From NCBI GenBank assembly GCA_016793095.1, contig JAEUJQ010000035.1:1-64000 (forward strand): 64,000 nt of DNA, written 5' to 3'. Positions within the stretch are counted from its first letter, which is position 1; each line of letters begins with the position of its first letter. The translations under genes were made by a program, and so were the position numbers. Source of the stretch: Myxococcaceae bacterium. Lineage in GTDB: Bacteria > Myxococcota > Myxococcia > Myxococcales > Myxococcaceae. Shown one piece after another: positions 1-64,000 of this stretch. The notes below the pieces were generated by a model. The model did not search any database, was not told the origin of the DNA, and worked only from the letters and a program-made list of their open reading frames with translations.

Positions 1-86
1 TCTCCGAGTACCTGCGCGCGCTGGTGCGGCAGGTGACGAGCCAGCCGCGTGCCTCCGCCCAACCCCCGGTTCCCCTCGCTGGCTGA
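1..86 (+). CDS. C-terminal end of a truncated unknown gene
   Basis: An open frame enters from the left edge (first full codon at base 3) and stops with TGA at 84-86, giving about 27 residues that begin SEYLRALVRQV and end in a Pro/Ala-rich tail. Third codon positions are mostly G or C and the residue mix looks like real coding sequence, while the other two forward frames stop early or read as Arg/Pro-rich shadow. The rest of the gene lies outside the window, so no function can be assigned. It could still be a chance open frame. Confidence 0.4.
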   Translation, partial: SEYLRALVRQVTSQPRASAQPPVPLAG

Positions 87-91
87 CGTCC

Positions 92-260
92 GCCTCGGGC
101 GACGCGGTGACGTTCGCCTCGTCGACTCCGCCCTCTCTCGCGGCTGCGTCTCGGGTTGCCCGGTTCGACTCCGCCTTCGTTCGGCCTGCGCTCCTCGGCC
201 TCGGGCGACGCGCGGTGACGTTCGCCTCGTCGACTCCGCCCTCACTCGCGGCTGCGTCTC
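92..260. repeat. Imperfect ~61-63 bp direct repeat between genes
   Basis: Bases 92-152 and 198-260 are nearly identical. The second copy has two extra bases (cg) after position 210 and one substitution (ctctctcg against ctcactcg). The 45 bases between them hold a more diverged partial copy around the core gactccgcc. The block lies between the truncated gene on the left and the stop codon of the FHA-GGDEF gene. No convincing reading frame runs through it. Confidence 0.8.
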
Positions 261-269
261 ACGGGCTCG

Positions 270-1184
270 TCAGGGGCCGCTGATGTCGGAGGCGTCGACC
301 CGGTTCCGGCCGCCCCGCTTGGCCCGGTAGAGGTACTTGTCGGCCGCGGCGATCAGCTCTTCGGGCTGCGCGTAGTCCGAGTCGTAGAGCGTCGCCACGC
401 CCAGCGAGATCGTCACCTTGATCGGCGTCCCGTTGAAGACGAACTCGTTGCCGTCGATCGCCCGGCGACAGCGCTCGGCGCAGCGAATGGCGTTGTCGGC
501 GGCGGACTCGCGCAGCATGAGCGCGAACTCCTCGCCACCGTAGCGCGCGAAGAGATCTTCCTGCCGTACGGTCTCAGCCACCTTCGCGGCGACCTTCTGC
601 AGCACGTAGTCACCCGCCGGGTGCCCGAAGGTGTCGTTGATCTTCTTGAAGTGATCGATGTCGAACATCACCAGCGAGAGGGGCACGCGGTGCCGCAGGC
701 AGTACGCGAACTCCTTGCGCAGGGTGTCCAGGAAGTACTTCTTGTTGAAGATGCGCGTGAGTCCGTCGCGCGTGGCCGACTCGTAGATCGAGCGCTGGTA
801 CTGCTCTTCGAGCTGGTCCTGGATGCTGAACTTCACGACGGTGTTGGCGCCGATCTGAATCTTGTCGCCGTCCTGCAGGGTCGCGACGTTCACCTTGATG
901 CCGTTGAGATAGGTGCCGTTCGTCGAGCCGAGATCGACGAGCTGGAAGTGGCCATTGGCGGCCTGGGCGATCTTGCAGTGCCGTCGCGAGATGCCGTCGT
1001 CATCGACCTGCAGCTGCAGATCGGGGCTGCGACCCATCACCAGCTCGCCCTTCTCGAGCTTGATCATCCTGCCGACCGAAGCGGGGGACCGCGCGCTGAT
1101 CACGATCAGATAGGCAGCGTTCTTCTTCTGAGCTTCGCCCAGGAGGTCCTTGATGCTGTGGACTGCCGTTTTGTCCTCAGCCAT
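270..1184 (-). CDS. FHA-GGDEF diguanylate cyclase
   Basis: A 304-residue cytoplasmic signalling protein. Residues ~30-120 form an FHA domain, a phosphothreonine-binding module, with GRS near 50, SRRH near 64 and the STNGTYLNG loop near 86. Residues ~145-304 form a GGDEF domain that makes cyclic di-GMP from two GTP. The active-site motif is GGEEF at 216-220, preceded five residues earlier by RQED, which fits the RxxD product-inhibition site. The frame opens at GTG 1223, directly after the asparaginase stop, but ATG 1184 is preferred because a G-rich stretch precedes it and the FHA homology starts just after it. FHA plus GGDEF suggests that Ser/Thr kinase signalling feeds into cyclic di-GMP; both window kinases are plausible but unproven partners. 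Confidence 0.92.
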   Translation of the reverse strand: MAEDKTAVHSIKDLLGEAQKKNAAYLIVISARSPASVGRMIKLEKGELVMGRSPDLQLQVDDDGISRRHCKIAQAANGHFQLVDLGSTNGTYLNGIKVNVATLQDGDKIQIGANTVVKFSIQDQLEEQYQRSIYESATRDGLTRIFNKKYFLDTLRKEFAYCLRHRVPLSLVMFDIDHFKKINDTFGHPAGDYVLQKVAAKVAETVRQEDLFARYGGEEFALMLRESAADNAIRCAERCRRAIDGNEFVFNGTPIKVTISLGVATLYDSDYAQPEELIAAADKYLYRAKRGGRNRVDASDISGP

Positions 1185-1223
1185 TGCTCTGCCCAACCCC
1201 CACTGATTCGAAGACCTTACCAC

Positions 1224-2210
1224 TCACGTGCGCTCGCCCGCCACCGATCGTTCGAGGTAGTGTCGCAGCGAGCCGCGGGGAACGTGTGCCAGGCCGTGCA
1301 TGAGTTTCACCACTGCCGCCGACATCGTCAGATCGCCTCCGCTGATGGCTCCGTACGTCCGTGCGAGCGAACCGGATTCGTAGAGGGACAGATCGACGCC
1401 GTTCCGGGGAGCCTGGCTCACCACCACGACCGGGATCCGGCGCCGCTGCGCCTCGGCGAAGAGGGGCTCGAGCGACCGGCCCAGGTCCGCCGAAGAAGGG
1501 AAGTTGCCTGCCCCGTACGCCTCGACGACCAGCCCCTTCAGCCGGGGCAGCAGGGCGAGCGGCAGCGCGGGATCGAGGCCGGGGAACACTCTGAGCAGAA
1601 AGACCTCGGGCACCAGCGCTGGCCACAGCGTGCGCCGGCCGCGGCGGCGCAGCCCCCGCTCGAAGCGCGCCTCGACGCCCAGCACTCCCAGCACCGGGTG
1701 GTTCGGGCTGTCGAAGGCGTCGTACTCGGCGATGGACACCTTGCGCACGCGGTTGCCACGGAAGAGGCGCGAGTCGAAACAGACCGTCACCTCCTTCGGG
1801 CCGTGCAGGGCCGAGGTGACGGCGTCGATGAGGTTGAGGCGCGCGTCGCTCCGCACCTCGCCCAGCGGTCGTTGCGCGCCCGTCAGCACCACGGGCTTGT
1901 CGAGGTTGCGCAACATGAAGGAGAGCGCCGAGGCCGTGTCGGACATCGTGTCGGTGCCGTGGGTAACGACGGCGCCGTCGAAGTCGTCGAGGCGCTCATG
2001 CAGCAGCGTCGCCAGCCGCGTCCAGAGCTCGGGCTGCATCTCGCAGCTGTCGAGGTTCGAGAACAGCTCGAATTCGAGGTGGGCCAGCTTCGTCAGCTCG
2101 GGTACACGCTCGCGCACGGTGCGGAAGAAGGCGCCGGGCCTGAGCGCGTGCGGTCTGCGGCCGCTCATGCCGAGGGTGCCGCCGGTGTGCACCAACAGGA
2201 GTCGTTTCAT
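1224..2210 (-). CDS. ansA: Type I L-asparaginase
   Basis: Hydrolyses L-asparagine to aspartate and ammonia. The 328-residue length fits cytoplasmic type I bacterial asparaginases. The first catalytic threonine lies in HTGGTLGM at the very start, and the second signature HGTDTM carries the catalytic Thr-Asp pair near residue 90. No signal peptide is visible when translation starts at ATG 2210; the open frame extends upstream to 2360, but homology begins at residue 2 of the shorter form. The stop abuts the FHA-GGDEF frame downstream, so the two may be co-transcribed. The start codon overlaps an ATG on the other strand belonging to the divergent DsbA-like gene. Archaeal GatD is related but has extra domains not seen here. 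Confidence 0.9.
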   Translation of the reverse strand: MKRLLLVHTGGTLGMSGRRPHALRPGAFFRTVRERVPELTKLAHLEFELFSNLDSCEMQPELWTRLATLLHERLDDFDGAVVTHGTDTMSDTASALSFMLRNLDKPVVLTGAQRPLGEVRSDARLNLIDAVTSALHGPKEVTVCFDSRLFRGNRVRKVSIAEYDAFDSPNHPVLGVLGVEARFERGLRRRGRRTLWPALVPEVFLLRVFPGLDPALPLALLPRLKGLVVEAYGAGNFPSSADLGRSLEPLFAEAQRRRIPVVVVSQAPRNGVDLSLYESGSLARTYGAISGGDLTMSAAVVKLMHGLAHVPRGSLRHYLERSVAGERT

Positions 2211-2274
2211 GAAGAGCAGTGATTCCGGGCGTTCCTTTACAAGGCCACCTCGCGTGGGTACAACGAATCGCATC

Positions 2275-3156
2275 GTGGCGCCTCGGTTCTGGACAGGGGG
2301 AGCGCTGGTCGCGCTCGTGTCGCTCACCACTCTCGCCCAGGGAAACGACCCGGCGCGCATCCTCTCCGAGCTACCGGGCTTCGACTTCTCGCGGCTGTCG
2401 GCGGCGGCGAAGAAAGAGCTCGTCAGCGTGCTGACGGACGAGTTCGACGCCTGCGGACGGCCGCTGACGCTCTACGCGTCGCTGAAGAAGGGCGACGCCT
2501 GCAAACACACCAGGCGGCTCGTGGGCTACGCCGCCTTCCAGGCCTCCGAGGGCAGCCCCGCCACCGAGACGCTCAACGCGCTGGCGAAGTACAACCAGTC
2601 GTTCACCGCGAAGCGCGCGAAGCTGGCGGTCGATGAGCGCCAGTGCGTCGGCCCGAAGGACGCGAAGGTGACGCTGGTCGAGTTCAGCGACTTCGAGTGC
2701 CCCTACTGCAACGCCGCCCGGCCGATGATCGAAGAGGTCATTCGGGCGCGCCCGCAGGTGCGCGTCTGCTACGCGCTGTTCCCCCTGGCCGGCCACGCCA
2801 ACTCCACGATGGCCGGGCAGGCCGCGCTCTTCGCCCGTGACAACGGGCGCTTCTTGACCGTGTCGAACGCGCTCTTCGACAACCAGACCTCGTTGAGCGA
2901 CGCCCTCATCCGCACGCTGGTGAAGAAGGCCGGCCTCGACGAGAAGGCGTTCGATCGCGCCGTGGCCGACAAGAAGTACCTCGACGAGCTGAACGCCTCG
3001 AAGGAGGCCGGGAAGGCGGGCGGCGTCGACTCGACGCCGACGGTCTTCGTCAACGGCCGCAAGGTGACGCTCGCGTTCTCGGTCGAGACGCTGCTGCTCG
3101 CGATCGACGATGAGACGGACTGGATAGCAGGCAACTCGAGCTGGACCGGGAACTGA
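2275..3156 (+). CDS. Exported DsbA-like thioredoxin-fold protein
   Basis: About 293 residues. An N-terminal hydrophobic stretch (WTGGALVALVSLTTLAQG) looks like a signal peptide, so the protein should act in the periplasm. A DsbA/DSBA-like domain starts near residue 125 with the active-site motif CPYC inside FSDFECPYCNAARP, and the cis-proline loop is VDSTPTVFVNG near residue 262. This pattern is typical of the thioredoxin_4 group that oxidises or isomerises protein disulfides. The first ~120 residues (with two further Cys) match nothing I recognise. GTG 2275 gives a compact signal peptide; ATG 2209 has a better-placed AGGAG but would add 22 residues before the hydrophobic core. The next gene starts one base after the stop. 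Confidence 0.82.
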   Translation: MAPRFWTGGALVALVSLTTLAQGNDPARILSELPGFDFSRLSAAAKKELVSVLTDEFDACGRPLTLYASLKKGDACKHTRRLVGYAAFQASEGSPATETLNALAKYNQSFTAKRAKLAVDERQCVGPKDAKVTLVEFSDFECPYCNAARPMIEEVIRARPQVRVCYALFPLAGHANSTMAGQAALFARDNGRFLTVSNALFDNQTSLSDALIRTLVKKAGLDEKAFDRAVADKKYLDELNASKEAGKAGGVDSTPTVFVNGRKVTLAFSVETLLLAIDDETDWIAGNSSWTGN

Positions 3157-3157
3157 C

Positions 3158-4552
3158 TTGGCCGATCAGCGCTTCGTCGTCGATCAGAAGGGTGGGCTGG
3201 CCTCGGCCGAGGGTGCCTCGTCGCTCGCCGGGCGCAGCGGCTACTTCCGCCTGCAGCCCACCTCGCCCGACTGGATCGTGCTCGTCCGCAGCCCCGCGCA
3301 GGGCGGCGTCATCGAGAAGAAGCCGCGGGTGGTGCTCGCTGGCGACTGTGGCTCGTTCGCCCTGCAGGATCTGATCGCCTTCCTCGGCCAGGCCCGGTGG
3401 ACCGGGGTGCTCCGCCTGTCGGCGCCCTGCCACGAGCGGCTGCTGACGCTGAAGGAAGGAGAGGTGCGCTCGGCCGCGTCGGACTCGGTGAGCGATCGCA
3501 TCGGCGAGGTCATGGTGCGCCTCGGCTTCGTCACCCGGCCCCAGCTCGAGCAGGTGCTGTCCGACGCGCCGCCGTCCCGGGTGGGCAAGGCGATGGTCGA
3601 GCGCGGGTACCTGAAGGCGCACGATCTGTACCGGTGCCTGCAGGAGCAGATCACCGAGATCTTCCACGGCATGATGCTGGCGAAAGACGGCACCTTCCTG
3701 CTCATCGACCAGGAGCTCGACGAGAAGGCGCTGGTGCACAACCTGTCGCTGTCGATGCAGGGGCTGTTGATGGACAGCATCCGCAAGATCGACGAGCTGG
3801 CCCAGTTCCGAAAGCGCATTCCCCACGGCAAGCTCTTCGTCATCCGCAAGAAGCCGTCGGACGGGAAGCTCGAGCCGGAAGAGGATCAGCTGCTGGCCGC
3901 GGTCGATGGCACGCGCACCGTCATCGAGCTGGGACAGCAGGCGAAGGTCTCGGAGTTCGAGGCCACCCGCATCATCTACCGCCTGCTCGAGGGCCACTAC
4001 GTGCAGGTGTCACAGACCTCTGCCGCGGTGGTGGCGGCGCCGGTGAGCGTTTCACCACAGCCCTCCGCGCCCCGACCGGCCGCGCCCGCCGCCGTGGCCG
4101 CACCACCACAGCCCCTGCCGCCAGCGCCCGATCCAATGGCGCAGGTGCCCTGGAGCGCGCCCCCCGCGATCGACGAGCGCAAGGTGCTGCACGTCTTCAA
4201 CTTCATCTTCCGTGAGGTGCGCGACGAGGTCGCTCGCCGGGGACAGCTCGAGATGTTCCTCGCGTCGGCGAACGCGGCGCTGCGGGGCTCCGGCGTGTCC
4301 ACCTCGCGGGTCCTGAACGGCCTCTCGTTCCTGGCCGACGGCAGCCTGGACGAGACGCAGGTGTTGGCGCAGTACCAGGCGCTCAAGGCCGAGGGAGCCA
4401 TGGGCTCCGAGCCGCTGATGTCGCTCAAGCAGGCGCTCTCCGACGTCATGTTCTTCCTGCTGTTCCAGGCCGGAGAGCTGCTCGAGTCACGCGCGGACGA
4501 GGAGCTCGCGCGCCGCGTGAAAGAGCTGCTCAGCACCATCGACATGAAGTGA
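3158..4552 (+). CDS. DUF4388-type regulatory/scaffold protein
   Basis: 464 residues, soluble. Residues ~60-250 look like a DUF4388 domain (SFALQDLIAFLGQARWTGVL followed by GEVMVRLGFV and LDEKALVHNLSLSMQGLLMD), a module abundant in myxobacteria and often tied to response regulators and surface motility. A Pro/Ala-rich linker covers ~290-335. The C-terminal ~130 residues are helical and not recognised. It starts at TTG 3158, one base after the DsbA-like stop, and ends four bases before the TruD start, so the three genes probably form one transcript. The biochemical role of DUF4388 is not established, so I assign none. Confidence 0.75.
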   Translation: MADQRFVVDQKGGLASAEGASSLAGRSGYFRLQPTSPDWIVLVRSPAQGGVIEKKPRVVLAGDCGSFALQDLIAFLGQARWTGVLRLSAPCHERLLTLKEGEVRSAASDSVSDRIGEVMVRLGFVTRPQLEQVLSDAPPSRVGKAMVERGYLKAHDLYRCLQEQITEIFHGMMLAKDGTFLLIDQELDEKALVHNLSLSMQGLLMDSIRKIDELAQFRKRIPHGKLFVIRKKPSDGKLEPEEDQLLAAVDGTRTVIELGQQAKVSEFEATRIIYRLLEGHYVQVSQTSAAVVAAPVSVSPQPSAPRPAAPAAVAAPPQPLPPAPDPMAQVPWSAPPAIDERKVLHVFNFIFREVRDEVARRGQLEMFLASANAALRGSGVSTSRVLNGLSFLADGSLDETQVLAQYQALKAEGAMGSEPLMSLKQALSDVMFFLLFQAGELLESRADEELARRVKELLSTIDMK

Positions 4553-4556
4553 CGCC

Positions 4557-5594
4557 GTGGTGCCCCACCTGACGAGCGGCGTGCCGGGCTGCGGCGGCGC
4601 CTTCAAGGCCAGCCCCGAAGACTTCGAGGTCGACGAGATCCCCGCGTACGAGCCCGACGGCCAGCCGGGGGGTGAGCACGCCTTCGTCTTCGTCGAGAAG
4701 CGCGGCCGCTCGACGCCCGAGGTCGCGAAGCTGATCGCGCGACAGGCGGGCATCCCCGAGCGGGAGGTGAGCTGGGCGGGCCTCAAGGACAAGCAGGCCG
4801 TCACGCGCCAATGGGTGTCGCTGCCGTGGAAGGCGGCGGCGCGGCTCGAGGGCTTCGCGGCGCCCGGCGTCACGCTGCACCGGGTCGTGCGACACAAGAA
4901 CAAGCTCAAGAGCGGCCACCTGCGCGGCAACCGCTTCTCGCTGGTGGTGCGCGGCGTGCGAGACGTCGGCGCCGCCAGGACGTCGTTCGAGCTGTTGTGC
5001 GCCCGGGGCGTGCCCAACGCGTTCGGCGCGCAGCGGTTTGGCGCGAAGGGGGACAACGCTGCGCGGGGGAAGCAGGTGCTGCTCTCTGGGGGCCGACACC
5101 GCGATCGCTTCGAGCGCAAGCTGTTCCTCTCGGCCTACCAGTCGCTCCTGTTCAACCGGGTGCTGGCCCTGCGGCTCGAGCGCGGGCTGTTCTCGACCGT
5201 GCTCGCCGGGGACGTGCTCAAGAAGCAGCTCACCGGAGGCGAGTTCGTCTGCGACAGCCCGGCCGTCGATCAGCCGCGCGCCGACGCGTTCGAGGTCAGC
5301 CCCACCGGCCCCCTGTTCGGCCCCGAGATGCGCGCACCGACAGGCGCCGCGCTGGAGCTCGAGCGCGCCGTGCTCGCGGACGAGGGCGTGACGCTCGAGA
5401 CGTTCTCGGCGGGCGGCGACGAGACGCGTGGGGCCCGGAGGCTGCTGCGCGTCCTGCTCGAGGCGCCGACGTTCGAGGCGCAGGGTGACACGCTGCGGCT
5501 CGGGTTCGCGCTGCCAGCCGGGAGCTACGCCACGGTGGTGTTGAACGAGCTGATCAAGCCGGCCGACGAGGTCGAGCTGCCCTCGGAGGGCTGA
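4557..5594 (+). CDS. truD: tRNA pseudouridine synthase D
   Basis: TruD converts uridine 13 of tRNA(Glu) and a few other tRNAs to pseudouridine. The 345-residue protein shows the family's N-terminal signature FKASPEDFEVDEIP and the motif GLKDKQAVTRQWVSLP, which contains the catalytic aspartate. NAFGAQRFG near residue 160 is the conserved substrate-binding stretch, followed by the TRUD insertion domain. Translation starts at GTG 4557, four bases after the previous stop. It converges on the GAF gene with 15 bases between the two stops. Confidence 0.95.
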   Translation: MVPHLTSGVPGCGGAFKASPEDFEVDEIPAYEPDGQPGGEHAFVFVEKRGRSTPEVAKLIARQAGIPEREVSWAGLKDKQAVTRQWVSLPWKAAARLEGFAAPGVTLHRVVRHKNKLKSGHLRGNRFSLVVRGVRDVGAARTSFELLCARGVPNAFGAQRFGAKGDNAARGKQVLLSGGRHRDRFERKLFLSAYQSLLFNRVLALRLERGLFSTVLAGDVLKKQLTGGEFVCDSPAVDQPRADAFEVSPTGPLFGPEMRAPTGAALELERAVLADEGVTLETFSAGGDETRGARRLLRVLLEAPTFEAQGDTLRLGFALPAGSYATVVLNELIKPADEVELPSEG

Positions 5595-5609
5595 TGGACC
5601 CGCGAGGGC

Positions 5610-6797
5610 TCAGGCGCGCGCGTTGAGGTACAGCGCCGCCTGGTGCGCGAGGTAGGCCAGCACCCCGACCTCGTGCTCCTCGAAGTGCGGCCCGCCCTTG
5701 CGGTTGAGGAGCTGCAGGCAGCCGAACGAGCGCCCGTGGGTCATCATCGGCGCGCACAGCAGCGACTTGGTCTCGAAGTCGATCTTCTCGCCGATGGCCG
5801 AGTAGAAGCGCGGGTCCTTCTGCACGTCGCTCACCGCCACGGACACGCCTTCGAAGGCGCAGAAGCCGGCGATGCCGGTCCCCGCGGGGATCACGATCTT
5901 GCTCCTGAGCAGCTCCTTCGCGCGCGGCCCCGTCGCCGAGATGAAGGTGAGATCGCCCGACGCGAGATCGGCGCGCAGCACGCTGCCGGCTTCGGCGGGC
6001 ACCTTCTCCATCGCGAGGTCGAGCACGAACTGCATCGCCGCCTCGATCTCCTTCTTGTCGCCCAGCTCGGTGATGCGCATGAAGACGTCGGCGAGCACCT
6101 CTTCGGCGGTCTGCTTGGCCTTCTCGGTGATCGCGGACGGGCTGGACTTCTGTCGGCCGATGGGGGCCGTGACGGGCTTGACCGGGTACTCGAGCTCCTC
6201 GACGTCCTCGTGCTTCACCTCGATGCGCGGCGAGCTCTTGCTCCCGACGCGGCTGCCGGAGGACGCGCGGTACGGCTTCGGCGGCGGCTCGGTGATGCTC
6301 GATGACGACGAGACGGGCGGCTTCGCCTGCTCGTGCGCGCGGATCGCGGCCTGCACCTTCGCGGCCTCTTCGGGAGGCATCGCCGGCATCGTCTTGTTCG
6401 CGTCGAACGCCGGCTTCGGCGCAGGGATGGGCTCGGTCTTGTTCGAGTCCCTCACCGGCGCTGCCGGGACCGGGGACAGGCCGGGATCGGTCTTCGCCTC
6501 GGCGCGCCGGGGCGCCACCGCCGGGCGGATCTGCGACGGCCGCTTCACCTGCGCCTTCGCGGCCTCTTCTTCGGACAGCTCGCGGATGCGGAAGACGCGG
6601 CCGCTCATGTTGTCGGTGATGTGGATCGACTGATCGTCCTGCACGTCCACCATCACGTTCGAGCTGACCGAACCCTGCTCGCCGAGCTTCTGCATCCCGG
6701 CCTTGAGCGCCGCCATCCAGTTGTCGGCGTTCACCTTCAAGGTGATGTTGAACCCACCCTGCTCGGCCGCGGGGATGTGCACCTCGTACTTGGGCAT
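5610..6797 (-). CDS. GAF-domain signalling protein
   Basis: 395 residues, cytoplasmic. The first ~75 residues (MPKYEVHIPAAEQGGFN, later ITDNMSGRVFRIREL) form a small compact domain I do not recognise by name. A low-complexity Pro/Ala/Lys-rich linker covers ~80-225. The C-terminal ~165 residues are a GAF domain (EVLADVFMRITEL, AEAGSVL, IPAGTGIAGFCAFEG, LLCAPM, LQLLNRKGG). GAF domains bind small ligands or dimerise; no output domain is attached, so the protein may pass its signal on by protein contact. No cyclase, kinase or DNA-binding motif is present. It is divergent from the coiled-coil gene at 6917, with 119 bases between the starts. Confidence 0.8.
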   Translation of the reverse strand: MPKYEVHIPAAEQGGFNITLKVNADNWMAALKAGMQKLGEQGSVSSNVMVDVQDDQSIHITDNMSGRVFRIRELSEEEAAKAQVKRPSQIRPAVAPRRAEAKTDPGLSPVPAAPVRDSNKTEPIPAPKPAFDANKTMPAMPPEEAAKVQAAIRAHEQAKPPVSSSSSITEPPPKPYRASSGSRVGSKSSPRIEVKHEDVEELEYPVKPVTAPIGRQKSSPSAITEKAKQTAEEVLADVFMRITELGDKKEIEAAMQFVLDLAMEKVPAEAGSVLRADLASGDLTFISATGPRAKELLRSKIVIPAGTGIAGFCAFEGVSVAVSDVQKDPRFYSAIGEKIDFETKSLLCAPMMTHGRSFGCLQLLNRKGGPHFEEHEVGVLAYLAHQAALYLNARA

Positions 6798-6916
6798 ACC
6801 GGCGAACCTACACTCCCCTCGCGTCGTGATGAATCCCTTTCAGGGATCCTCATTGACGCCGCCGAGGGTGGAAACTCGTTCATGCGGGGGCGGGCGCGGG
6901 GTACAACGCCTGCGCG

Positions 6917-7630
6917 ATGCCCGACGACAAGAGCCTGGGAAAGCGCCTTCTGGGGCTGTTCGTTGAGAGCGTTCCCGACGCTGGTGACCCGTCTGCCCAG
7001 GTGTCAGGCGACGGAACGCCCACCGCCGCCGACGAGATCGCGGCGCTCGCGCGGCAGTCGGAGCCAGGCGCTGCCCCGGGTCCCGCCGTGGCCCCTGTCG
7101 CGGCCGCCCAGCGCCCTGCTCCCCCACCGGGCCCCGCTCGGGTCAGCCCTGCGGCCGGCACCGTCGAGCCCGCCAGGATCGACTTCGACGCCGTGTTCAA
7201 GAACGCCGGCATCGATCCCCATGCGCTCGATCGCGTGCGCAAGGCCGAAGAGCTGCTCAAGACGCTGCCTGACAGCGCCAGCGACGAGGTGAAGCGCCAG
7301 ATCGTCGAAGCCTCACTCAAGGCCTTCGGCTTCGAGGTCGCGAAGATCGTCGAGGCGGTCGAGACCCAGACGAAGGCGCTCGACACCTACGTGCGCGTCA
7401 ACGAGCAGCAGACGGCGAAGTCGATCACCGACGCGCAGGCACAGATCGCGAAGCTCGAAGACCAGGTGATCACCCTGAAGGCCGAGATCGACAAGCGCAC
7501 CACGAGCCTGGCGTCCCTCGCAGCCGCGGCGGATGTCCGTCGACGGCAGGTGGCCAGGGTGCGCGACTTCTTCCAGACGCCCCCGACAGGTCCGGCGGGC
7601 GCCCCACCTGCAAGCAAGTCGGACGACTGA
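6917..7630 (+). CDS. Coiled-coil protein heading an ABC transporter unit
   Basis: 237 residues with no signal peptide or membrane segment. The N-terminal ~95 residues are Pro/Ala-rich and probably disordered. Residues ~95-155 hold a helical block (FDAVFKNAGIDPHALDRV, then VKRQIVEASLKAFGFEVAKI). Residues ~155-215 are heptad-like and should form a coiled coil (QAQIAKLEDQVITLKAEIDK). I recognise no named family. It lies 26 bases before the substrate-binding/OmpA gene and on the same strand, so it is probably the first gene of that operon. A structural or docking role for the transporter is an inference from position only. Confidence 0.65.
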   Translation: MPDDKSLGKRLLGLFVESVPDAGDPSAQVSGDGTPTAADEIAALARQSEPGAAPGPAVAPVAAAQRPAPPPGPARVSPAAGTVEPARIDFDAVFKNAGIDPHALDRVRKAEELLKTLPDSASDEVKRQIVEASLKAFGFEVAKIVEAVETQTKALDTYVRVNEQQTAKSITDAQAQIAKLEDQVITLKAEIDKRTTSLASLAAAADVRRRQVARVRDFFQTPPTGPAGAPPASKSDD

Positions 7631-7656
7631 CGTTCCCTCCGGCGGAGGTCTCACAC

Positions 7657-9315
7657 GTGAAGCTCACTCCCTTCGGCAAAGTCTTCATCATCCTCGTCGC
7701 GCTCGGCGTGTTCGGGTACATCGGGTTCGCCCGCTTCGGCCTCGGCGACAAGCTGCGCGAGTTCGCCGGCGCCTCGAAGAAGACGGACGGCCCGAGCGGC
7801 ACCTCGAAGAGCGGCGGCGAGGAGGTCACCAGGGACGACTTCGCGAAGCTCCGCGACGGGCTCGAAGACGCGCCCCGCCAGGGTGGGCTGCCCGTCAACG
7901 CCGGCAACGCCCAGGTCGGCACCAGCGGCCTCAACCGCCCGCTCAAGGTGGCGATCAACACCTGGGCCGGCCACGCGCCGGGCATCGTCGCCAACGGAGG
8001 CCTGAAGCCCGGCAGCCCCGCGAGCCTCTACAAGAAGAAGTACGGCCTCGACGTCGAGTTCACGCTCTTCGAAGACCCGAGCCAGAAGCTCGCGGCCTTC
8101 ATCGCCGGCGACGTCGACATCATGTGGGACACGGTGGACAGCTACGCGCGCGAGGCGAGCGTGCTGGCCGAGAAGGGCATCAAGGCGAAGGCCATCATCC
8201 AGGAAGACTGGAGCCGCGGCGGCGACGGCATCGTCAGCCTCAAGACCATCAAGTCCGTCGAGGACCTGAAGGGCAAGAAGATCGCCACCACGCAGTACAC
8301 GCCCTCGCACTGGCTGCTGCTGTTCCTGCTCTCGCAGTCGGGCCTGTCGCCGCAGGACCGCGCCGAGATCGAGAAGAACCTCACCATCGTCCCCGAGGCG
8401 CCGCAGGCGGCCGCGCTCTTCAAGGCGAAGAAGGTGGACGCCGCGGTGACGTGGGAGCCGGATCTCTCGGGCGCCGTGACGGCCCGCGAGGACGAGGCGC
8501 ACGTGCTCGTCAGCACCGTCGCGGCCACCAACGTCATCGCCGACACCCTCGTCGCCCGGCAGCAGCTCGTCGACGAGTCACCGAAGGCCATCGGCGACTT
8601 CGTGGCCGGCTGGTTCGACGCCATCGGCGTGATGAAGGAGGACCCCGAGGGCACCAACCGCATCGTCGCCACCGAGCTCAAGCTCACGCCGGAAGACGTC
8701 TCGGGCATGCTGTCGGGCCTCAAGCTCACCAGCTTCGCTGACAACGCCATCTTCTACGGCCTGTCGGGGCCCCGCTCGTCCTTCGACGCCCTCTTCAACG
8801 GCGCCTTCGTCATCTGGCGCAAGAAGGGGGTCGTCACCAAGGTCGTCGACGCCGCCGACTGGAGGGACGGGCGCTTCGTCGCGGCGCTCGCCAGCCAGTA
8901 CAAGGAGCAGAAGGTCGAAGAGACGTACGCCTTCAAGGACAAGCCGAAGATCACCGACCGCGCGATCGTGAAGAAGAGCCTGTCGATCCACTTCACCACT
9001 GGCTCGGACGAGATCATGCCCGGCAGCTACTTCACGCTCGACTCGCTGGGCGAGACGATGCTCGCGTTCGGCAACACCTACCTGCAGGTCGAGGGCAACA
9101 CCGACAGCCGCGGCGCCGAGCCCGTCAACAAGACGCTCTCGCAGAAGCGCGCCGACGCGGTGAAGGGCTACCTCGTGAAGAACTTCAGCATCGAGCCGAA
9201 GCGCTTCGTCACCGTCGGCAAGGGCAGCGGCAACCCGGTCGCCAGCAACGAGACCGAAGACGGTCGCGCGCTCAACCGGCGAACGGACATCAAGGTCGTG
9301 CTGAACGCCGAGTGA
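7657..9315 (+). CDS. NitT/TauT-type substrate-binding protein fused to OmpA domain
   Basis: 552 residues. Residues ~8-28 (VFIILVALGVFGYIGFARFG) form a hydrophobic segment without a clear signal peptidase site or lipobox, so it is likely an uncleaved inner-membrane anchor. Residues ~90-400 resemble periplasmic binding proteins of the NMT1/SsuA/TauA type (LKVAINTWAGHAPGIVANGG, IAGDVDIMWDTVDSYA, AAVTWEPDL). The C-terminal ~120 residues are an OmpA-like peptidoglycan-binding domain (IHFTTGSDEIMP, VEGNTDSRG, and NRRTDIKV with the conserved Arg). The fusion would tie substrate capture to the cell wall. Starts at GTG 7657 after the purine-rich stretch GGCGGAGG. The ligand cannot be read from sequence. 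Confidence 0.88.
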   Translation: MKLTPFGKVFIILVALGVFGYIGFARFGLGDKLREFAGASKKTDGPSGTSKSGGEEVTRDDFAKLRDGLEDAPRQGGLPVNAGNAQVGTSGLNRPLKVAINTWAGHAPGIVANGGLKPGSPASLYKKKYGLDVEFTLFEDPSQKLAAFIAGDVDIMWDTVDSYAREASVLAEKGIKAKAIIQEDWSRGGDGIVSLKTIKSVEDLKGKKIATTQYTPSHWLLLFLLSQSGLSPQDRAEIEKNLTIVPEAPQAAALFKAKKVDAAVTWEPDLSGAVTAREDEAHVLVSTVAATNVIADTLVARQQLVDESPKAIGDFVAGWFDAIGVMKEDPEGTNRIVATELKLTPEDVSGMLSGLKLTSFADNAIFYGLSGPRSSFDALFNGAFVIWRKKGVVTKVVDAADWRDGRFVAALASQYKEQKVEETYAFKDKPKITDRAIVKKSLSIHFTTGSDEIMPGSYFTLDSLGETMLAFGNTYLQVEGNTDSRGAEPVNKTLSQKRADAVKGYLVKNFSIEPKRFVTVGKGSGNPVASNETEDGRALNRRTDIKVVLNAE

Positions 9316-9346
9316 TGACGCCTCACGCAGCGCGAGGAGTGGCTTC

Positions 9347-10189
9347 ATGACGACCCGCAGGCGCACCGCCACGCCGTCGCTCTGGGGACTTCGCACGTCC
9401 GTGCCGGTCGGCAAGGCCCGGCTCATCTCCGTCGTCTCGGTCGCGGTGCTGGTCGCCGCCTGGTGCGTGCTCTCGTACGTCGAGGTGACGCGCGAGGGGA
9501 AGGTGGAGGCCCTCGTCCCCCACTTCTTCCTCCCCGCCCCCGATCAGGTGCTGAAGAGCCTGCTCTACCTCTTCTTCGAGAAGGACCTGCACCTCGCCAT
9601 CGGCGTGAGCGCGCTGCGCATCGTCAAGGCCATCGCGCTGTCGGTCGTCGTGGCGCTCCCGTTGGGAATCGCGATGGGCTCGTTCGACGTCATCAACCGC
9701 GTCTTCCAGCCGATCGTCGCCCCCATGCGGTACCTGCCGATCACCGCCTTCATTCCCCTGCTCATCCTCTGGTTCGGCATCGACGAGTCGCAGAAGGTGG
9801 CGTTCCTCTTCCTCGGCACGGTGGTGTACCTGCTGCCAGCGGTGGTGGACGCGGTGCGGCTGGTGCCCGAGGAGCTGGTGCAGACGGCCTTCACGCTCGG
9901 CGCCACGAAGGCGCAGGTGATCCGCACGGTGCTGATCCCGGCGGCGCTGCCGGCCATCTTCGACGGCTTCCGGGTGATGAACGCGATCGCGTGGACCTAC
10001 ATCATCCTCGCCGAGCTGGTGAACCCGCAGAACGGCATCGGCTACATCCTGCGCCTGGCGGAGCAGCACCTGAAGCCCGAGTGGAGCTTCGCCGGCATTG
10101 TCGTGGTCGGCGTCATCGGCCTCGGCACGGATCTGCTGATCGGCGGCCTCAACCGCCTGCTCTTCTCGTGGAGGGAAGCCGATGCCTGA
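9347..10189 (+). CDS. ABC transporter permease, SsuC/TauC family
   Basis: 280 residues with about six membrane helices; helix 1 lies near residues 24-42. The cytoplasmic EAA loop that contacts the ATPase is visible as [20 protein letters not shown] near residues 183-202. The family imports nitrate, sulfonates, taurine or related small anions and aromatic precursors. The start ATG 9347 has GAGGAG about eight bases upstream, and the end overlaps the ATPase gene by eight bases, indicating translational coupling. The substrate is unknown, because the partner binding protein is an unusual OmpA fusion. Confidence 0.92.
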
Positions 10190-11033
10190 GACCGCTCCCC
10201 CCTCGCCGGCGCCGATCCTCGCCGCAGGCTCGACGCCCAAGCTCGAGCTCAAGCAGCTCTCGATGTCGTACACGGATCGTCAGGGCCGCACGGTGCACGC
10301 GGTGGACGACGTCAACCTCACCGTGGCGAACAAACCCGGCCAGGGCGAGCTGGCCGTCTTCCTCGGCCCGTCAGGCTGCGGGAAGAGCACGATCTTGAAG
10401 GCCGTCGCGGGCCTGATGAAGCCTGACTTCGGCGAGGTGCTGATCGACGGGAAGCCCGTCGAGGGCACGGGCCGCGACCGCGGCATGGTGTTCCAGAGCT
10501 ACACGAGCTTCGCGTGGCGCACGGTGCGCAAGAACGTCGAGTACGGGCTCGAGCTGCAGGGCGTGGCTGCGGAGCAACGGAAGGTGCGCGCCCTCGAGCT
10601 GATCCAGCAGGTGGGCCTCAAGGACTTCGCCGACTCGCTGCCCAAGCAGCTGTCTGGCGGCATGAAGCAGCGCGTCGCCATCGCCCGCACGCTCGCCAAC
10701 CAGCCGCGCGTCATCTTGATGGACGAGCCGTTCGGCGCGCTCGATCCGCAGACGCGCTGGGGGATGCAGTCGCTGATCCTCGACGTGCTGCGCCGGCAGG
10801 ACAACACGGTGCTCTTCGTCACCCACGACGTCAGCGAGGCCGTCTACCTCGCCGACGTGATCTTCGTGCTGTCACACCGGCCGGCGAAGGTGCTCCACCG
10901 CATCGAGGTGCCGTTCTTCGAGTCGCGCGAGTCCCACGTGAAGCAGTCGGCCGAGTTCAAGCGGGTCGAGGCCGAGGTGCTGGAGCTGCTCCACACCCTC
11001 AACGTCCAGGGCAACCTGCGAGTGGGCCTGTAG
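10182..11033 (+). CDS. ABC transporter ATP-binding protein, SsuB/TauB family
   Basis: 283 residues. It powers the permease encoded just upstream. Walker A is GPSGCGKST near residue 70, the Q-loop lies in [13 protein letters not shown], the ABC signature is [14 protein letters not shown] near 160, Walker B is [12 protein letters not shown] near 183 and the switch histidine is in FVTHDVSEA. All catalytic residues are intact. The first ~20 residues are a short non-conserved extension. It overlaps the permease end by eight bases and is followed two bases later by the membrane coiled-coil gene. Confidence 0.95.
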
Positions 11034-11035
11034 TG

Positions 11036-11887
11036 ATGGACGAGCTCGAGCCGAGGCGGCCCAACTTCCTCAAGGCTGCCTTCTTCAACGTCTACAACCT
11101 GTCGCTGCTCGGCGGAGCAGGGCTGGCGGCGATCGCCACCAACGACTGGCTCATCGGCGTGGGCGCGCTCGCGCTCGAGGCGCTCTGGCTGGTGCTGGGG
11201 CCCGATCTGAAGCCCTTTCAGCGCTCGGTGACCGAGGCAGCGCGCAAGGAGCGTGAGAAGGCGGAGCAGGCCCGCATCGAGCAACTGCTGGGCGAGCTGA
11301 CTGGCCGCGACTACCAGCGGGCGAAGGCGCTCGAGGAGCTCAAGAAGGAGATCGAGCGCGACATCGCGAACAACCCGACCTTCAGCGCCGTGCTGCTGCG
11401 CACCGAGCTGGAGAAGCTGGGGCAGCTGTACCAGAGCTTCGTGAAGCTCGCGGCGGCGTGCCAGAAGAGCGAGGCGTACCTCGGCAGCGTGTCGGACAAG
11501 GAGCTCACCCGGCAGCTCGAGGCCCAGCAGGCGCTCGAGCGCAACCACTCGGACGCGGCGCTCGTCGAGCTGGCGAAGAAGAACGCGCAGGTGCTGCAGA
11601 AGCGCCTCGACGCGGTCCGAGACATCCGCATGTTCCTGCAGCGCGCGCGCGGCCAGATGAACCTCATCGAGAACTCGGTGCGGCTGCTGCGAGACCAGGC
11701 GCTGACGATGACGAGCCCCAGCCAGCTCACCGAGCAGCTCGACGGCCTGCTCACCAGCGTGGACGCGGTGTCGCAGAGCGTGAAGGACACCGACGCGATC
11801 CTGTCGGGGCGGTTCGATCCCGTCGCGCCCATCAGCTCAGGTGAGGCTGACGTCGTGGCCAGCGCTGACCGTGACCAGGTGCGGTGA
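11036..11887 (+). CDS. Membrane-anchored coiled-coil protein of the ABC unit
   Basis: 283 residues. Two close hydrophobic segments lie near residues 16-55 (FNVYNLSLLGGAGLAAIATN and LIGVGALALEALWLVLG). The remaining ~220 residues are highly charged and helical, with long heptad-like stretches (EKAEQARIEQLLGELTG, MFLQRARGQMNLIENSV), and should lie in the cytoplasm. No enzyme motif is visible. It starts two bases after the ATPase stop, so it almost certainly belongs to the same operon. It may act as a membrane scaffold or regulator for the transporter; this is inferred from position only. Confidence 0.65.
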   Translation: MDELEPRRPNFLKAAFFNVYNLSLLGGAGLAAIATNDWLIGVGALALEALWLVLGPDLKPFQRSVTEAARKEREKAEQARIEQLLGELTGRDYQRAKALEELKKEIERDIANNPTFSAVLLRTELEKLGQLYQSFVKLAAACQKSEAYLGSVSDKELTRQLEAQQALERNHSDAALVELAKKNAQVLQKRLDAVRDIRMFLQRARGQMNLIENSVRLLRDQALTMTSPSQLTEQLDGLLTSVDAVSQSVKDTDAILSGRFDPVAPISSGEADVVASADRDQVR

Positions 11888-12036
11888 GCCTGCGAGACCG
11901 GCCGCGGGCACCTTCGGCGTGAGGAACGCGGCGTCGTCACCCGATCGCTCATGCGCGAGTCTGGGTGGCAGATCGTCCCGGCGGGCTGGCGAGACGCGGG
12001 GGTGGGGCTGCGACGCGAACGGCGAGCGCGGCGGAG

Positions 12037-12816
12037 TCACTGACCCGACGCAGCCACCGTGGGCGGCGCAGCAAGCGGGCGCCACTCGCCGAGCAGCTCC
12101 CGGCGCGCGGGCGTCTTGCTCAGCTCACGCACCTTGATGGCGAGCGGGGTGATGCCCAGCAGGTGCCCCAGCAGCACGCTCGCGCCGATGATGCTGATGG
12201 CGCCGAACGCGGGCGGCCACAGCGCGAGCGCCGTGCCCGCGCCGACCCACGCGAGGTCGAGGAGCACGAGCCCGGCATTGAGCGCGAGCCTCCACCGCGC
12301 CTCCGCGCGGGGCTCGGTCGTGGACACGAGCGAAGCCACGAGCTTCTGGCCCTCGCGCACGCCCGCGATCCACACGCGGCTGCCGCCCGACACCTCGACC
12401 GTCACCGTGCGCAGACACCCCTTCCCCTTCGCCTCGACCAGCAGCCGCGAGAACTCCGCCGGCGATCCACAGGCCGCGCGTGCGAGCAGGTCACCATGGG
12501 GGAGCCACACCTCGACCTCGGGAGCGGGCACGACCGACAGCACCTCGCCTGCCACGTCGACGTCGCCAGGCGCGACGGTGCTCACGTGTCCCCGCTCGAA
12601 GAAGCCGATGCCGCCGTCATCGAAGGTGCGGGCGCGCTGCTCCACGGCCAGCGAGCCGAGCGTCGAGCGCGCCGTCCCCGTCACCAGGTGGGTACGCCAC
12701 TGCCGCAGCCGGGCGAGCCAGGCGCGCACGTCGATGAGGGCGTCGATCGCCACCATGAGCGCCGTCACCCAGGACACCGCCAGCAGGGCGACCGCCATCC
12801 ACTCGGGTCTGATCAT
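12037..12816 (-). CDS. Membrane protein coupled to a desaturase gene
   Basis: 259 residues, family not recognised. One membrane helix lies at residues ~6-28 (MAVALLAVSWVTALMVAIDA) and a pair near ~180-230 (LVLLDLAWVGAGTALALWP, AISIIGASVLLGHLLGI). The ~140 residues between them are rich in beta-prone sequence and may be a compact extramembrane domain. Its ATG overlaps the stop of the upstream desaturase by four bases (ATGA), so the two should be made together. A role in lipid modification is plausible from this coupling only. Confidence 0.6.
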   Translation of the reverse strand: MIRPEWMAVALLAVSWVTALMVAIDALIDVRAWLARLRQWRTHLVTGTARSTLGSLAVEQRARTFDDGGIGFFERGHVSTVAPGDVDVAGEVLSVVPAPEVEVWLPHGDLLARAACGSPAEFSRLLVEAKGKGCLRTVTVEVSGGSRVWIAGVREGQKLVASLVSTTEPRAEARWRLALNAGLVLLDLAWVGAGTALALWPPAFGAISIIGASVLLGHLLGITPLAIKVRELSKTPARRELLGEWRPLAAPPTVAASGQ

Positions 12817-13745
12817 GTCGTCACCGCTGGCGGCACGAGGGACTCACCTGACGGCTCGGGCTCACCAGGCACCGGGCCGAGCGGCGCGGCGCGCTCCGAG
12901 ACGCCGACGTCCATCGGGCGGGGGCGGCTGAAGCGGAACAGGTACGTGCGCGCCAGGTACCAGAGCAGGCTCTTCTCCATCAGGGCCGGGTGCATCTTGC
13001 CGGTGGCTTCGCGCGCGTGGGCCTCGGGCAGCTCGCTCCAGTGCAGCGACGGCCTGTTGTGATGGATGGTGTGGTAGCCGGCGTTCACCGAGAACCAGTT
13101 GAGCAGCCGCCCAGCGAAGTTCCGCGAGTGGTTCCACTGCGAGCCGAGATCGCACCCGTCGTGCTGAATGATGTTCACCCGCAGAAACCACCGCGCGCCC
13201 CACAGCTGCGGCACCACCACGTAGAAGAGCGCCCCCCAGAAGTCGAAGTACAGCAGCACGCCGGTGAGGCCGAACGCGAAGATCGACTCCTGCGTCGAGG
13301 CGGCGCGGTAGTCAGCCCGGCCCGTCACCCGCGCCCACCGCGAGATGTGCGAGAAGGTGATGGGCCCGATGATGTTCGGGAAGTGGAGCAGGTTGAGCAG
13401 GTTCCACGAGAAGCGGGCGTGCTTCGGGTCCGCCCAGTCGAGCTCGCCGTCATCGTTGAAGTGGTGGTGCACCAGGTTGTGCGAGGGGATCAGCGAGGAC
13501 ACGGGGAACAACGCGCAGAAGCTCAACACGAGGCGGAACAACCTGTTCGCCGCCGTGTCGTTGAAGAGCGAGAGGTGCATCACGTTGTGATTCACCGTCA
13601 TCGCGTAGAAGCTGAACGTGCACGCGAGGGCCAGGCACACCACGTTGCGGCACGCCGGCTCGAAGTACATCGACAGCACGAGCGCGAGGTAGACGACCAC
13701 CACGAGAACTTGACGCCAGTCATGCTTGTGTCGGAGCGCGACCAT
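12813..13745 (-). CDS. Membrane fatty acid desaturase (first of divergent pair)
   Basis: 310 residues. A di-iron membrane enzyme that introduces double bonds or hydroxyls into acyl chains. The three histidine boxes are present: HNVMH near residue 53, HNLVHHH near 89 and HTIHH near 224. Hydrophobic segments flank them (VLVVVVYLALVLSMYF at the N-terminus, then two blocks between boxes). The C-terminal ~30 residues are Pro-rich and non-conserved. It starts at ATG 13745, divergent from a second desaturase whose start is at 13863, and is followed by an overlapping membrane-protein gene. Substrate and position of desaturation cannot be inferred. Confidence 0.88.
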   Translation of the reverse strand: MVALRHKHDWRQVLVVVVYLALVLSMYFEPACRNVVCLALACTFSFYAMTVNHNVMHLSLFNDTAANRLFRLVLSFCALFPVSSLIPSHNLVHHHFNDDGELDWADPKHARFSWNLLNLLHFPNIIGPITFSHISRWARVTGRADYRAASTQESIFAFGLTGVLLYFDFWGALFYVVVPQLWGARWFLRVNIIQHDGCDLGSQWNHSRNFAGRLLNWFSVNAGYHTIHHNRPSLHWSELPEAHAREATGKMHPALMEKSLLWYLARTYLFRFSRPRPMDVGVSERAAPLGPVPGEPEPSGESLVPPAVTT

Positions 13746-13862
13746 GGGGTGGGTGCTCTAGCGCCTCGGTCCTCGTGGCTCAACGGGCTGACACGTGTTG
13801 CACGGTTGGAAGTGAGCCCCGGCTGTGTCTAGAAGCCGCTTCCCGCTGCATGGAGGGAAGCT

Positions 13863-14699
13863 GTGAACGCACTCGCTGCCTGGTTGACCGCGCGCCCGTA
13901 CAGCCAGTTCCACAAGAGCCGCTATGCGTACTTCAAGTACGACGGCTTCTGGTTCCTCGTCTGCGTGGCGGTGCTCGTCGCGATGTGGCTGACGGGCTTT
14001 CAACCGTTGGTGGGTGGCCCCGACTGGTGGTACCTCGCCGCGGCGCCGGCGCTGTTCTTCGGCTTCATCTGGGCGCACCTGCTCATCCACAACGCCACGC
14101 ACGGCAACTTCCCGAAGTCGATCAACCGGGTGGTGGGCGAGGTGCTCGGGCTGCTCGTGGTGGTGCGCTTCGCGAGCTGGGACATCATTCACATGCGGCA
14201 CCACAAGTTCTCGGACGATCGGGTGAAGGATCCGCACCCCAACTTCCCGTCGTTCTGGAAGACCGTGTGGCACACGATCATCAACGTCGAGAAGCAGCTC
14301 TTCCAGCAGTACTTCGACGTGTGGGGAGACACGCCCGAGAACCGGCGCCGTGAGGCCTGGCGCGCGCGCATGAGCTACGGCACGAACCTGGTGCTGGTCG
14401 CGGTCTGGTACTTCCTGCTGGGCCCGTGGTTCTTCTTCCTCGTGTTCGCGCCGCTGAACTTCGGAGCGGGCCTGTTCGTGATCCACTTCAACTGGTCCAC
14501 GCACAACGGCGAGCGGGCGAAGACGATCGAGGACATGCACCCGGTGAACCTGACGTCGTCGTACTACCAGGTGGCGAACAAGTTCTTCTGCGGCATCTAC
14601 GCGCACAAGACGCACCACGACAAACCGTACCTGTTCAACCCGGCGACCCACAGCGACTACCAGGCTGACGTGGCGGCGGTCCGCGCCGCCCAGGTCTGA
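13863..14699 (+). CDS. Membrane fatty acid desaturase (second of divergent pair)
   Basis: 278 residues with three histidine boxes: HNATH near residue 76, HMRHH near 116 and HKTHH near 251. Four membrane segments are visible, two before the first box and two near residues 175-215. GTG 13863 has GGAGGG about five bases upstream, the clearest ribosome binding site in this part of the window. Only 117 bases separate it from the divergent desaturase, so the two promoters probably share control. The sequences are similar only around the boxes, so this is not a recent duplication. Confidence 0.88.
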   Translation: MNALAAWLTARPYSQFHKSRYAYFKYDGFWFLVCVAVLVAMWLTGFQPLVGGPDWWYLAAAPALFFGFIWAHLLIHNATHGNFPKSINRVVGEVLGLLVVVRFASWDIIHMRHHKFSDDRVKDPHPNFPSFWKTVWHTIINVEKQLFQQYFDVWGDTPENRRREAWRARMSYGTNLVLVAVWYFLLGPWFFFLVFAPLNFGAGLFVIHFNWSTHNGERAKTIEDMHPVNLTSSYYQVANKFFCGIYAHKTHHDKPYLFNPATHSDYQADVAAVRAAQV

Positions 14700-14875
14700 C
14701 GGAGCCCGGACGCTGTGCGACGACGTGTGAGCTGACCGCAGCGGAGTCGCAGGTCGCGCGGTCCTCGCAGTCTCGGGTCCTCCCAGCCACGATGCGGCCG
14801 GGACCTGGGCAGCGCGAGCCCGCGGAGGCCCGTGCGACTCGAAGCCGTCCCGCGGGCAGGTGACCGTTCGCGCGT

Positions 14876-14906
14876 GAGGGCGCCTCGAGGGCGCCTCGAG
14901 GGCGCC
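14876..14906. repeat. 11-bp tandem repeat, 2.8 copies
   Basis: The unit gagggcgcctc is repeated twice in full and a third time for nine bases. Each junction reads CCTCGAGG, a palindrome, and GGCGCC is itself palindromic, so the stretch can fold in several registers. It lies just downstream of the stop codon of the leftward OmpA gene, in a 214-base gap between convergent genes, and could act as a terminator, though no T-run follows. Confidence 0.7.
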
Positions 14907-14913
14907 GCCACCG

Positions 14914-16200
14914 CTACTGCTCGACGATGTTGAACTCGGTGCGGCGGTTCTCGGCCTTGCCCGCGGCGGTGCTGTTGCTGGCGATGGGCTTGGTCTCACC
15001 GAAGCCGACCGAGTCCATGCGGCCGGGATCGATCCCGAGCTTGATGAGGGCCGCGCGCACCGAGTCGGCGCGGGCCTGCGACAGCTTCATGTTCTTCACG
15101 TCGTCGCCGACCGAGTCGGTGTGGCCCTCGATGCGCACCTTCTTGATGCCAGGGTTGTCCTTCAGCGCCTGGGCGACCTCGGAGAGGATCTGCTGGCTCA
15201 CCGCGCCGACGATCTTCGCGCTGCCGGTCGCGAAGTTGATCTGCTTCTTGATCTCGATGCGCTCCTTCGTGACCTGCACGAGGTTGTACTTCTTCGGGCA
15301 GCCCTTGTTGTCGGGCGGGCCGGGCTGGTTCGGGCAGTCGTCCTTCTCGTCGAGCACCGTGTCGCCGTCGTTGTCCGGGTCTGGGCAACCGTCGTCGTCT
15401 TCGAAGCCGTCCTTGTCCTCCGCGACGAGCTTGCACTTGTCGGTGGTGTCCGGAATGCCGTCGTTGTCGTTGTCGAGATCGGGGCAGCCGTCTTCGTCTT
15501 TGAAGTCGTCCTTGTCTTCAGGCTCGTTGGGGCAGGCGTCCTTGTCATCGGGAATGCCGTCGCCGTCCTTGTCGGTGACGGGGCAGCCGAAGTTCTGAAT
15601 CGGGCCGGGCATCACCGGGCACTTGTCCGCGGCGTCCACGACGCCGTCGTTGTCGTTGTCTGCTTCAGGGCAGCCGTCTTCGTCCTGGAAGCCGTCCTTG
15701 TCCTCGGGCTGGTCGGGGCAGGAGTCGGCGGGATCGGGGATTTGATCGCCGTCGCGGTCCTTCGGCGCCTCGACCGGGCACCCCTTGTTCTCCGGCGGGC
15801 CGGGCAGCCGCGGGCACTTGTCTTCCTTGTCCACCACGCCGTCGCCGTCCGTGTCGGTCTCTTCGATCTTCACGACGAGCTGCGGCGGCTCCTTGACCAC
15901 CACCTGCCGCGGGGCGCAGTCCTTCGAGAGCAGCAGCGCCTTCTTCGAGGCGGTCTCGGCGTCGACGATGTGATCGTGCGCGCGGCTCGAGTTGCCCTGG
16001 TCGAGCTCGCCGAGCGAGAAGTCGAGGTTGGCCTCGGCCGAAGCGAGCTCTCGCGGCGCGCAGCGCATGGCGCCCGATCGCTTTGCCCGCTCGATGTCAC
16101 CCTTGATGATGTCGGCCGACGCGCGGATCTGCGCCGACGAGTAGCAGCCGGCGGCGCCGACGCAGAGGGCGCCGAGTGCGAGAGCTCGAAGCAGCTTCAC
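14914..16200 (-). CDS. DUF4398/TSP3-repeat/OmpA lipoprotein
   Basis: 428 residues. A lipoprotein signal ends in VGAAGC, so the protein should be lipid-anchored, probably to the outer membrane. Residues ~22-95 are a helical DUF4398-like domain (ASADIIKGDIERAKRSGAM). Residues ~110-300 hold about nine aspartate-rich thrombospondin type-3 repeats (pattern DxDGDGxxDxxDxCP), which bind calcium. The C-terminal ~120 residues are an OmpA domain that binds peptidoglycan (INFATGSAKI, IEGHTDSVGDD, ENRRTEFNI). It probably bridges outer membrane and wall with a rigid calcium-stabilised spacer. Its start overlaps the upstream lipoprotein stop by four bases. Confidence 0.92.
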   Translation of the reverse strand: MKLLRALALGALCVGAAGCYSSAQIRASADIIKGDIERAKRSGAMRCAPRELASAEANLDFSLGELDQGNSSRAHDHIVDAETASKKALLLSKDCAPRQVVVKEPPQLVVKIEETDTDGDGVVDKEDKCPRLPGPPENKGCPVEAPKDRDGDQIPDPADSCPDQPEDKDGFQDEDGCPEADNDNDGVVDAADKCPVMPGPIQNFGCPVTDKDGDGIPDDKDACPNEPEDKDDFKDEDGCPDLDNDNDGIPDTTDKCKLVAEDKDGFEDDDGCPDPDNDGDTVLDEKDDCPNQPGPPDNKGCPKKYNLVQVTKERIEIKKQINFATGSAKIVGAVSQQILSEVAQALKDNPGIKKVRIEGHTDSVGDDVKNMKLSQARADSVRAALIKLGIDPGRMDSVGFGETKPIASNSTAAGKAENRRTEFNIVEQ

Positions 16201-16532
16201 TCGGGCCTCGCCGTCGGCGTGCCGACCGCTGGAGCCGCCTCGGTGCGCTTCACCGTGCGCACCGCGAGATCACGCGCCCGCGTGGCGAAATCGACCGCCT
16301 TCTTCGCGTAGTCCACGGCCTGCTCGAAGTCCGCGTACCCGACCTCCTCCTTCGACTTGTGCAGGTACAGGTTCGCCGCCGTCCACTCGTAGGGCGACAG
16401 CTTCTCGGCCTGGGCCGTGCGGGCCGCCTCGAGCATCGTCTCGGCGTCCATCAGGAAGCTGGTGGATTGGACGGGGCCGCAGGCGCACAGGCCAGCCGCG
16501 GCGAGGACGATGGTGAGACGTGCCCCGAGCAT
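16197..16532 (-). CDS. Small DUF4398-like lipoprotein
   Basis: 111 residues with a lipoprotein signal peptide ending LAAAGLCACG. The mature part is almost entirely helical (MLEAARTAQAEKLSPYEWTA, EVGYADFEQAVDYAKKAVDF), matching the DUF4398 pattern seen at the N-terminus of the next gene, so the two could pair through their helices. ATG 16532 gives the best signal peptide, while the open frame runs on to 16673. The stop overlaps the TSP3/OmpA gene start by four bases, indicating coupled translation. The family's molecular role is unknown. Confidence 0.78.
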   Translation of the reverse strand: MLGARLTIVLAAAGLCACGPVQSTSFLMDAETMLEAARTAQAEKLSPYEWTAANLYLHKSKEEVGYADFEQAVDYAKKAVDFATRARDLAVRTVKRTEAAPAVGTPTARPE

Positions 16533-16586
16533 CAGGCGGACGGTCGCACGGTGGGAGAGTGTGGTCAACGTTTTGGGCAGGTCGAT

Positions 16587-16616
16587 TTGCGGAACGGGGC
16601 TGATCCTCCTTACATT
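16587..16616 (+). promoter_or_regulatory. Possible sigma-70-type promoter giving a near-leaderless transcript
   Basis: TTGCGG (16587-16592) and TACATT (16611-16616) are separated by 18 bases and resemble -35 and -10 boxes. The expected transcription start near 16623 is about three bases before ATG 16626, and no Shine-Dalgarno sequence precedes that ATG. This would make the small gene's mRNA essentially leaderless. Box matches are partial. Confidence 0.35.
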
Positions 16617-16625
16617 GTAGGCGCA

Positions 16626-16883
16626 ATGGCGAACGCGAAGCTCCCTACCGGCTCCACCCCCTCGGCTCCCCACGACTCCCGGCCCCGCGCGCAGGTCGCG
16701 TACGAGGGCGAAGACGAGTTCAGCGCGATGTCGCTGGACCCCTCACGGAAGAAAGGGCTCAAGCAGGCCGAGACGCTGGCGCCCGGCGCTCCCGGGCAGC
16801 GCAAAGAAGTGAAGGTGGATGAGCTCAAGAGCACGAACGAGTCGGGCATCGTCGGGCTCTTCCGCAAGATCTTCGCGAAGTGA
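16626..16883 (+). CDS. Small unknown protein, 85 aa
   Basis: Charged, soluble and probably largely disordered, with a C-terminal amphipathic stretch (SGIVGLFRKIFAK) that could contact membrane or a partner. No family recognised. The frame is coding-like with high G/C in third positions, and it opens at ATG 16626 just after a promoter-like sequence. It is divergent from the DUF4398 lipoprotein pair (93 bases between starts). Function unknown. Confidence 0.6.
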   Translation: MANAKLPTGSTPSAPHDSRPRAQVAYEGEDEFSAMSLDPSRKKGLKQAETLAPGAPGQRKEVKVDELKSTNESGIVGLFRKIFAK

Positions 16884-16940
16884 GCTCGCTCGACTCGCGT
16901 CGCTCGAGGCGTTCTGTCCTTCTCCCCTGGTGAGCACGGC

Positions 16941-17042
16941 GTGCCGGTGACGCGGTGGCTTCACTTCATCGGCTGCTGGATCGCGCTGCTGAACGTCGTG
17001 AGCAGCACCGGACGACGCAGCGGGCCGCACCAGAAGCGCTGA
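16941..17042 (+). CDS. Possible 33-aa membrane micropeptide
   Basis: A short frame from GTG 16941 to TGA 17042. It encodes a basic start, a hydrophobic core (WLHFIGCWIALLNVV) and an Arg/Lys-rich end, a typical single-span micropeptide layout. Bases CCCCTGG upstream are not a good ribosome binding site. It lies alone in the 165 bases between the 85-aa gene and the convergent PEGA gene. It may equally be a chance frame or the remnant of a larger gene. Confidence 0.25.
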   Translation: MPVTRWLHFIGCWIALLNVVSSTGRRSGPHQKR

Positions 17043-17048
17043 GGTGGC

Positions 17049-18554
17049 TCAGAACCGTCCCGAGAGCACCGCCGCGCCACCCCCGTGCAGGGGAACCACC
17101 GTCGCGCTCACGGGCACCTCACCGGGGAAGAGGAAGAAGCTCAAGGCCCCCGCCCCGACGAGGCCCGCGCCGGCACCGAGCAGGACGAACGCGAGCGTCT
17201 GGTTGGCGTCGGCGCGGATGATGAGATCGAGCGCCTCGCGGTGACCGGCGTCCAGCGGCTCGGGCAGCTTCCCGTTCGCCTGGCGCAGCGACGCCAGCCG
17301 CGCCCGCGTGGGATCTCCCACGACGAACACGCCGACGCCTGCGCCGATGGCCGCGACACCCGCACCAGCCAGCACGAAAGACACGAGGCGGGCCGTCGAC
17401 ATCCGCGTGGGGCCGGCGGGAGGCGGAGGCGGCGACTCCCGGGGCGTCGTGGACACGGCCGGCTCCACCGGCTTCCCGCTGGGCGTTGCAGGCTCTTTTT
17501 TCGCCGCGGTCTCGGGCGCCGCGGACTCGGGACTCACGATGACGGACGAGCCCTGGCCCGTCAGCACGAAGGTCGCCAGGGCGCCGAAGGCCGGCTTCCC
17601 CCGCGACGGCGTCTGCACCCGCCCCTCCCGCAGCATCGAGCCAGACCGGATCTCGTAACGTGACGCGACGAACTGGCCCGGCACGCCCTTGGCGCCCTCG
17701 AGACGCACCACCAGCAGGTCGTCCGCGGTGACCGTGTTGGCCAGCTTGAGCGCGGCGGCCTCGGCCAGCTTGTCCTTCGCCGCGAGGCAGAGCGGAGCCT
17801 GGGTCGACAGGGCGCCCTCGGCGGCGAGATCGACCTGCAGCTGCGTGTCGCGTGGCACGGTGAGGACGCGGAGGAATGACATGCGCTCCCGCTCGCGGAG
17901 GAGCACGCGGTAGCTCCCCGCCGCGAGGTCGAGCTTCAGCGGCGTCACGCCCATCACCCGCCCCTCGACCAGCACCTCTGCCCCCGGACTCGTGGACTGC
18001 ACCATCAGCGGCGACCTCCGGGTGCGAGCCAGCTCTTTCCGGTAGGCCTCGAACTGGCTGAGCACCCCCGGGGTGTACTCGTCGCTGTTGAGCGCGTAGG
18101 TCGGCTCGACCCGCAGCACCCGCTTGAAGGACTCCGCCGCGTCCGCCTTCTTGTTCGCGCCCAGCAGCAGGACGCCCTGCAGGGTGAGCGCCTGGGCCGT
18201 GACCTTCCACGGCTGACCGGCGATGGGCGCACGCTCGAGCTCGACCAACGCCTGCTTGAGCAGGTCGAGGGCCCGATCGTTCTGCCCGTTGTAGAAGAGC
18301 GTGCGCGCCGACTCGACCTGCCGCTCGACGTCCTCGAGGCTCCGCGTGGGCCGCGGTCGGACGATGTCGAGGACCACGTCGGGCTCGTAGAGGTCTGCCT
18401 TGAGCTGCTGCCGCAGGGCCGCGCTGAAGTCGTTGAGGCCGGTCACCAGCTCGACGCTCTGGCAGTCGCCCGCTCCCACGACCAGGGTCCGCGGCGCCGC
18501 GTGAGCAGCGAGCGCGAGCGACGACAGCGTGATGACCACGAGGCGGTTGAGCAC
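17049..18554 (-). CDS. Exported PEGA-domain protein with membrane anchors
   Basis: 501 residues. A cleavable-looking signal peptide (VVITLSSLALAAHA) suggests export. Residues ~75-170 hold TPR-like helices (ARTLFYNGQNDRALDLLKQA). Residues ~185-245 form a PEGA domain (VQSTSPGAEVLVEGRVMGVT, LAAGSYRVLL), a surface-layer-like fold common in myxobacterial kinases. A Pro-rich linker is followed by two membrane helices near ~390-415 and ~455-480 (SFVLAGAGVAAIGAGVGVFV, AFVLLGAGAGLVGAGALSFF). It is divergent from a kinase carrying its own C-terminal PEGA domain, with 115 bases between starts, which suggests a shared pathway. Confidence 0.75.
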   Translation of the reverse strand: MLNRLVVITLSSLALAAHAAPRTLVVGAGDCQSVELVTGLNDFSAALRQQLKADLYEPDVVLDIVRPRPTRSLEDVERQVESARTLFYNGQNDRALDLLKQALVELERAPIAGQPWKVTAQALTLQGVLLLGANKKADAAESFKRVLRVEPTYALNSDEYTPGVLSQFEAYRKELARTRRSPLMVQSTSPGAEVLVEGRVMGVTPLKLDLAAGSYRVLLRERERMSFLRVLTVPRDTQLQVDLAAEGALSTQAPLCLAAKDKLAEAAALKLANTVTADDLLVVRLEGAKGVPGQFVASRYEIRSGSMLREGRVQTPSRGKPAFGALATFVLTGQGSSVIVSPESAAPETAAKKEPATPSGKPVEPAVSTTPRESPPPPPAGPTRMSTARLVSFVLAGAGVAAIGAGVGVFVVGDPTRARLASLRQANGKLPEPLDAGHREALDLIIRADANQTLAFVLLGAGAGLVGAGALSFFLFPGEVPVSATVVPLHGGGAAVLSGRF

Positions 18555-18669
18555 GATCCCCTCCAGCGGCCTCGTGTTTATCGGTCACCGCCTCCGTTGC
18601 CAACGTGCCGCTGCTCGCGTGAACGATTCCCGCCGCTGCCCGGAGCTTGGGGATAGACTCCTCACGCCG

Positions 18670-21027
18670 ATGCTGGCACCCGGGTCGAACATTGGCCGCT
18701 ACGTCGTGAAGCGACGGCTCGCCGAGGGCGGTATGGCCGAGGTCTACCTCGCCCAGGCCACGGGCCCCGAGGGCTTCGCCAAAGACGTCGTCATCAAGGT
18801 GGTCCGCAGCTTCCTGTCGAGCGATCAGCAGTTCATCGACATGTTCATCAACGAGGCGCGCCTGTCGTCTCGGCTGAACCACGCGAACGTGGTGCAGATC
18901 TTCGACTTCGGGAAGCACGGCGACTCGTACTTCATCGCGATGGAGTATGTGCAGGGCGCCTCGCTGTTCGATCTGCGCAAGCGCTGCGGAGACCGATCGA
19001 TCCCCTTCCCGCCCACCCTCGTGGCCGAGATCGGTGCCCAGGTCGCTCGCGGCCTGCAGTACGCCCACGCCCTGACGGACCGGGGCAGACCGCTCGGCAT
19101 CGTCCACCGCGACGTGACGCCTCACAACGTGCTGCTCTCGTTCGACGGCGCGGTGAAGCTGACCGACTTCGGCATCGCGAAGGCCTCGACGACGCACACC
19201 GCGCCGGGCGTGCTGAAGGGCAAGTTCGCGTACATGGCGCCCGAGCAGGCGCGCGGCGAAGCGGTGGACGCACGCACCGACGTGTTCGCGCTCGGCGTGG
19301 TGCTGTGGGAGATGCTGACGGGTGGACGGCTGTTCGACGGCGACACCGAGCTCGCGGTGCTGCGCGCGGTGCAAGAGAGCCTCATCGCGCCGCCCAACAG
19401 GCTGAACCCCGACGTGCCGCCCGAGCTGTCTGACATCGTGCTGAAGGCGCTCTCGCGCCAGTCCGCAGAGCGCTACCAGACGGCGTTCGAGCTCGAGAAG
19501 GCGCTGGCGACGTTCGTGCTGCGGGCCGCGAAGTCGGTGGAGGACTCGTCGGTCTCGTTGTTCCTCCAACAGGTGTACGCCGATGAGCTCGAGGCCGGTG
19601 AGCGACCGCTGACGCCGCTGGGCGTTCCCGCCGTGCAGCGCGGGGTGGTGCCCCAGGCCTCGTCTTTCGGCACCGGCGACACGCTCGCGATCGATCGGTC
19701 GAAAGAGCTCGCGCGGGGCCGCGCCCCTCCAACGGCCGGCAAGGCCAGCGAGCCGCCCACGGACGAAGGCCCGGCGCAGACCGCGCCCCACCACGCGTCG
19801 GCCGGGCCTGAAGCGTTCGCGCCGACGCACTCGCGCGAAGGCGTCGCGGCGCCAAGGGGCCCGCGCACCGACGCGATGCCCGCGATGAGAGCGCCCCGCG
19901 GCGACGCGATGCCTGCGACGAAGGGGCCCCGCACCGACGCCATGCCGGCAGCGAGGGCGCCTCGCACCGACGCGATGCCAGCGACAGGCGGCCGGGGCGA
20001 CCCGCTGGCGACGATGAAGGGCCCGCTCACCGACGCGATGCCCGCGGTTGGTTCCCTGCGGACCGGTTCGGGTGGCGCGCTCGAGCCGTCCTCTTCCAGC
20101 CGGACCGATCAGGTGCCTGCGATGCGCCCCGCGAGCGAGGGGACCGACGTGTTCGGGCCTTCCCGCCCGCCGCCTCCCGACAAGCGCACGGACCCCGAGC
20201 GCGTGCCGCTGGGCGCCGTCCCGAGCGCAAACAGCGGCGTCAAGCTGAGCCCGTCGATGCAGCTCGACGTGGAGCGCCACGCGGTCTCGACCGAACGCCA
20301 ACCCGTGGTGACCCAGCACGATCTGGCGCCGCGCGGAGCGGGCCCTTCGGGAAACAGGAACGAGCCAACCGTGCTCAAGGCCCGATCGATCGCCCTCGAG
20401 CTGTCCGACGAACCCGGGCCCACCGCCGCCGCACAGCCCCCCGCGCCGAAGCGGTCACCGCTCGTCCTGATCGGGAGCCTCGTCGCGGGAGTGGTGGTGC
20501 TGGCCGCGGGTGGCGTCGCGCTGTCGCGAGACAAGGAGCCGACGCCTCCGCCCGAGCCGACCGTGGTGACACCGACACCGGTCGCCGAGCCCACGACACC
20601 AGTCGCGACGACGCCAGCGCCCGCCGACGAGCCGGCGAGGCCCGAGATCAAGCCCGTCGACCCGCGGGGGCCCGCTGATCCACCCATGGAAGCGCCGAAG
20701 CCGGCTGAGCCCCTGGCCGTCGCGCCCGCGCTCCAGCCCGTCGCGGTCGAAGAGCCAACACCCGTGCCCGATGCCGGTGCCACGGGCGCCGTGAAGCCCG
20801 ACCCGAAGCCGGCCGTTCGGCTGGGCTCGCTGACGGTGAAGGCGATCCCTTACGCCAACGTGATGATCGACGGGCGGAAGGCCGCCGAGGTGATGGGCAC
20901 CAGGGTGTTCAAGCTGCCCGTGGGGAAGCACAAGGTGACGCTCGCGCACCCGAAGCGCTCCGAGGCCTTCGACGTCATCATCGACGCCAGCAAGGCCACT
21001 GAGATCTCCTTCAGCGTCGACCGCTGA
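18670..21027 (+). CDS. Ser/Thr protein kinase with repeat linker and PEGA domain
   Basis: 785 residues. The cytoplasmic Hanks-type kinase domain (~10-275) is intact: glycine loop [10 protein letters not shown], catalytic lysine in [17 protein letters not shown] and the activation-segment MAPEQ. A long Pro/Ala-rich linker follows, including six 11-residue repeats (pattern [11 protein letters not shown]) at about residues 397-461. One membrane helix lies near 600 ([19 protein letters not shown]). The outer part ends in a PEGA domain ([20 protein letters not shown]). This architecture suggests sensing in the periplasm and phosphorylation inside. ATG 18670 is chosen because the kinase fold begins at residue 9; the open frame extends to 18529. 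Confidence 0.92.
19858..20052 (+). repeat. 33-bp tandem repeats inside the kinase gene
   Basis: Six in-frame units at 19858, 19891, 19924, 19957, 19990 (a diverged 30-base unit) and 20020 encode 11-residue repeats with core RTDAMPA. Variation between units is mostly substitutions. The repeats lie in the disordered linker between kinase domain and membrane helix, and each unit supplies one Thr or Gly at the same position. Confidence 0.9.
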
Positions 21028-21033
21028 ACGGGC

Positions 21034-22053
21034 TCACAGCTTCTGCCACTTGCCGACGCGACTGCCTGAGACCCGCGGTGGCTCGATGGCGATGATGTAC
21101 TGCACGCGCCGGTTCCGCACCTCGTCCGTCTCGTCGTTCGTCGGCACCGCGAGCGCCTCTTCACCGAAGCCGTCGTACCGGATGGGAATGGCGATGCCCT
21201 TCTTGCGGAAGTACCCCGCGATGGTGCGCGCGCGGTTGAACGAGAGCGTGCGGTTCGACTCGGTCGGGCCGACCGTGTCGGTGTGGCCGGCGACGAAGAG
21301 CGTGACGTCGGCCCACTTGCCGAACTTCTTGATCGCCTCGAGGGCCTTCGCGCTCGCGTCATCGAGCTTCTTCTGCTCCTCCGGCTTGATGTCCCACTTG
21401 CCGGTGTCGAAGGTGACGTCGTCGTGGGGGATCTCGAAGCTCCACGGGAAGAAGTCCACGCCGATGAAGACGCCGAGGCTGTCGTACGCCTTGAGGGAGA
21501 TCTTCAGCGGCTTGCCCGGACGATCGGGCCAGCTCACGGTGAGCGGCGTCCCTGGCGGCTCGCCCGCAAAGGGCACCTCACCGTCGAACGCGAAGTCGCC
21601 CGTGTCCATGAGCACCTTGAGCTCGGCTTTCCCGGCGGGGTTGTTGAGCCGGAAGGTGACGGTGCGCTTGTCGAGCTCGACGTCCTTGTCCTTGTCCACC
21701 TTGAGCTCGAGCGGCACGGCCATCACCGTCTCGAACTCGAGCGGCATGGTGCCGGTGGTGGCGTTCGGGAAGTTCACCGTGAGCTCGCCCGTCCAGGTGA
21801 ACTTGCCGGTCGGTTGATCGAGCTCGATGGTGCGCACGACGCCCGGCTTGCCGCCGCCCTTCCACTCGAAGACCTTGCCGTCGCTGCGGGTGAGCTTCAG
21901 CTTGAAGCCCGCGATCGGCTCGATGATGGTGACCTTCACCTGGGGCCAGCCCTTGCCCTTCATCACCGTGGTGTTGGCGAGCGCGACGTCGATGGCGTCG
22001 GCGTGGGCGAGGGCGGCGAACGAGCAGAGCGTCAGCGTGACGAGGCGGGTCAT
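21034..22053 (-). CDS. Exported OmpA-family protein
   Basis: 339 residues with a signal peptide (LVTLTLCSFAALAHA). Residues ~20-215 are beta-rich and may form one or two immunoglobulin-like modules (VKVTIIEPIAGFKLKLTRSD, LKVLMDTGDFAFDGEV); I recognise no named family there. The C-terminal ~130 residues are an OmpA domain (DVTFDTGKWDIKPEE, VAGHTDTVGPTESN, VRNRRVQYI) that would bind peptidoglycan. ATG 22053 is used, but GTG 22059 two codons upstream is possible. It converges on the kinase gene with six bases between the stops. Confidence 0.82.
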   Translation of the reverse strand: MTRLVTLTLCSFAALAHADAIDVALANTTVMKGKGWPQVKVTIIEPIAGFKLKLTRSDGKVFEWKGGGKPGVVRTIELDQPTGKFTWTGELTVNFPNATTGTMPLEFETVMAVPLELKVDKDKDVELDKRTVTFRLNNPAGKAELKVLMDTGDFAFDGEVPFAGEPPGTPLTVSWPDRPGKPLKISLKAYDSLGVFIGVDFFPWSFEIPHDDVTFDTGKWDIKPEEQKKLDDASAKALEAIKKFGKWADVTLFVAGHTDTVGPTESNRTLSFNRARTIAGYFRKKGIAIPIRYDGFGEEALAVPTNDETDEVRNRRVQYIIAIEPPRVSGSRVGKWQKL

Positions 22054-22096
22054 GATCACGTGACGCGATCTACTCCCGTCGTGTTCACGTGCACAG

Positions 22097-23071
22097 TCAC
22101 AGGTGTCTGGCGGTCGGCAGGGCCATGCGCACGAGCCTGCGCAGCGCCTTGTTGTCGAAGGGCAGCTCGCCGCGAGCCAGCAGGTCCTTCTCGTTGGCCC
22201 ACACGAGCTCCTGGCCGAAGGGCTCGTAGAGCTGGAAGGCACGGGTGCCGCCCGACGAGGACGCCTGGAGCATGAGCAGGAAGCGCAGCGGCTTCGCGTG
22301 GGCGTTGCCGATGACGCAGGGCACCGGCAGCCCCCTCGCGAGCGCCGCGCCTGCCTGCTGGAGCGCCTCGGCGATGGGCACCCCACCGACCGTGTCGAGC
22401 TCGACCTCGCGCCAGGACACGCCGAGGCCCTTCGTCGCTTCGGTCAGCAGATCTTCGAACAGGCGCGAGCCCGAGATCGCCATCGGCACCGCGACGTGGC
22501 CCGAAGGCGAGACGGGCGTGGCGCCGAGGTCCGCGGGCCGTGACGGCACGAGGGCCCGATGGGCGCCCGAGTCGGCAGAGAGCCCGGTGGGGCGTTGGAT
22601 CGCGCGGAAGGCGCCGGAGTCTGCGTTGAAGGCGGCGCGCTGCTCCTTCGCGCGTCGAACGGGGTCGGCCGAGAGCCCGCGGTCCTCGGGCGCCTCCATC
22701 GGCGCCGGCCGCTGCGCCGCGACAGGCATGGACGGCTGGTCGTCCTCCTCGTTCGGGCTGATGGTGCCGCCCTTGAGCTCGAAGGCGAACAGCGGATCGG
22801 ACTCGGCGCGCAGCAGCTGAGCCACCGTGTAGTCCTCGGGGGCGTCGTCATCGAGGGTGCAGGCGACGAAGCAGTCGTCGTCGGACAGCCCGCGCAGCTC
22901 GTCGGCGAAGGCGTGGATCTCACCGGGGGTGTGGCCGGCAAGCACGGCGCGCTGCACGAGCTCCTGCTGCAGCTCCGACGAGGCGTCCTCCATCAGCTCC
23001 TTGAAGAGCTTCCGGTGGCGTGGAGACCAGGTCTCGAGCACCGCCTCGACGTCGTCCGGGAGCCCGCTCAC
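22097..23071 (-). CDS. Unknown protein at the end of the lpx gene run
   Basis: 324 residues, soluble. Residues ~1-70 are helical. The middle is low-complexity with repeated ADSGAxRA motifs (near 155-185). The C-terminal ~125 residues form a compact domain (LFEDLLTEATKGLGVSWREV, ending LVWANEKDLLARGELPFDN) whose last part recalls the end of papain-like peptidase folds, but I cannot place catalytic residues. GTG 23071 overlaps the upstream stop by four bases, so the two genes are coupled. Function unknown. Confidence 0.6.
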   Translation of the reverse strand: MSGLPDDVEAVLETWSPRHRKLFKELMEDASSELQQELVQRAVLAGHTPGEIHAFADELRGLSDDDCFVACTLDDDAPEDYTVAQLLRAESDPLFAFELKGGTISPNEEDDQPSMPVAAQRPAPMEAPEDRGLSADPVRRAKEQRAAFNADSGAFRAIQRPTGLSADSGAHRALVPSRPADLGATPVSPSGHVAVPMAISGSRLFEDLLTEATKGLGVSWREVELDTVGGVPIAEALQQAGAALARGLPVPCVIGNAHAKPLRFLLMLQASSSGGTRAFQLYEPFGQELVWANEKDLLARGELPFDNKALRRLVRMALPTARHL

Positions 23072-23445
23072 GCCCGCCCGCCCTTCGGCAGCCGCTCTGC
23101 GCCGCGGCGGAGCGCGCCCAGCATCGCCGACACCAGCGCGAGCCGCTCGAGGTGGGCGACGAGCAGGCCCACGTCCACCTCGCTCTTGAGCTTCGCGGCC
23201 CACCGCACCAGCAGGGACGCGACCGCGGGCTGACTCGAGAACCTGTTCGCGGCGAGCTGCTTGAGGCGCACCACGGCCTCGGCGGCCCGCGAGCCCTCGA
23301 GCTCGTGCAGCGCCCGGACGAGATCGTCGAGGTGCTTCTGGGCGACCTGGGCGTTGCGGAGGTCAACCAGCTCGTCGAGCAGCAGCTCGCCGTTCAGCTC
23401 GCGGCTGGCGAAGGGCGCTGAGGGCTGGGGACGCGCGGCGGCCAT
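23068..23445 (-). CDS. Unknown helical protein, 125 aa
   Basis: Mostly alpha-helical with repeated leucines (ELLLDELVDLRNAQVAQKHL, VGLLVAHLERLALVSAMLGA), no signal peptide or membrane segment. No family recognised. It starts at ATG 23445, 18 bases after the frameshifted short gene, and its stop overlaps the next start by four bases (GTGA). The helices could mediate pairing with the protein encoded downstream. Confidence 0.6.
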   Translation of the reverse strand: MAAARPQPSAPFASRELNGELLLDELVDLRNAQVAQKHLDDLVRALHELEGSRAAEAVVRLKQLAANRFSSQPAVASLLVRWAAKLKSEVDVGLLVAHLERLALVSAMLGALRRGAERLPKGGRA

Positions 23446-23463
23446 GTGGCACGAGTGTACCCG

Positions 23464-23696
23464 TCAGGCGGCGCGGAGATCGACGAAGTCGGGGTGCTTC
23501 GGCAGGCCTGCGGTGACGGCCTCGATCCGTGGGGGGAGCGGACCGTGAGTTGCTCGAGGGGCTGCTCCGGGCTCTTCAGCGCCGGTCGATGCGGGACCTC
23601 GACGTCGGCGCACGCCCGTCGCGACAACTCCTGGAGTTCTCCGTCCGATGGCTCGACGCAGGGAGCGCCGAGGTCGATCCTCCGCGCGACGGCCAT
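23464..23696 (-). pseudogene. Short gene broken by a one-base frameshift in a G6/C6 run
   Basis: Reading leftward from ATG 23696, preceded by GGAGGAGGG, a coding-like frame starts MAVARRIDLGAPCVEPSDG and continues to about EQLTVRSP. It then loses sense, while the next frame picks up (RIEAVTAGLPKHPDFVDL) and stops at TGA 23464. The switch coincides with six G on the plus strand at 23531-23536. Adding one base there would give a single 77-residue protein, and the interval length (233) is one short of a multiple of three. This may be a real lesion, a phase-variable tract or a sequencing error. No family recognised. Confidence 0.6.
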
Positions 23697-23728
23697 GCAC
23701 GCCCCGCACGCCCTCCTCCGCTCGCGCG

Positions 23729-24529
23729 CTACCGGCCGAGCACGCCGATGCGCAGCCGCGCTGCCCACTTGATGAGCTGCTCCTGGTCGAGCAGCACCGT
23801 GCGGCCCGCCTCGACGACGAGCAGGCTCGCGCCGACCTCGCGCATCACCTCGAGCGTCATCGGGCCGATCGCGGGCAGATCGAAGCGCAGGTCCTGCCCG
23901 GGCTTCGAACGCTTCACCACCACCGCGCCCTTCCCTCCATACCGGCCGCCCCGGCGAATGGCCTCGTCGGTGCCCTCGACGGCCTCGACCGCGAGCACGG
24001 CGCCGTCCTTCACCATCACCGTCTGGCCCACGTCCACGCGGCCCAGCGCCTCGGCCACCTCGAGCCCGACGTCGGCGTCGCGCAGCTGCCCCTTCGTCGG
24101 CTCGGGTCCCGCGAGGTGGCCGCTGCTCGCGAGCACCTCGGGCACGAAGTCGGTCGGCGCCACGATGCGCACGCCCTGCTTCTCGAAGTAGTCGGCCACG
24201 CCGCGCAGCATCTCGTCGTCCCGCATGCTGCGCAGCGAGGCGGCGATCCTGAACGCCCCGAGATCGGGCCGCGCCTGCGTGAAGCTGCGAATGCGGCCGA
24301 TGCCGCCGGCCATCACCGCCTGCGTCACGCCGTGTGCCGCGAACGCCTTCAAGATGCCGTCCACCTGGCCGATCTTCACCCAGGTGAGCGAGTCGACATG
24401 CTGAGAGAGCGAGGGGTCGGCCTCGAGCTCGTGTGCGACGGCATGCACCTCGAGCCCCTTCGCCCTCGCCGCCTGCGCGAAGAGCAGAGGGAACCGCCCG
24501 CTCCCGGCGACGAGCCCGATCGACGCCAC
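23729..24529 (-). CDS. lpxI: UDP-2,3-diacylglucosamine pyrophosphatase, LpxI type
   Basis: LpxI hydrolyses UDP-2,3-diacylglucosamine to lipid X and UMP in lipid A synthesis, in organisms lacking LpxH. The 266-residue protein has the family's N-terminal GLVAGSGRFPLLFA, the MAGGIGRIRSF stretch near residue 73 and the C-terminal block GAVVVKRSKPGQDLRFDLPA with IGPMTLEVM. It follows lpxA by two bases on the same strand, the usual lpxA-lpxI order, which supports the call. Translation starts at GTG 24529. lpxB, which often follows, is not in the window. Confidence 0.92.
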   Translation of the reverse strand: MASIGLVAGSGRFPLLFAQAARAKGLEVHAVAHELEADPSLSQHVDSLTWVKIGQVDGILKAFAAHGVTQAVMAGGIGRIRSFTQARPDLGAFRIAASLRSMRDDEMLRGVADYFEKQGVRIVAPTDFVPEVLASSGHLAGPEPTKGQLRDADVGLEVAEALGRVDVGQTVMVKDGAVLAVEAVEGTDEAIRRGGRYGGKGAVVVKRSKPGQDLRFDLPAIGPMTLEVMREVGASLLVVEAGRTVLLDQEQLIKWAARLRIGVLGR

Positions 24530-24531
24530 GG

Positions 24532-25305
24532 CTACCGGGTGAGCCCGCGCTTCGACGACGCGACGAACTCGAGCAGGTGATCGATCTCGGTGTGGCCGCC
24601 GTGCTCAGCCTTGAGCCGCGACACCGCCTCGTTCAGGCCCAGCTTCGAGCGGAAGAGGATGCGGTACGCGTCCTTGATGCGCCCGATCTGATCGTCCGTG
24701 TAGCCGTGACGCGACAGGCCCACCGTGTTGAGTCCCGCCAGCTCGGCGCGATCACCCTGCGCGGTGCAGTAGGGCGGCACGTCCATCGCCACCATCGAGC
24801 CGCCGGCGATGAAGGCGTGCTTGCCGATGCGGGTGAACTGGTGCACCGCCGACAGCCCGCCCAGGATGACGAAGTCGGTGATCTCGACGTGCCCCGCGAG
24901 CGCGACCGAGTTCGCCAGCACGTTGCCGTTGCCCACCACGCAGTCGTGCGCGACGTGGCTGTAGGACATGAAGAGGTTCTTGTTCCCGATGCGGGTCACG
25001 CCGCCACCGCCGTGCGTGCCGATGTGCAGCGTGGCGAACTCGCGGATCATGTTCTCATCGCCGATGACGAGACGGGTCTGCTCGCCGGCGTACTTGAGGT
25101 CCTGCGGCAGCGCGCCCACCACCGCGTGCGAGAAGATGCGGTTCTTCTCACCGATGGTGGTGTCGTTCTCGATGACGGCGTGCGGGCCCACGGTAGTGCC
25201 GGCGCCGATCTTCACCTTCGGGCCGATGACGGCGTACGGCCCCACCTCGACCGACGGGTGGAGCTTCGCCTCGGGGTGCACGATGGCGGTGGGGTGAACA
25301 CTCAC
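24532..25305 (-). CDS. lpxA: UDP-N-acetylglucosamine O-acyltransferase
   Basis: LpxA transfers 3-hydroxyacyl from ACP to UDP-GlcNAc, the first lipid A step. The 257-residue length is typical. Left-handed beta-helix hexapeptide repeats run through ~1-185 (VHPTAIVHPEAKLHPSVEVG), and the catalytic histidine lies in SYSHVAHDC near residue 121. The C-terminal helical domain follows (YTDDQIGRIKDAYRILFRSK). Its start overlaps the fabZ stop by four bases, so translation is coupled. Confidence 0.96.
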   Translation of the reverse strand: MSVHPTAIVHPEAKLHPSVEVGPYAVIGPKVKIGAGTTVGPHAVIENDTTIGEKNRIFSHAVVGALPQDLKYAGEQTRLVIGDENMIREFATLHIGTHGGGGVTRIGNKNLFMSYSHVAHDCVVGNGNVLANSVALAGHVEITDFVILGGLSAVHQFTRIGKHAFIAGGSMVAMDVPPYCTAQGDRAELAGLNTVGLSRHGYTDDQIGRIKDAYRILFRSKLGLNEAVSRLKAEHGGHTEIDHLLEFVASSKRGLTR

Positions 25306-25766
25306 GGCTTCGCCTCGCCGGCGGCTGCGTCGTTCGCCTTCACCACCGTCGCGAGGAACTCGGCCTCGGCGACCACCTGCCCGTCCACGGTGGCCACGCC
25401 GCGCTGCTTCCAGACGCTCGCCTTGTGTCGCAGCACCTCGGCGGTCAGCGTGAGCCGATCGCCCGGCACCACCGGCTTGCGGAACTTCGCGCCGTCGATG
25501 GCCATCAGGTAGACGACATGGTCCTTTGGGCTCATCGCCGCGCTCTTGTACGCGAGCAGCGCGCAGGCCTGGGCGAGCGCCTCGAGGATCAGCACGCCCG
25601 GCATCACCGGGTGGCCCGGGAAGTGCCCGTTGAAGAACTCCTCGTTGGCGGTGACGTTCTTGTAGCCGACGAGCTTCTTCTCGGGCTCCAGCTCGATGAC
25701 GCGATCGACGAGCAGGAACGGGTAGCGGTGCGGCAAGAGCTTCGAGATCTCGGTGATGTCCATCAT
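25302..25766 (-). CDS. fabZ: 3-hydroxyacyl-ACP dehydratase
   Basis: FabZ removes water from 3-hydroxyacyl-ACP in fatty acid synthesis and competes with LpxA for that pool. 154 residues with the hot-dog fold signature LLPHRYPFLLVDRV at the start and the active-site block GHFPGHPVMPGVL near residue 47, which holds the catalytic His; the Glu follows in ILEALAQA. Overlaps lpxD and lpxA by four bases on either side, the conserved lpxD-fabZ-lpxA order. Confidence 0.97.
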   Translation of the reverse strand: MMDITEISKLLPHRYPFLLVDRVIELEPEKKLVGYKNVTANEEFFNGHFPGHPVMPGVLILEALAQACALLAYKSAAMSPKDHVVYLMAIDGAKFRKPVVPGDRLTLTAEVLRHKASVWKQRGVATVDGQVVAEAEFLATVVKANDAAAGEAKP

Positions 25767-26845
25767 GGCGTCTTCTCGTCCCCTTCGAGGGCCTCGAGCC
25801 GCTTGAGCAGCTCCCTGACCTGTCTCTGCAGCTCGGGCAGCCGGCTGAACACCGCGGCCGAGCGCATGAAGTCCTTCGCGGGCATCTGCGGCGCGCCGAG
25901 CACCGTGGCGCCGTCGTCCACGTCGCTCATCACCCCGGCCTGCGCGCCCACCTTCGCGAGATCGCCGATGCGCAGGTGCCCGGCCACTCCGACCTGCCCC
26001 GCCAGGACGACCCCGGTGCCCAGCTCGGTCGAGCCCGACAGGCCGACCTGCGCGCAGAGGATGCTCATCGGCCCGATGACGCTGTTGTGGCCGACCTGCA
26101 CCAGGTTGTCGATCTTCGCGCCGTGGCCGACGACGGTCTCACCGGTGGTAGCCCGGTCGACGCAGCTGTTGGCGCCGATCTCGACGTCGTCTTCGACGCG
26201 CACGATGCCCGTCTGGGGGATCTTGATGTGCGCCGGTACCGAGGCGTCGAACGCGAAGCCGAAGCCGTCGGCGCCCAGCACCACGCCCGGGTGCAGCAGG
26301 CAGCGCGAGCCGACGAGGCACTCCTCGAGCACCGAGACGTTCGCGACCAGCACCGAGTCGTCGCCGATGCGCGTGCGCTCACCCAGGTAGCAGCCGGGCC
26401 CCACGACGGATCGGGCCCCGACGCGTGCGCCGGCCGAGATGGTGGCGCCGGCCATCACCGTCGCCGAGGGGTCGACCTGCGCGGAGGCGTCGACGAAGGC
26501 GCCCGCGGCGATGCCCGGCGTGTACGTCCGCTTCGGAGCGAACTCCTGCGCGATCCGCGCGAAGGCGAGGTGCGGGTTGTCCACGCGCACGTAGACGACG
26601 CCGCGGTCCGACGGGGCGGAGTCACGCGGCACCAGCACCGCCGACGCCTTCGAGGCCTGCAGCTGCTTCTTGTACTTCTGGTTGCCGTAGAACGAGAGGT
26701 GGCCTGCCTGGGCCTGCTCGAGGCCCGCCACGCCGGCGATCGGCAGCGACGGGTCGCCCAGCACCTCGCCCGAGACGAGGGCCGCGAGCTCGGACAACTG
26801 ACGCGGCCGCTTGCCGTCGTCGAGGTGGCGGGGACCAGCGGTCAC
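25763..26845 (-). CDS. lpxD: UDP-3-O-acylglucosamine N-acyltransferase
   Basis: LpxD adds the second, N-linked hydroxyacyl chain in lipid A synthesis. 360 residues. The N-terminal uridine-binding domain covers ~15-115. Hexapeptide repeats of the beta-helix run from ~115 to 315 (VDASAQVDPSATVMAGATIS). The conserved catalytic histidine is in VGHNSVIGP near residue 256. The C-terminus ends in a short helix (LPELQRQVRELLKRLEAL). Starts at GTG 26845, overlapping the skp stop by four bases. Confidence 0.96.
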   Translation of the reverse strand: MTAGPRHLDDGKRPRQLSELAALVSGEVLGDPSLPIAGVAGLEQAQAGHLSFYGNQKYKKQLQASKASAVLVPRDSAPSDRGVVYVRVDNPHLAFARIAQEFAPKRTYTPGIAAGAFVDASAQVDPSATVMAGATISAGARVGARSVVGPGCYLGERTRIGDDSVLVANVSVLEECLVGSRCLLHPGVVLGADGFGFAFDASVPAHIKIPQTGIVRVEDDVEIGANSCVDRATTGETVVGHGAKIDNLVQVGHNSVIGPMSILCAQVGLSGSTELGTGVVLAGQVGVAGHLRIGDLAKVGAQAGVMSDVDDGATVLGAPQMPAKDFMRSAAVFSRLPELQRQVRELLKRLEALEGDEKTP

Positions 26846-27426
26846 TGCTTCGGCGCGTCCTTCGGGGCTTCCTTCGGCGCCGCGTCCTTCTTCGGCGCCC
26901 CCACGCCGCCGCCGGACTTCGCGGGGTGCTTCTCGTTGTAGGTGCGCACCAGCTCGTTGGTGAGATCGAGGCTCGGCGGGGCGTAGACGAGGCCCGAGTC
27001 CGTCTTCTCGAACACCATGGTCAGCCCCTCACGCTGCGCGATGGCGGCGATGATCGGGTCCATGCGCTCGAAGATCTTCTTGAGCTCGGTGCGCTCCTTC
27101 TCCTGCAGGTCCATCTGCACCTTCTGCGCCTTCTGCATCACGTCGTAGAGCCGCTTCTGCCACTCGGTGAACTTCTGGGTGCGCACCTCTTCGCTCATCA
27201 TCGCGCCCTGCTTGTCGAGCACGGCCTTGTCGTCGGTCAGCTTCGCCTGCTCGGCGTCGAGCTCGGCCTTCTTCTTGTCCATCTCGGTCTTGAGCCTGGC
27301 CTTGGCGACCTGGCCCTCGGAGACCTCGATCAGGGCGCGCTGCAGATCGACGTAGCCGACCTTCAAGTCAGCGTGGGCGGCGGTGGCGAGCAGGCTCGCG
27401 GCGAAGAAGACGGTGAGTGAGCGCAT
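26842..27426 (-). CDS. skp: Skp/OmpH-family periplasmic chaperone
   Basis: Skp holds unfolded outer-membrane proteins in the periplasm. 194 residues with a signal peptide (VFFAASLLATAAHA). The mature start LKVGYVDLQRALIEVSEG is the family signature, followed by the long charged coiled coil at ~35-115 that forms the tentacles. The C-terminal ~30 residues are a Lys/Pro/Ala-rich tail longer than in enterobacterial Skp. ATG 27426 begins the leftward run of lipid A genes. The usual upstream neighbour bamA is absent; a divergent peptidase occupies its place. Confidence 0.9.
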   Translation of the reverse strand: MRSLTVFFAASLLATAAHADLKVGYVDLQRALIEVSEGQVAKARLKTEMDKKKAELDAEQAKLTDDKAVLDKQGAMMSEEVRTQKFTEWQKRLYDVMQKAQKVQMDLQEKERTELKKIFERMDPIIAAIAQREGLTMVFEKTDSGLVYAPPSLDLTNELVRTYNEKHPAKSGGGVGAPKKDAAPKEAPKDAPKQ

Positions 27427-27675
27427 GTGTGGACAACCCCTTGAACTGGCGCGACAGGAAGTGGACCGCCCATAGACCCCGGCGGAATGACGCGTCAAGG
27501 CAAGTGACGAGGCGCGCCGGTCGCTCTTCACGCCGTCCAGGCGGGGGTGGGGCCGGGCTGCAGGGGCCGTACGGTCCTGGCCTCGCCGCTCTTGCGGGCG
27601 CCTCAGGGCGTGTCCCGGCTGCTCCTCGAGCGGTTCGCAGTTCTCCCCGTGTGCGGGCCGCAGTAGACGCGCGGA

Positions 27676-29703
<2,028 letters not shown>

Positions 29704-29704
29704 C

Positions 29705-29848
29705 CTACCTCTGTCGGCGGGGCCGTCTCGCCGCGCGGACCTGATCGTCGAACAGCGCTCGAAGCGTCGAGTCGTCGAGCAACGCTCCGAGCTCGTCCAG
29801 TCTCTCGATGGCCCTCAGGTGCTCAGCGACGTCTGGACGCTTTGCCAA
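29705..29848 (-). CDS. Tiny unknown ORF overlapping its upstream partner
   Basis: A 47-residue frame from TTG 29848, with GAGGA about nine bases upstream, to TAG 29705. The sequence (KRPDVAEHLRAIERLDELG, later STLRALFDDQVRAARR) is helical and coding-like, but too short for a family call. It overlaps the 82-residue gene by 26 bases in a different frame. Either it is a coupled second gene or both are parts of one frameshifted gene. It converges on the S9 peptidase with one base between the stops. Confidence 0.45.
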   Translation of the reverse strand: MAKRPDVAEHLRAIERLDELGALLDDSTLRALFDDQVRAARRPRRQR

Positions 29849-30071
29849 GCTTCTTCCTCATCGCCAGGTGGTGGGCCAGATCCTCTGCTCGTCGCGTGGG
29901 CTCATTGATACGGGGCCACACCTGGTCGAAGAGCGCCTGGGCAAGCGCTCCGGCGCTCGCGGCGCCGCGCGCCTGGACGTATCTGGCGACGGCCTCGTCC
30001 TTGGTCCGCCGTGCCAGGTCCCAGTCGCGCTCGAGGAACGCACGCACGTTCTGGCGGGTGAGCTTCGACAT
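29823..30071 (-). CDS. Small unknown helical protein, 82 aa
   Basis: Basic, helical and soluble (VRAFLERDWDLARRTKDEAV, ending AMRKKLGKASRRR). The layout, a short helical protein followed by an overlapping tiny frame, recalls small two-gene modules such as toxin-antitoxin pairs, but I see no family motif that proves this. ATG 30071 is chosen because upstream residues look like intergenic translation. It lies 28 bases downstream of RNase Z on the same strand. Confidence 0.55.
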   Translation of the reverse strand: MSKLTRQNVRAFLERDWDLARRTKDEAVARYVQARGAASAGALAQALFDQVWPRINEPTRRAEDLAHHLAMRKKLGKASRRR

Positions 30072-30099
30072 CGGGGCCAGCATAGGCCCAGCCGCCAAC

Positions 30100-31026
30100 T
30101 CACTCCACCGGCGCCACCTCGATGGTGAGGCCATCTCGCGCGGGATCGACGGCGCCGCTCGGAAACGCCTCCTTCGCCTGGTTCACCAGCGGCTCGGGAT
30201 CGACGTCGTGCCGCGACGAGAAGTGCGTCAACACCAGCCGCTTCACCTGCGCCTCGTTCGCCACCCGCCCCGCCTCGCGCGCCGTCGAGTGCCGCGTGTC
30301 GATGGCGCGCTGCTGCTCGTCGTCCGAGAACGTCGCCTCGTGGATGAGCAGATCGGCCCCCTTCGCCGCCTCTGCGAGCGCCGGGCACGGCCGGGTGTCG
30401 CCCGAGATGACGAGCTTGCGCCCGCGCCGCGTCGGCCCCAACACCTGCGAGGGTTGAACGACCCGCCCGTCCTCCAGCGTCACGGCCTCGCCCTTCTGCA
30501 GCTTGCCGTAGGCAGGGCCGGGTGGAACGCCGAGCGACTTCGCGACCGAGAGATCGAAGCGACCCGGGCGCGTGTCTTCCTGCAGCACGTAGCCGAGCGC
30601 GTTCACGCGGTGATCGACCCGCACCGCGCGCACCACGTAGCCGCCGCGCTTCACCTCGTCACCGCCCTTGAGCTCCTGGATCTCGACCTTGAACGCGAGC
30701 CGCTCGACGCCGAGGTGAATCGCGGTGTCGAGCACCTTGCGCGCCGAGAGCGGGCCGTAGAGCGTCAGCGGCTCTTCGCGCCCGCCCATGCCGAGCGTGC
30801 GCAGGAAGCCGATGATCCCCAGGTAGTGGTCCGCGTGAAAGTGCGAGAAGAAGACGGCGGACACGCTGAAGCCCGTGCCGAAGCGGATCATCTGCCGCTG
30901 GCTCCCCTCCCCACAGTCGAAGAGCAGCAGATCGGCGTCGGCCTTCACCGCGATGCCGGACACGTTGCGGTGCAGCGTCGGCGCAGCCGCGGACGTGCCG
31001 AGGAACGTCACACGCAACAGTGACAT
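30100..31026 (-). CDS. rnz: Ribonuclease Z
   Basis: Cuts the 3' trailer from tRNA precursors. 308 residues of metallo-beta-lactamase fold, the usual length for the short bacterial form. The zinc motif HFHADH sits in SHFHADHYLGIIGF near residue 62. Further ligands are the histidine in VDHRVNALGYVL near 143, the aspartate in VISGDTRPC near 213 and the histidine in VLTHFSSRHD near 272. The start is set at ATG 31026, where homology begins (VTFLGTSAAAPT); the open frame runs further upstream. Divergent from the kinase gene at 31145. Confidence 0.93.
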   Translation of the reverse strand: MSLLRVTFLGTSAAAPTLHRNVSGIAVKADADLLLFDCGEGSQRQMIRFGTGFSVSAVFFSHFHADHYLGIIGFLRTLGMGGREEPLTLYGPLSARKVLDTAIHLGVERLAFKVEIQELKGGDEVKRGGYVVRAVRVDHRVNALGYVLQEDTRPGRFDLSVAKSLGVPPGPAYGKLQKGEAVTLEDGRVVQPSQVLGPTRRGRKLVISGDTRPCPALAEAAKGADLLIHEATFSDDEQQRAIDTRHSTAREAGRVANEAQVKRLVLTHFSSRHDVDPEPLVNQAKEAFPSGAVDPARDGLTIEVAPVE

Positions 31027-31144
31027 GCCGCTCGAGCTCACGCCGGGCTGGACTCTAACCGAACCGCTTCCTGACCATGGCGCTTTTTCCTGGCCCCTCG
31101 TGCGCCTTGCGGGCCAGCGCCCCTTCCACCAATCTTCCCTTCGC

Positions 31145-33382
31145 GTGGCGAAGCGCTTCGGAAAGTACGAGCTGGTCCGCTCCCTCGGGCACGGAGGCAT
31201 GGCCGAGGCGTGGCTCGCGAAGGCTCGCGGCGCCGCGGGCGTCACCAAGCCGGTCGTCTTGAAGAAGGTGCTGCCCGAGCTCGCCGCGCAGCCTGACCTC
31301 ATCGAGTCGTTCATCGCCGAGGCGCAGATCAGCGCGACGCTCTCACACGGCAACATCGCTCAGGTGTTCGAGTTCGGCGAGCTGGGCGGCGAGTACTTCC
31401 TCGCGATGGAGTGGGTGAACGGCCGGAGCCTCGCCCACGTGCTGAGCCGCGCCGCGAAGAAGGGCTATTGGCACCTGCCCTTTCCGGTCGCGGCCTACAT
31501 CGCCGCCGAGACGCTCAAGGGCCTGCACCACGCGCACACCCGCAAGGGCGACGACGGCAAGCCGCTGCACCTCGTGCACCGTGACGTCACGCCCGACAAC
31601 ATCCTCGTGTCGTTCGAGGGCGAGGTGAAGGTCGCCGACTTCGGCATCGCGAAGGCGAAGCTGGCGGGCCGCAAGGAGACGCAGGTCGGCGTCGTGAAGG
31701 GCAAGTTCCTGTACTTCTCGCCCGAGCAGGCGACGGGCAAGAAGCTCGACGCGCGCGCCGACGTGTACACGGTGGGCGCCTGCCTCTACCAGATGGTGAC
31801 GGGGCAGCTCGCCTTCGACGGCCCCTTCATGCAGGTGATGCCGACGCTGGTGGCGAACAAGTACCGGCCGGTGCGCGAGCTCAACCCCGAGGTGCCCGAG
31901 GCGCTCGAAGCGATCATCGATCGCGCGATGGTGAAGGACCTCGCGAGCCGCTACCGCTCGGCCCAGCAGATGCTCGAAGCCCTGACGAGCTGGCTGTCAG
32001 AGAACGCGCCCAGCTTCTCGGCCGACCGGCTGAAGCTGCTGCTCGACTTCCTCTACGAGGAGGAGCACGTCGCCGAAGGCGAGGCGCGCGAGCTCGACGA
32101 GGCCGAGCGCGATCAACTGGCGGCGTGGCGCCCTGCTGGCAAGCCGCCGAGGGCGCGCTCGCCCGACAGCACCGTGGCCGAGCTCGAGCCGGTCGTCGAT
32201 CGAGGTCCGTCACCGTCGGGCAACCGCACCCTCAAGCTGGCTGCCATCGCCATGGGGGCGGTGCTGCTGGTCGCGACCCTCGGCCTCGCGAGCGTGCTGC
32301 TGACGACGGACCCACCCGCGCAGCCGATCGAGCCGGTGCCGGTGAAGGCCCTGCCGCCTCCGAAGCCCACTCCCGTCGTCGAGGCGCCAACGCCGCCCCC
32401 GGAAGAGCCGGCGCCCCCTCCGCCCGACCAGAGCCACCGCACGCTCAAGCTGCTCGCCGACACCCACGTCGTCACGCGCCGGCCGGGCAGCACGCACTGG
32501 AAGGCGCTCGACCCTGCCTCCACCTGGCGCGTGTCGCTCATCACACCCGGGCCGCTGATCGCCAACGTCGTGCTCGAGTTCGATGACGTGAACGGCAAAC
32601 AGCTGGTGCCCATCAAGAGCGGCGAGACGCTGCAGGTCCGCAAGAAGCGCAGCGTCGGCGTGACCTGCGAGCCCGGCAGCCGCGCGGCGCCCGAGCAGAT
32701 CGCCACGCTCCTGCTCAACGGCGACACGGCGACCCAGCGCCTGCGCATCGACCCACTGCAGTGCGCCGACTACGAGCAGGCCAAGCGCGTCGAGCTCGAT
32801 CACGAGAAGCACTACGCGCTCACCATGCCCACGGGCAGCGACGCGAAGCTCGGGCAGGGGGTGCCGCTGACCGTCGGCTGGCGCGTGCGCCTGAAGGACG
32901 GGGCGTTCTCGGCCGGCTCGCTCAAGCCGGGCGGCACGGCGCCGCTGAGCGGCGCGCTCTTCCTCGAGGTGGGCTTCCTCGATCAGACCGTCTCGGACAA
33001 CCAGGGGGGCGTGGAGCTGAAGCTCGACGAGACTGAAGGAGACGACGAGCTCTCGGGCTCGGGTGGGACCGTCGCGAGGGTGGGCAAAGAGAAGGTGGGC
33101 CCGGTGATGTCGTACGAGGAGTCGATGGCGCTGCCGCTCGTGCAGAAGGCACGCAGCCTCATGCAGCGCGGCCGGTTCCCCGAGGTGCTGCCCGTCATCG
33201 CGCCCTGCTTCAAAGAGGCGAAGGCGGTGCCTGAGTGCTATCGCCTCGAGGGCGAGGCGTACGTTCGAATGGACCAGCCCGAGCGCGCCGCCGTCAGCTA
33301 CCGCAGGTTCCTCGAGCTCGCCGAGCCGAAGCACCCCGCGCGCCACTCCGTGACCGAGTTCCTCAAGGACCAGGAGCCCTGA
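31145..33382 (+). CDS. Ser/Thr protein kinase with extracytoplasmic C-terminal region
   Basis: 745 residues. The kinase domain (~5-275) is complete: GHGGMAEAWLA, lysine in VVLKKVL, HRDVTPDN, DFG and SPEQATGKK. A linker leads to one membrane helix near 365-385 (LAAIAMGAVLLVATLGLASV), then a Pro-rich stalk. The outer ~330 residues are beta-rich with two Cys pairs, and the last ~90 look TPR-like (ALPLVQKARSLMQRGRFPEV), a common partner-binding tail. No PEGA or PASTA domain is seen. GTG 31145 is used because the kinase fold starts five residues later, although the ribosome binding site is poor. pabA starts one base after the stop. Confidence 0.9.
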   Translation: MAKRFGKYELVRSLGHGGMAEAWLAKARGAAGVTKPVVLKKVLPELAAQPDLIESFIAEAQISATLSHGNIAQVFEFGELGGEYFLAMEWVNGRSLAHVLSRAAKKGYWHLPFPVAAYIAAETLKGLHHAHTRKGDDGKPLHLVHRDVTPDNILVSFEGEVKVADFGIAKAKLAGRKETQVGVVKGKFLYFSPEQATGKKLDARADVYTVGACLYQMVTGQLAFDGPFMQVMPTLVANKYRPVRELNPEVPEALEAIIDRAMVKDLASRYRSAQQMLEALTSWLSENAPSFSADRLKLLLDFLYEEEHVAEGEARELDEAERDQLAAWRPAGKPPRARSPDSTVAELEPVVDRGPSPSGNRTLKLAAIAMGAVLLVATLGLASVLLTTDPPAQPIEPVPVKALPPPKPTPVVEAPTPPPEEPAPPPPDQSHRTLKLLADTHVVTRRPGSTHWKALDPASTWRVSLITPGPLIANVVLEFDDVNGKQLVPIKSGETLQVRKKRSVGVTCEPGSRAAPEQIATLLLNGDTATQRLRIDPLQCADYEQAKRVELDHEKHYALTMPTGSDAKLGQGVPLTVGWRVRLKDGAFSAGSLKPGGTAPLSGALFLEVGFLDQTVSDNQGGVELKLDETEGDDELSGSGGTVARVGKEKVGPVMSYEESMALPLVQKARSLMQRGRFPEVLPVIAPCFKEAKAVPECYRLEGEAYVRMDQPERAAVSYRRFLELAEPKHPARHSVTEFLKDQEP

Positions 33383-33383
33383 G

Positions 33384-33923
33384 GTGCGGGTGGTGTTCGT
33401 CGAGAACGACGACTCCTTCAGCTTCAACGTCGTCGAGCTGCTGCCTGAAGGCGCGACCGTCGTGCCCGCGCGTCTGGCAGCGTCGCACCTCGCCGCCGCC
33501 GACGTCCTCGTGGTGGGCCCGGGCCCGACCGATCCGGTTCGCGCGGGCCTGGTCTCGCTGGTGGCGCGCGCGGTCGCCGAGGGCAAGCCGGTGCTCGGCA
33601 TCTGTCTGGGCCACCAGGCGTTGGGCCTCGCCTTCGGCGCGTCGCTGGTGCGAACGGCGCCCGCGCACGGGAAGGTGGCGTCGATGAGCGTCGCGGGCTC
33701 GCGCTTCCTGCCGGCCGGGCGCCACGACGTGATGCGGTACCACTCGCTGTCCCTGACCGGGGTGGCGCCCCCGCTGCAGATCGTCGGCCAGCTCGAGGAC
33801 GGCACGGTGATGGCCGTCGAGCACGAGTCGCAGCCGCTGCTCGGCCTGCAGTTCCACCCGGACTCCTGGGCGACGCCGCGCGGTCGTGAGTACGTCGAGG
33901 CCTTCTTCCGGAGGCTCACGTGA
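33384..33923 (+). CDS. pabA: Glutamine amidotransferase subunit of aminodeoxychorismate synthase
   Basis: Releases ammonia from glutamine for PabB in p-aminobenzoate (folate) synthesis. 179 residues of class I amidotransferase fold. The nucleophile is in GICLGHQALG near residue 73, and the start VVFVENDDSFSFN is the PabA/TrpG signature. The histidine is in QFHPDS near residue 156; most family members have QFHPES, so the third triad residue is Asp here rather than Glu. It starts at GTG 33384 and overlaps pabB by four bases. TrpG is the alternative, but the pab neighbours favour PabA. Confidence 0.88.
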   Translation: MRVVFVENDDSFSFNVVELLPEGATVVPARLAASHLAAADVLVVGPGPTDPVRAGLVSLVARAVAEGKPVLGICLGHQALGLAFGASLVRTAPAHGKVASMSVAGSRFLPAGRHDVMRYHSLSLTGVAPPLQIVGQLEDGTVMAVEHESQPLLGLQFHPDSWATPRGREYVEAFFRRLT

Positions 33924-34897
33924 CGCCCGACGACCTCGAGCGGGAACCGGCCTTCGCCCTGCTCGCGCCGGGCTTCTTCGATGACGGAAGGTGGCGGCGC
34001 TTTCACGTCGCAGCAGGGGGTGACGCCGCGCTGTGGCTCGCGCCCTACGAGGGCCGCCCCACGCGTGTGTCGGGCAGGCTCGAGGTGATCGACATGTCCT
34101 TCGCCGGCGCTCCCCCGCCCGCGGCCGCGCTCGACGACGCGCGCTTCGAGGCGGGCGTGGGGCGCATTCGCGAGCGCATCGCGGCGGGCGACGTGTACCA
34201 GGTGAACCTGACGGTGCGCGCCCGGCTCGACGGCCTGTCGGGCGCGGGCCTGCTGTCCCGCCTGTGTGCGCGCGCGGCGCCCCGGTTCGCCGCGTGGGTG
34301 CGGCTGCCGGGGCTGGGCGAGCTGGTGTCGGCCAGCCCCGAGCTGCTGGTCGAGACGCGCGCGCGCCGGGTTCACGCCGAGCCGATGAAGGGGACCGCGC
34401 CCGTCGGGCAGCGGGCCGCGCTCCTCGCGAGCGTCAAGGACGAGGCGGAGCTGGCGATGATCACCGATCTCACGCGAAACGACCTGCAGCAGCTGTGCGT
34501 CCGCGGCACGGTGCGCGTGACGGCGCCGCGGCGGCTCGTCGAGCTGCCGTACGTGCTGCAAGCGGTGAGCGACGTCGAGGGCGAGCTGCGCGAAGGGGTG
34601 ACGATCGACGACGTGCTGCGGGTGATGCACCCGGGCGGCTCGGTCACGGGCGCGCCGCGCCCGGCGGCGATGGCGCTGATCGCCGAGCTCGAGCCGACCG
34701 CGCGCCGGTTCTACTGCGGCACCCTCGGCGTCGAGACGACGACGGGGTTCCGCGCGGCCCTGCTCATCCGCACGGCGACCCACGTCGACGGGGGCTGGGA
34801 GTACGGCGTCGGCAGCGGCATCACCTGGGACTCGGTGCCCGCAGCCGAGCTGGCAGAGGTCCGCCTCAAGCTGGGAGCCCTCGCGCAGTCGGGCTGA
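33920..34897 (+). CDS. pabB: Aminodeoxychorismate synthase component I
   Basis: Converts chorismate plus ammonia to 4-amino-4-deoxychorismate. 325 residues, shorter than E. coli PabB (about 450) because the N-terminal subdomain is reduced. The chorismate-binding core is intact: ERIAAGDVYQVNLTVR near 91, EPMKGTAP near 154, DLTRNDL near 185, HPGGSVTGAPR near 236 and the terminal GVGSGITWDS near 294. The MKGT lysine favours PabB over anthranilate synthase. Overlaps pabA by four bases. Confidence 0.9.
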   Translation: MTPDDLEREPAFALLAPGFFDDGRWRRFHVAAGGDAALWLAPYEGRPTRVSGRLEVIDMSFAGAPPPAAALDDARFEAGVGRIRERIAAGDVYQVNLTVRARLDGLSGAGLLSRLCARAAPRFAAWVRLPGLGELVSASPELLVETRARRVHAEPMKGTAPVGQRAALLASVKDEAELAMITDLTRNDLQQLCVRGTVRVTAPRRLVELPYVLQAVSDVEGELREGVTIDDVLRVMHPGGSVTGAPRPAAMALIAELEPTARRFYCGTLGVETTTGFRAALLIRTATHVDGGWEYGVGSGITWDSVPAAELAEVRLKLGALAQSG

Positions 34898-34971
34898 CGC
34901 GACGAGGCGAGATCGCCCCGCTCGCGATGAAGGCGGTGAGAAGTCGAACTGCGCCGTGCAAGAGGACCGAG

Positions 34972-35592
34972 ATGACGAGCCCGACCTACACCGTGCTGCG
35001 CCTCACCGAGCAGTACTCGATTCCCCTGCTCCACCGACACGCGGCGCGGCTGGGCGGCGAAGCCCTCGGCGCTCTTCAGCACTTCCGCAGCCTGGCGCCC
35101 GCCCCGGGCATCTTCCGCGTGAGCTGGGACGGCCGTCAGCTCACGACGCTCCACCTGCCGAAGTCCCGCTTGTCCGAGGGCATGCCCGTGCGGGCCCTGC
35201 CTTCACCGTTCGCGGGCCGCCAGGGGCGCTTCGCGAAGCCGGCGCCGCCGAACCCGTACGACGCGGTGCGCATGGACGGCGTCGCCACCCTGCTGACGAG
35301 CGCTGACGGCGCCGAGCTGTACGAGAGCTGCTCGGCCACCGTCGTCGCCTGGAACGGGACGGCGCTCGTGCTGCCACCGGTCGAAGCGCCTGCGGTGGCG
35401 TCGCTCGCCGAGGCCGCCATCGAGGCCCATGAGCAGGTCGTGCGATGCCCGGTGCCAGCCGCGGGAGACTGGCCGCTGCTGCTGGTGAACGCCGTCGTGC
35501 GCACCTGCGCTCCCAGCATTCCGGGACGGCGCCCCTTCCCGCCCGAGGTCCGCGCGCGCCTCGAGGCGTTGCTGGCGCGAGAGGACGCCTGA
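34972..35592 (+). CDS. Divergent class IV aminotransferase / PabC-like protein
   Basis: 206 residues. The second half follows the PabC/branched-chain aminotransferase layout: FAKPAPPNPYDAVRMDG (a lysine at the place of the PLP-binding one), then LLTSADGAELYESCSATVVA and a Pro-rich turn. Position after pabA-pabB supports 4-amino-4-deoxychorismate lyase, which would complete p-aminobenzoate synthesis. Several usual residues (the EGxxSN motif, the Thr-Thr near the C-terminus) are changed, so activity is uncertain. ATG 34972 has AGAGGA just upstream; ATG 34927 in frame is an alternative start. Confidence 0.55.
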   Translation: MTSPTYTVLRLTEQYSIPLLHRHAARLGGEALGALQHFRSLAPAPGIFRVSWDGRQLTTLHLPKSRLSEGMPVRALPSPFAGRQGRFAKPAPPNPYDAVRMDGVATLLTSADGAELYESCSATVVAWNGTALVLPPVEAPAVASLAEAAIEAHEQVVRCPVPAAGDWPLLLVNAVVRTCAPSIPGRRPFPPEVRARLEALLAREDA

Positions 35593-35593
35593 C

Positions 35594-36505
35594 GTGCCCG
35601 GCGTCTTCGACGAGCTCCTCTCGCGCCGCCGCGCCGTGCTGTTCGACGGCGCCCTCGCCACCGAGCTCGAGCGGCGTGGGTGCGACCTCTCGAGCCACCT
35701 CTGGTCGGCCCGCCTCATCACCGACGACCCCGAGGCGATCATCGGCGTGCACCTCGATCATCTGCGCGCGGGCGCCGACGTCATCTCCTCAGCCTCCTAC
35801 CAGGCGAGCCGCCCGGGCTTCGCGAAGCTCGGGCTGACCGCGGCCGAGGCCGACGCACGGCTCACGCGGGCCGTGGAGCTGGCGCACGAGGCCACGCGCC
35901 GACACGGGAGCGGCCTGGTCGCGGCCTCGCTCGGCCCGTACGGCGCGGTGCTGGCCGACGGGAGCGAGTTCACCGGCGACTACGCCCTCGGGCCCGACGA
36001 GCTGGCGACCTTCCAGCGCCCGCGCGTCGAAGCGGTGCTGCGGGCCCGGCCGCACCTCGTGCTCTTCGAGACGCTGCCGTCGATGGCCGAGTGCGAGGCG
36101 GTGGCGCGCGTGGCCGAGGCGTTCCCCGACGTGCCGTTCATGGCGTCGTTCTCGGCGAAGGCGGGCGCGCTCTCACATGGAGAGCCCTTCGCCGACGTCG
36201 TCGCGCGCCTCGACGCCGTGCCGAACGTGATGGCCGTGGGCCTCAACTGCACCGCGCCCGAGCACCTCGCGCCGCTCCTCCGCACGGCGAGGCCCCGCCG
36301 GGTGCTGCTCGCCGCGTCACCGAACGCCGGCGAGACGTGGGACGCCACTCGACGCCGATGGACCGGCAGCCCGACGCGAGGCGCTGACTTCGCGGGGTGG
36401 CTCGCCGAGTACCTCGAGGCAGGCGCGCGCATCGTCGGCGGGTGTTGCCGCACCACGCCCGACGACATCGCCGCGGCCCGGCGGCTGATCGACCAGCGCG
36501 GCTGA
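35594..36505 (+). CDS. mmuM: Homocysteine S-methyltransferase
   Basis: Transfers a methyl group, usually from S-methylmethionine or S-adenosylmethionine, to homocysteine, giving methionine. 303 residues of TIM-barrel fold. The N-terminal [17 protein letters not shown] is the family signature. The zinc-binding cysteines are in [10 protein letters not shown] near residue 219 and GGCCRT near 281. No cobalamin or folate domain is attached, unlike MetH. Starts at GTG 35594, one base after the previous stop, so it extends the pab transcript. Confidence 0.9.
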
Positions 36506-36539
36506 TCCGGGCGCGAAGCCCCACGGGCGGGGACGGCCC

Positions 36540-39371
<2,832 letters not shown>

Positions 39372-39559
39372 GGCGGTTGCCTTCTTGCTGAAAACGGCCG
39401 GGACCGCCACCTCGGACCGCTGGCGGAGAAGCCGGCGCAAGGTACAGCGCGAAGGCCCGGCTGCAAGGGGTCCCCGGCCGCAGATGCGAACGAGCGGGCG
39501 ATCGTGGTACGCCCTCTCCGAACGGTCTGGCCGCCGCTCGAGAGCCCGGGAGCATCACC

Positions 39560-42500
39560 TTGTTCATTCAGCGTCGGAGTGGCGGGAAGACCGCCGGCGT
39601 CCTCTCGTTGCTCGCCGGCATGGTGGTGTTCGGCTGCGACTGCGAGAAGCCGCTGCAGGTGGCCACAGGCCAGGTGCGCTGGGAGTGGGAGACGGCGACG
39701 GGGCCAGAGGCAGGCGACAGCGCCTCGCTCGACTTCGGCACCGTCTCGATGGGCTCGCGGGTGCAGCAGACCGTGTTCGTGAGGAACGTGGGGCGGGCGG
39801 CGATCAACCTGTCTGACCTCGAGCTGGTCGCGGGCGACCCGGTGACGGTGCAGCAGCGGGTCGAGCCCGGCGCGTCGTTCGAGCTGTCCTTCGAGCAGGA
39901 CCGGCTGGTCGCGCCGACGGAGCGCCAGCCGATCACCGTCACCTTCGCGCCCGCCATTCGCACGGACGTGCGGGCGTTCGACGTCGCCTCCCAGCTCGAT
40001 CTGATCACCGCTGGAGCCCAACCCGCGCCGCTCGAGCTGCGGGGCCGCGCCATCTCGGGCGAGTGCGAGGTGCCCGAGACGATCGACTTCGGCATCGTGC
40101 CCACGGGCGTGGTGACCACCACCGAGCTCGACCTTCGCAACGACTCGTCCATCGGCGTGCGGCTGACGACGAGCCCCATCACGGGTGAGCCGCCGGGCAT
40201 CTTCGTCATCGGCAGCCTCGACGGCTTCGGCGCGCGCGACATCGCTCCGGGAGAGCCGGCCAGGGCCAGCGTCTCGTTCGCGCCCACCGAGACGCGCGAC
40301 TACCAGGCGAGGGTGACGATCAGGCGCACGCAGTCGTGCCCCGAGCGGCAGGTGACGTTGAAGGGACGCGGCGTGGCGTCGTGCATCACCTTCCGCGCAG
40401 ACCCGCCAGACGATCCGCGCGCGCTCTCGCTCTTCTTCGGGTACGTGGCGCCCGGGCAGAAGGGCGCAGGCACCGTCACCTTCCTCAACGCGTGCACCAC
40501 GGACGTGGGCCTGTCGATGCTGGAGACGAGCGAGCCCGCGTTCGCCGTCACCGAGGCGATGATGGGCGATCTGACCCGCCTCACCGTGCCCTCGGCGCAG
40601 CGTGACGCCCAGGGCCAGTGGGCCGACGGCCAGGCAGTGGTGAAGCTCGAGTTCGCGCCGCAGGCGCTCGGCGTGAAGACCGGCACGCTGCGGGCCAACA
40701 CGACGCTGGCGGGCCAGCCGGCCGTCGCGGTGCGCCTGCGTGGCATCGGCGGTGGGCCCCGCATCGACGTGCGGCCGACGCCGCTCTCGGTGGGCCGCAT
40801 CGGCTTCACCCTCAACGCCAACCCGCCCGTCTTCGCCCCGCGGACGCTGCGCATCGCCAACGTCGGCACACGCCCCACGCCGGCGGATCCGCGCGCCAAC
40901 CTGAAGCTGGGCGCGATGGGCGGCGGCGCGCCCTACTGGCGGCTGCGCAGCGTGCAGGGCACGGACGCGGAGATCTGCGTGGGCGAGTGGGATCAGCAGC
41001 GCAACGGCTGCACCAACACGCTGCAGCCCAACCGGTACGATCCCAACACGGGCATCGAGGCGGTCGCGACCGGCGCCATCAGCCTGCCGATCCGCGTCAT
41101 CCCGGCGACGCCGGGCGTCAAGGAGTGGGAGCTGACGATCCTCTCGAACGATCCGATGAGCCCCGAGACGGTGGTGCGCATCACCGCCGAGGCCGTCGAG
41201 GCGCCGCCGTGCAACTACGAGGTGGTGCCCGGGCAGCTGAACTTCGGGGTGGTGGACATGCCGCAGCTCCGCGACCTCACCTTCATGCTGCGGAACCGCG
41301 GCATTCAGCCCAGCGACGTCTGCTACTTCAACGCCATCGAGCTCTCGCCGACGAGCGACGACACCTTCTCGCTGCCGCAGGGGAACGTCGCCGCGCTGAC
41401 GCTGCAGCCGGGTCAGCAGGTGCCGATCGCGGTGCGGGCGCAGCCGCTGCGGCCCTCGCCCACCATGCCGACGGTGGTGCGCGGTGAGGTGACGTTCGGG
41501 GTCTCGACCCCTGGCGCGTCGAGCGGCGCAGTGCAGCTCGTGGCGACGCTGGCGCCGACCTGCATCACCATCTCGCCGTCGCCGCTCGACTTCATGAACA
41601 GCGAACTTGAGTGCGGCTCTCCCGCGCGCACGGTGAGCATCACGAACACCTGCTCGACGCCGCTGACGCTGAACTCGGCCACGCTGTCGGACCCCGCCCT
41701 CGCGCCAGTCGGCTCGGGCACGTGTACGACGGCGGGCGGCTGTCCCCAGTTCGCGATCTCGGCGGCGGCGACGGCGGGCACCATCTCGCCGGGGGCCTCG
41801 CGCACGCTGCAGCTGCGCTTCCGGCCCTACGTGCTGGGCGTGACGAACGGAGCGCTTTCCGTCTCCGTCACCCAGAACGGGCAGGCGGTCTCGTACCCGC
41901 TCCCGCTCACGGGCACCGGCGTGCCGCGCTCGGCCATGGGCTGCGGTGTCACCGCGATGTGCCCTGCCCCCATCACCGTGGGCGCCAACAGCACGGTGAC
42001 GTTGACGCCGTCGGTGATGGCGCCCGGTCCCGTCACCTGCAACTGGAGCGTCGGCTCGCGGCCCGCGACGGCGAACGGCACCTTCGGAACGCCGAGCAGC
42101 TGCGCGAACACCAGCTACTTCGCCGACGTGGTGGGCACGCACATCGTCAACTTCACCGTCTCGGACGGGCTGGGGAGCACCTCGACCTGCTCGACGCCGA
42201 TCACCGTGACGCCGAACGGCGACCTGTGGATCGAGCTGACCTGGTCGCGGAACTACGACACCGATCTGCACCTCATCCACCCGAACGCGGGCGGCTGGTC
42301 GTCGGCCTCGAGCTGGTCGAGCTCTCCGTGGGACTGCTACTACGCGAACCGCACCCCGACGTGGGGCACCGCGCAGCAGAGCCCGAACCTCGATCGCGAC
42401 GACACCACCACGCGGGGGCCCGAGAACACACGCATCAACTCGCCGCAGCCCGGGCTCGCGTACACCATCGGCGTGCACATGTACGGCGTGGCCAACTCGC

Positions 42501-42664
42501 CGGTGGTGTCCACGGTGAAGGTGTACTGCGGAGGCCAGCTCGTCACGACCCAGACGCGCAGCATGGCCACCTCGAAGGACATGTGGGTCGTCGGCAGCGT
42601 GCAGTTCGGCGGCGTGTCGCCGTGCCAGTTCACGCTCATCAACGGCCAGCTCAACGTGCCCTGA
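39560..42664 (+). CDS. Large ASH-repeat lipoprotein with DUF2135-like C-terminus
   Basis: 1034 residues. A lipoprotein signal ends in LAGMVVFGCDC. Most of the protein is a series of ~100-residue immunoglobulin-like ASH/choice-of-anchor-D modules (SLDFGTVSMGSRVQQTVFVR, ETIDFGIVPTGVVTTTELDL, LNFGVVDMPQLRDLTFMLRN), a pattern found in myxobacterial surface proteins. Residues ~795-870 resemble another Ig/PKD-like module. The last ~160 residues begin DLWIELTWSRNYDTDLHLIH, fitting the DUF2135/YfaP pattern. It probably extends from the outer membrane, but its partner is unknown. Starts at TTG 39560; the next downstream gene is unrelated. Confidence 0.82.
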   Translation: MFIQRRSGGKTAGVLSLLAGMVVFGCDCEKPLQVATGQVRWEWETATGPEAGDSASLDFGTVSMGSRVQQTVFVRNVGRAAINLSDLELVAGDPVTVQQRVEPGASFELSFEQDRLVAPTERQPITVTFAPAIRTDVRAFDVASQLDLITAGAQPAPLELRGRAISGECEVPETIDFGIVPTGVVTTTELDLRNDSSIGVRLTTSPITGEPPGIFVIGSLDGFGARDIAPGEPARASVSFAPTETRDYQARVTIRRTQSCPERQVTLKGRGVASCITFRADPPDDPRALSLFFGYVAPGQKGAGTVTFLNACTTDVGLSMLETSEPAFAVTEAMMGDLTRLTVPSAQRDAQGQWADGQAVVKLEFAPQALGVKTGTLRANTTLAGQPAVAVRLRGIGGGPRIDVRPTPLSVGRIGFTLNANPPVFAPRTLRIANVGTRPTPADPRANLKLGAMGGGAPYWRLRSVQGTDAEICVGEWDQQRNGCTNTLQPNRYDPNTGIEAVATGAISLPIRVIPATPGVKEWELTILSNDPMSPETVVRITAEAVEAPPCNYEVVPGQLNFGVVDMPQLRDLTFMLRNRGIQPSDVCYFNAIELSPTSDDTFSLPQGNVAALTLQPGQQVPIAVRAQPLRPSPTMPTVVRGEVTFGVSTPGASSGAVQLVATLAPTCITISPSPLDFMNSELECGSPARTVSITNTCSTPLTLNSATLSDPALAPVGSGTCTTAGGCPQFAISAAATAGTISPGASRTLQLRFRPYVLGVTNGALSVSVTQNGQAVSYPLPLTGTGVPRSAMGCGVTAMCPAPITVGANSTVTLTPSVMAPGPVTCNWSVGSRPATANGTFGTPSSCANTSYFADVVGTHIVNFTVSDGLGSTSTCSTPITVTPNGDLWIELTWSRNYDTDLHLIHPNAGGWSSASSWSSSPWDCYYANRTPTWGTAQQSPNLDRDDTTTRGPENTRINSPQPGLAYTIGVHMYGVANSPVVSTVKVYCGGQLVTTQTRSMATSKDMWVVGSVQFGGVSPCQFTLINGQLNVP

Positions 42665-42707
42665 CGAGACTCCAGACACCCGCGCACGGAGCCGTTACGG
42701 TGCGCGC

Positions 42708-43049
42708 ATGAGCTTCGAGCGACAGCAAGCCCAGGCGTTGAGGATCCTCGAGGGCATCGAGGAGGGCACCATGAGTGCGGCCGACTCGTTCGCGCTCGTG
42801 GAGGAGGCCGACCCGGCGCTCATCTACCTGATCTTCACCTGGCTCCGGCGGCGCTACGCCGATCACCCGAACGCCGACGCCGTCATCGGCCGGCTCGTGG
42901 CGGTGGTCGATCGCGACCCGAAGATCAACCGCATGATGAAGGAGGGCCAGGCCGACCCGGTCGTGGCCTGGTTCGAAGAGGAGCACTCGTACACCGCGCT
43001 GCGGTCGCGTGAGTTCATCGAGCTCATCGTCGACAAGCTCGAGGGCTGA
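42708..43049 (+). CDS. Small conserved-looking helical protein, 113 aa
   Basis: Acidic, all-helical (QQAQALRILEGIEEGTMSAA, RLVAVVDRDPKINRMMKEGQ), without membrane segment or signal peptide. No family recognised. ATG 42708 follows the ASH lipoprotein stop by 43 bases on the same strand. Its 3' end overlaps the convergent short ORF on the other strand by 26 bases. Confidence 0.65.
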   Translation: MSFERQQAQALRILEGIEEGTMSAADSFALVEEADPALIYLIFTWLRRRYADHPNADAVIGRLVAVVDRDPKINRMMKEGQADPVVAWFEEEHSYTALRSREFIELIVDKLEG

Positions 43050-43362
43050 TGGGGACTGTCCATCGCCAGAGATCCGGGAAGGGATGAGACGACACGATGC
43101 ACCGGAGCGGCAGTGGCTCGCTCCACTCCGCCGAAGTGCCGTCAGTAGCCAGGAATCGCGCGAGCGGAGTCTCGAGGGTCGTCAGCGCGTCGACCCAGCA
43201 CGCATCGACGTCTGGCATGCCGCTGGGGTGGGTCGACAACCACGCGAGCGCCGTCTCGCGCACCTCCGGACGCGCGCGCGCGAGTCGATAGCCACGACGG
43301 GCCCGCGCCAGCTGCTGCTCGACTCGCTGCTCCGGGGTCTTGGCGACAGCCTACTCCAACAC
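43024..43362 (-). pseudogene. Short unknown gene with an early in-frame stop
   Basis: From GTG 43263 there is an open 79-residue frame (ETALAWLSTHPSGMPDVDAC, LARFLATDGTSAEWSEPLP). The same frame stays coding-like further upstream (AVAKTPEQRVEQQLARARRG), back to a TAG at 43351-43353 and a GTG at 43362, so the natural start may be 43362 with a CAG to TAG change at codon 4. Third positions are less G/C-rich than in neighbours, consistent with decay or transfer. Either a shortened protein is made from 43263 or the gene is dead. No family recognised. Confidence 0.45.
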
Positions 43363-43398
43363 CCCGTTCGCCTGCGTTCCGCGCTACGAGCCGCCCGC

Positions 43399-44502
43399 AT
43401 GCGGAAGGGACACCACAAGACGAAGCGCCGTGACGAACGCCGACCGGCGCCGCGCGAGCCCCGCGCCGCGCCGACGCCCGTCGTCATCCCGCACCGGGTG
43501 AAGATCCCGAAGCCGCCGTTCCCCGTCACCCTGCCGACGCCCGGCAAGTGGCTGTGGACGTGCCGCGACGGGTTCGAGGGGCTGCTCTACGAGGAGCTGT
43601 GCTGGAAGCGCTGCGGCGCGACCCTGCTGGGCGCGGGCCTCGTCGAGACCGAGCGGCCTCCGCCCACGCCCACCACCTTCGCGCGCATGGGCTTCCGGGT
43701 GGACGCGCTCGTCACCACGCCGCAGGAGGCCGCCGCGGCGCTCCCATCCCAGCCCACGCGCGTGCAGGTCTGGGTGCCCGACACGCAGGCCGGCAACGCG
43801 CGCGCGGGCGAGTGCCTGGCCTGGGAGTCCACCATCGCGGCGCTCCGGGAGGGCCAGAAGGACCCGTCGACGCCGTGGGCCGCATTCGAGGCGGGCGCCC
43901 TGCTCGGCCAGGTCTGCCTCGTCGCCCCACACACGGCCGCCGTCGGCTTCGTCAGCGCGCGCGAGGCGCTCTCCCTCGCCGCGGGAGGCCGCGCGCGCAT
44001 GAAGCGCACCGCCGACGCCCCGTCCCGCGCCGCCATGAAGCTCGACGAGGCGCTCGAGTGGGTGGGCGTGGCCCCTGGCAAGGGAGACCTCTGCGTCGAT
44101 CTCGGCTCCGCGCCCGGCGGGTGGACCCGGCGGCTGCTCGAGCGCGGCGCCCGCGTGTGGAGCGTCGACACCGGCCTGCTCGCGCCCGACGTCGCGAAGC
44201 ACCCGCGCGTCAGGCACTTCCACCAGACGGCGTTCGCCTTTCAGCCCGGGGAGGCCGTCGACTGGCTGTTCTGCGACATGGCGTGGCGGCCGCTCGAGGT
44301 GGCGCAGCTGCTCGCGAAGTGGGCGCGGAACCGGTGGGCGACGCAGCTCGTCGCCAACATCAAGCTGCCGATGAAGGACAAGCTGCCGGTGCTGCTGCGC
44401 GTGCGCGCCACGCTCGAGGACGGCGGCTGGAGCGGCGTGCAGACACGGCAGCTGTACCATGACCGCGACGAGGTGACGGTGCGCGCCGTGCGGAAGCACT
44501 GA
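43399..44502 (+). CDS. RlmM-like 2'-O-ribose RNA methyltransferase
   Basis: 367 residues. After a basic N-terminal tail of ~45 residues, the middle (~50-205) resembles a THUMP-like RNA-binding region, and ~210-367 is an FtsJ/RrmJ-type methyltransferase domain. The SAM-binding motif is VDLGSAPGGWTRRLLERGA near 234, and DMAWRP near 293, NIKLPMKD near 322 and the final glutamate provide the usual Asp-Lys-Glu set. E. coli RlmM modifies C2498 of 23S rRNA; the target here is inferred. ATG 43399 gives the basic tail; homology starts near residue 50. Confidence 0.8.
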   Translation: MRKGHHKTKRRDERRPAPREPRAAPTPVVIPHRVKIPKPPFPVTLPTPGKWLWTCRDGFEGLLYEELCWKRCGATLLGAGLVETERPPPTPTTFARMGFRVDALVTTPQEAAAALPSQPTRVQVWVPDTQAGNARAGECLAWESTIAALREGQKDPSTPWAAFEAGALLGQVCLVAPHTAAVGFVSAREALSLAAGGRARMKRTADAPSRAAMKLDEALEWVGVAPGKGDLCVDLGSAPGGWTRRLLERGARVWSVDTGLLAPDVAKHPRVRHFHQTAFAFQPGEAVDWLFCDMAWRPLEVAQLLAKWARNRWATQLVANIKLPMKDKLPVLLRVRATLEDGGWSGVQTRQLYHDRDEVTVRAVRKH

Positions 44503-44580
44503 GGCAAGGCTGGGCGGTGCGTCAGCCAGGCGCGCAGACGCGCTTGCCTGTGCGGGGCAACGACGCCATGAAGCAGGCGA

Positions 44581-45609
44581 ATGGCCCGGTCCAACCTCGA
44601 GATCGCCTCGCGCGTCGCGCCGATCGTGCTCGCCCACGCGAGCGCCCGCGGCCTCGACGTGCAGGCGCTGATCGCGAAGCACGACCTGCCCAGGGACCTC
44701 GACTGGCGCCAGGCGGGGAAGCTCGAGCTCGTCCTTCCGGCCACGAAGCTCAAGGCCCTCATCGACGACGTCGCCGAGACGCTGAAGGCGCCCCACTTCG
44801 GCCTCGAGCTCGCCCGCTCGGTGCAGGCGGGCGCGTACGGCGTGGCGGAGTTCCTCATCCGCTCGGCGCTCACGGCGCGCGGCGCCTGCGAGAACCTGGT
44901 GCGCTTCAACGCGCTGATGGCGCCCGACCAGGTGTTCCGCTTCGACGACTCGGGCGACGAGGCCATCGTCGAGCACGGCGTTCCCGGCGTACCCGACGCC
45001 CTGTCGCGCCACCACCACGAGTACACCGAGTACCTCACGGCGAAGCGGTTCCTCGCCATGATCGACGGCGCCACGCTGAACCGCATCTGGTTCGCGAACC
45101 CACCCGTCGCCGACCCGAGGCCGCTCGCCGAGGAGTTCGGCACCGACCGCATCACCTTCAACCAACCGCTCAACGGGTTCTCCTTCGCGAAGCGCTGGCT
45201 GGACGAGCCGGTGAAGACGGGCGACCCGGCCCTCTTCGCCTATCTCGAGGAGCACGCGCTGGCCGCGCTCGCGTCACGCCCGAAGTCCGACGACCTCGTC
45301 GATCGGCTGCGCCAGGGCATTCGCGAGGCCCTCAAGCAGGGCGAGCCCAACATCGAGCGCATCGCGACACGGCTGGCGCTGTCAGGCCGTACGCTCCAGC
45401 GCCGCCTGTCGGAGCTGGGCACCTCTTTCCAGGCCGTGCTGGACGACGTGCGCTTCGATCTCGCCCGCGCCTACCTGCGCGATCTGCGCCTCGACATCAC
45501 CCAGGTCGCCTACCTGCTCGGCTACTCCGAGCTGCGGGCGTTCGATCGCGCCTTCAAGCGCTGGGCGAACATCACGCCCCGCGAGTGGCGTGAGCAGAAC
45601 GGCAGTTGA
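44581..45609 (+). CDS. AraC-family transcriptional regulator
   Basis: 342 residues. The N-terminal ~200 residues match the arabinose-binding-like (Arabinose_bd) domain of OruR/VirR-type AraC regulators (LKAPHFGLELARSVQAGAYG). The last ~95 residues are the double helix-turn-helix: IERIATRLALSGRTLQRRL and ITQVAYLLGYSELRAFDRAF, ending with NITPREWRE. It probably activates a nearby catabolic or stress gene, but no metabolic target adjoins it. The 304-base gap after it contains one perfect palindrome that could be an operator. Starts at ATG 44581. Confidence 0.9.
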   Translation: MARSNLEIASRVAPIVLAHASARGLDVQALIAKHDLPRDLDWRQAGKLELVLPATKLKALIDDVAETLKAPHFGLELARSVQAGAYGVAEFLIRSALTARGACENLVRFNALMAPDQVFRFDDSGDEAIVEHGVPGVPDALSRHHHEYTEYLTAKRFLAMIDGATLNRIWFANPPVADPRPLAEEFGTDRITFNQPLNGFSFAKRWLDEPVKTGDPALFAYLEEHALAALASRPKSDDLVDRLRQGIREALKQGEPNIERIATRLALSGRTLQRRLSELGTSFQAVLDDVRFDLARAYLRDLRLDITQVAYLLGYSELRAFDRAFKRWANITPREWREQNGS

Positions 45610-45913
45610 CCGGGCTCCTCAGCGGCACACGGTGTCGCGTCGCAGCGCGTCGCTCGTCAGCACCGGCGGGCGTCCCGCCGTCGCGCCAGAACCCGGACAC
45701 GTCGAGCAGCCTCGTCGCTGCCATCGGGCGTGATGGTGACGCCGACACCTCGCTCGAGGTGTGAAGGGGTCGTGCCTTGAGTTGGGGGGGCGCGAACAGG
45801 CCGGGCTCAGCAGATGATCATGGTTTGCACGTGGGGCCCGGCGTGAAGTGTCCACTCAGATGACGCGATCAGGCTGAAGCAGAACGGACAATGCGGGCAC
45901 TGGTCCCCACACC
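45610..45913. other. Gene-free gap of 304 bases
   Basis: No convincing gene lies between the AraC regulator and the 208-residue unknown gene. A leftward 78-residue frame here has shadow-like composition (many His, Arg and Pro). The gap includes the inverted repeat at 45745-45762 and a run of seven G near 45784-45790; nothing else stands out. Confidence 0.6.
45745..45762. promoter_or_regulatory. Perfect 8-bp inverted repeat, possible operator
   Basis: ACACCTCG and CGAGGTGT are separated by two bases. The two-base centre is too short for a stable RNA hairpin with the full stem, so a DNA-binding dimer site is more likely than a terminator, unless a shorter stem forms. It lies 136 bases after the AraC regulator and 151 bases before the next gene. 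Confidence 0.4.
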
Positions 45914-46540
45914 ATGTTCTCCGACTCCGACGAGCTGAAATTCCCAAGGAAACTCAGGGCCTTCAACGAGGCGCGCATCGCCCGCGTGCTTCCTGTGCGC
46001 GACGAGCAAGGCGAGTTCAGCGGGGAGCACCTGTTGAGCGCCGTGGTGGGCAGCCGTGAAGTCGACGTGCGTTACGTCGAGACGAGCGGCGAGTTCCAGT
46101 TGATCGAAGACGACGAGGTCCGCGAGCTGTCCCGCACCGACCTCAAGGACCTGGCTGCCGCGCTCAAGCGCTACCAGCAGGGCGTGCCCTGGGATGATGG
46201 CGAGGCGGGGCGCGTGCTGGTCGGCCTGAACGACGCCATCTTCCCGACCCGGCTGGAGACGTTCGCGCTGCGCTCGGTCAGCGACCTCGGCCGCGTGGTG
46301 CTGGTGGCCGGCAAGACCGAGCACGAAGGCATCGACGTCACCCTCGACTCGGTGACCGGCGAGCTGACGCTGATCCTCTCGCGCGAGGGCGCTGGCACGA
46401 AGAAGCGCGCGCTCACCACGCAGGAGGCGCACGACCTGGTCCTCGTCTTGCGCCCCCTCGTCGAGGGCCGACCCGCGAACCGCAAGACGATGCTGCTCGC
46501 CGTGGTGATCGAGGCCGCCCGCCGCCGCGCGTCGCACTGA
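45914..46540 (+). CDS. Unknown soluble protein, 208 aa
   Basis: No signal peptide or membrane segment. Mixed alpha/beta with acidic patches (VRYVETSGEFQLIEDDEVRE, LVAGKTEHEGIDVTLDSVTG) and a basic C-terminus. I recognise no family or catalytic motif. The codon pattern is typical of the window. Starts at ATG 45914 without a clear ribosome binding site. Function unknown. Confidence 0.55.
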   Translation: MFSDSDELKFPRKLRAFNEARIARVLPVRDEQGEFSGEHLLSAVVGSREVDVRYVETSGEFQLIEDDEVRELSRTDLKDLAAALKRYQQGVPWDDGEAGRVLVGLNDAIFPTRLETFALRSVSDLGRVVLVAGKTEHEGIDVTLDSVTGELTLILSREGAGTKKRALTTQEAHDLVLVLRPLVEGRPANRKTMLLAVVIEAARRRASH

Positions 46541-46760
46541 CCAGGGGGCCTGTCCAGGTCATGGACACCCTCGCGAGGTCGGGCCAGGTCCGCAGGGGAA
46601 CGCCACGGGAAACGCATGGGCGGGCTCGCTCACGCCGGCGACGGCGGCGGTGATGAAGTCGGTGGTGTTCCGGGGTGACTCCCCGAAGCATCACGGCTAC
46701 ATGAGCGGGCGCTCACGCGAGGCAAGCAGGGCCGACCTCGCGCCACGAAAGGCCGTCGTC

Positions 46761-49700
46761 GTGCGCTCGATTCCGCTTCTGGTGCTCGCGCTCCTCTTCG
46801 CGGGCTGTCCACAAGAGAAGCCACCCTGCAACGTCACGACGTGCCCCGACGGGTGCTGCTCATCTGGCGGCGAGTGTCTGCCGGGCAACGACAAGGCCGC
46901 GTGCGGCACGGGAGGCCTCTTCTGCCGCGCATGTGACGAGGCCGACACCTGCGCCGACAAGCGGTGCGATCTCGTACGGCCCGACGCGGGCGCCTGTCCC
47001 ACCGGCTTCCACCGCTGCGGAGACACGTGCGCGTCGGACAACGACCTCGCGACCTGCGGCAGGCGTTGCAGCCCCTGTCCCACCACGGCGAACGGCATGG
47101 CGACCTGCTCCGCGGGCGTGTGCGGCCTGGCGTGTCGAGCCGGCTTCCACCAGTGCGGCTCGGTCTGCGCCGATGACACCGGCGTCAACACCTGCGGCGA
47201 TCGCTGTGGGCCCTGCGCGGCCCCACCGAACTCCCGGCCTGCCTGCGTCAACCGCGCCTGCGACTTCGAGTGCAACAACGGCTTCCACCGCTGCGGCGAT
47301 CAGTGCGTCGCTGACGACGCGGCGGCCTCCTGTGGCACGCGGTGTACGGCCTGCCCCGCGCCCGCCAACGCGGTCGCCGTCTGCACCGGGATGCAGGAGT
47401 GCGACTTCGCCTGCACCGCCGGCTTCCACCGCTGCGGGACTGTGTGCGTGGCCGACACGGCGCCCGAGTCGTGCGGCAACCGCTGCGCGCCCTGCCCCGG
47501 CACGGCCAACGGCGTGGCGGCCTGCACCATGGGCCAGTGCGACGTCACCTGTGCGATGGGCTTCAACAAGTGCAGCGGCGCGTGCGTGTCCAACACGTCG
47601 GTGACGGCGTGCGGGCCCACCTGCGCGACGTGCGTGCCCCCGGACGGCGGCTCGCCGTTGTGTCGGAACGACGCGTGCGCGTACACCTGCGCCACGGGCT
47701 TCAACCCGTGCAACGGCGAGTGCGCGAGCGCAACCGACGTGCTGGCCTGCGGCGCCTCGTGCACGCGCTGCCCGCCTGGCGTGCCCGGCTCCCTTCCCAC
47801 CTGTGACGGAACGACGTGCGGCACCACCTGTGCGCCCGGCAACACCCGCTGCGGCGGCCCCACGGGCAGCTGCGTCGGTGACGGAGTCGCCGCTGCCTGC
47901 GGAGCCGCGTGCAACCCCTGCGCTCCCGGCGGCGCGCTCGAGCGGGCGACCTGTACAACGGGCGCCTGCGCGACGGCCTGCATCGACACCTGCAACGCGG
48001 CCTGCGTCGATCGTCAGCGCGACCCGGCGAACTGCGGCGCGTGTGGGGCGAGCTGCGCTGGCGGCGCGTGCGTCAACGGTCAGTGCCGCCCGGCGTGCGC
48101 GAACGGCGTGGTGTTCTCGGGCATCGCCGAGACGCTGCCGCACGCGTTCACCACCGGCCTCGACCCGCGCTTCTGGGCCGTGGACGTCACCGGCGACGGC
48201 CTCGTCGAGCTGCTGGCGACCGCAGGCACGGGCCGCTTCGCCTTCACCAACCACGGCAACGCGCGCTTCGCAGCCCCCACCGTCGCCGACGCCGGCGCCT
48301 CGCTGCTGCCGCTGGGCCAGGCCGACTTCACCCTCGATGGGCGCGCTGACCTCCTGGCCGGCGACGGCCGCTCGTTGTGGCTGGTGCCGCAGACGCCCGC
48401 CGGCTTCCTGGCGCCGCTGCAGCTCTTCACCAACAACCAGAGCGGCCTGGCGATCGCGGCGGACTTCACGGGCGACGGGCGGGCCGATCTGCTCCGCGTG
48501 CCGCAGCTGGGGAACCTGAACGCCGACTTCTGGGTGAACCAGTCTGCCGACGGCGGAGCGCCCTTCTCGCAGACCCGCAACGCCGCGCCCAACCTGCAGC
48601 TCGCCGATCTCGCGCGCGCGGGCGATCTGAACGGCGACGGCCGGGCCGATCTCGTCACCTCGGCGGCGGGGCAGCTCCGGGTCTTCCTCACTGCGGGCGC
48701 GACGGGCTTCAACCCCGGCCCGGCGGCGCCGCAACAGAACGGCGTCATCGGCCTGGCGGTGGGAGAGCTCACCCGTGACGCGCACCGCGACGTCGCCATT
48801 CTCACGCCGGCCGCGGTGTCTGTGCTGGCCGGTGATGGCAGCGGCGCGCTCACGGCGCCGGTGGTGGCGGCGAACGCGGCTTCCCCGTTGGCGTCAGTGG
48901 AGGTCGCGGACCTCGACGGCGACGGCTTCGGCGACCTCGCCCTCGGCACGGGGCGCGGCCTCGAGGTGCTGTGGTCGACCGGCGCGGGCACGTTCTCGGC
49001 GCTCGACGTCTACCCGGTGGACGGCTTCACCCCCTCGTCGCCGGCGAGCGGCCTCCAGCTCATCGACTTCACGGGCGACGGCCGTCTCGATGTGGTGCTC
49101 TCGAGCGGCGTGGTGAAGCCGGTCCTGGTGCGAAACGGCGCGAGCGGGCGTGGCTTCGAGCGCACGCTGCGCACACTGGTGTCGGGCGGCGCGGAGTTCC
49201 TGCTGACGGCGCCCCTCGACGGGGACGCCCGCGACGACGTGCTGGTGAGCCGCCGGGCGACGGCCATCTCGATGGCGCCGGTGATGACGCAGACGCGGGT
49301 GCTGCGCTCGCTGGCCGACGGTGGCTTCGCCATCGGCCCCGAAGACACGCTGACCCGACCCGACGCGGTGGCCGACTTCGATCAGGACTCGAACCCGGAC
49401 GTCTTGCGCCTCGAGTGCCCGGCCCCGCCCCTTCCGGACGGAGGCTTCAATCCAGCCCCGGCGCGGTGCTTCGCGAGGGTGGACTTCGGCGCCGCGCTCC
49501 GCTTCGGCGCGACGGGCGTGGCGCTGGCGCTCGAGGAGACGGCCGGCGCGGAGGTCGTTCTGCGCACGGCTGACTTCGACGCCGACGGTCGGCCCGACGT
49601 GCTCGCGCGCACGCGCGCCGGGTTCCTGCTGTTCCGCAACCTGGGCGCACGGCAGTTCTCAGCGGCCGTGGTGACACCATTCCTGCCGGCGGTGGTGGAC

Positions 49701-50192
49701 CTCGCTGTGGCCGACGTCGATCGCGACGGCCGGCCGGACCTGGTGGCGCTGTCGGGCGCGAGCGCGCCACGGGCGGTGTACGTGCTGCACGCGCGAGGCC
49801 CCGCTTTCTCCCTGGCGCCGCGCCTCGGCTCCTTCGACTTCGACACGTCGCTCGCGGCGGGCTTCGTGACGAACGACGCCTTCCCGGATCTCGCGGGCAG
49901 CTCGGGCGTGCTGATGACGGGCAACGGTGCCTCCGTGTTCGCGCGTGGCACCGACTGGCGACCCGCTCCGGTGGCGGCGAACGCGTCGTTCCTCTTCGAC
50001 TCTGACGGGGACGGGCGCGCAGAGGTGGTGAGCCGCTCGTTCGGCAGCACGGTGTTCGCCAACCCCGACGTGCCACCGCGTGGCTTCGCTGGGCGCGTCG
50101 AGCGCTTCGCCGACGTCACGGGAGACGGGATTCCCGACTGGGTGCAGGGCTCGGCGGTTGAGGTCGTCGTCGGCGTCGGCCGCTGCCGCTGA
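46761..50192 (+). CDS. Giant Cys-rich plus FG-GAP repeat lipoprotein
   Basis: 1143 residues. GTG 46761 gives an ideal lipoprotein signal (RSIPLLVLALLFAGC); the open frame runs on to 46650 but adds only linker-like residues. Residues ~60-450 hold about eight cysteine-dense repeats of ~45 residues (core GFHRCGDTCASDNDLATCG), with Cys in register and many likely disulfides. Residues ~455-1143 form FG-GAP/VCBS-type propeller repeats (VDVTGDGLVELLATAGTG, LNGDGRADLVTSAAGQL), which often bind calcium and mediate adhesion. Probably a surface adhesin or scaffold. Confidence 0.85.
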   Translation: MRSIPLLVLALLFAGCPQEKPPCNVTTCPDGCCSSGGECLPGNDKAACGTGGLFCRACDEADTCADKRCDLVRPDAGACPTGFHRCGDTCASDNDLATCGRRCSPCPTTANGMATCSAGVCGLACRAGFHQCGSVCADDTGVNTCGDRCGPCAAPPNSRPACVNRACDFECNNGFHRCGDQCVADDAAASCGTRCTACPAPANAVAVCTGMQECDFACTAGFHRCGTVCVADTAPESCGNRCAPCPGTANGVAACTMGQCDVTCAMGFNKCSGACVSNTSVTACGPTCATCVPPDGGSPLCRNDACAYTCATGFNPCNGECASATDVLACGASCTRCPPGVPGSLPTCDGTTCGTTCAPGNTRCGGPTGSCVGDGVAAACGAACNPCAPGGALERATCTTGACATACIDTCNAACVDRQRDPANCGACGASCAGGACVNGQCRPACANGVVFSGIAETLPHAFTTGLDPRFWAVDVTGDGLVELLATAGTGRFAFTNHGNARFAAPTVADAGASLLPLGQADFTLDGRADLLAGDGRSLWLVPQTPAGFLAPLQLFTNNQSGLAIAADFTGDGRADLLRVPQLGNLNADFWVNQSADGGAPFSQTRNAAPNLQLADLARAGDLNGDGRADLVTSAAGQLRVFLTAGATGFNPGPAAPQQNGVIGLAVGELTRDAHRDVAILTPAAVSVLAGDGSGALTAPVVAANAASPLASVEVADLDGDGFGDLALGTGRGLEVLWSTGAGTFSALDVYPVDGFTPSSPASGLQLIDFTGDGRLDVVLSSGVVKPVLVRNGASGRGFERTLRTLVSGGAEFLLTAPLDGDARDDVLVSRRATAISMAPVMTQTRVLRSLADGGFAIGPEDTLTRPDAVADFDQDSNPDVLRLECPAPPLPDGGFNPAPARCFARVDFGAALRFGATGVALALEETAGAEVVLRTADFDADGRPDVLARTRAGFLLFRNLGARQFSAAVVTPFLPAVVDLAVADVDRDGRPDLVALSGASAPRAVYVLHARGPAFSLAPRLGSFDFDTSLAAGFVTNDAFPDLAGSSGVLMTGNGASVFARGTDWRPAPVAANASFLFDSDGDGRAEVVSRSFGSTVFANPDVPPRGFAGRVERFADVTGDGIPDWVQGSAVEVVVGVGRCR

Positions 50193-50205
50193 GGAACGCT
50201 GAGCC

Positions 50206-50400
50206 AGAGACCGACTGAGCCGGCTCCGCGGCCGACGACCACCGCCTGCTCGCGCAACGCCAGACGGGCAAGTCATCGACCGGCGCGATCCTGCGAGGCG
50301 TGGTCTCCCTGTCGGCGCCGTGGTGCTTCCCCGCCGCCCGGGCTGGCGGGCGCTCGCGCGAGACGAGCACGCCGTCATGATCGACGCCTGGTGCGCAGCA
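50206..50400 (+). pseudogene. Decayed partial copy of the adjacent GNAT acetyltransferase gene
   Basis: Blocks of this gap match the middle of the intact GNAT gene. GACTGAGCCGGCTCCGC at about 50209 corresponds to 50858, and GGCGCCGTGGTGCTTCCCCGC at about 50317 corresponds to 51000, with CGCCTGCTCGC and GCGATCCTGC shared between them. Around fifty bases of the original are missing between the blocks and the frame changes more than once, so nothing functional can be read. It is a degraded duplicate or a recombination scar. Confidence 0.75.
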
Positions 50401-50429
50401 GCCAGCCGAGGAAGTACCTTCGTGCGTCG

Positions 50430-51197
50430 ATGACGTGGACTCGCGAGGCACTCGAACACGAGGTGATGCAGGCACACCTCGAGGCCCTCGTCGGCGCAGC
50501 AGATTCACGCATCATCGACGAGCCCGCCTGGCACCAGGTGATCACGCCCTCGTTCACGAGCGGCGGCTTGAACGGCGTGAGCCGCTGTCGATTGGCGGTA
50601 GAGGCGCTCACCGCACGGATCGACGAGACGCTGGAGACGTACCGGCGGCTCCAGGTCCCGTTCCGCTGGACCATCACGCCCGGGAGCACCCCCGGCCTCG
50701 CCGATCGCCTGCGGGAGCGCGGGCTCGAGGAGCGTTCCGTCGTCGGCCTGCACGGGGAGGTCTCGGCGCAGGGAACGACGAGGCCGCAGGTCAGCGCGCA
50801 CGCCATCGGCGCCGCCGAGCTCCCCGAGTTCACCCGGGTCATGGCAGAGGGGTGGTCGACTGAGCCGGCTCCGCTGGCTGCCTACAACGAGCGCCTGCTC
50901 GCTCACGCCGATCGCCAGCGACTGTTCCTCGCGCTGGTCGATGACGAGCCTGCCGGGACTGCGGGTCTCGCGATCCTGCAACGCTCGGTCTACCTGATCG
51001 GCGCCGTGGTGCTTCCCCGCTTCCGGGGCCGCGGCGTCTATCGCGCGCTGGTGGAGGCCCGACTCCAGGTCGCGCGGGAGCTCGGGAGGGCGCTCGTCAC
51101 CTGTCAGGCACACCCCGACACGTCCGCCCCAATCCTCAAGGCATTGGGATTCTCGACCATTGGCACGTTCCCGACCTTTCACTGGCGACCGGGTTGA
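50430..51197 (+). CDS. GNAT-family N-acetyltransferase
   Basis: 255 residues. The C-terminal ~130 residues form the GNAT fold: FLALVDDEPAGTAGLAIL and the acetyl-CoA loop VLPRFRGRGVYRALVEA near residue 205 (the RGRGxxxA motif). The N-terminal ~120 residues are a diverged GNAT-like half or substrate domain. Substrate unknown. ATG 50430 is used; a GTG at 50391 in frame would add 13 residues read from the edge of the decayed copy. The neighbouring remnant shows that the locus once held two related copies. Confidence 0.85.
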   Translation: MTWTREALEHEVMQAHLEALVGAADSRIIDEPAWHQVITPSFTSGGLNGVSRCRLAVEALTARIDETLETYRRLQVPFRWTITPGSTPGLADRLRERGLEERSVVGLHGEVSAQGTTRPQVSAHAIGAAELPEFTRVMAEGWSTEPAPLAAYNERLLAHADRQRLFLALVDDEPAGTAGLAILQRSVYLIGAVVLPRFRGRGVYRALVEARLQVARELGRALVTCQAHPDTSAPILKALGFSTIGTFPTFHWRPG

Positions 51198-51236
51198 GGC
51201 CAGGTCCGACCTGGATGCCCACGCGACTGACTTAGA

Positions 51237-52256
51237 GTGCACCCGGTGCGCGGCGCTGGCTGGCTCATCGCAGTGGTGGCGCTCGTGCTCGTCGGCGGCT
51301 GGCTCCTCACGCCTGGTGGGCCTGGCAGCGAGTCGAGCGCCCCTCACCGGAGGTCAGCTCCTGCCACTGGCTCGTCTCCGACGACCGGGCCATCCACGGG
51401 CGCCCCACCGGAGCCGGTCGAGGAGGCTGCGGCAGCGTCGGATGAGTCCGCTCGCGAGCCTCAGACCCTTCCCACGCCCAGGTGTCACCCCTCGCTGAGG
51501 CCGAACACCGGGCCTTCGCTCGCGCTGACGCTGACGGGCGCTGCCTTGCCCCCGACGCCGCCCACGCCGCTCCGCCTCGAGGTGCGCTGGAGCGAGCAGG
51601 GCCAGCCGCGGCGGTGGTTCCTTCGGCTCACGGACTGGCAGACGGTCCTCTGGCTCTGTGACGAGAGCGAGGTGGAGCTCAGCCGCGGGCCGTATCGCCT
51701 CCGCGCCGCGCGGCTGCCTCGGGCCGGCGCCGTCACGCTCTTCATCGAGCGGGCGCCAGCGGCCAGCCAGGTGACGGTGCGCACGGTGAGGCGCGGCGCT
51801 CCGGTCTCGGGGGTGCACGTGAGCCTCACGGGCTGTGAGCCGCTCGCCACGGGAGACGGCGGCGTCGGAGTGACGAGCTGCGAGGAGATTGAAGAGGCCC
51901 GGATGGCCGTGGTGCGTGCGCCGTGGCGTTCGGCCACCCAGGCGATCTTCGCGCGGGACGCGACCGAGGTGACGGTAGCGGTGCTGGGCCGAGACGAGGT
52001 CGAGCCGGGGCGGGTGGGGCTGGGCTTCTCGCGCCGCACCGTGACGCCGACCGTCGAGAGCCTCGCGGACCAGGGCCCCGCTCAACGCGCCGGAGTGCGG
52101 GTCGGCGACGAGTTGCTCGAGGTCAACGGCGTGGGCGTCGCGACGGTGGACGAGGCGATGCCGCTCGTCGTCGGAGCGCCCGGCTCGTCGGTGCGGCTCA
52201 AGGTGCGGCGGGGCGTCGACGTGCTCCTGCTCGACGTGCCGCGGGCGCCTGAGTGA
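51237..52256 (+). CDS. Membrane-anchored PDZ-domain protein
   Basis: 339 residues. One N-terminal helix (~8-26, WLIAVVALVLVGGWLLTPGG) anchors it to the membrane with the rest outside. A Pro/Ser-rich linker covers ~27-90. A middle beta-rich region (~95-235) with several Cys is not recognised. Residues ~250-338 form a PDZ domain (VESLADQGPAQRAGVRVGDE, LLEVNGVGVATVDEA), which binds C-terminal peptides. No protease domain is attached, so it may be an adaptor. GTG 51237 is chosen; GTG 51246 is also possible. Confidence 0.75.
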   Translation: MHPVRGAGWLIAVVALVLVGGWLLTPGGPGSESSAPHRRSAPATGSSPTTGPSTGAPPEPVEEAAAASDESAREPQTLPTPRCHPSLRPNTGPSLALTLTGAALPPTPPTPLRLEVRWSEQGQPRRWFLRLTDWQTVLWLCDESEVELSRGPYRLRAARLPRAGAVTLFIERAPAASQVTVRTVRRGAPVSGVHVSLTGCEPLATGDGGVGVTSCEEIEEARMAVVRAPWRSATQAIFARDATEVTVAVLGRDEVEPGRVGLGFSRRTVTPTVESLADQGPAQRAGVRVGDELLEVNGVGVATVDEAMPLVVGAPGSSVRLKVRRGVDVLLLDVPRAPE

Positions 52257-52311
52257 AGAAAACCGCCGGGAGCGCGTCCGAGGCGCCGGCCGATGCGACG
52301 AAGGACCTCCC

Positions 52312-52929
52312 GTGCTCCTCTCAGCTCCCGTGCTCGCGGCGGCGGTGCTCTGCGCCGCTCCGTCCCCCAACCTCGACGGCGTGCGGCTCGCCCTGACGGT
52401 CGATGGGGCGCGAAGTGACGCGCTGCGACGGCTCCTCTGGGTCCACGAGCCGAACGACGCGGCGTTTCCGAGCCTGAGCCCCGGCTGGGGAGGCGCCGTC
52501 GCGGTCGAGCTGGGTGCCAGCCCGGCCAACGCCCGCTGGCTGGGCCTCTTCGTGGGCGCCCGTGGACGTGTCGGGGTCTGGGCAGGGCCGCTCGGCGGGA
52601 GCTCGGCGTCGACGTGGGATGTGGGGCTCCGCAGCCGCATCGAGCTGACGCTGGGGCCGCTCCAGCCGTGGGTCGGCGTCGGCAGCGCGGTGGGCAGCGT
52701 GACCGCCCGGCTCGAGGGAGCCGAACGCCACGTCGTCGCTCACCTGCACGAGCTGAGCGCGGGCCTGCGGGTGCGCCTCATCGGGCCGGTGGCGCTCGGG
52801 CTCTTCGTCGAGGCGCTGAACGCGTCGTCGTTCGCCCGGCCGCCAGAGGAGTTCACGACCCTGCGCCTCGGAGCCGACGTCACCGTGACGTTCGAGCTCG
52901 GGCCCAAGCGGGACTCGTCAGCGCGCTGA
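52312..52929 (+). CDS. Exported barrel-like protein, 205 aa
   Basis: A signal peptide (LSAPVLAAAVLCAAP) precedes a sequence with alternating hydrophobic residues and aromatic or glycine turns (WLGLFVGARGRVGVW, LGLFVEALNA), a pattern often seen in small outer-membrane beta-barrels. No specific family recognised. GTG 52312 has GAAGGAC about seven bases upstream. Its 3' end overlaps the convergent membrane-protein gene by twelve bases. Localisation is inferred only from the pattern. Confidence 0.55.
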   Translation: MLLSAPVLAAAVLCAAPSPNLDGVRLALTVDGARSDALRRLLWVHEPNDAAFPSLSPGWGGAVAVELGASPANARWLGLFVGARGRVGVWAGPLGGSSASTWDVGLRSRIELTLGPLQPWVGVGSAVGSVTARLEGAERHVVAHLHELSAGLRVRLIGPVALGLFVEALNASSFARPPEEFTTLRLGADVTVTFELGPKRDSSAR

Positions 52930-53436
52930 CCGGGACGAGGTGTCGACGAACGCCGCGTCCCGGAAGGTCCACCGGGTGACGACGCCCTCGATCTCGGCCA
53001 CCGCCGCGCCCTCGCGAACGCCCGGAACCCGCGACCCCATGCGCGCGAACGTCTCCCACGCGTCGGCGCGACCGACCGTCGGCGACGAGACGCGCACCGT
53101 GTCTCGACCCAGCACCCCGAAGGCGAGCGACCGACCCGGAATCCCGCTGCCCTCGGCGACGTCTGACAGCGCGCGGCGCAGCTCGTCGTCGAGGGGCGTC
53201 ATGAGCGAGAACTCGGCGGCCCCGGCGCGGCCCCCGGCGCGGTGCTGGACGGCGACGTCGATTCGCCGCGGCGGCCCACCGTAGAGCCGCTGCCAGAGGG
53301 ACGGCGAGGGGAGCAGCAGCACCAGGCCGATGACGACGATGATCGCCGCCGGAACGAAGAAGCCCGCGCGCGCGAGCGCCACCACGGCGACCGCGGCCAC
53401 GATGACGGCGATGAGCTTGTTGATCGCACCCAGCAT
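52918..53436 (-). CDS. Small membrane protein after carB
   Basis: 172 residues with two N-terminal membrane helices (LIAVIVAAVAVVALARAGFF and AAIIVVIGLVLLLPSPSL) and a soluble ~115-residue C-terminal domain (VRVSSPTVGRADAWETFARM) of unknown family. ATG 53436 starts two bases after the carB stop, so it is probably translated with carB; GTG 53460, inside carB, is an alternative. No link to arginine or pyrimidine synthesis is evident. Confidence 0.65.
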   Translation of the reverse strand: MLGAINKLIAVIVAAVAVVALARAGFFVPAAIIVVIGLVLLLPSPSLWQRLYGGPPRRIDVAVQHRAGGRAGAAEFSLMTPLDDELRRALSDVAEGSGIPGRSLAFGVLGRDTVRVSSPTVGRADAWETFARMGSRVPGVREGAAVAEIEGVVTRWTFRDAAFVDTSSRSAR

Positions 53437-53438
53437 CG

Positions 53439-56663
<3,225 letters not shown>

Positions 56664-56739
56664 GACTGGGCCGCATAGCCGAAAGCGCGCCGCCGGGAAG
56701 CACGGACTTCTGCCACCGTCCTGCTACACCGGACGCCCC

Positions 56740-59340
56740 ATGCCGGCCTCGCGCGTGCACTTCACCGGACCCGTCGTCTGCCGCAGCCCGGGCCTGCCGT
56801 TCGCGACCGTGGAGCGCTTCTCGAACGTGCCCGACGCCCCCGACGCGCTGGCCGCGCGCCTCGACGCCGACCGCCGGCGGCTCTGGAGCACGCTGGACGA
56901 TCCCCACGTGCTCGACGCGTTCGCGACGATGAACCCGCAGACGCTCACCACGTTGCTCGCGACGAAGGACGCTGGGCGGCACCTCGGCAAGCGCACCTCG
57001 GACGTGCGGCGCGACGAGCGCACGCTCTTCAAGTTCCTCACCCGCTTCTCGAGCCGCAACGACACGACGGGCGCCGCGGGGTCCACCTGCTGGGGCTCCT
57101 GGACGGGGGGCGCCTTCGCCGCGAAGGTGACGCCGGGCTCGGGCCGGCACGCCCGCCGCGTGGTGCTCGCCTCACCGCGACGCCTGTCGTGGCTGTGGCG
57201 GAGGGTCGTCGAGAAGACGCACCGCCTTCACGGGCGCGTCGAGCTGGCGGGACGGCTCCTCCTCACCGACCAGGGCGTGCTCAACACCGAGTCTGGCGTG
57301 CTGTGGGCGCTCGATGGAGAGGAGCGCGACGCGCTCGCCCACCTGCCGACGACGACGTGGAGCCCGGTGGTGGGCCGGCTCCTCGACCGCGGCGTGCTGA
57401 CGTTGACGGCGACGGGTCCGGGCGATCCCCTCGAGGCGCTGGCGGTGCAGAGCGGCGATGAGGTGGTGAGGGCGCTGCTCGCCTTGCAGCACCAACTGGT
57501 CTCTGCACGCGGGCTCGAAGGCGCGCGGGTGATGGGCGACGCCGAGCGGCTGGTGGGCTCGGCGGCCCCGCTCGCGTCGCTCGACCTCGGCGCGGCGCTC
57601 GACGTGGTGCTGAACGACCTCATCCGCGAGGCGCCCACGGCGCTTCGAGTGCTCAGGTCGCGACGCTTCCGCCCGATGGAGGGCGTGTTCCACGACACCC
57701 TTGGCGCCGGCGATCTGACCGCGCCAGCGCCCATCATCGACGCCCTCGCCCACCTCGACACGCCGGTGCCGCTCTCGGCCCTGACGCACGTCCTGTCCGC
57801 CGAACACGCGCTCAAGCTGCTCCGCGCGGGGGTGCTGCTGCTGGAGGGCGAGGCGCTCGATGGCCCCATCGCGGGGCTCGAGGCGCGCTTCGCCAGTCAG
57901 GTGGGGGCGCTGTGCAGCCAGCCGCTGCCGCCCCCGCATGCACGGCGCGTCGAGCTGCTGCGCGACGCGTGGCCACTGGAGGGCTTCCACCAGCCGACCT
58001 CGGTGGCGACGGGCCTGTTGACCGAGGCGCTGCGAGGCCAGGAACCCCCGGTGCGAACGCTGAAGACCGATCGCACCTTCTTCATCGAAGACACCTCGCG
58101 CGACGTCGCCTTCGAGCTGGGCGAGGCGTTCGCAAGGCGGCTGCGGTCGTCGCTGCACCCGTGGTTCCAGCTGGCTGGCTACATCAGCTGGCTCGACGAG
58201 CGGCGCGACGAGACGCTTCAGCGCGGCCTGCTGCGGCTGGGTGACGCGCTGCCGCTCCCCACCTTCCTCTCCCGGCTCAGGGCGGCGAAGCGCGCGCGCC
58301 GGAGGCAGTGGCTCATCGAGCGTCGCCTGGGGGTCGCCGCGCCGGTCGAGGACTTCTCGTGCTTCTCCTTCGCGCCGCGCGAGGACGGGCGCGTCGAGCT
58401 GTCCCTCGAGCATCTGCCGCAGGCGTACCTCGAGTGGGAGCGCAGCAAGCGGCTCATCACCGAGCTCGACCTCATGGTGTCCGGCCGGGACGGCATGGGG
58501 CGCTGGGTCGTGAACGAGGCCCACGCCATCTCCGCCGAGGGCCTGCCGCTGGTGACGATGTTCCCGCACGCGCAGCCGCCGGAGCAGGTGGACGCGCTGG
58601 TCGGGCGAGGCATCGCCCAGCGGCTCTTCGGCGAGGGCGTGCTGGTGCCCGACGCCTCGGCGCACAGCAAGCAGAGCGAGGCGATCCTCCGGGTGTTGGG
58701 TGACGCCACGATCGCGGTGACGGGCCAGCGGGGGCCGTGGATCCCGCCGTGGATGACGACGGTGCGCGCGGCCGACGTGCTGGTGCGGCGAACCGGGCGC
58801 GGGCTCGAGGTGTTCTGTGACGGGGCGCCCCGCCCGTTCGCGAGCGCCGACTTCTGCTCAGGAGACTTCCGGCTCGTCGGCTACCTGCCCGAGGACATCG
58901 CCGACCTCGCCGCGCACGCGATGGGCGAGACCCAGGGACCGCTCGGCTCGCGCTACTCGCCTGACGTGTGCATGGGTGAGCTGACGCTCGCGCGCGGCAG
59001 CCTCTCCTTCGACGTGAAGCTGCTCGAGCCGCTCGTACGGGCGAAGGGCGAGGCGGCGCTGGTCAGCACCGCGAAGGCGCTCGCGGCGGAGCTCGGGCTG
59101 CCGCGCCAGGTCTACGTGAAGCTCGGCGGCAAGCCGTTCCTGGTGGACTGGGCGAGCCTCTTCAGCCTCGAGGTCTTCGTGTCCGAGCTGCGGGGCGCGA
59201 CCGGCACCCTCCACGTCAGCAAGATGGACCCGGCGCCCGACGAGCTGTGGCTCGAGCTGCCCGAGGGGGTCTTCACCAGCGAGCTGCGCTTCGTGGCGTG
59301 CCTGGACGGGCCCGACTGTCCACTGAAGGACGCGCGGTGA
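56740..59340 (+). CDS. LanB-like lantibiotic dehydratase N-terminal family enzyme
   Basis: 866 residues, cytoplasmic. The first ~120 residues match the Lant_dehydr_N start: VERFSNVPDAP, then LFKFLTRFSSRNDTTGAAG in place of the usual RxSPRxTPxG-like motif, and GSWTGG. The C-terminal ~180 residues fit the family's end (LSFDVKLLEPLVRAKGEAAL, VYVKLGGKPFLVDWASLFSL). The protein has only this domain; the separate elimination domain (Lant_dehydr_C) is absent. Stand-alone members of this group use aminoacyl-tRNA to modify a peptide (glutamylation, or amino-acid addition by PEARLs), so that is the likely chemistry, but the target is unknown. ATG 56740 lies 76 bases from divergent carB. It overlaps the propeller gene by four bases. 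Confidence 0.8.
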   Translation: MPASRVHFTGPVVCRSPGLPFATVERFSNVPDAPDALAARLDADRRRLWSTLDDPHVLDAFATMNPQTLTTLLATKDAGRHLGKRTSDVRRDERTLFKFLTRFSSRNDTTGAAGSTCWGSWTGGAFAAKVTPGSGRHARRVVLASPRRLSWLWRRVVEKTHRLHGRVELAGRLLLTDQGVLNTESGVLWALDGEERDALAHLPTTTWSPVVGRLLDRGVLTLTATGPGDPLEALAVQSGDEVVRALLALQHQLVSARGLEGARVMGDAERLVGSAAPLASLDLGAALDVVLNDLIREAPTALRVLRSRRFRPMEGVFHDTLGAGDLTAPAPIIDALAHLDTPVPLSALTHVLSAEHALKLLRAGVLLLEGEALDGPIAGLEARFASQVGALCSQPLPPPHARRVELLRDAWPLEGFHQPTSVATGLLTEALRGQEPPVRTLKTDRTFFIEDTSRDVAFELGEAFARRLRSSLHPWFQLAGYISWLDERRDETLQRGLLRLGDALPLPTFLSRLRAAKRARRRQWLIERRLGVAAPVEDFSCFSFAPREDGRVELSLEHLPQAYLEWERSKRLITELDLMVSGRDGMGRWVVNEAHAISAEGLPLVTMFPHAQPPEQVDALVGRGIAQRLFGEGVLVPDASAHSKQSEAILRVLGDATIAVTGQRGPWIPPWMTTVRAADVLVRRTGRGLEVFCDGAPRPFASADFCSGDFRLVGYLPEDIADLAAHAMGETQGPLGSRYSPDVCMGELTLARGSLSFDVKLLEPLVRAKGEAALVSTAKALAAELGLPRQVYVKLGGKPFLVDWASLFSLEVFVSELRGATGTLHVSKMDPAPDELWLELPEGVFTSELRFVACLDGPDCPLKDAR

Positions 59341-61106
59341 GCGATGCGCTGATCTCGCTCGCGGCGCTGGAGGTCGCTTGCGACGAGGGCGTGGTCGCCC
59401 ACCTCGCTCGCCTCGACGAGGCGTTGGTGAAGGCGAACGGCGCCGAGCGTGTCGTGCTGGCCCGGGTCCGGGAGGCGCTCGGCATTCACCTCGCGCTGCT
59501 GCAGGAGCGCCCGGACGCGCTGTGGCCGGCGCTCTACGCCCACTGCGCCTTCGTCGACTCACCCCGCGCCCGCGCCTTCGCCACGTCGGCGCCGGGCCCC
59601 GACATGCCCGTCTTCGCGCAGGTGGGACGGTGGCTCGACGAGCGGCGCGCGCTGCACCCCGGAACGCCCTGGCTCAAGGCGCTCACCCCGACGACGCCGT
59701 GGGGCGGAGCGCTGCTCGCCGAGCTGCGGGGCCTGACCGAGCCCCGCGTCGTCTCGATGAATGACGACGAGGTCGTGATCGAATCGAAGGGCCAGCACCT
59801 GGCCTGGCGCTGGACGACCGGCGCCCTGCGGCCGAGCGCCCCTCCGCCGAAGCCTCCAACCCCCGCCCTGCGCCATGACGCAGGGCTCGCGCTCGACCGG
59901 GGCGACGGGCGGATCACCTGGCTCGTCGACGCGGCCTTCCGGGTCTCGAGCGTCACCACCAGCGCAGACGGGCGGGTCATCGCGTGCCTCGCGTCGGAGT
60001 TCGAGGACACCATCGCGTTCGCGTTCGACGTCGCCACCACCCGGCAGCTCGCGTCGATCGAGTGCGACGACTACGCGCGGCTGGGCCTGTCGTCGGACGG
60101 CCGGTGGCTGGCGGTCCGCGCCCGCGACGAGCTCACGCGCGTGGAAGCGCTCGACGGGCAGAGCTCATCAGGCGCGCCCAGCCCCTTCCCGGGGTCGATC
60201 GCCGTCAGCCCGAGGGGGTTGCTCGCGCAGGTCGAGCTCGACGTGGTGCGGGTGCGGCGGCCGCTGCCCATGCCGGTGGGCGCTCTGCCTGGCCGGGGCC
60301 TCGGCACCAGCTTCTCGCGCGACGGCAGCGCCTTGCTGCTCGGGCCATGGGTGCTCGACGGCCTCACCGGGGACTTGAAGGCGCGGCACCCGTACCGCAC
60401 CGGCAACTGGCTCGAGGGAGGGCCCGCGCCCTTCGGCGTGCGCCTGACGCCGGAACGCCTGTGCGCCTCGCTGGGCTTCTCGGTCGAGATCCTCGAGCTC
60501 GCGACGGGGCGTCCGCGGAGACTGCAGGGCGTGACCGCGCTGCATCGGAACCGCGTGGCCTGGTCGGGTGACGGGCGGGTGTTCGGCATCTGCGGGCTCG
60601 GGGACGACACGGTGACGCTCCACCTTCCGAGCGGCGTGCGGACCGTGACGGCGTCGGGGCCGCTCGAGGCGATCGCCCTCGACGAGACGGGCTCCCAGCT
60701 CGCCCTGCTCCACGCCGATGGCACGCTCGAGCTGCAGGCCGGCGGCACCAGGCTGCGCGCGGTTCCCGGCGCGACGGGCGTCTGCTTCCTCGCGAACGAT
60801 CGCGCGCTCGCCGTCGGCGGCCGCTCGTCCACCGCGGTCATCGGGCTCGATGGCGTCGAGCGGTGGAGCAACGCCGAGCCCTTCACCCCCACCGACGTCG
60901 ACGCCTCACGCCTCGAGTGGCAGAGCGGCCTGCGCTCCCCGTCGCTCGCCGAGCGGCTGGTGCTGTCGCCCACCCGGGGCCTGCTCGACGCGTCGCTTGA
61001 CGGCGCTCAGGCGGTCTTCCCGTCGGGCGCACGGGGCTGGGTGCCGTCCCCGGTCTCGTCGCTGCTCGCCTCGGATCGGCTGGCCCTCTGGTGGGAACGA
61101 AGCTGA
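59337..61106 (+). CDS. Beta-propeller partner of the LanB-like enzyme
   Basis: 589 residues, no signal peptide. Residues ~1-175 are helical and unrecognised (ALISLAALEVACDEGVVAHL). Residues ~190-589 form a WD40/TolB-like propeller with repeated blades (SSVTTSADGRVIACLASEFE, ARLGLSSDGRWLAVRARDEL, GTSFSRDGSALLLG, VAWSGDGRVFGICG). It starts at GTG 59337, overlapping the LanB-like stop by four bases, so the two proteins are probably made in fixed ratio and may interact. The propeller could hold the substrate peptide or the enzyme. No peptidase or kinase motif is visible. Confidence 0.7.
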   Translation: MSDALISLAALEVACDEGVVAHLARLDEALVKANGAERVVLARVREALGIHLALLQERPDALWPALYAHCAFVDSPRARAFATSAPGPDMPVFAQVGRWLDERRALHPGTPWLKALTPTTPWGGALLAELRGLTEPRVVSMNDDEVVIESKGQHLAWRWTTGALRPSAPPPKPPTPALRHDAGLALDRGDGRITWLVDAAFRVSSVTTSADGRVIACLASEFEDTIAFAFDVATTRQLASIECDDYARLGLSSDGRWLAVRARDELTRVEALDGQSSSGAPSPFPGSIAVSPRGLLAQVELDVVRVRRPLPMPVGALPGRGLGTSFSRDGSALLLGPWVLDGLTGDLKARHPYRTGNWLEGGPAPFGVRLTPERLCASLGFSVEILELATGRPRRLQGVTALHRNRVAWSGDGRVFGICGLGDDTVTLHLPSGVRTVTASGPLEAIALDETGSQLALLHADGTLELQAGGTRLRAVPGATGVCFLANDRALAVGGRSSTAVIGLDGVERWSNAEPFTPTDVDASRLEWQSGLRSPSLAERLVLSPTRGLLDASLDGAQAVFPSGARGWVPSPVSSLLASDRLALWWERS

Positions 61107-61165
61107 CGGAAAAACCGTTCGACCGTGTTGCGAACAGGCACCGACCCGGCCTAGGGACACGCGCG

Positions 61166-62221
61166 ATGACGACGACGACGATCCAGGTGACCGACCCGAC
61201 AGCGGCTCCGACGTACGCCCCCTCGGCCTTTCAGCGCTTCATCGAGTCGCTGCTCTTCGATCCGCGTGACGCCGTGTTCGTGCGCCTGTGGCTGCGCTCG
61301 ATCCTGCTCGTCGCGCCCGTCATCGGGCTCATGTACTGGCGCTTCTCGTGGTGGCTGGCGCCGGTGGTGTTCGCGTTCCAGGTCGCGTGGATGGCGCCGC
61401 CCGTCATCCTCATGCTGCACAACACGATGCACCGGCCGTTCTTCAAGCAGTGGCGCTTCATGAACCGCGTGGTGCCGTACACCATGAGCGCGCTCTTCGG
61501 CATTCCGACCGGGTACATGGAGCACCACGTCGGCATGCATCACCAGGAGAACAACCTGCGCGCCGATCTGTCCTCGACGATGCGCTACCAGCGCGACAGC
61601 TTCTTGCACTGGCTCATCTACGTCGCGCGCTTCCTGTTCCTGTCCGAGTTCGAGCTGCCCGTGTACCTCGTCAAGCGGGGCCGCGCGCCGTTCGCCATTC
61701 GCGCCATCTCGACCGATCTCGTGCACCTGCTGACGATGCTCGCGCTGTGCTTCGTGCACTGGCAGGCCACGCTCGTGTGCTTCATCATCCCCTACTACAC
61801 GGTGCGGCTCGCGATGATGGCGGGCAACTGGGGTCAGCACGCGTTCCTCGACCCGACCCGTCCAGGTGACAGCTACGTCAACAGCATCACGTGCATCAAT
61901 GCCGCGTACAACGCGCGCTGCTTCAACGACGGGTACCACATCGGCCACCACGTGAAGCAGAACCGCCACTGGACCGAGCTGCCCCAGGACTTCCTCGACA
62001 ACCTCGAGCGGTACCGGAAGGAAGGCTGCGTGGTGTTCCACGGCGTCGACTTCTTCATGGTGTCGGTGCTGCTGTGGACGAAGCAGTACAAGTTCCTGGC
62101 GAAGCGCTTCGTGCGCATGCCCGGCGACACCCGCACCGACGACGAGATCGTCGACTTCCTCAAGTCCCGCACCCGCGCCATCCCGGACGACGTCCCCGAG
62201 GGCGCGGTGATGAATGCCTGA
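61166..62221 (+). CDS. Membrane fatty acid desaturase (third in window)
   Basis: 351 residues with three histidine boxes: HNTMH near residue 89, HHVGMHH near 123 and HIGHH near 265. Hydrophobic helices lie near ~45-85 (SILLVAPVIGLMYW) and ~190-235. It is distinct from the divergent pair near 13 kb, with a different first box and extra residues before box two. It follows the propeller gene after 59 bases and overlaps the barstar-family gene by eight bases. Substrate unknown; a role in modifying an acyl chain attached to a peptide is possible but speculative. Confidence 0.88.
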   Translation: MTTTTIQVTDPTAAPTYAPSAFQRFIESLLFDPRDAVFVRLWLRSILLVAPVIGLMYWRFSWWLAPVVFAFQVAWMAPPVILMLHNTMHRPFFKQWRFMNRVVPYTMSALFGIPTGYMEHHVGMHHQENNLRADLSSTMRYQRDSFLHWLIYVARFLFLSEFELPVYLVKRGRAPFAIRAISTDLVHLLTMLALCFVHWQATLVCFIIPYYTVRLAMMAGNWGQHAFLDPTRPGDSYVNSITCINAAYNARCFNDGYHIGHHVKQNRHWTELPQDFLDNLERYRKEGCVVFHGVDFFMVSVLLWTKQYKFLAKRFVRMPGDTRTDDEIVDFLKSRTRAIPDDVPEGAVMNA

Positions 62222-62603
62222 CGTCTTCGTGCTCGACGGAGCCCGCTTCGACGGCCTCGAGAGCTTCTGGGACGAGCTCGAGCGGGTGCTGCTGCCGGGC
62301 GTGCGCTGGGGGCGGAACCTCGACGCGCTCGACGACGTGCTGCGCGGCGGCTTCGGCACGCCCCCCGAGGGCTTCACGGTGCGCTGGGTCAACGCGGCGC
62401 GCTCGAAGCAGACGCTCGGCCGCGACGAGACGGTGCGGTGGCTCGAAGAGAGGCTCGGGGTCGTGCACCCGTCGAACCGCGCCGAGCTGGCGCGGCGGCT
62501 GGAGCACGCGCGGCATGGCCGGGGCGAGACGCTGTTCGACTCGCTCGTCGATATCCTCAGCGGGCACGAGGCGGAGGGTGTGCGCCTCGAGCTGATCGAC
62601 TGA
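62214..62603 (+). CDS. Barstar-family protein
   Basis: 129 residues. The core pattern of barstar, an inhibitor of barnase-type ribonucleases, is visible: SFWDELERVLLPG, GRNLDALDDVLRGGFG near residue 38 and GFTVRWVNAARS near 60. Barstar proper has about 90 residues, so there is a ~40-residue C-terminal extension (GETLFDSLVDILSGHEAEGV). No barnase-like gene adjoins it, so it may inhibit a distant nuclease or serve another binding role. ATG 62214 overlaps the desaturase end by eight bases. Confidence 0.8.
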   Translation: MPDVFVLDGARFDGLESFWDELERVLLPGVRWGRNLDALDDVLRGGFGTPPEGFTVRWVNAARSKQTLGRDETVRWLEERLGVVHPSNRAELARRLEHARHGRGETLFDSLVDILSGHEAEGVRLELID

Positions 62604-62729
62604 GCCGCGGCGGCGACTTCCTCACGTTCAGGGCGCAGCGGCGGGCGAGGTGGCCAGCGCGCGAGGAGGACTCGTGCTCCGCGCTCGCTGCGGTCACCTG
62701 CGCAGCGCGTCGGTGACGGTCGCTGACGG

Positions 62730-63689
62730 TCAGCGCTCGGCGCGCGCAGCCTTGAGCGCGGGCCCCATCTCACGAAGTCGATCGCTCGCCTGCACCAGCG
62801 TCTCGATGAGCGCCTTCTGCACGTGGAGCCGGTTCTCGGCCTCGTCCCACACCGCGCTCTGCGGGCCGTCGATGACGTCGGCGGCCACCTCTTCGCCACG
62901 GTGCGCGGGCAGGCAGTGCAGGAAGAGGGCGTCGCGGTTCGCGAGCTTCATCAACGCGCCATCGACCTGGTAGCCGGCGAGGTCGGCGAGGCGCTTCTTC
63001 GACTCGGCCTCCTGCCCCATCGAGGTCCACACGTCGGTGATGATGACGTCGGCGCCCTTCGCGGCCTCCTTCGGGTCCGCCAGGAGGTGCACGTGGCCCG
63101 GCGAGCGCGCGAGCACGTCGTCGGCGGGGTGGTAGCCCTTCGGCGAGGCGAGCCTGAGCTGGTAGCCGAACAGCTTCGCACCCTCGGTGAAGCTCCGGCC
63201 CATGTTGCTGGCGGTGTCACCGATGAAGGCCAGCGTCTTACCTGCGACGGTCCCCAGGCGCTCCTCGACGGTGAAGAGGTCGGTGAGGATCTGCACCGGG
63301 TGCCCGCCGTCGGTGAGGCCGTTGATGACCGGCGCGTCGCAGTGCTTCGCGAACTCGGCGAGGCGCTCGTCTCCGAAGGTGCGCATCATCACCACGTCGC
63401 AGTAACGACCGGTGACGCGCGCGGTGTCGGCGAGCGGCTCGCCGCGCGACATCTGACTGTTCGTCGCCGAGAGATCGACCGCGTGCCCGCCCAGCTGGGC
63501 CATGGCGGCCTCGAAGGACAGCCGGGTGCGCGTCGACGCCTTCTCGAAGATCATGATCAGCGTGCGGCCAGCCATGGTGTTCACCACCCGGCGCTGCCTG
63601 CGGGCATCCTTGAGGGTGCGCGCGCGGTGGAACAGGGCCTTGTGCTCGTCGCTGGAGAGGTCGAACAGGTTGAGGAAGTCGCGCTTCAT
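62730..63689 (-). CDS. argF: Ornithine carbamoyltransferase
   Basis: Makes citrulline from ornithine and carbamoyl phosphate in arginine synthesis. 319 residues. The carbamoyl-phosphate motif is FEKASTRTRLSFE near residue 50; VMMRTF and GGHPVQILTD follow near 100 and 135, the ornithine-side motif is DVWTSMGQEAE near 223, and the catalytic HCLPAHRGEEV is near 264. Acetylornithine carbamoyltransferase is less likely given DVWTSMGQ. ATG 63689 starts the gene; carB, in the same pathway, lies about 6 kb away on the same strand but with oppositely oriented genes between. Confidence 0.94.
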   Translation of the reverse strand: MKRDFLNLFDLSSDEHKALFHRARTLKDARRQRRVVNTMAGRTLIMIFEKASTRTRLSFEAAMAQLGGHAVDLSATNSQMSRGEPLADTARVTGRYCDVVMMRTFGDERLAEFAKHCDAPVINGLTDGGHPVQILTDLFTVEERLGTVAGKTLAFIGDTASNMGRSFTEGAKLFGYQLRLASPKGYHPADDVLARSPGHVHLLADPKEAAKGADVIITDVWTSMGQEAESKKRLADLAGYQVDGALMKLANRDALFLHCLPAHRGEEVAADVIDGPQSAVWDEAENRLHVQKALIETLVQASDRLREMGPALKAARAER

Positions 63690-63803
63690 CGGAGCCTCGC
63701 GGGTGAGGCCCGCCCTATAGCGGACGTCGGCGTGAAATGCGTGCGCGGCGGCGTCCTGGCCTGCGGGCGCTCGCGGAGGTGGGAGGCGAGGTCGGCCTGC
63801 GCT

Positions 63804-64000
63804 TCATCGCGTGAGGCGCCGCTTCGCGTCCTCGAGGCCCGTGCGCACCAGCTCGTCGAAGCGGAGCTGCAGATCGACCTCGACCGAGCCCCTGCGCCCC
63901 ACGACGGTCTCGGGAAGCTGCAGCCCGACGGCGACGCGGCAGACGGCCCGCGCCTTCGAGAGCTCGACGAGCGCCACCTGCCCCTCCACCGTGCCGCCGA
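63804..64000 (-). CDS. C-terminal part of a truncated unknown gene
   Basis: A leftward open frame enters from the right edge and stops at TGA 63804. The visible ~64 residues (VEGQVALVELSKARAVCRVA, GSVEVDLQLRFDELVRTGLE) are coding-like and probably alpha/beta. The start lies outside the window, and the family cannot be recognised from this part. Confidence 0.6.
   Translation of the reverse strand, partial: GGTVEGQVALVELSKARAVCRVAVGLQLPETVVGRRGSVEVDLQLRFDELVRTGLEDAKRRLTR

Follow-up and report, generated by a model that had tools for sequence, protein, structure and literature searches.

For the predatory, social myxobacteria, few receptors that recognise other cells are known. TraA of Myxococcus, as described in the accessible parts of two reports, carries a PA14 head and a C-terminal MYXO-CTERM anchor together with its own named repeat, TIGR04201 (PMC3325183, PMC11980579), and the surface export of MYXO-CTERM proteins in myxobacteria is discussed in the available part of the second (PMC11980579). 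Among propeller proteins, the available text on the VCBS superfamily places a DxDxDG motif in the loop between strands A and B (PMC8023676), and the accessible portion of the AAL2 report assigns the sugar pocket of that lectin to a Trp-His pair, W112/H117 (PMC4483166). Here, we analysed a gene in a window of 64,000 nucleotides (the whole stretch of DNA under study, from a Myxococcaceae contig) that joins cysteine-rich repeats to FG-GAP repeats behind a predicted lipid anchor.

Gene organisation and relatives

The gene occupies positions 46761..50192 on the forward strand, exactly where the first-pass annotation had placed it, and encodes 1143 aa from a GTG start; several orthologues also begin VRSxP. 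A signal peptide ending in the lipobox LLFAG/C was read by eye at its 5' end (46761..46808), with residue 16 as the proposed acylated Cys. Cys16 is invariant in the window protein and its five full-length orthologues. The lipid anchor claimed in the first-pass annotation was supported more widely, as a lipobox-like Cys precedes the N-terminal module in all 18 complete FG-GAP-headed members, the window protein included. With a lipobox Cys after a hydrophobic signal, the protein has the sequence features by which bacterial lipoproteins are predicted.

A search with the window protein gave matches in 46 of 60 genomes, its own included (E ≤ 0.001), many of which span head residues only. Both halves are present in one gene in five of the six other same-genus genomes, full-length and at 67-73% identity. 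In the sixth, the gene is divided between two contig ends: one part is still open where its 11377-base contig ends, and the other starts at base 2 of its own contig. More distant stalk-head fusions were found in other genera of the family. The halves occurring as separate genes in close relatives would have refuted the first-pass interpretation; we looked for this arrangement and did not find it, the sole broken case being the contig ends (G002; L069 and L030), and a two-gene origin was rejected.

The stalk was traced further across the phylum with a profile (A1). At least 23 of 195 genomes, its own included, gave a match (E ≤ 1e-30, eight candidates scored per genome), and the longest were from the family of the window. 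Searching contigs with the window protein alone as the query found no relative, and an alignment query found 28 loci. All 28 are from metagenome-assembled genomes, three of which are labelled Deltaproteobacteria (two) or Betaproteobacteria (one).

The cysteine-rich stalk

The first-pass annotation had described about eight Cys repeats of 45 residues. We found seven regular units with eight Cys each, 46-50 residues long, followed by a degenerate, Stig1-like eighth and preceded by a separate module with ten Cys. This N-terminal module is MXAN_6577-like (46827..46967, residues 23-69) and lies inside the best stretch for NCBIfam NF041328 (residues 9-146), a family that the window protein matches with 54 bits, under the cut-off of 100. 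The seven repeats (46995..47978, residues 79-406) begin at residues 79, 125, 171, 218, 264, 310 and 357, with lengths of 46, 46, 47, 46, 46, 47 and 50. Their usual spacing is C-x6-C-x3-C-x8-C-x3-C-x2-C-x9-C-x4-C-x3. When x9-10 and x4-5 were allowed, this pattern occurred six times in residues 74-449, against a mean of 0.0002 and a maximum of 1 in 10000 shuffles. The terminal module (47979..48098, residues 407-446) is irregular and contains nine Cys, one of them spare.

All 79 Cys are invariant across six aligned proteins (the window protein and five orthologues), while overall invariant residues in the three mature regions of the same proteins number 34/57, 190/376 and, in the head, 355/694. 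Both this conservation and the stalk model support the disulfide-rich stalk that had been claimed. The best stalk model is confident locally (mean pLDDT 81.3; five models 64.4-81.3) and loose globally (pTM 0.40), so the overall shape of the modelled stalk is not fixed, as expected of a long or poorly fixed rod. The closest fold likeness was to the EGF rods of NELL and Notch, with Z at most 4.8; this likeness is weak, and we claim no fold for the stalk. A profile of the stalk repeat matched no PDB sequence at E ≤ 10.

The stalk repeat looks related, by sequence, to Stig1-like repeats. Pfam Stig1 (PF04885) scored 19.7 bits on residues 403-446, under its cut-off of 24.1, and was unlisted when the whole window protein was scanned (E ≤ 1). 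A comparison with the Stig1-like repeats of a protein from the same genome gave an hhalign probability of 91.6 and an E-value of 8.3e-7, for a single pair built from seven and eight chosen rows. Aligned by hand, the spacings are x6-x3-x8-x3-x2-x9-x4-x3 in the stalk and x6-x3-x9-x2-x3-x5-x4-x3 in the first repeat of L024, with hhalign placing its gaps elsewhere. NF041328 was matched by all 11 stalks of alignment A3 (E ≤ 0.01). A Pfam match of the repeats to AWS was sub-threshold and set aside. L024:1727-6001 (G000:C53, minus strand) is itself an open frame of 1425 residues. It contains 25 Stig1 stretches and scores 1026 bits for NF041328, and no propeller is listed for it.

The propeller head

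The head comprises residues 447-1143. Its length of about 697 residues agrees with the roughly 690 residues of FG-GAP-like repeats reported in the first-pass annotation, and Pfam assigned both FG-GAP_3 (PF13517; 143.7 bits against a cut-off of 26.9, in eight stretches) and FG-GAP (PF01839; 70.3 bits against 22.1). Eleven loops fit D-x-[DNT]-x-D-[GSA]-x-x-[DE], compared with a mean of 0.04 and a maximum of 2 in 10000 shuffles; five of the 11 have the strict Dx[DN]xDG form, and in the model the loops fall between strands A and B. Identity to the window head is only 25-29% for the 12 distant heads, and still many of the loop Asp are invariant in all 16 rows of the head alignment (A2), on which the head model was based.

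By our count of its strands, the head model has 14 blades (pTM 0.78, mean pLDDT 81.7, with a range of 70.0-81.7 over five models). Thirteen are four-stranded and the last is three-stranded, with its third strand split in two, and one extra strand precedes blade 1. We infer from the model that these blades form two seven-bladed propellers. Blades 1-7 (48162..49187, residues 468-809) are assigned as the first from Pfam, the model and fold matches; blades 8-14 (49188..50189, residues 810-1143) are read as the second from Pfam and the model, and are barely covered by the fold comparison. Residues 51-370 of the modelled piece aligned with AAL2 (4tqm; Z 25.6, rmsd 3.0, 311 aligned) and with integrin alphaIIb (9e8a; Z 23.4, rmsd 3.4, 316 aligned), and across matches the first propeller reached Z about 25 for PVL/AAL2 lectins and about 22-23 for integrin alpha. 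Likeness to known seven-bladed folds is shown for the first propeller, the part that the fold comparison mainly covered. PDB matches of the head-alignment profile included AAL2/PVL lectins, a secreted esterase, CRTAC1, Tc-toxin B subunits, Photorhabdus lectins and integrin alpha, which is consistent with the VCBS superfamily as set out in the available part of PMC8023676. Together with the 14-blade model and the conserved Asp-rich loops, the first-propeller fold matches support the proposed propeller head. Sub-threshold matches of the window protein to TcdB_toxin_midN, PliI, Attacin_C and RGL11_C (Pfam) and to the XAC2610 and PA5033 families (NCBIfam) were set aside.

PVL and AAL2 lead the fold matches and also stand near the top of the profile matches, so the head might be a lectin for GlcNAc or another sugar. 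The Trp-His pair at the spacing of the AAL2 pocket, W-x4-H, is absent from 16 of 16 heads, which makes a PVL-type GlcNAc site unlikely; other sugar sites could still be present. Overall, we consider a lectin of this kind improbable.

Besides the terminal Cys, the only head Cys are Cys886 and Cys903 (49416..49469), in a blade 9 loop; they are invariant in the window protein and five orthologues, and we propose that they form a disulfide. Some related FG-GAP heads carry an inserted SRCR domain (L021 at G000:C85, L075, L076, L078 and L079). In an isolated piece of L076 it was detected by Pfam (PF00530, E 2.2e-22), the other cases were recognised by eye, and Pfam did not list it when both L021 proteins were scanned at full length (E ≤ 0.1).

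A predicted clasp between stalk and head

We compared Cys counts across the 18 complete FG-GAP-headed members. As six of these are the window protein and its orthologues, the number of independent cases is below 18. With the stalk taken to end at the Cys that precedes blade 1, a limit set by pattern, it contains 75, 91 or 107 Cys, an odd number in all 18. Heads contain 1, 3 or 7 Cys in 17 members and 2 in L070, and the mature total is even in 17 and odd in L070. All 18 end in Cys-Arg, and the heads of L071, L074 and L077 have no Cys apart from the terminal one. Left out of this count were L069 and L073 (3' cut), L075/L057, L082 and L060 (5' cut), L058 (cut at both ends) and L084, which has another FG-GAP type and no Cys-Arg end. 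Records of the same locus (L025 and L066, L026 and L067, L029 and L068) were taken as one each, and none was counted twice here or in A2. The Cys-Arg end is missing from the five members with other heads as well as from L084. The stalk counts of 75, 91 and 107 lie 16 apart, which would fit a gain of repeats two at a time.

Cys446 (48096..48098), where the next repeat would start, is the simplest candidate for the spare stalk Cys. Cys446 and the C-terminal Cys1142-Arg1143 (50184..50189) are invariant in all 16 rows of A2. The odd stalk count, the universal Cys-Arg end and the three heads that have no other Cys together predict a Cys446-Cys1142 disulfide, a clasp that would join the end of the stalk to the C-terminus of the head. 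Cys parity alone cannot separate intramolecular from intermolecular pairing, and the same two Cys could pair between molecules to give a covalent dimer or polymer. We hold this to be quite unlikely: judged by its secondary structure, the model, with an additional strand at the N-terminus and an unfinished last blade, suggests closure within a single chain. A sequence test of that closure failed: scored as the missing strand of blade 14, the strand after Cys446 gave a mean gain of 2.5 bits, below both shuffles (2.9 bits, sd 0.57) and random head pieces (4.9 bits, sd 1.3), and so gave no sequence support for a permuted last strand. The intramolecular clasp is the arrangement that we carry forward.

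Alternative heads in the family

The same type of repeat bears other heads. A Kelch head is found on it in L022, from the same genome, and RCC1 heads in L059:1864-3864 and L091, from same-genus genomes, the former with few repeats. L084 joins the repeats to another type of FG-GAP head, and Cys repeats were further found together with Ig-like domains in L089 and laminin-G domains in L093. In L023 and L083, the same repeats are followed by a C-terminal part that matched no Pfam family. The two halves therefore look like evolutionarily mobile modules, yet in the lineage of the window they are stably fused, and by this comparison the stalk is a general, reusable mount for differing propeller heads. 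In L021:4261-13989 (G000:C85), two FG-GAP-headed family members adjoin on the same strand. L059:8188-10611 (minus strand) has the same Cys repeats and a possible MYXO-CTERM end (NCBIfam match of only 23.6 bits, with the cut-off at 500).

The genomic neighbourhood was examined with genes named by eye from their translations. The focal gene is found together with carB in five same-genus genomes, and the contig ends first in the sixth. An upstream gene of 208 aa was present in four of six (absent at L062/L066 and L069). No functional hint or partner was found among the neighbours tested for conservation.

A position beside carB with no evident partner, and a lipobox that is the only sorting signal considered, would both suit a structural or envelope lipoprotein that faces the periplasm and has no outside ligand. 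Outward display is a better fit for a stalk hundreds of residues long and for the variety of propeller heads that this repeat carries, and the MYXO-CTERM-like end that another repeat protein may have points weakly the same way. This evidence is indirect, and we rate a periplasmic protein as rather unlikely.

Proposed role and comparison with known systems

We favour an outer-membrane lipoprotein, probably exposed at the surface, that acts as a receptor or adhesin-like binder with a clasped, calcium-stabilised propeller head on a disulfide mast. After export, the protein would be acylated at Cys16. The ten-Cys module and the seven repeats would then fold into a disulfide-braced mast that raises the head from the membrane. 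In the head, two seven-bladed VCBS/FG-GAP propellers would carry putative calcium sites of the Dx[DN]xDG type in their A-B loops, presumably making them rigid. The last blade is without a fourth strand in the model and could be completed by the strand right after Cys446; the Cys446-Cys1142 disulfide would lock this closure and secure the head on the mast. Other family members would reuse the mast with Kelch or RCC1 heads. The first-pass annotation had suggested a stiff, disulfide-braced stalk with an adhesive or calcium-binding head on a lipid anchor, and as a whole this interpretation is partly supported. The predicted clasp, the 14-blade head, the Stig1-like relation of the repeat and the other head types go beyond it.

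More speculatively, some Myxococcaceae might possess a display system in which one disulfide mast, lengthened by whole repeats, carries exchangeable propeller heads from at least three families (FG-GAP, Kelch and RCC1), with the FG-GAP version locked by the Cys-Arg clasp; such a system could provide a range of receptors directed at prey, kin or matrix, a possibility that we put forward tentatively. Lipid-anchored masts that vary in their heads would provide defined candidates for myxobacterial cell recognition. The predicted clasp at the Cys-Arg end lends itself to a simple test, and annotation could take a name for the family from it.

By title or abstract start, a search with little subscription literature found no description of this protein architecture. 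Compared with TraA as described in the available parts of its reports, the window protein has a predicted lipid anchor, no PA14 family (Pfam, E ≤ 1) and no TIGR04201 among its NCBIfam matches (the presence of this model in the library is unconfirmed). By analogy, its surface export may be likened to that of MYXO-CTERM proteins. With MXAN_6577-like proteins (NF041328) and Stig1 (PF04885), the N-terminal module and the repeat scaffold appear related; the window protein is below both cut-offs, has mid-unit spacing of x8-x3-x2-x9 against about x9-x2-x3-x5, and bears a propeller head. For integrin alpha, the likeness to the window head is in the propeller fold only. With the VCBS/FG-GAP propellers of PVL/AAL2 lectins, integrin alpha and TcB, so far as the available part of PMC8023676 describes them, the head has in common PF13517, the DxDxDG motif of the A-B loop and a seven-bladed first propeller; it differs from them in having no AAL2 sugar-pocket pair, in its 14 consecutive blades and in its predicted terminal disulfide clasp.

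Follow-up and report, generated by a model that had tools for sequence, protein, structure and literature searches.

A divergent PEARL-like ligase gene in a patchily conserved position between carB and argF in Myxococcaceae

The window analysed here, a 64,000-nt stretch of a Myxococcaceae genome (G000), contains four genes on one strand between carB and argF, which lie on the other strand (Table 1). The first encodes a PEARL-like protein (hereinafter designated the ligase). It is followed by genes encoding a protein with a helical N-terminal domain and a WD40-type beta-propeller (hereinafter designated the propeller), a member of the membrane fatty-acid desaturase family and a barstar-family protein. 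The ligase and propeller genes overlap by 4 bases (GTGA), the propeller and desaturase genes are separated by a 59-base gap, and the desaturase and barstar genes overlap by 8 bases, so that the layout and all coordinates reported in an earlier note on this DNA are confirmed. Each of the four genes is backed by coding bias and has orthologues, and comparing the two closest relatives with each other gives dN/dS values of 0.15 (ligase), 0.39 (propeller), 0.24 (desaturase) and 0.14 (barstar); these orthologues and ratios indicate that the four genes are real and under selection. A scan for sigma-70 promoters and terminators found none.

Table 1 Features of the carB-argF interval and of related loci.
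Feature	Position	Strand	Remarks
carB	53439-56663	-	flanks the four-gene set
PEARL-like ligase gene	56740-59340	+	866 aa, without elimination domain
N-terminal ligase part	56740-57160	+	putative tRNA-3'CCA-binding helix: R91, T95, F99, R102; R106
C-terminal ligase part	58027-59337	+	putative ATP-grasp-like site: D577, E593, H595, R752, Y792, E848, R850
Propeller gene	59337-61106	+	GTG start, 589 aa
Membrane fatty-acid desaturase family gene	61166-62221	+	351 aa, PF00487 1.2e-17
Barstar-family gene	62214-62603	+	129 aa, PF01337 3e-10
argF	62730-63689	-	flanks the four-gene set
Cold-shock protein gene	L031 12649-12840; L032 12652-12843	opposite strand	missing from the window
Tandem PEARL-like operon	L033 3238-12634; L034 5743-16338; L045 8177-18956; L036 743-6551		

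PADLOC, Pfam and NCBIfam scans of the four proteins returned no match for the ligase or the propeller; for the ligase, hmmscan gave no direct Pfam or NCBIfam match, and Lant_dehydr_C (PF14028) is absent from the protein. A BLAST-type search of the family genomes revealed weak C-terminal matches of the ligase to stand-alone proteins, the closest relatives outside the genus matching at 35-39% over the C-terminal 115 residues. Most of these stand-alone relatives match PF04738 above the cut-off, with E values from 6e-8 to 2.5e-31. When the ligase, aligned with its two orthologues, was compared by hhalign with ten stand-alone Lant_dehydr_N relatives, the match reached 99.6% probability (E 4.6e-25), and comparison with four true full LanBs gave 95.4%. 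Two segments match the relatives independently, residues 35-140 (97%, E 8.5e-11) and residues 430-866 (99.4%, E 2e-21), while the middle third (about 140-430) has no similarity to the relatives detectable by hhalign, and no RRE domain is recognisable in the ligase. An RRE (PqqD-like) domain is common in PEARLs but is not known to be required; two relatives of the ligase match PqqD. The AlphaFold2 model of the ligase built from three sequences had a mean pLDDT of 35 and was unusable, and phmmer searches of the ligase, desaturase and barstar proteins against the PDB gave weak matches (E 0.02 or worse) or none.

At the level of sequence homology, these comparisons confirm that the ligase stands alone, is homologous to the LanB glutamylation domain and lacks the elimination domain. 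Its family assignment, a divergent PEARL-like ligase whose position is patchily conserved, is well supported. The earlier note had proposed a Lant_dehydr_N protein; the missing direct Pfam match speaks against this on its face, but the profiles of the PF04738-positive relatives resolve the matter in its favour. Its further suggestion, a stand-alone protein of this type that uses aminoacyl-tRNA, is probably correct.

To compare residues, we used an 18-sequence alignment of 14 stand-alone proteins and four true LanBs, and mapped positions to TglB and BhaB by published motifs and spacing, not by alignment to their sequences. The ligase carries the PEARL signature residues R15, R102, D577, E593-A-H595, R752, Y792 and E848-L-R850. 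Every one of the 14 stand-alone proteins has D577, H595 and R850, none of which occurs in the four LanBs; R752 and an aromatic residue (F or Y) at position 792 also occur in 14 of 14, versus one of four LanBs in each case. Of D577, E593-A-H595 and E848-L-R850, the four LanBs share Glu848 alone. In TglB, Asp542 and Arg803 are PEARL-specific and separate the ATP-using PEARLs from the ATP-free LanBs, the position of Glu801 is shared with LanBs, and a Glu-x-His motif lies in the ATP-grasp-like site (PMC11117183). In BhaBC-Trp, D558, E813 and R815 are PEARL-specific, the residues matching the ATP site are D558, E575, R715, F755, E813 and R815, and Arg34 and a tRNA helix with R197, Q201, Y205 and R208 are further reference positions (PMC11962472). 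Within the corresponding helix of the ligase, R91 and R102 are kept while Gln and Tyr are replaced by T95 and F99; R102 and R106 align with conserved Arg residues of LanBs. The sequence RNDTTGAAGS replaces the KNETxSFFGP motif of the relatives. All predicted ATP-site residues, and with them the key tRNA Arg, are the same in each of three species at 65% identity.

The ligase thus resembles the PEARLs TglB, BhaBC-Ala/-Trp and AmmB in being a stand-alone, LanB-glutamylation-like protein of similar size with an N-terminal Arg, the tRNA-helix Arg residues and the ATP-site Asp, Glu-x-His, Arg, aromatic residue and Glu-x-Arg in equal order and at similar spacing. It differs from them in the changed Gln and Tyr, in its unrecognisable middle region, in having no detectable RRE, and in the lack of a nearby carrier peptide, tailoring enzyme or protease. 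SnaE, the PEARL of the threopeptin NRPS-PKS cluster, is likewise PEARL-like, without a precursor peptide and annotated as a lantibiotic dehydratase, but it lies within that cluster and acts on the cluster product, whereas no NRPS or PKS flanks the window ligase. The split LanB TbtB and the full LanBs NisB and MibB share the glutamylation-domain homology and the tRNA-site Arg residues; by contrast, they have or work with an elimination domain, none of which was found in this genome, and the PEARL Asp, His and C-terminal Arg of the ligase are absent from them. Other Myxococcaceae PEARL-like proteins, tandem and single (for example those of L033, L034, L039 and L042), show the same residue signature but keep KNETxSFFGP or KNDTIGFFGP, include the two proteins matching PqqD and, for the tandem pairs, lie in conserved operons.

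Neither Lant_dehydr_C nor LanC was found in this genome or in any of the seven genus genomes, although the same Lant_dehydr_C search finds matches in relatives that possess the domain. No small ORF that could encode a precursor peptide is conserved among the three ligase loci; the small-ORF matches are weak, and the fragments resemble alternative frames of larger genes. The observation in the earlier note that no LanC or precursor gene lies nearby therefore holds and extends to the elimination domain, and the ligase has neither a known partner or carrier peptide nor a biosynthetic cluster. The missing precursor does not exclude PEARL chemistry, since SnaE works on a non-ribosomal product (PMC11212132).

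A second PEARL-like gene is present in the same genome, in a cluster at 1483-10947 of L105 (contig C60). Its 743-aa product matches PF04738 (3.7e-15), and the gene is clustered with genes for an M28 peptidase, a 460-aa protein of unknown type, a circularly permuted ATP-grasp-like protein and an alpha-oxoamine-synthase-like enzyme, an arrangement also seen in G006 (L035). This locus looks like a more coherent pathway than the gene set at 56740-62603. Further PF04738 matches occur in G001, G003 and G005. In the tandem operons of other Myxococcaceae (Table 1), two PEARL-like genes flank a gene for a Pfam-less protein of about 450-560 aa. A protein-kinase/STAS-type protein is encoded upstream of the operon in L034, with a similar start sequence in L033 and L045, and genes for two small proteins (about 130-150 aa) follow the operon in L034 and L045. 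In another genus (L037, 8624-14324), a full LanB dehydratase adjoins a radical-SAM-like protein with a CNLACNHCG motif in its start sequence.

Among the neighbours of the ligase, the propeller protein has no direct Pfam match; it matches WDR61 at about 1e-5 in a profile hmmsearch of the PDB, and a fold search with an all-beta model of low to modest confidence gave propeller fold matches. The propeller gene is an independent gene outside the ligase system and adjoins the desaturase gene in ligase-free genomes. Desaturase orthologues occur across much of the Myxococcaceae, mostly in other contexts and often directly after rpsF-rpsR-rplI-dnaB (gene names assigned by reading the sequences, not by family search). 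The G006 desaturase gene (L085, 10981-12030) has a TAG in frame close to its 3' end; a sequencing error or an early pseudogene could account for it. Barstar follows the desaturase in five of the seven genus members and stands beside an alpha/beta hydrolase gene in G007, which belongs to another genus; a literature search on barstar and desaturase returned nothing relevant. Elsewhere in G000, an M48 metallopeptidase with a C-terminal barnase-like ribonuclease domain (PF00545 2.9e-21) is encoded at 2878-4077 of L112 (contig C11), and PF00545 matches occur in all seven genus genomes. The orphan barstar of the window could be an inhibitor of this ribonuclease domain.

The earlier note had interpreted the four genes as a possible modification unit. 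Under such a reading, the ligase and desaturase would act on one acyl-peptide while the propeller and barstar assist or protect, as might be suggested by the short gaps and overlaps in the window, by the 8-base desaturase/barstar overlap kept in several genomes, and by a gene order conserved in three genus genomes. A search of 195 genomes of the phylum, however, found full-length ligase orthologues in three of the seven genus genomes and in none outside the genus. In the two orthologous loci (L031 and L032), the order ligase, propeller, desaturase, barstar is kept between carB and argF, but an opposite-strand cold-shock gene splits the ligase from the propeller in both, indicating that only the window has the 4-base overlap and that the ligase forms a separate cistron in the relatives. 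The remaining genomes retain neighbours without the ligase: G001 has carB-propeller-desaturase-argF and lacks barstar as well, G006 carries genes for an aromatic amino acid lyase and an AraC-type regulator at the ligase position, followed by propeller, desaturase and barstar, and G004 has the latter three genes across two contigs. In G002, the desaturase alone of the four was found. No ligase remnants were detected in the G001, G002, G004 and G006 loci. Because several of the genus genomes are fragmented drafts, more weight falls on G001 and G006, whose carB-argF intervals are intact, than on single absences. In a tree built from CarB, desaturase and ArgF, G001 falls with the genomes of L031 and L032 (support 0.999); the identity of CarB and ArgF places G000 closest to G006. 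The ligase-positive genomes are thus not a clade, and there has been more than one loss, or gain, of the ligase, with its neighbours staying in place. With the desaturase and barstar also found in other contexts, a four-gene pathway that includes the ligase is unsupported, and we regard a genuine peptide- or lipid-modifying unit as very improbable.

Two other readings concern the chemistry of the ligase itself. As a split LanB of the LanB-B type, it would glutamylate Ser/Thr side chains with Glu-tRNA and without ATP, and a distantly encoded protein would carry out elimination. The glutamylation-domain homology, including R102 and R106, is consistent with this, but the PEARL-specific Asp, His and Arg argue against it, and the dehydratase reading is further weakened by the seven genus genomes lacking any Lant_dehydr_C or LanC match, leaving it improbable. 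Somewhat less so, yet still unlikely, is a derived member of the fold in which aminoacyl-tRNA ligation has been lost or changed; it might be a regulator that binds tRNA or peptides, for instance, or an ATP-grasp-like ligase that works with another amine. The Q-to-T and Y-to-F changes in the tRNA helix, the altered SFFGP motif, the large middle region unlike that of the relatives, the missing gene cluster and the repeated absence of the gene in close relatives would all fit such a protein; set against them are the invariance of the predicted ATP-site residues and key tRNA Arg at the divergence noted above and the purifying selection on the gene.

We therefore favour, with a probability of roughly two in three, a divergent PEARL-type enzyme that stands alone and acts as a peptide (or small-molecule) aminoacyl-tRNA ligase, the genes for propeller, desaturase and barstar being separate from it. 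For this PEARL-type ligase, the PEARL-specific residues make ATP-dependent carboxylate activation followed by aminoacyl-tRNA attack the best reading, and a PEARL-like mechanism is moderately supported by the sequence comparisons. What the sequences show is homology, residue conservation, gene content and separability of the genes; its catalysis, amino acid and substrate are inferred. By homology, a free carboxylate would be phosphorylated with ATP in the ATP-grasp-like site (Table 1), the 3'-CCA end of a charged tRNA would be bound by R91 and R102, and the amino group of the aminoacyl-tRNA would attack the acyl phosphate; the tRNA would then be hydrolysed off, leaving one amino acid added to the substrate. 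This substrate would not be encoded nearby. It is conceivable, but unlikely, that the ligase works together with the distant locus in this genome that holds the second PEARL-like gene and its ATP-grasp and alpha-oxoamine-synthase neighbours.

The members of the subfamily to which the ligase belongs score below detection, and PEARL surveys based on PF04738 would consequently miss it. At this locus, moreover, the close packing of four genes on one strand in a single genome was no sign of a common function. The persistence of PEARL catalytic residues in proteins without a cluster, carrier peptide or recognisable RRE suggests that PEARL chemistry may extend beyond the carrier-peptide pathways known so far.
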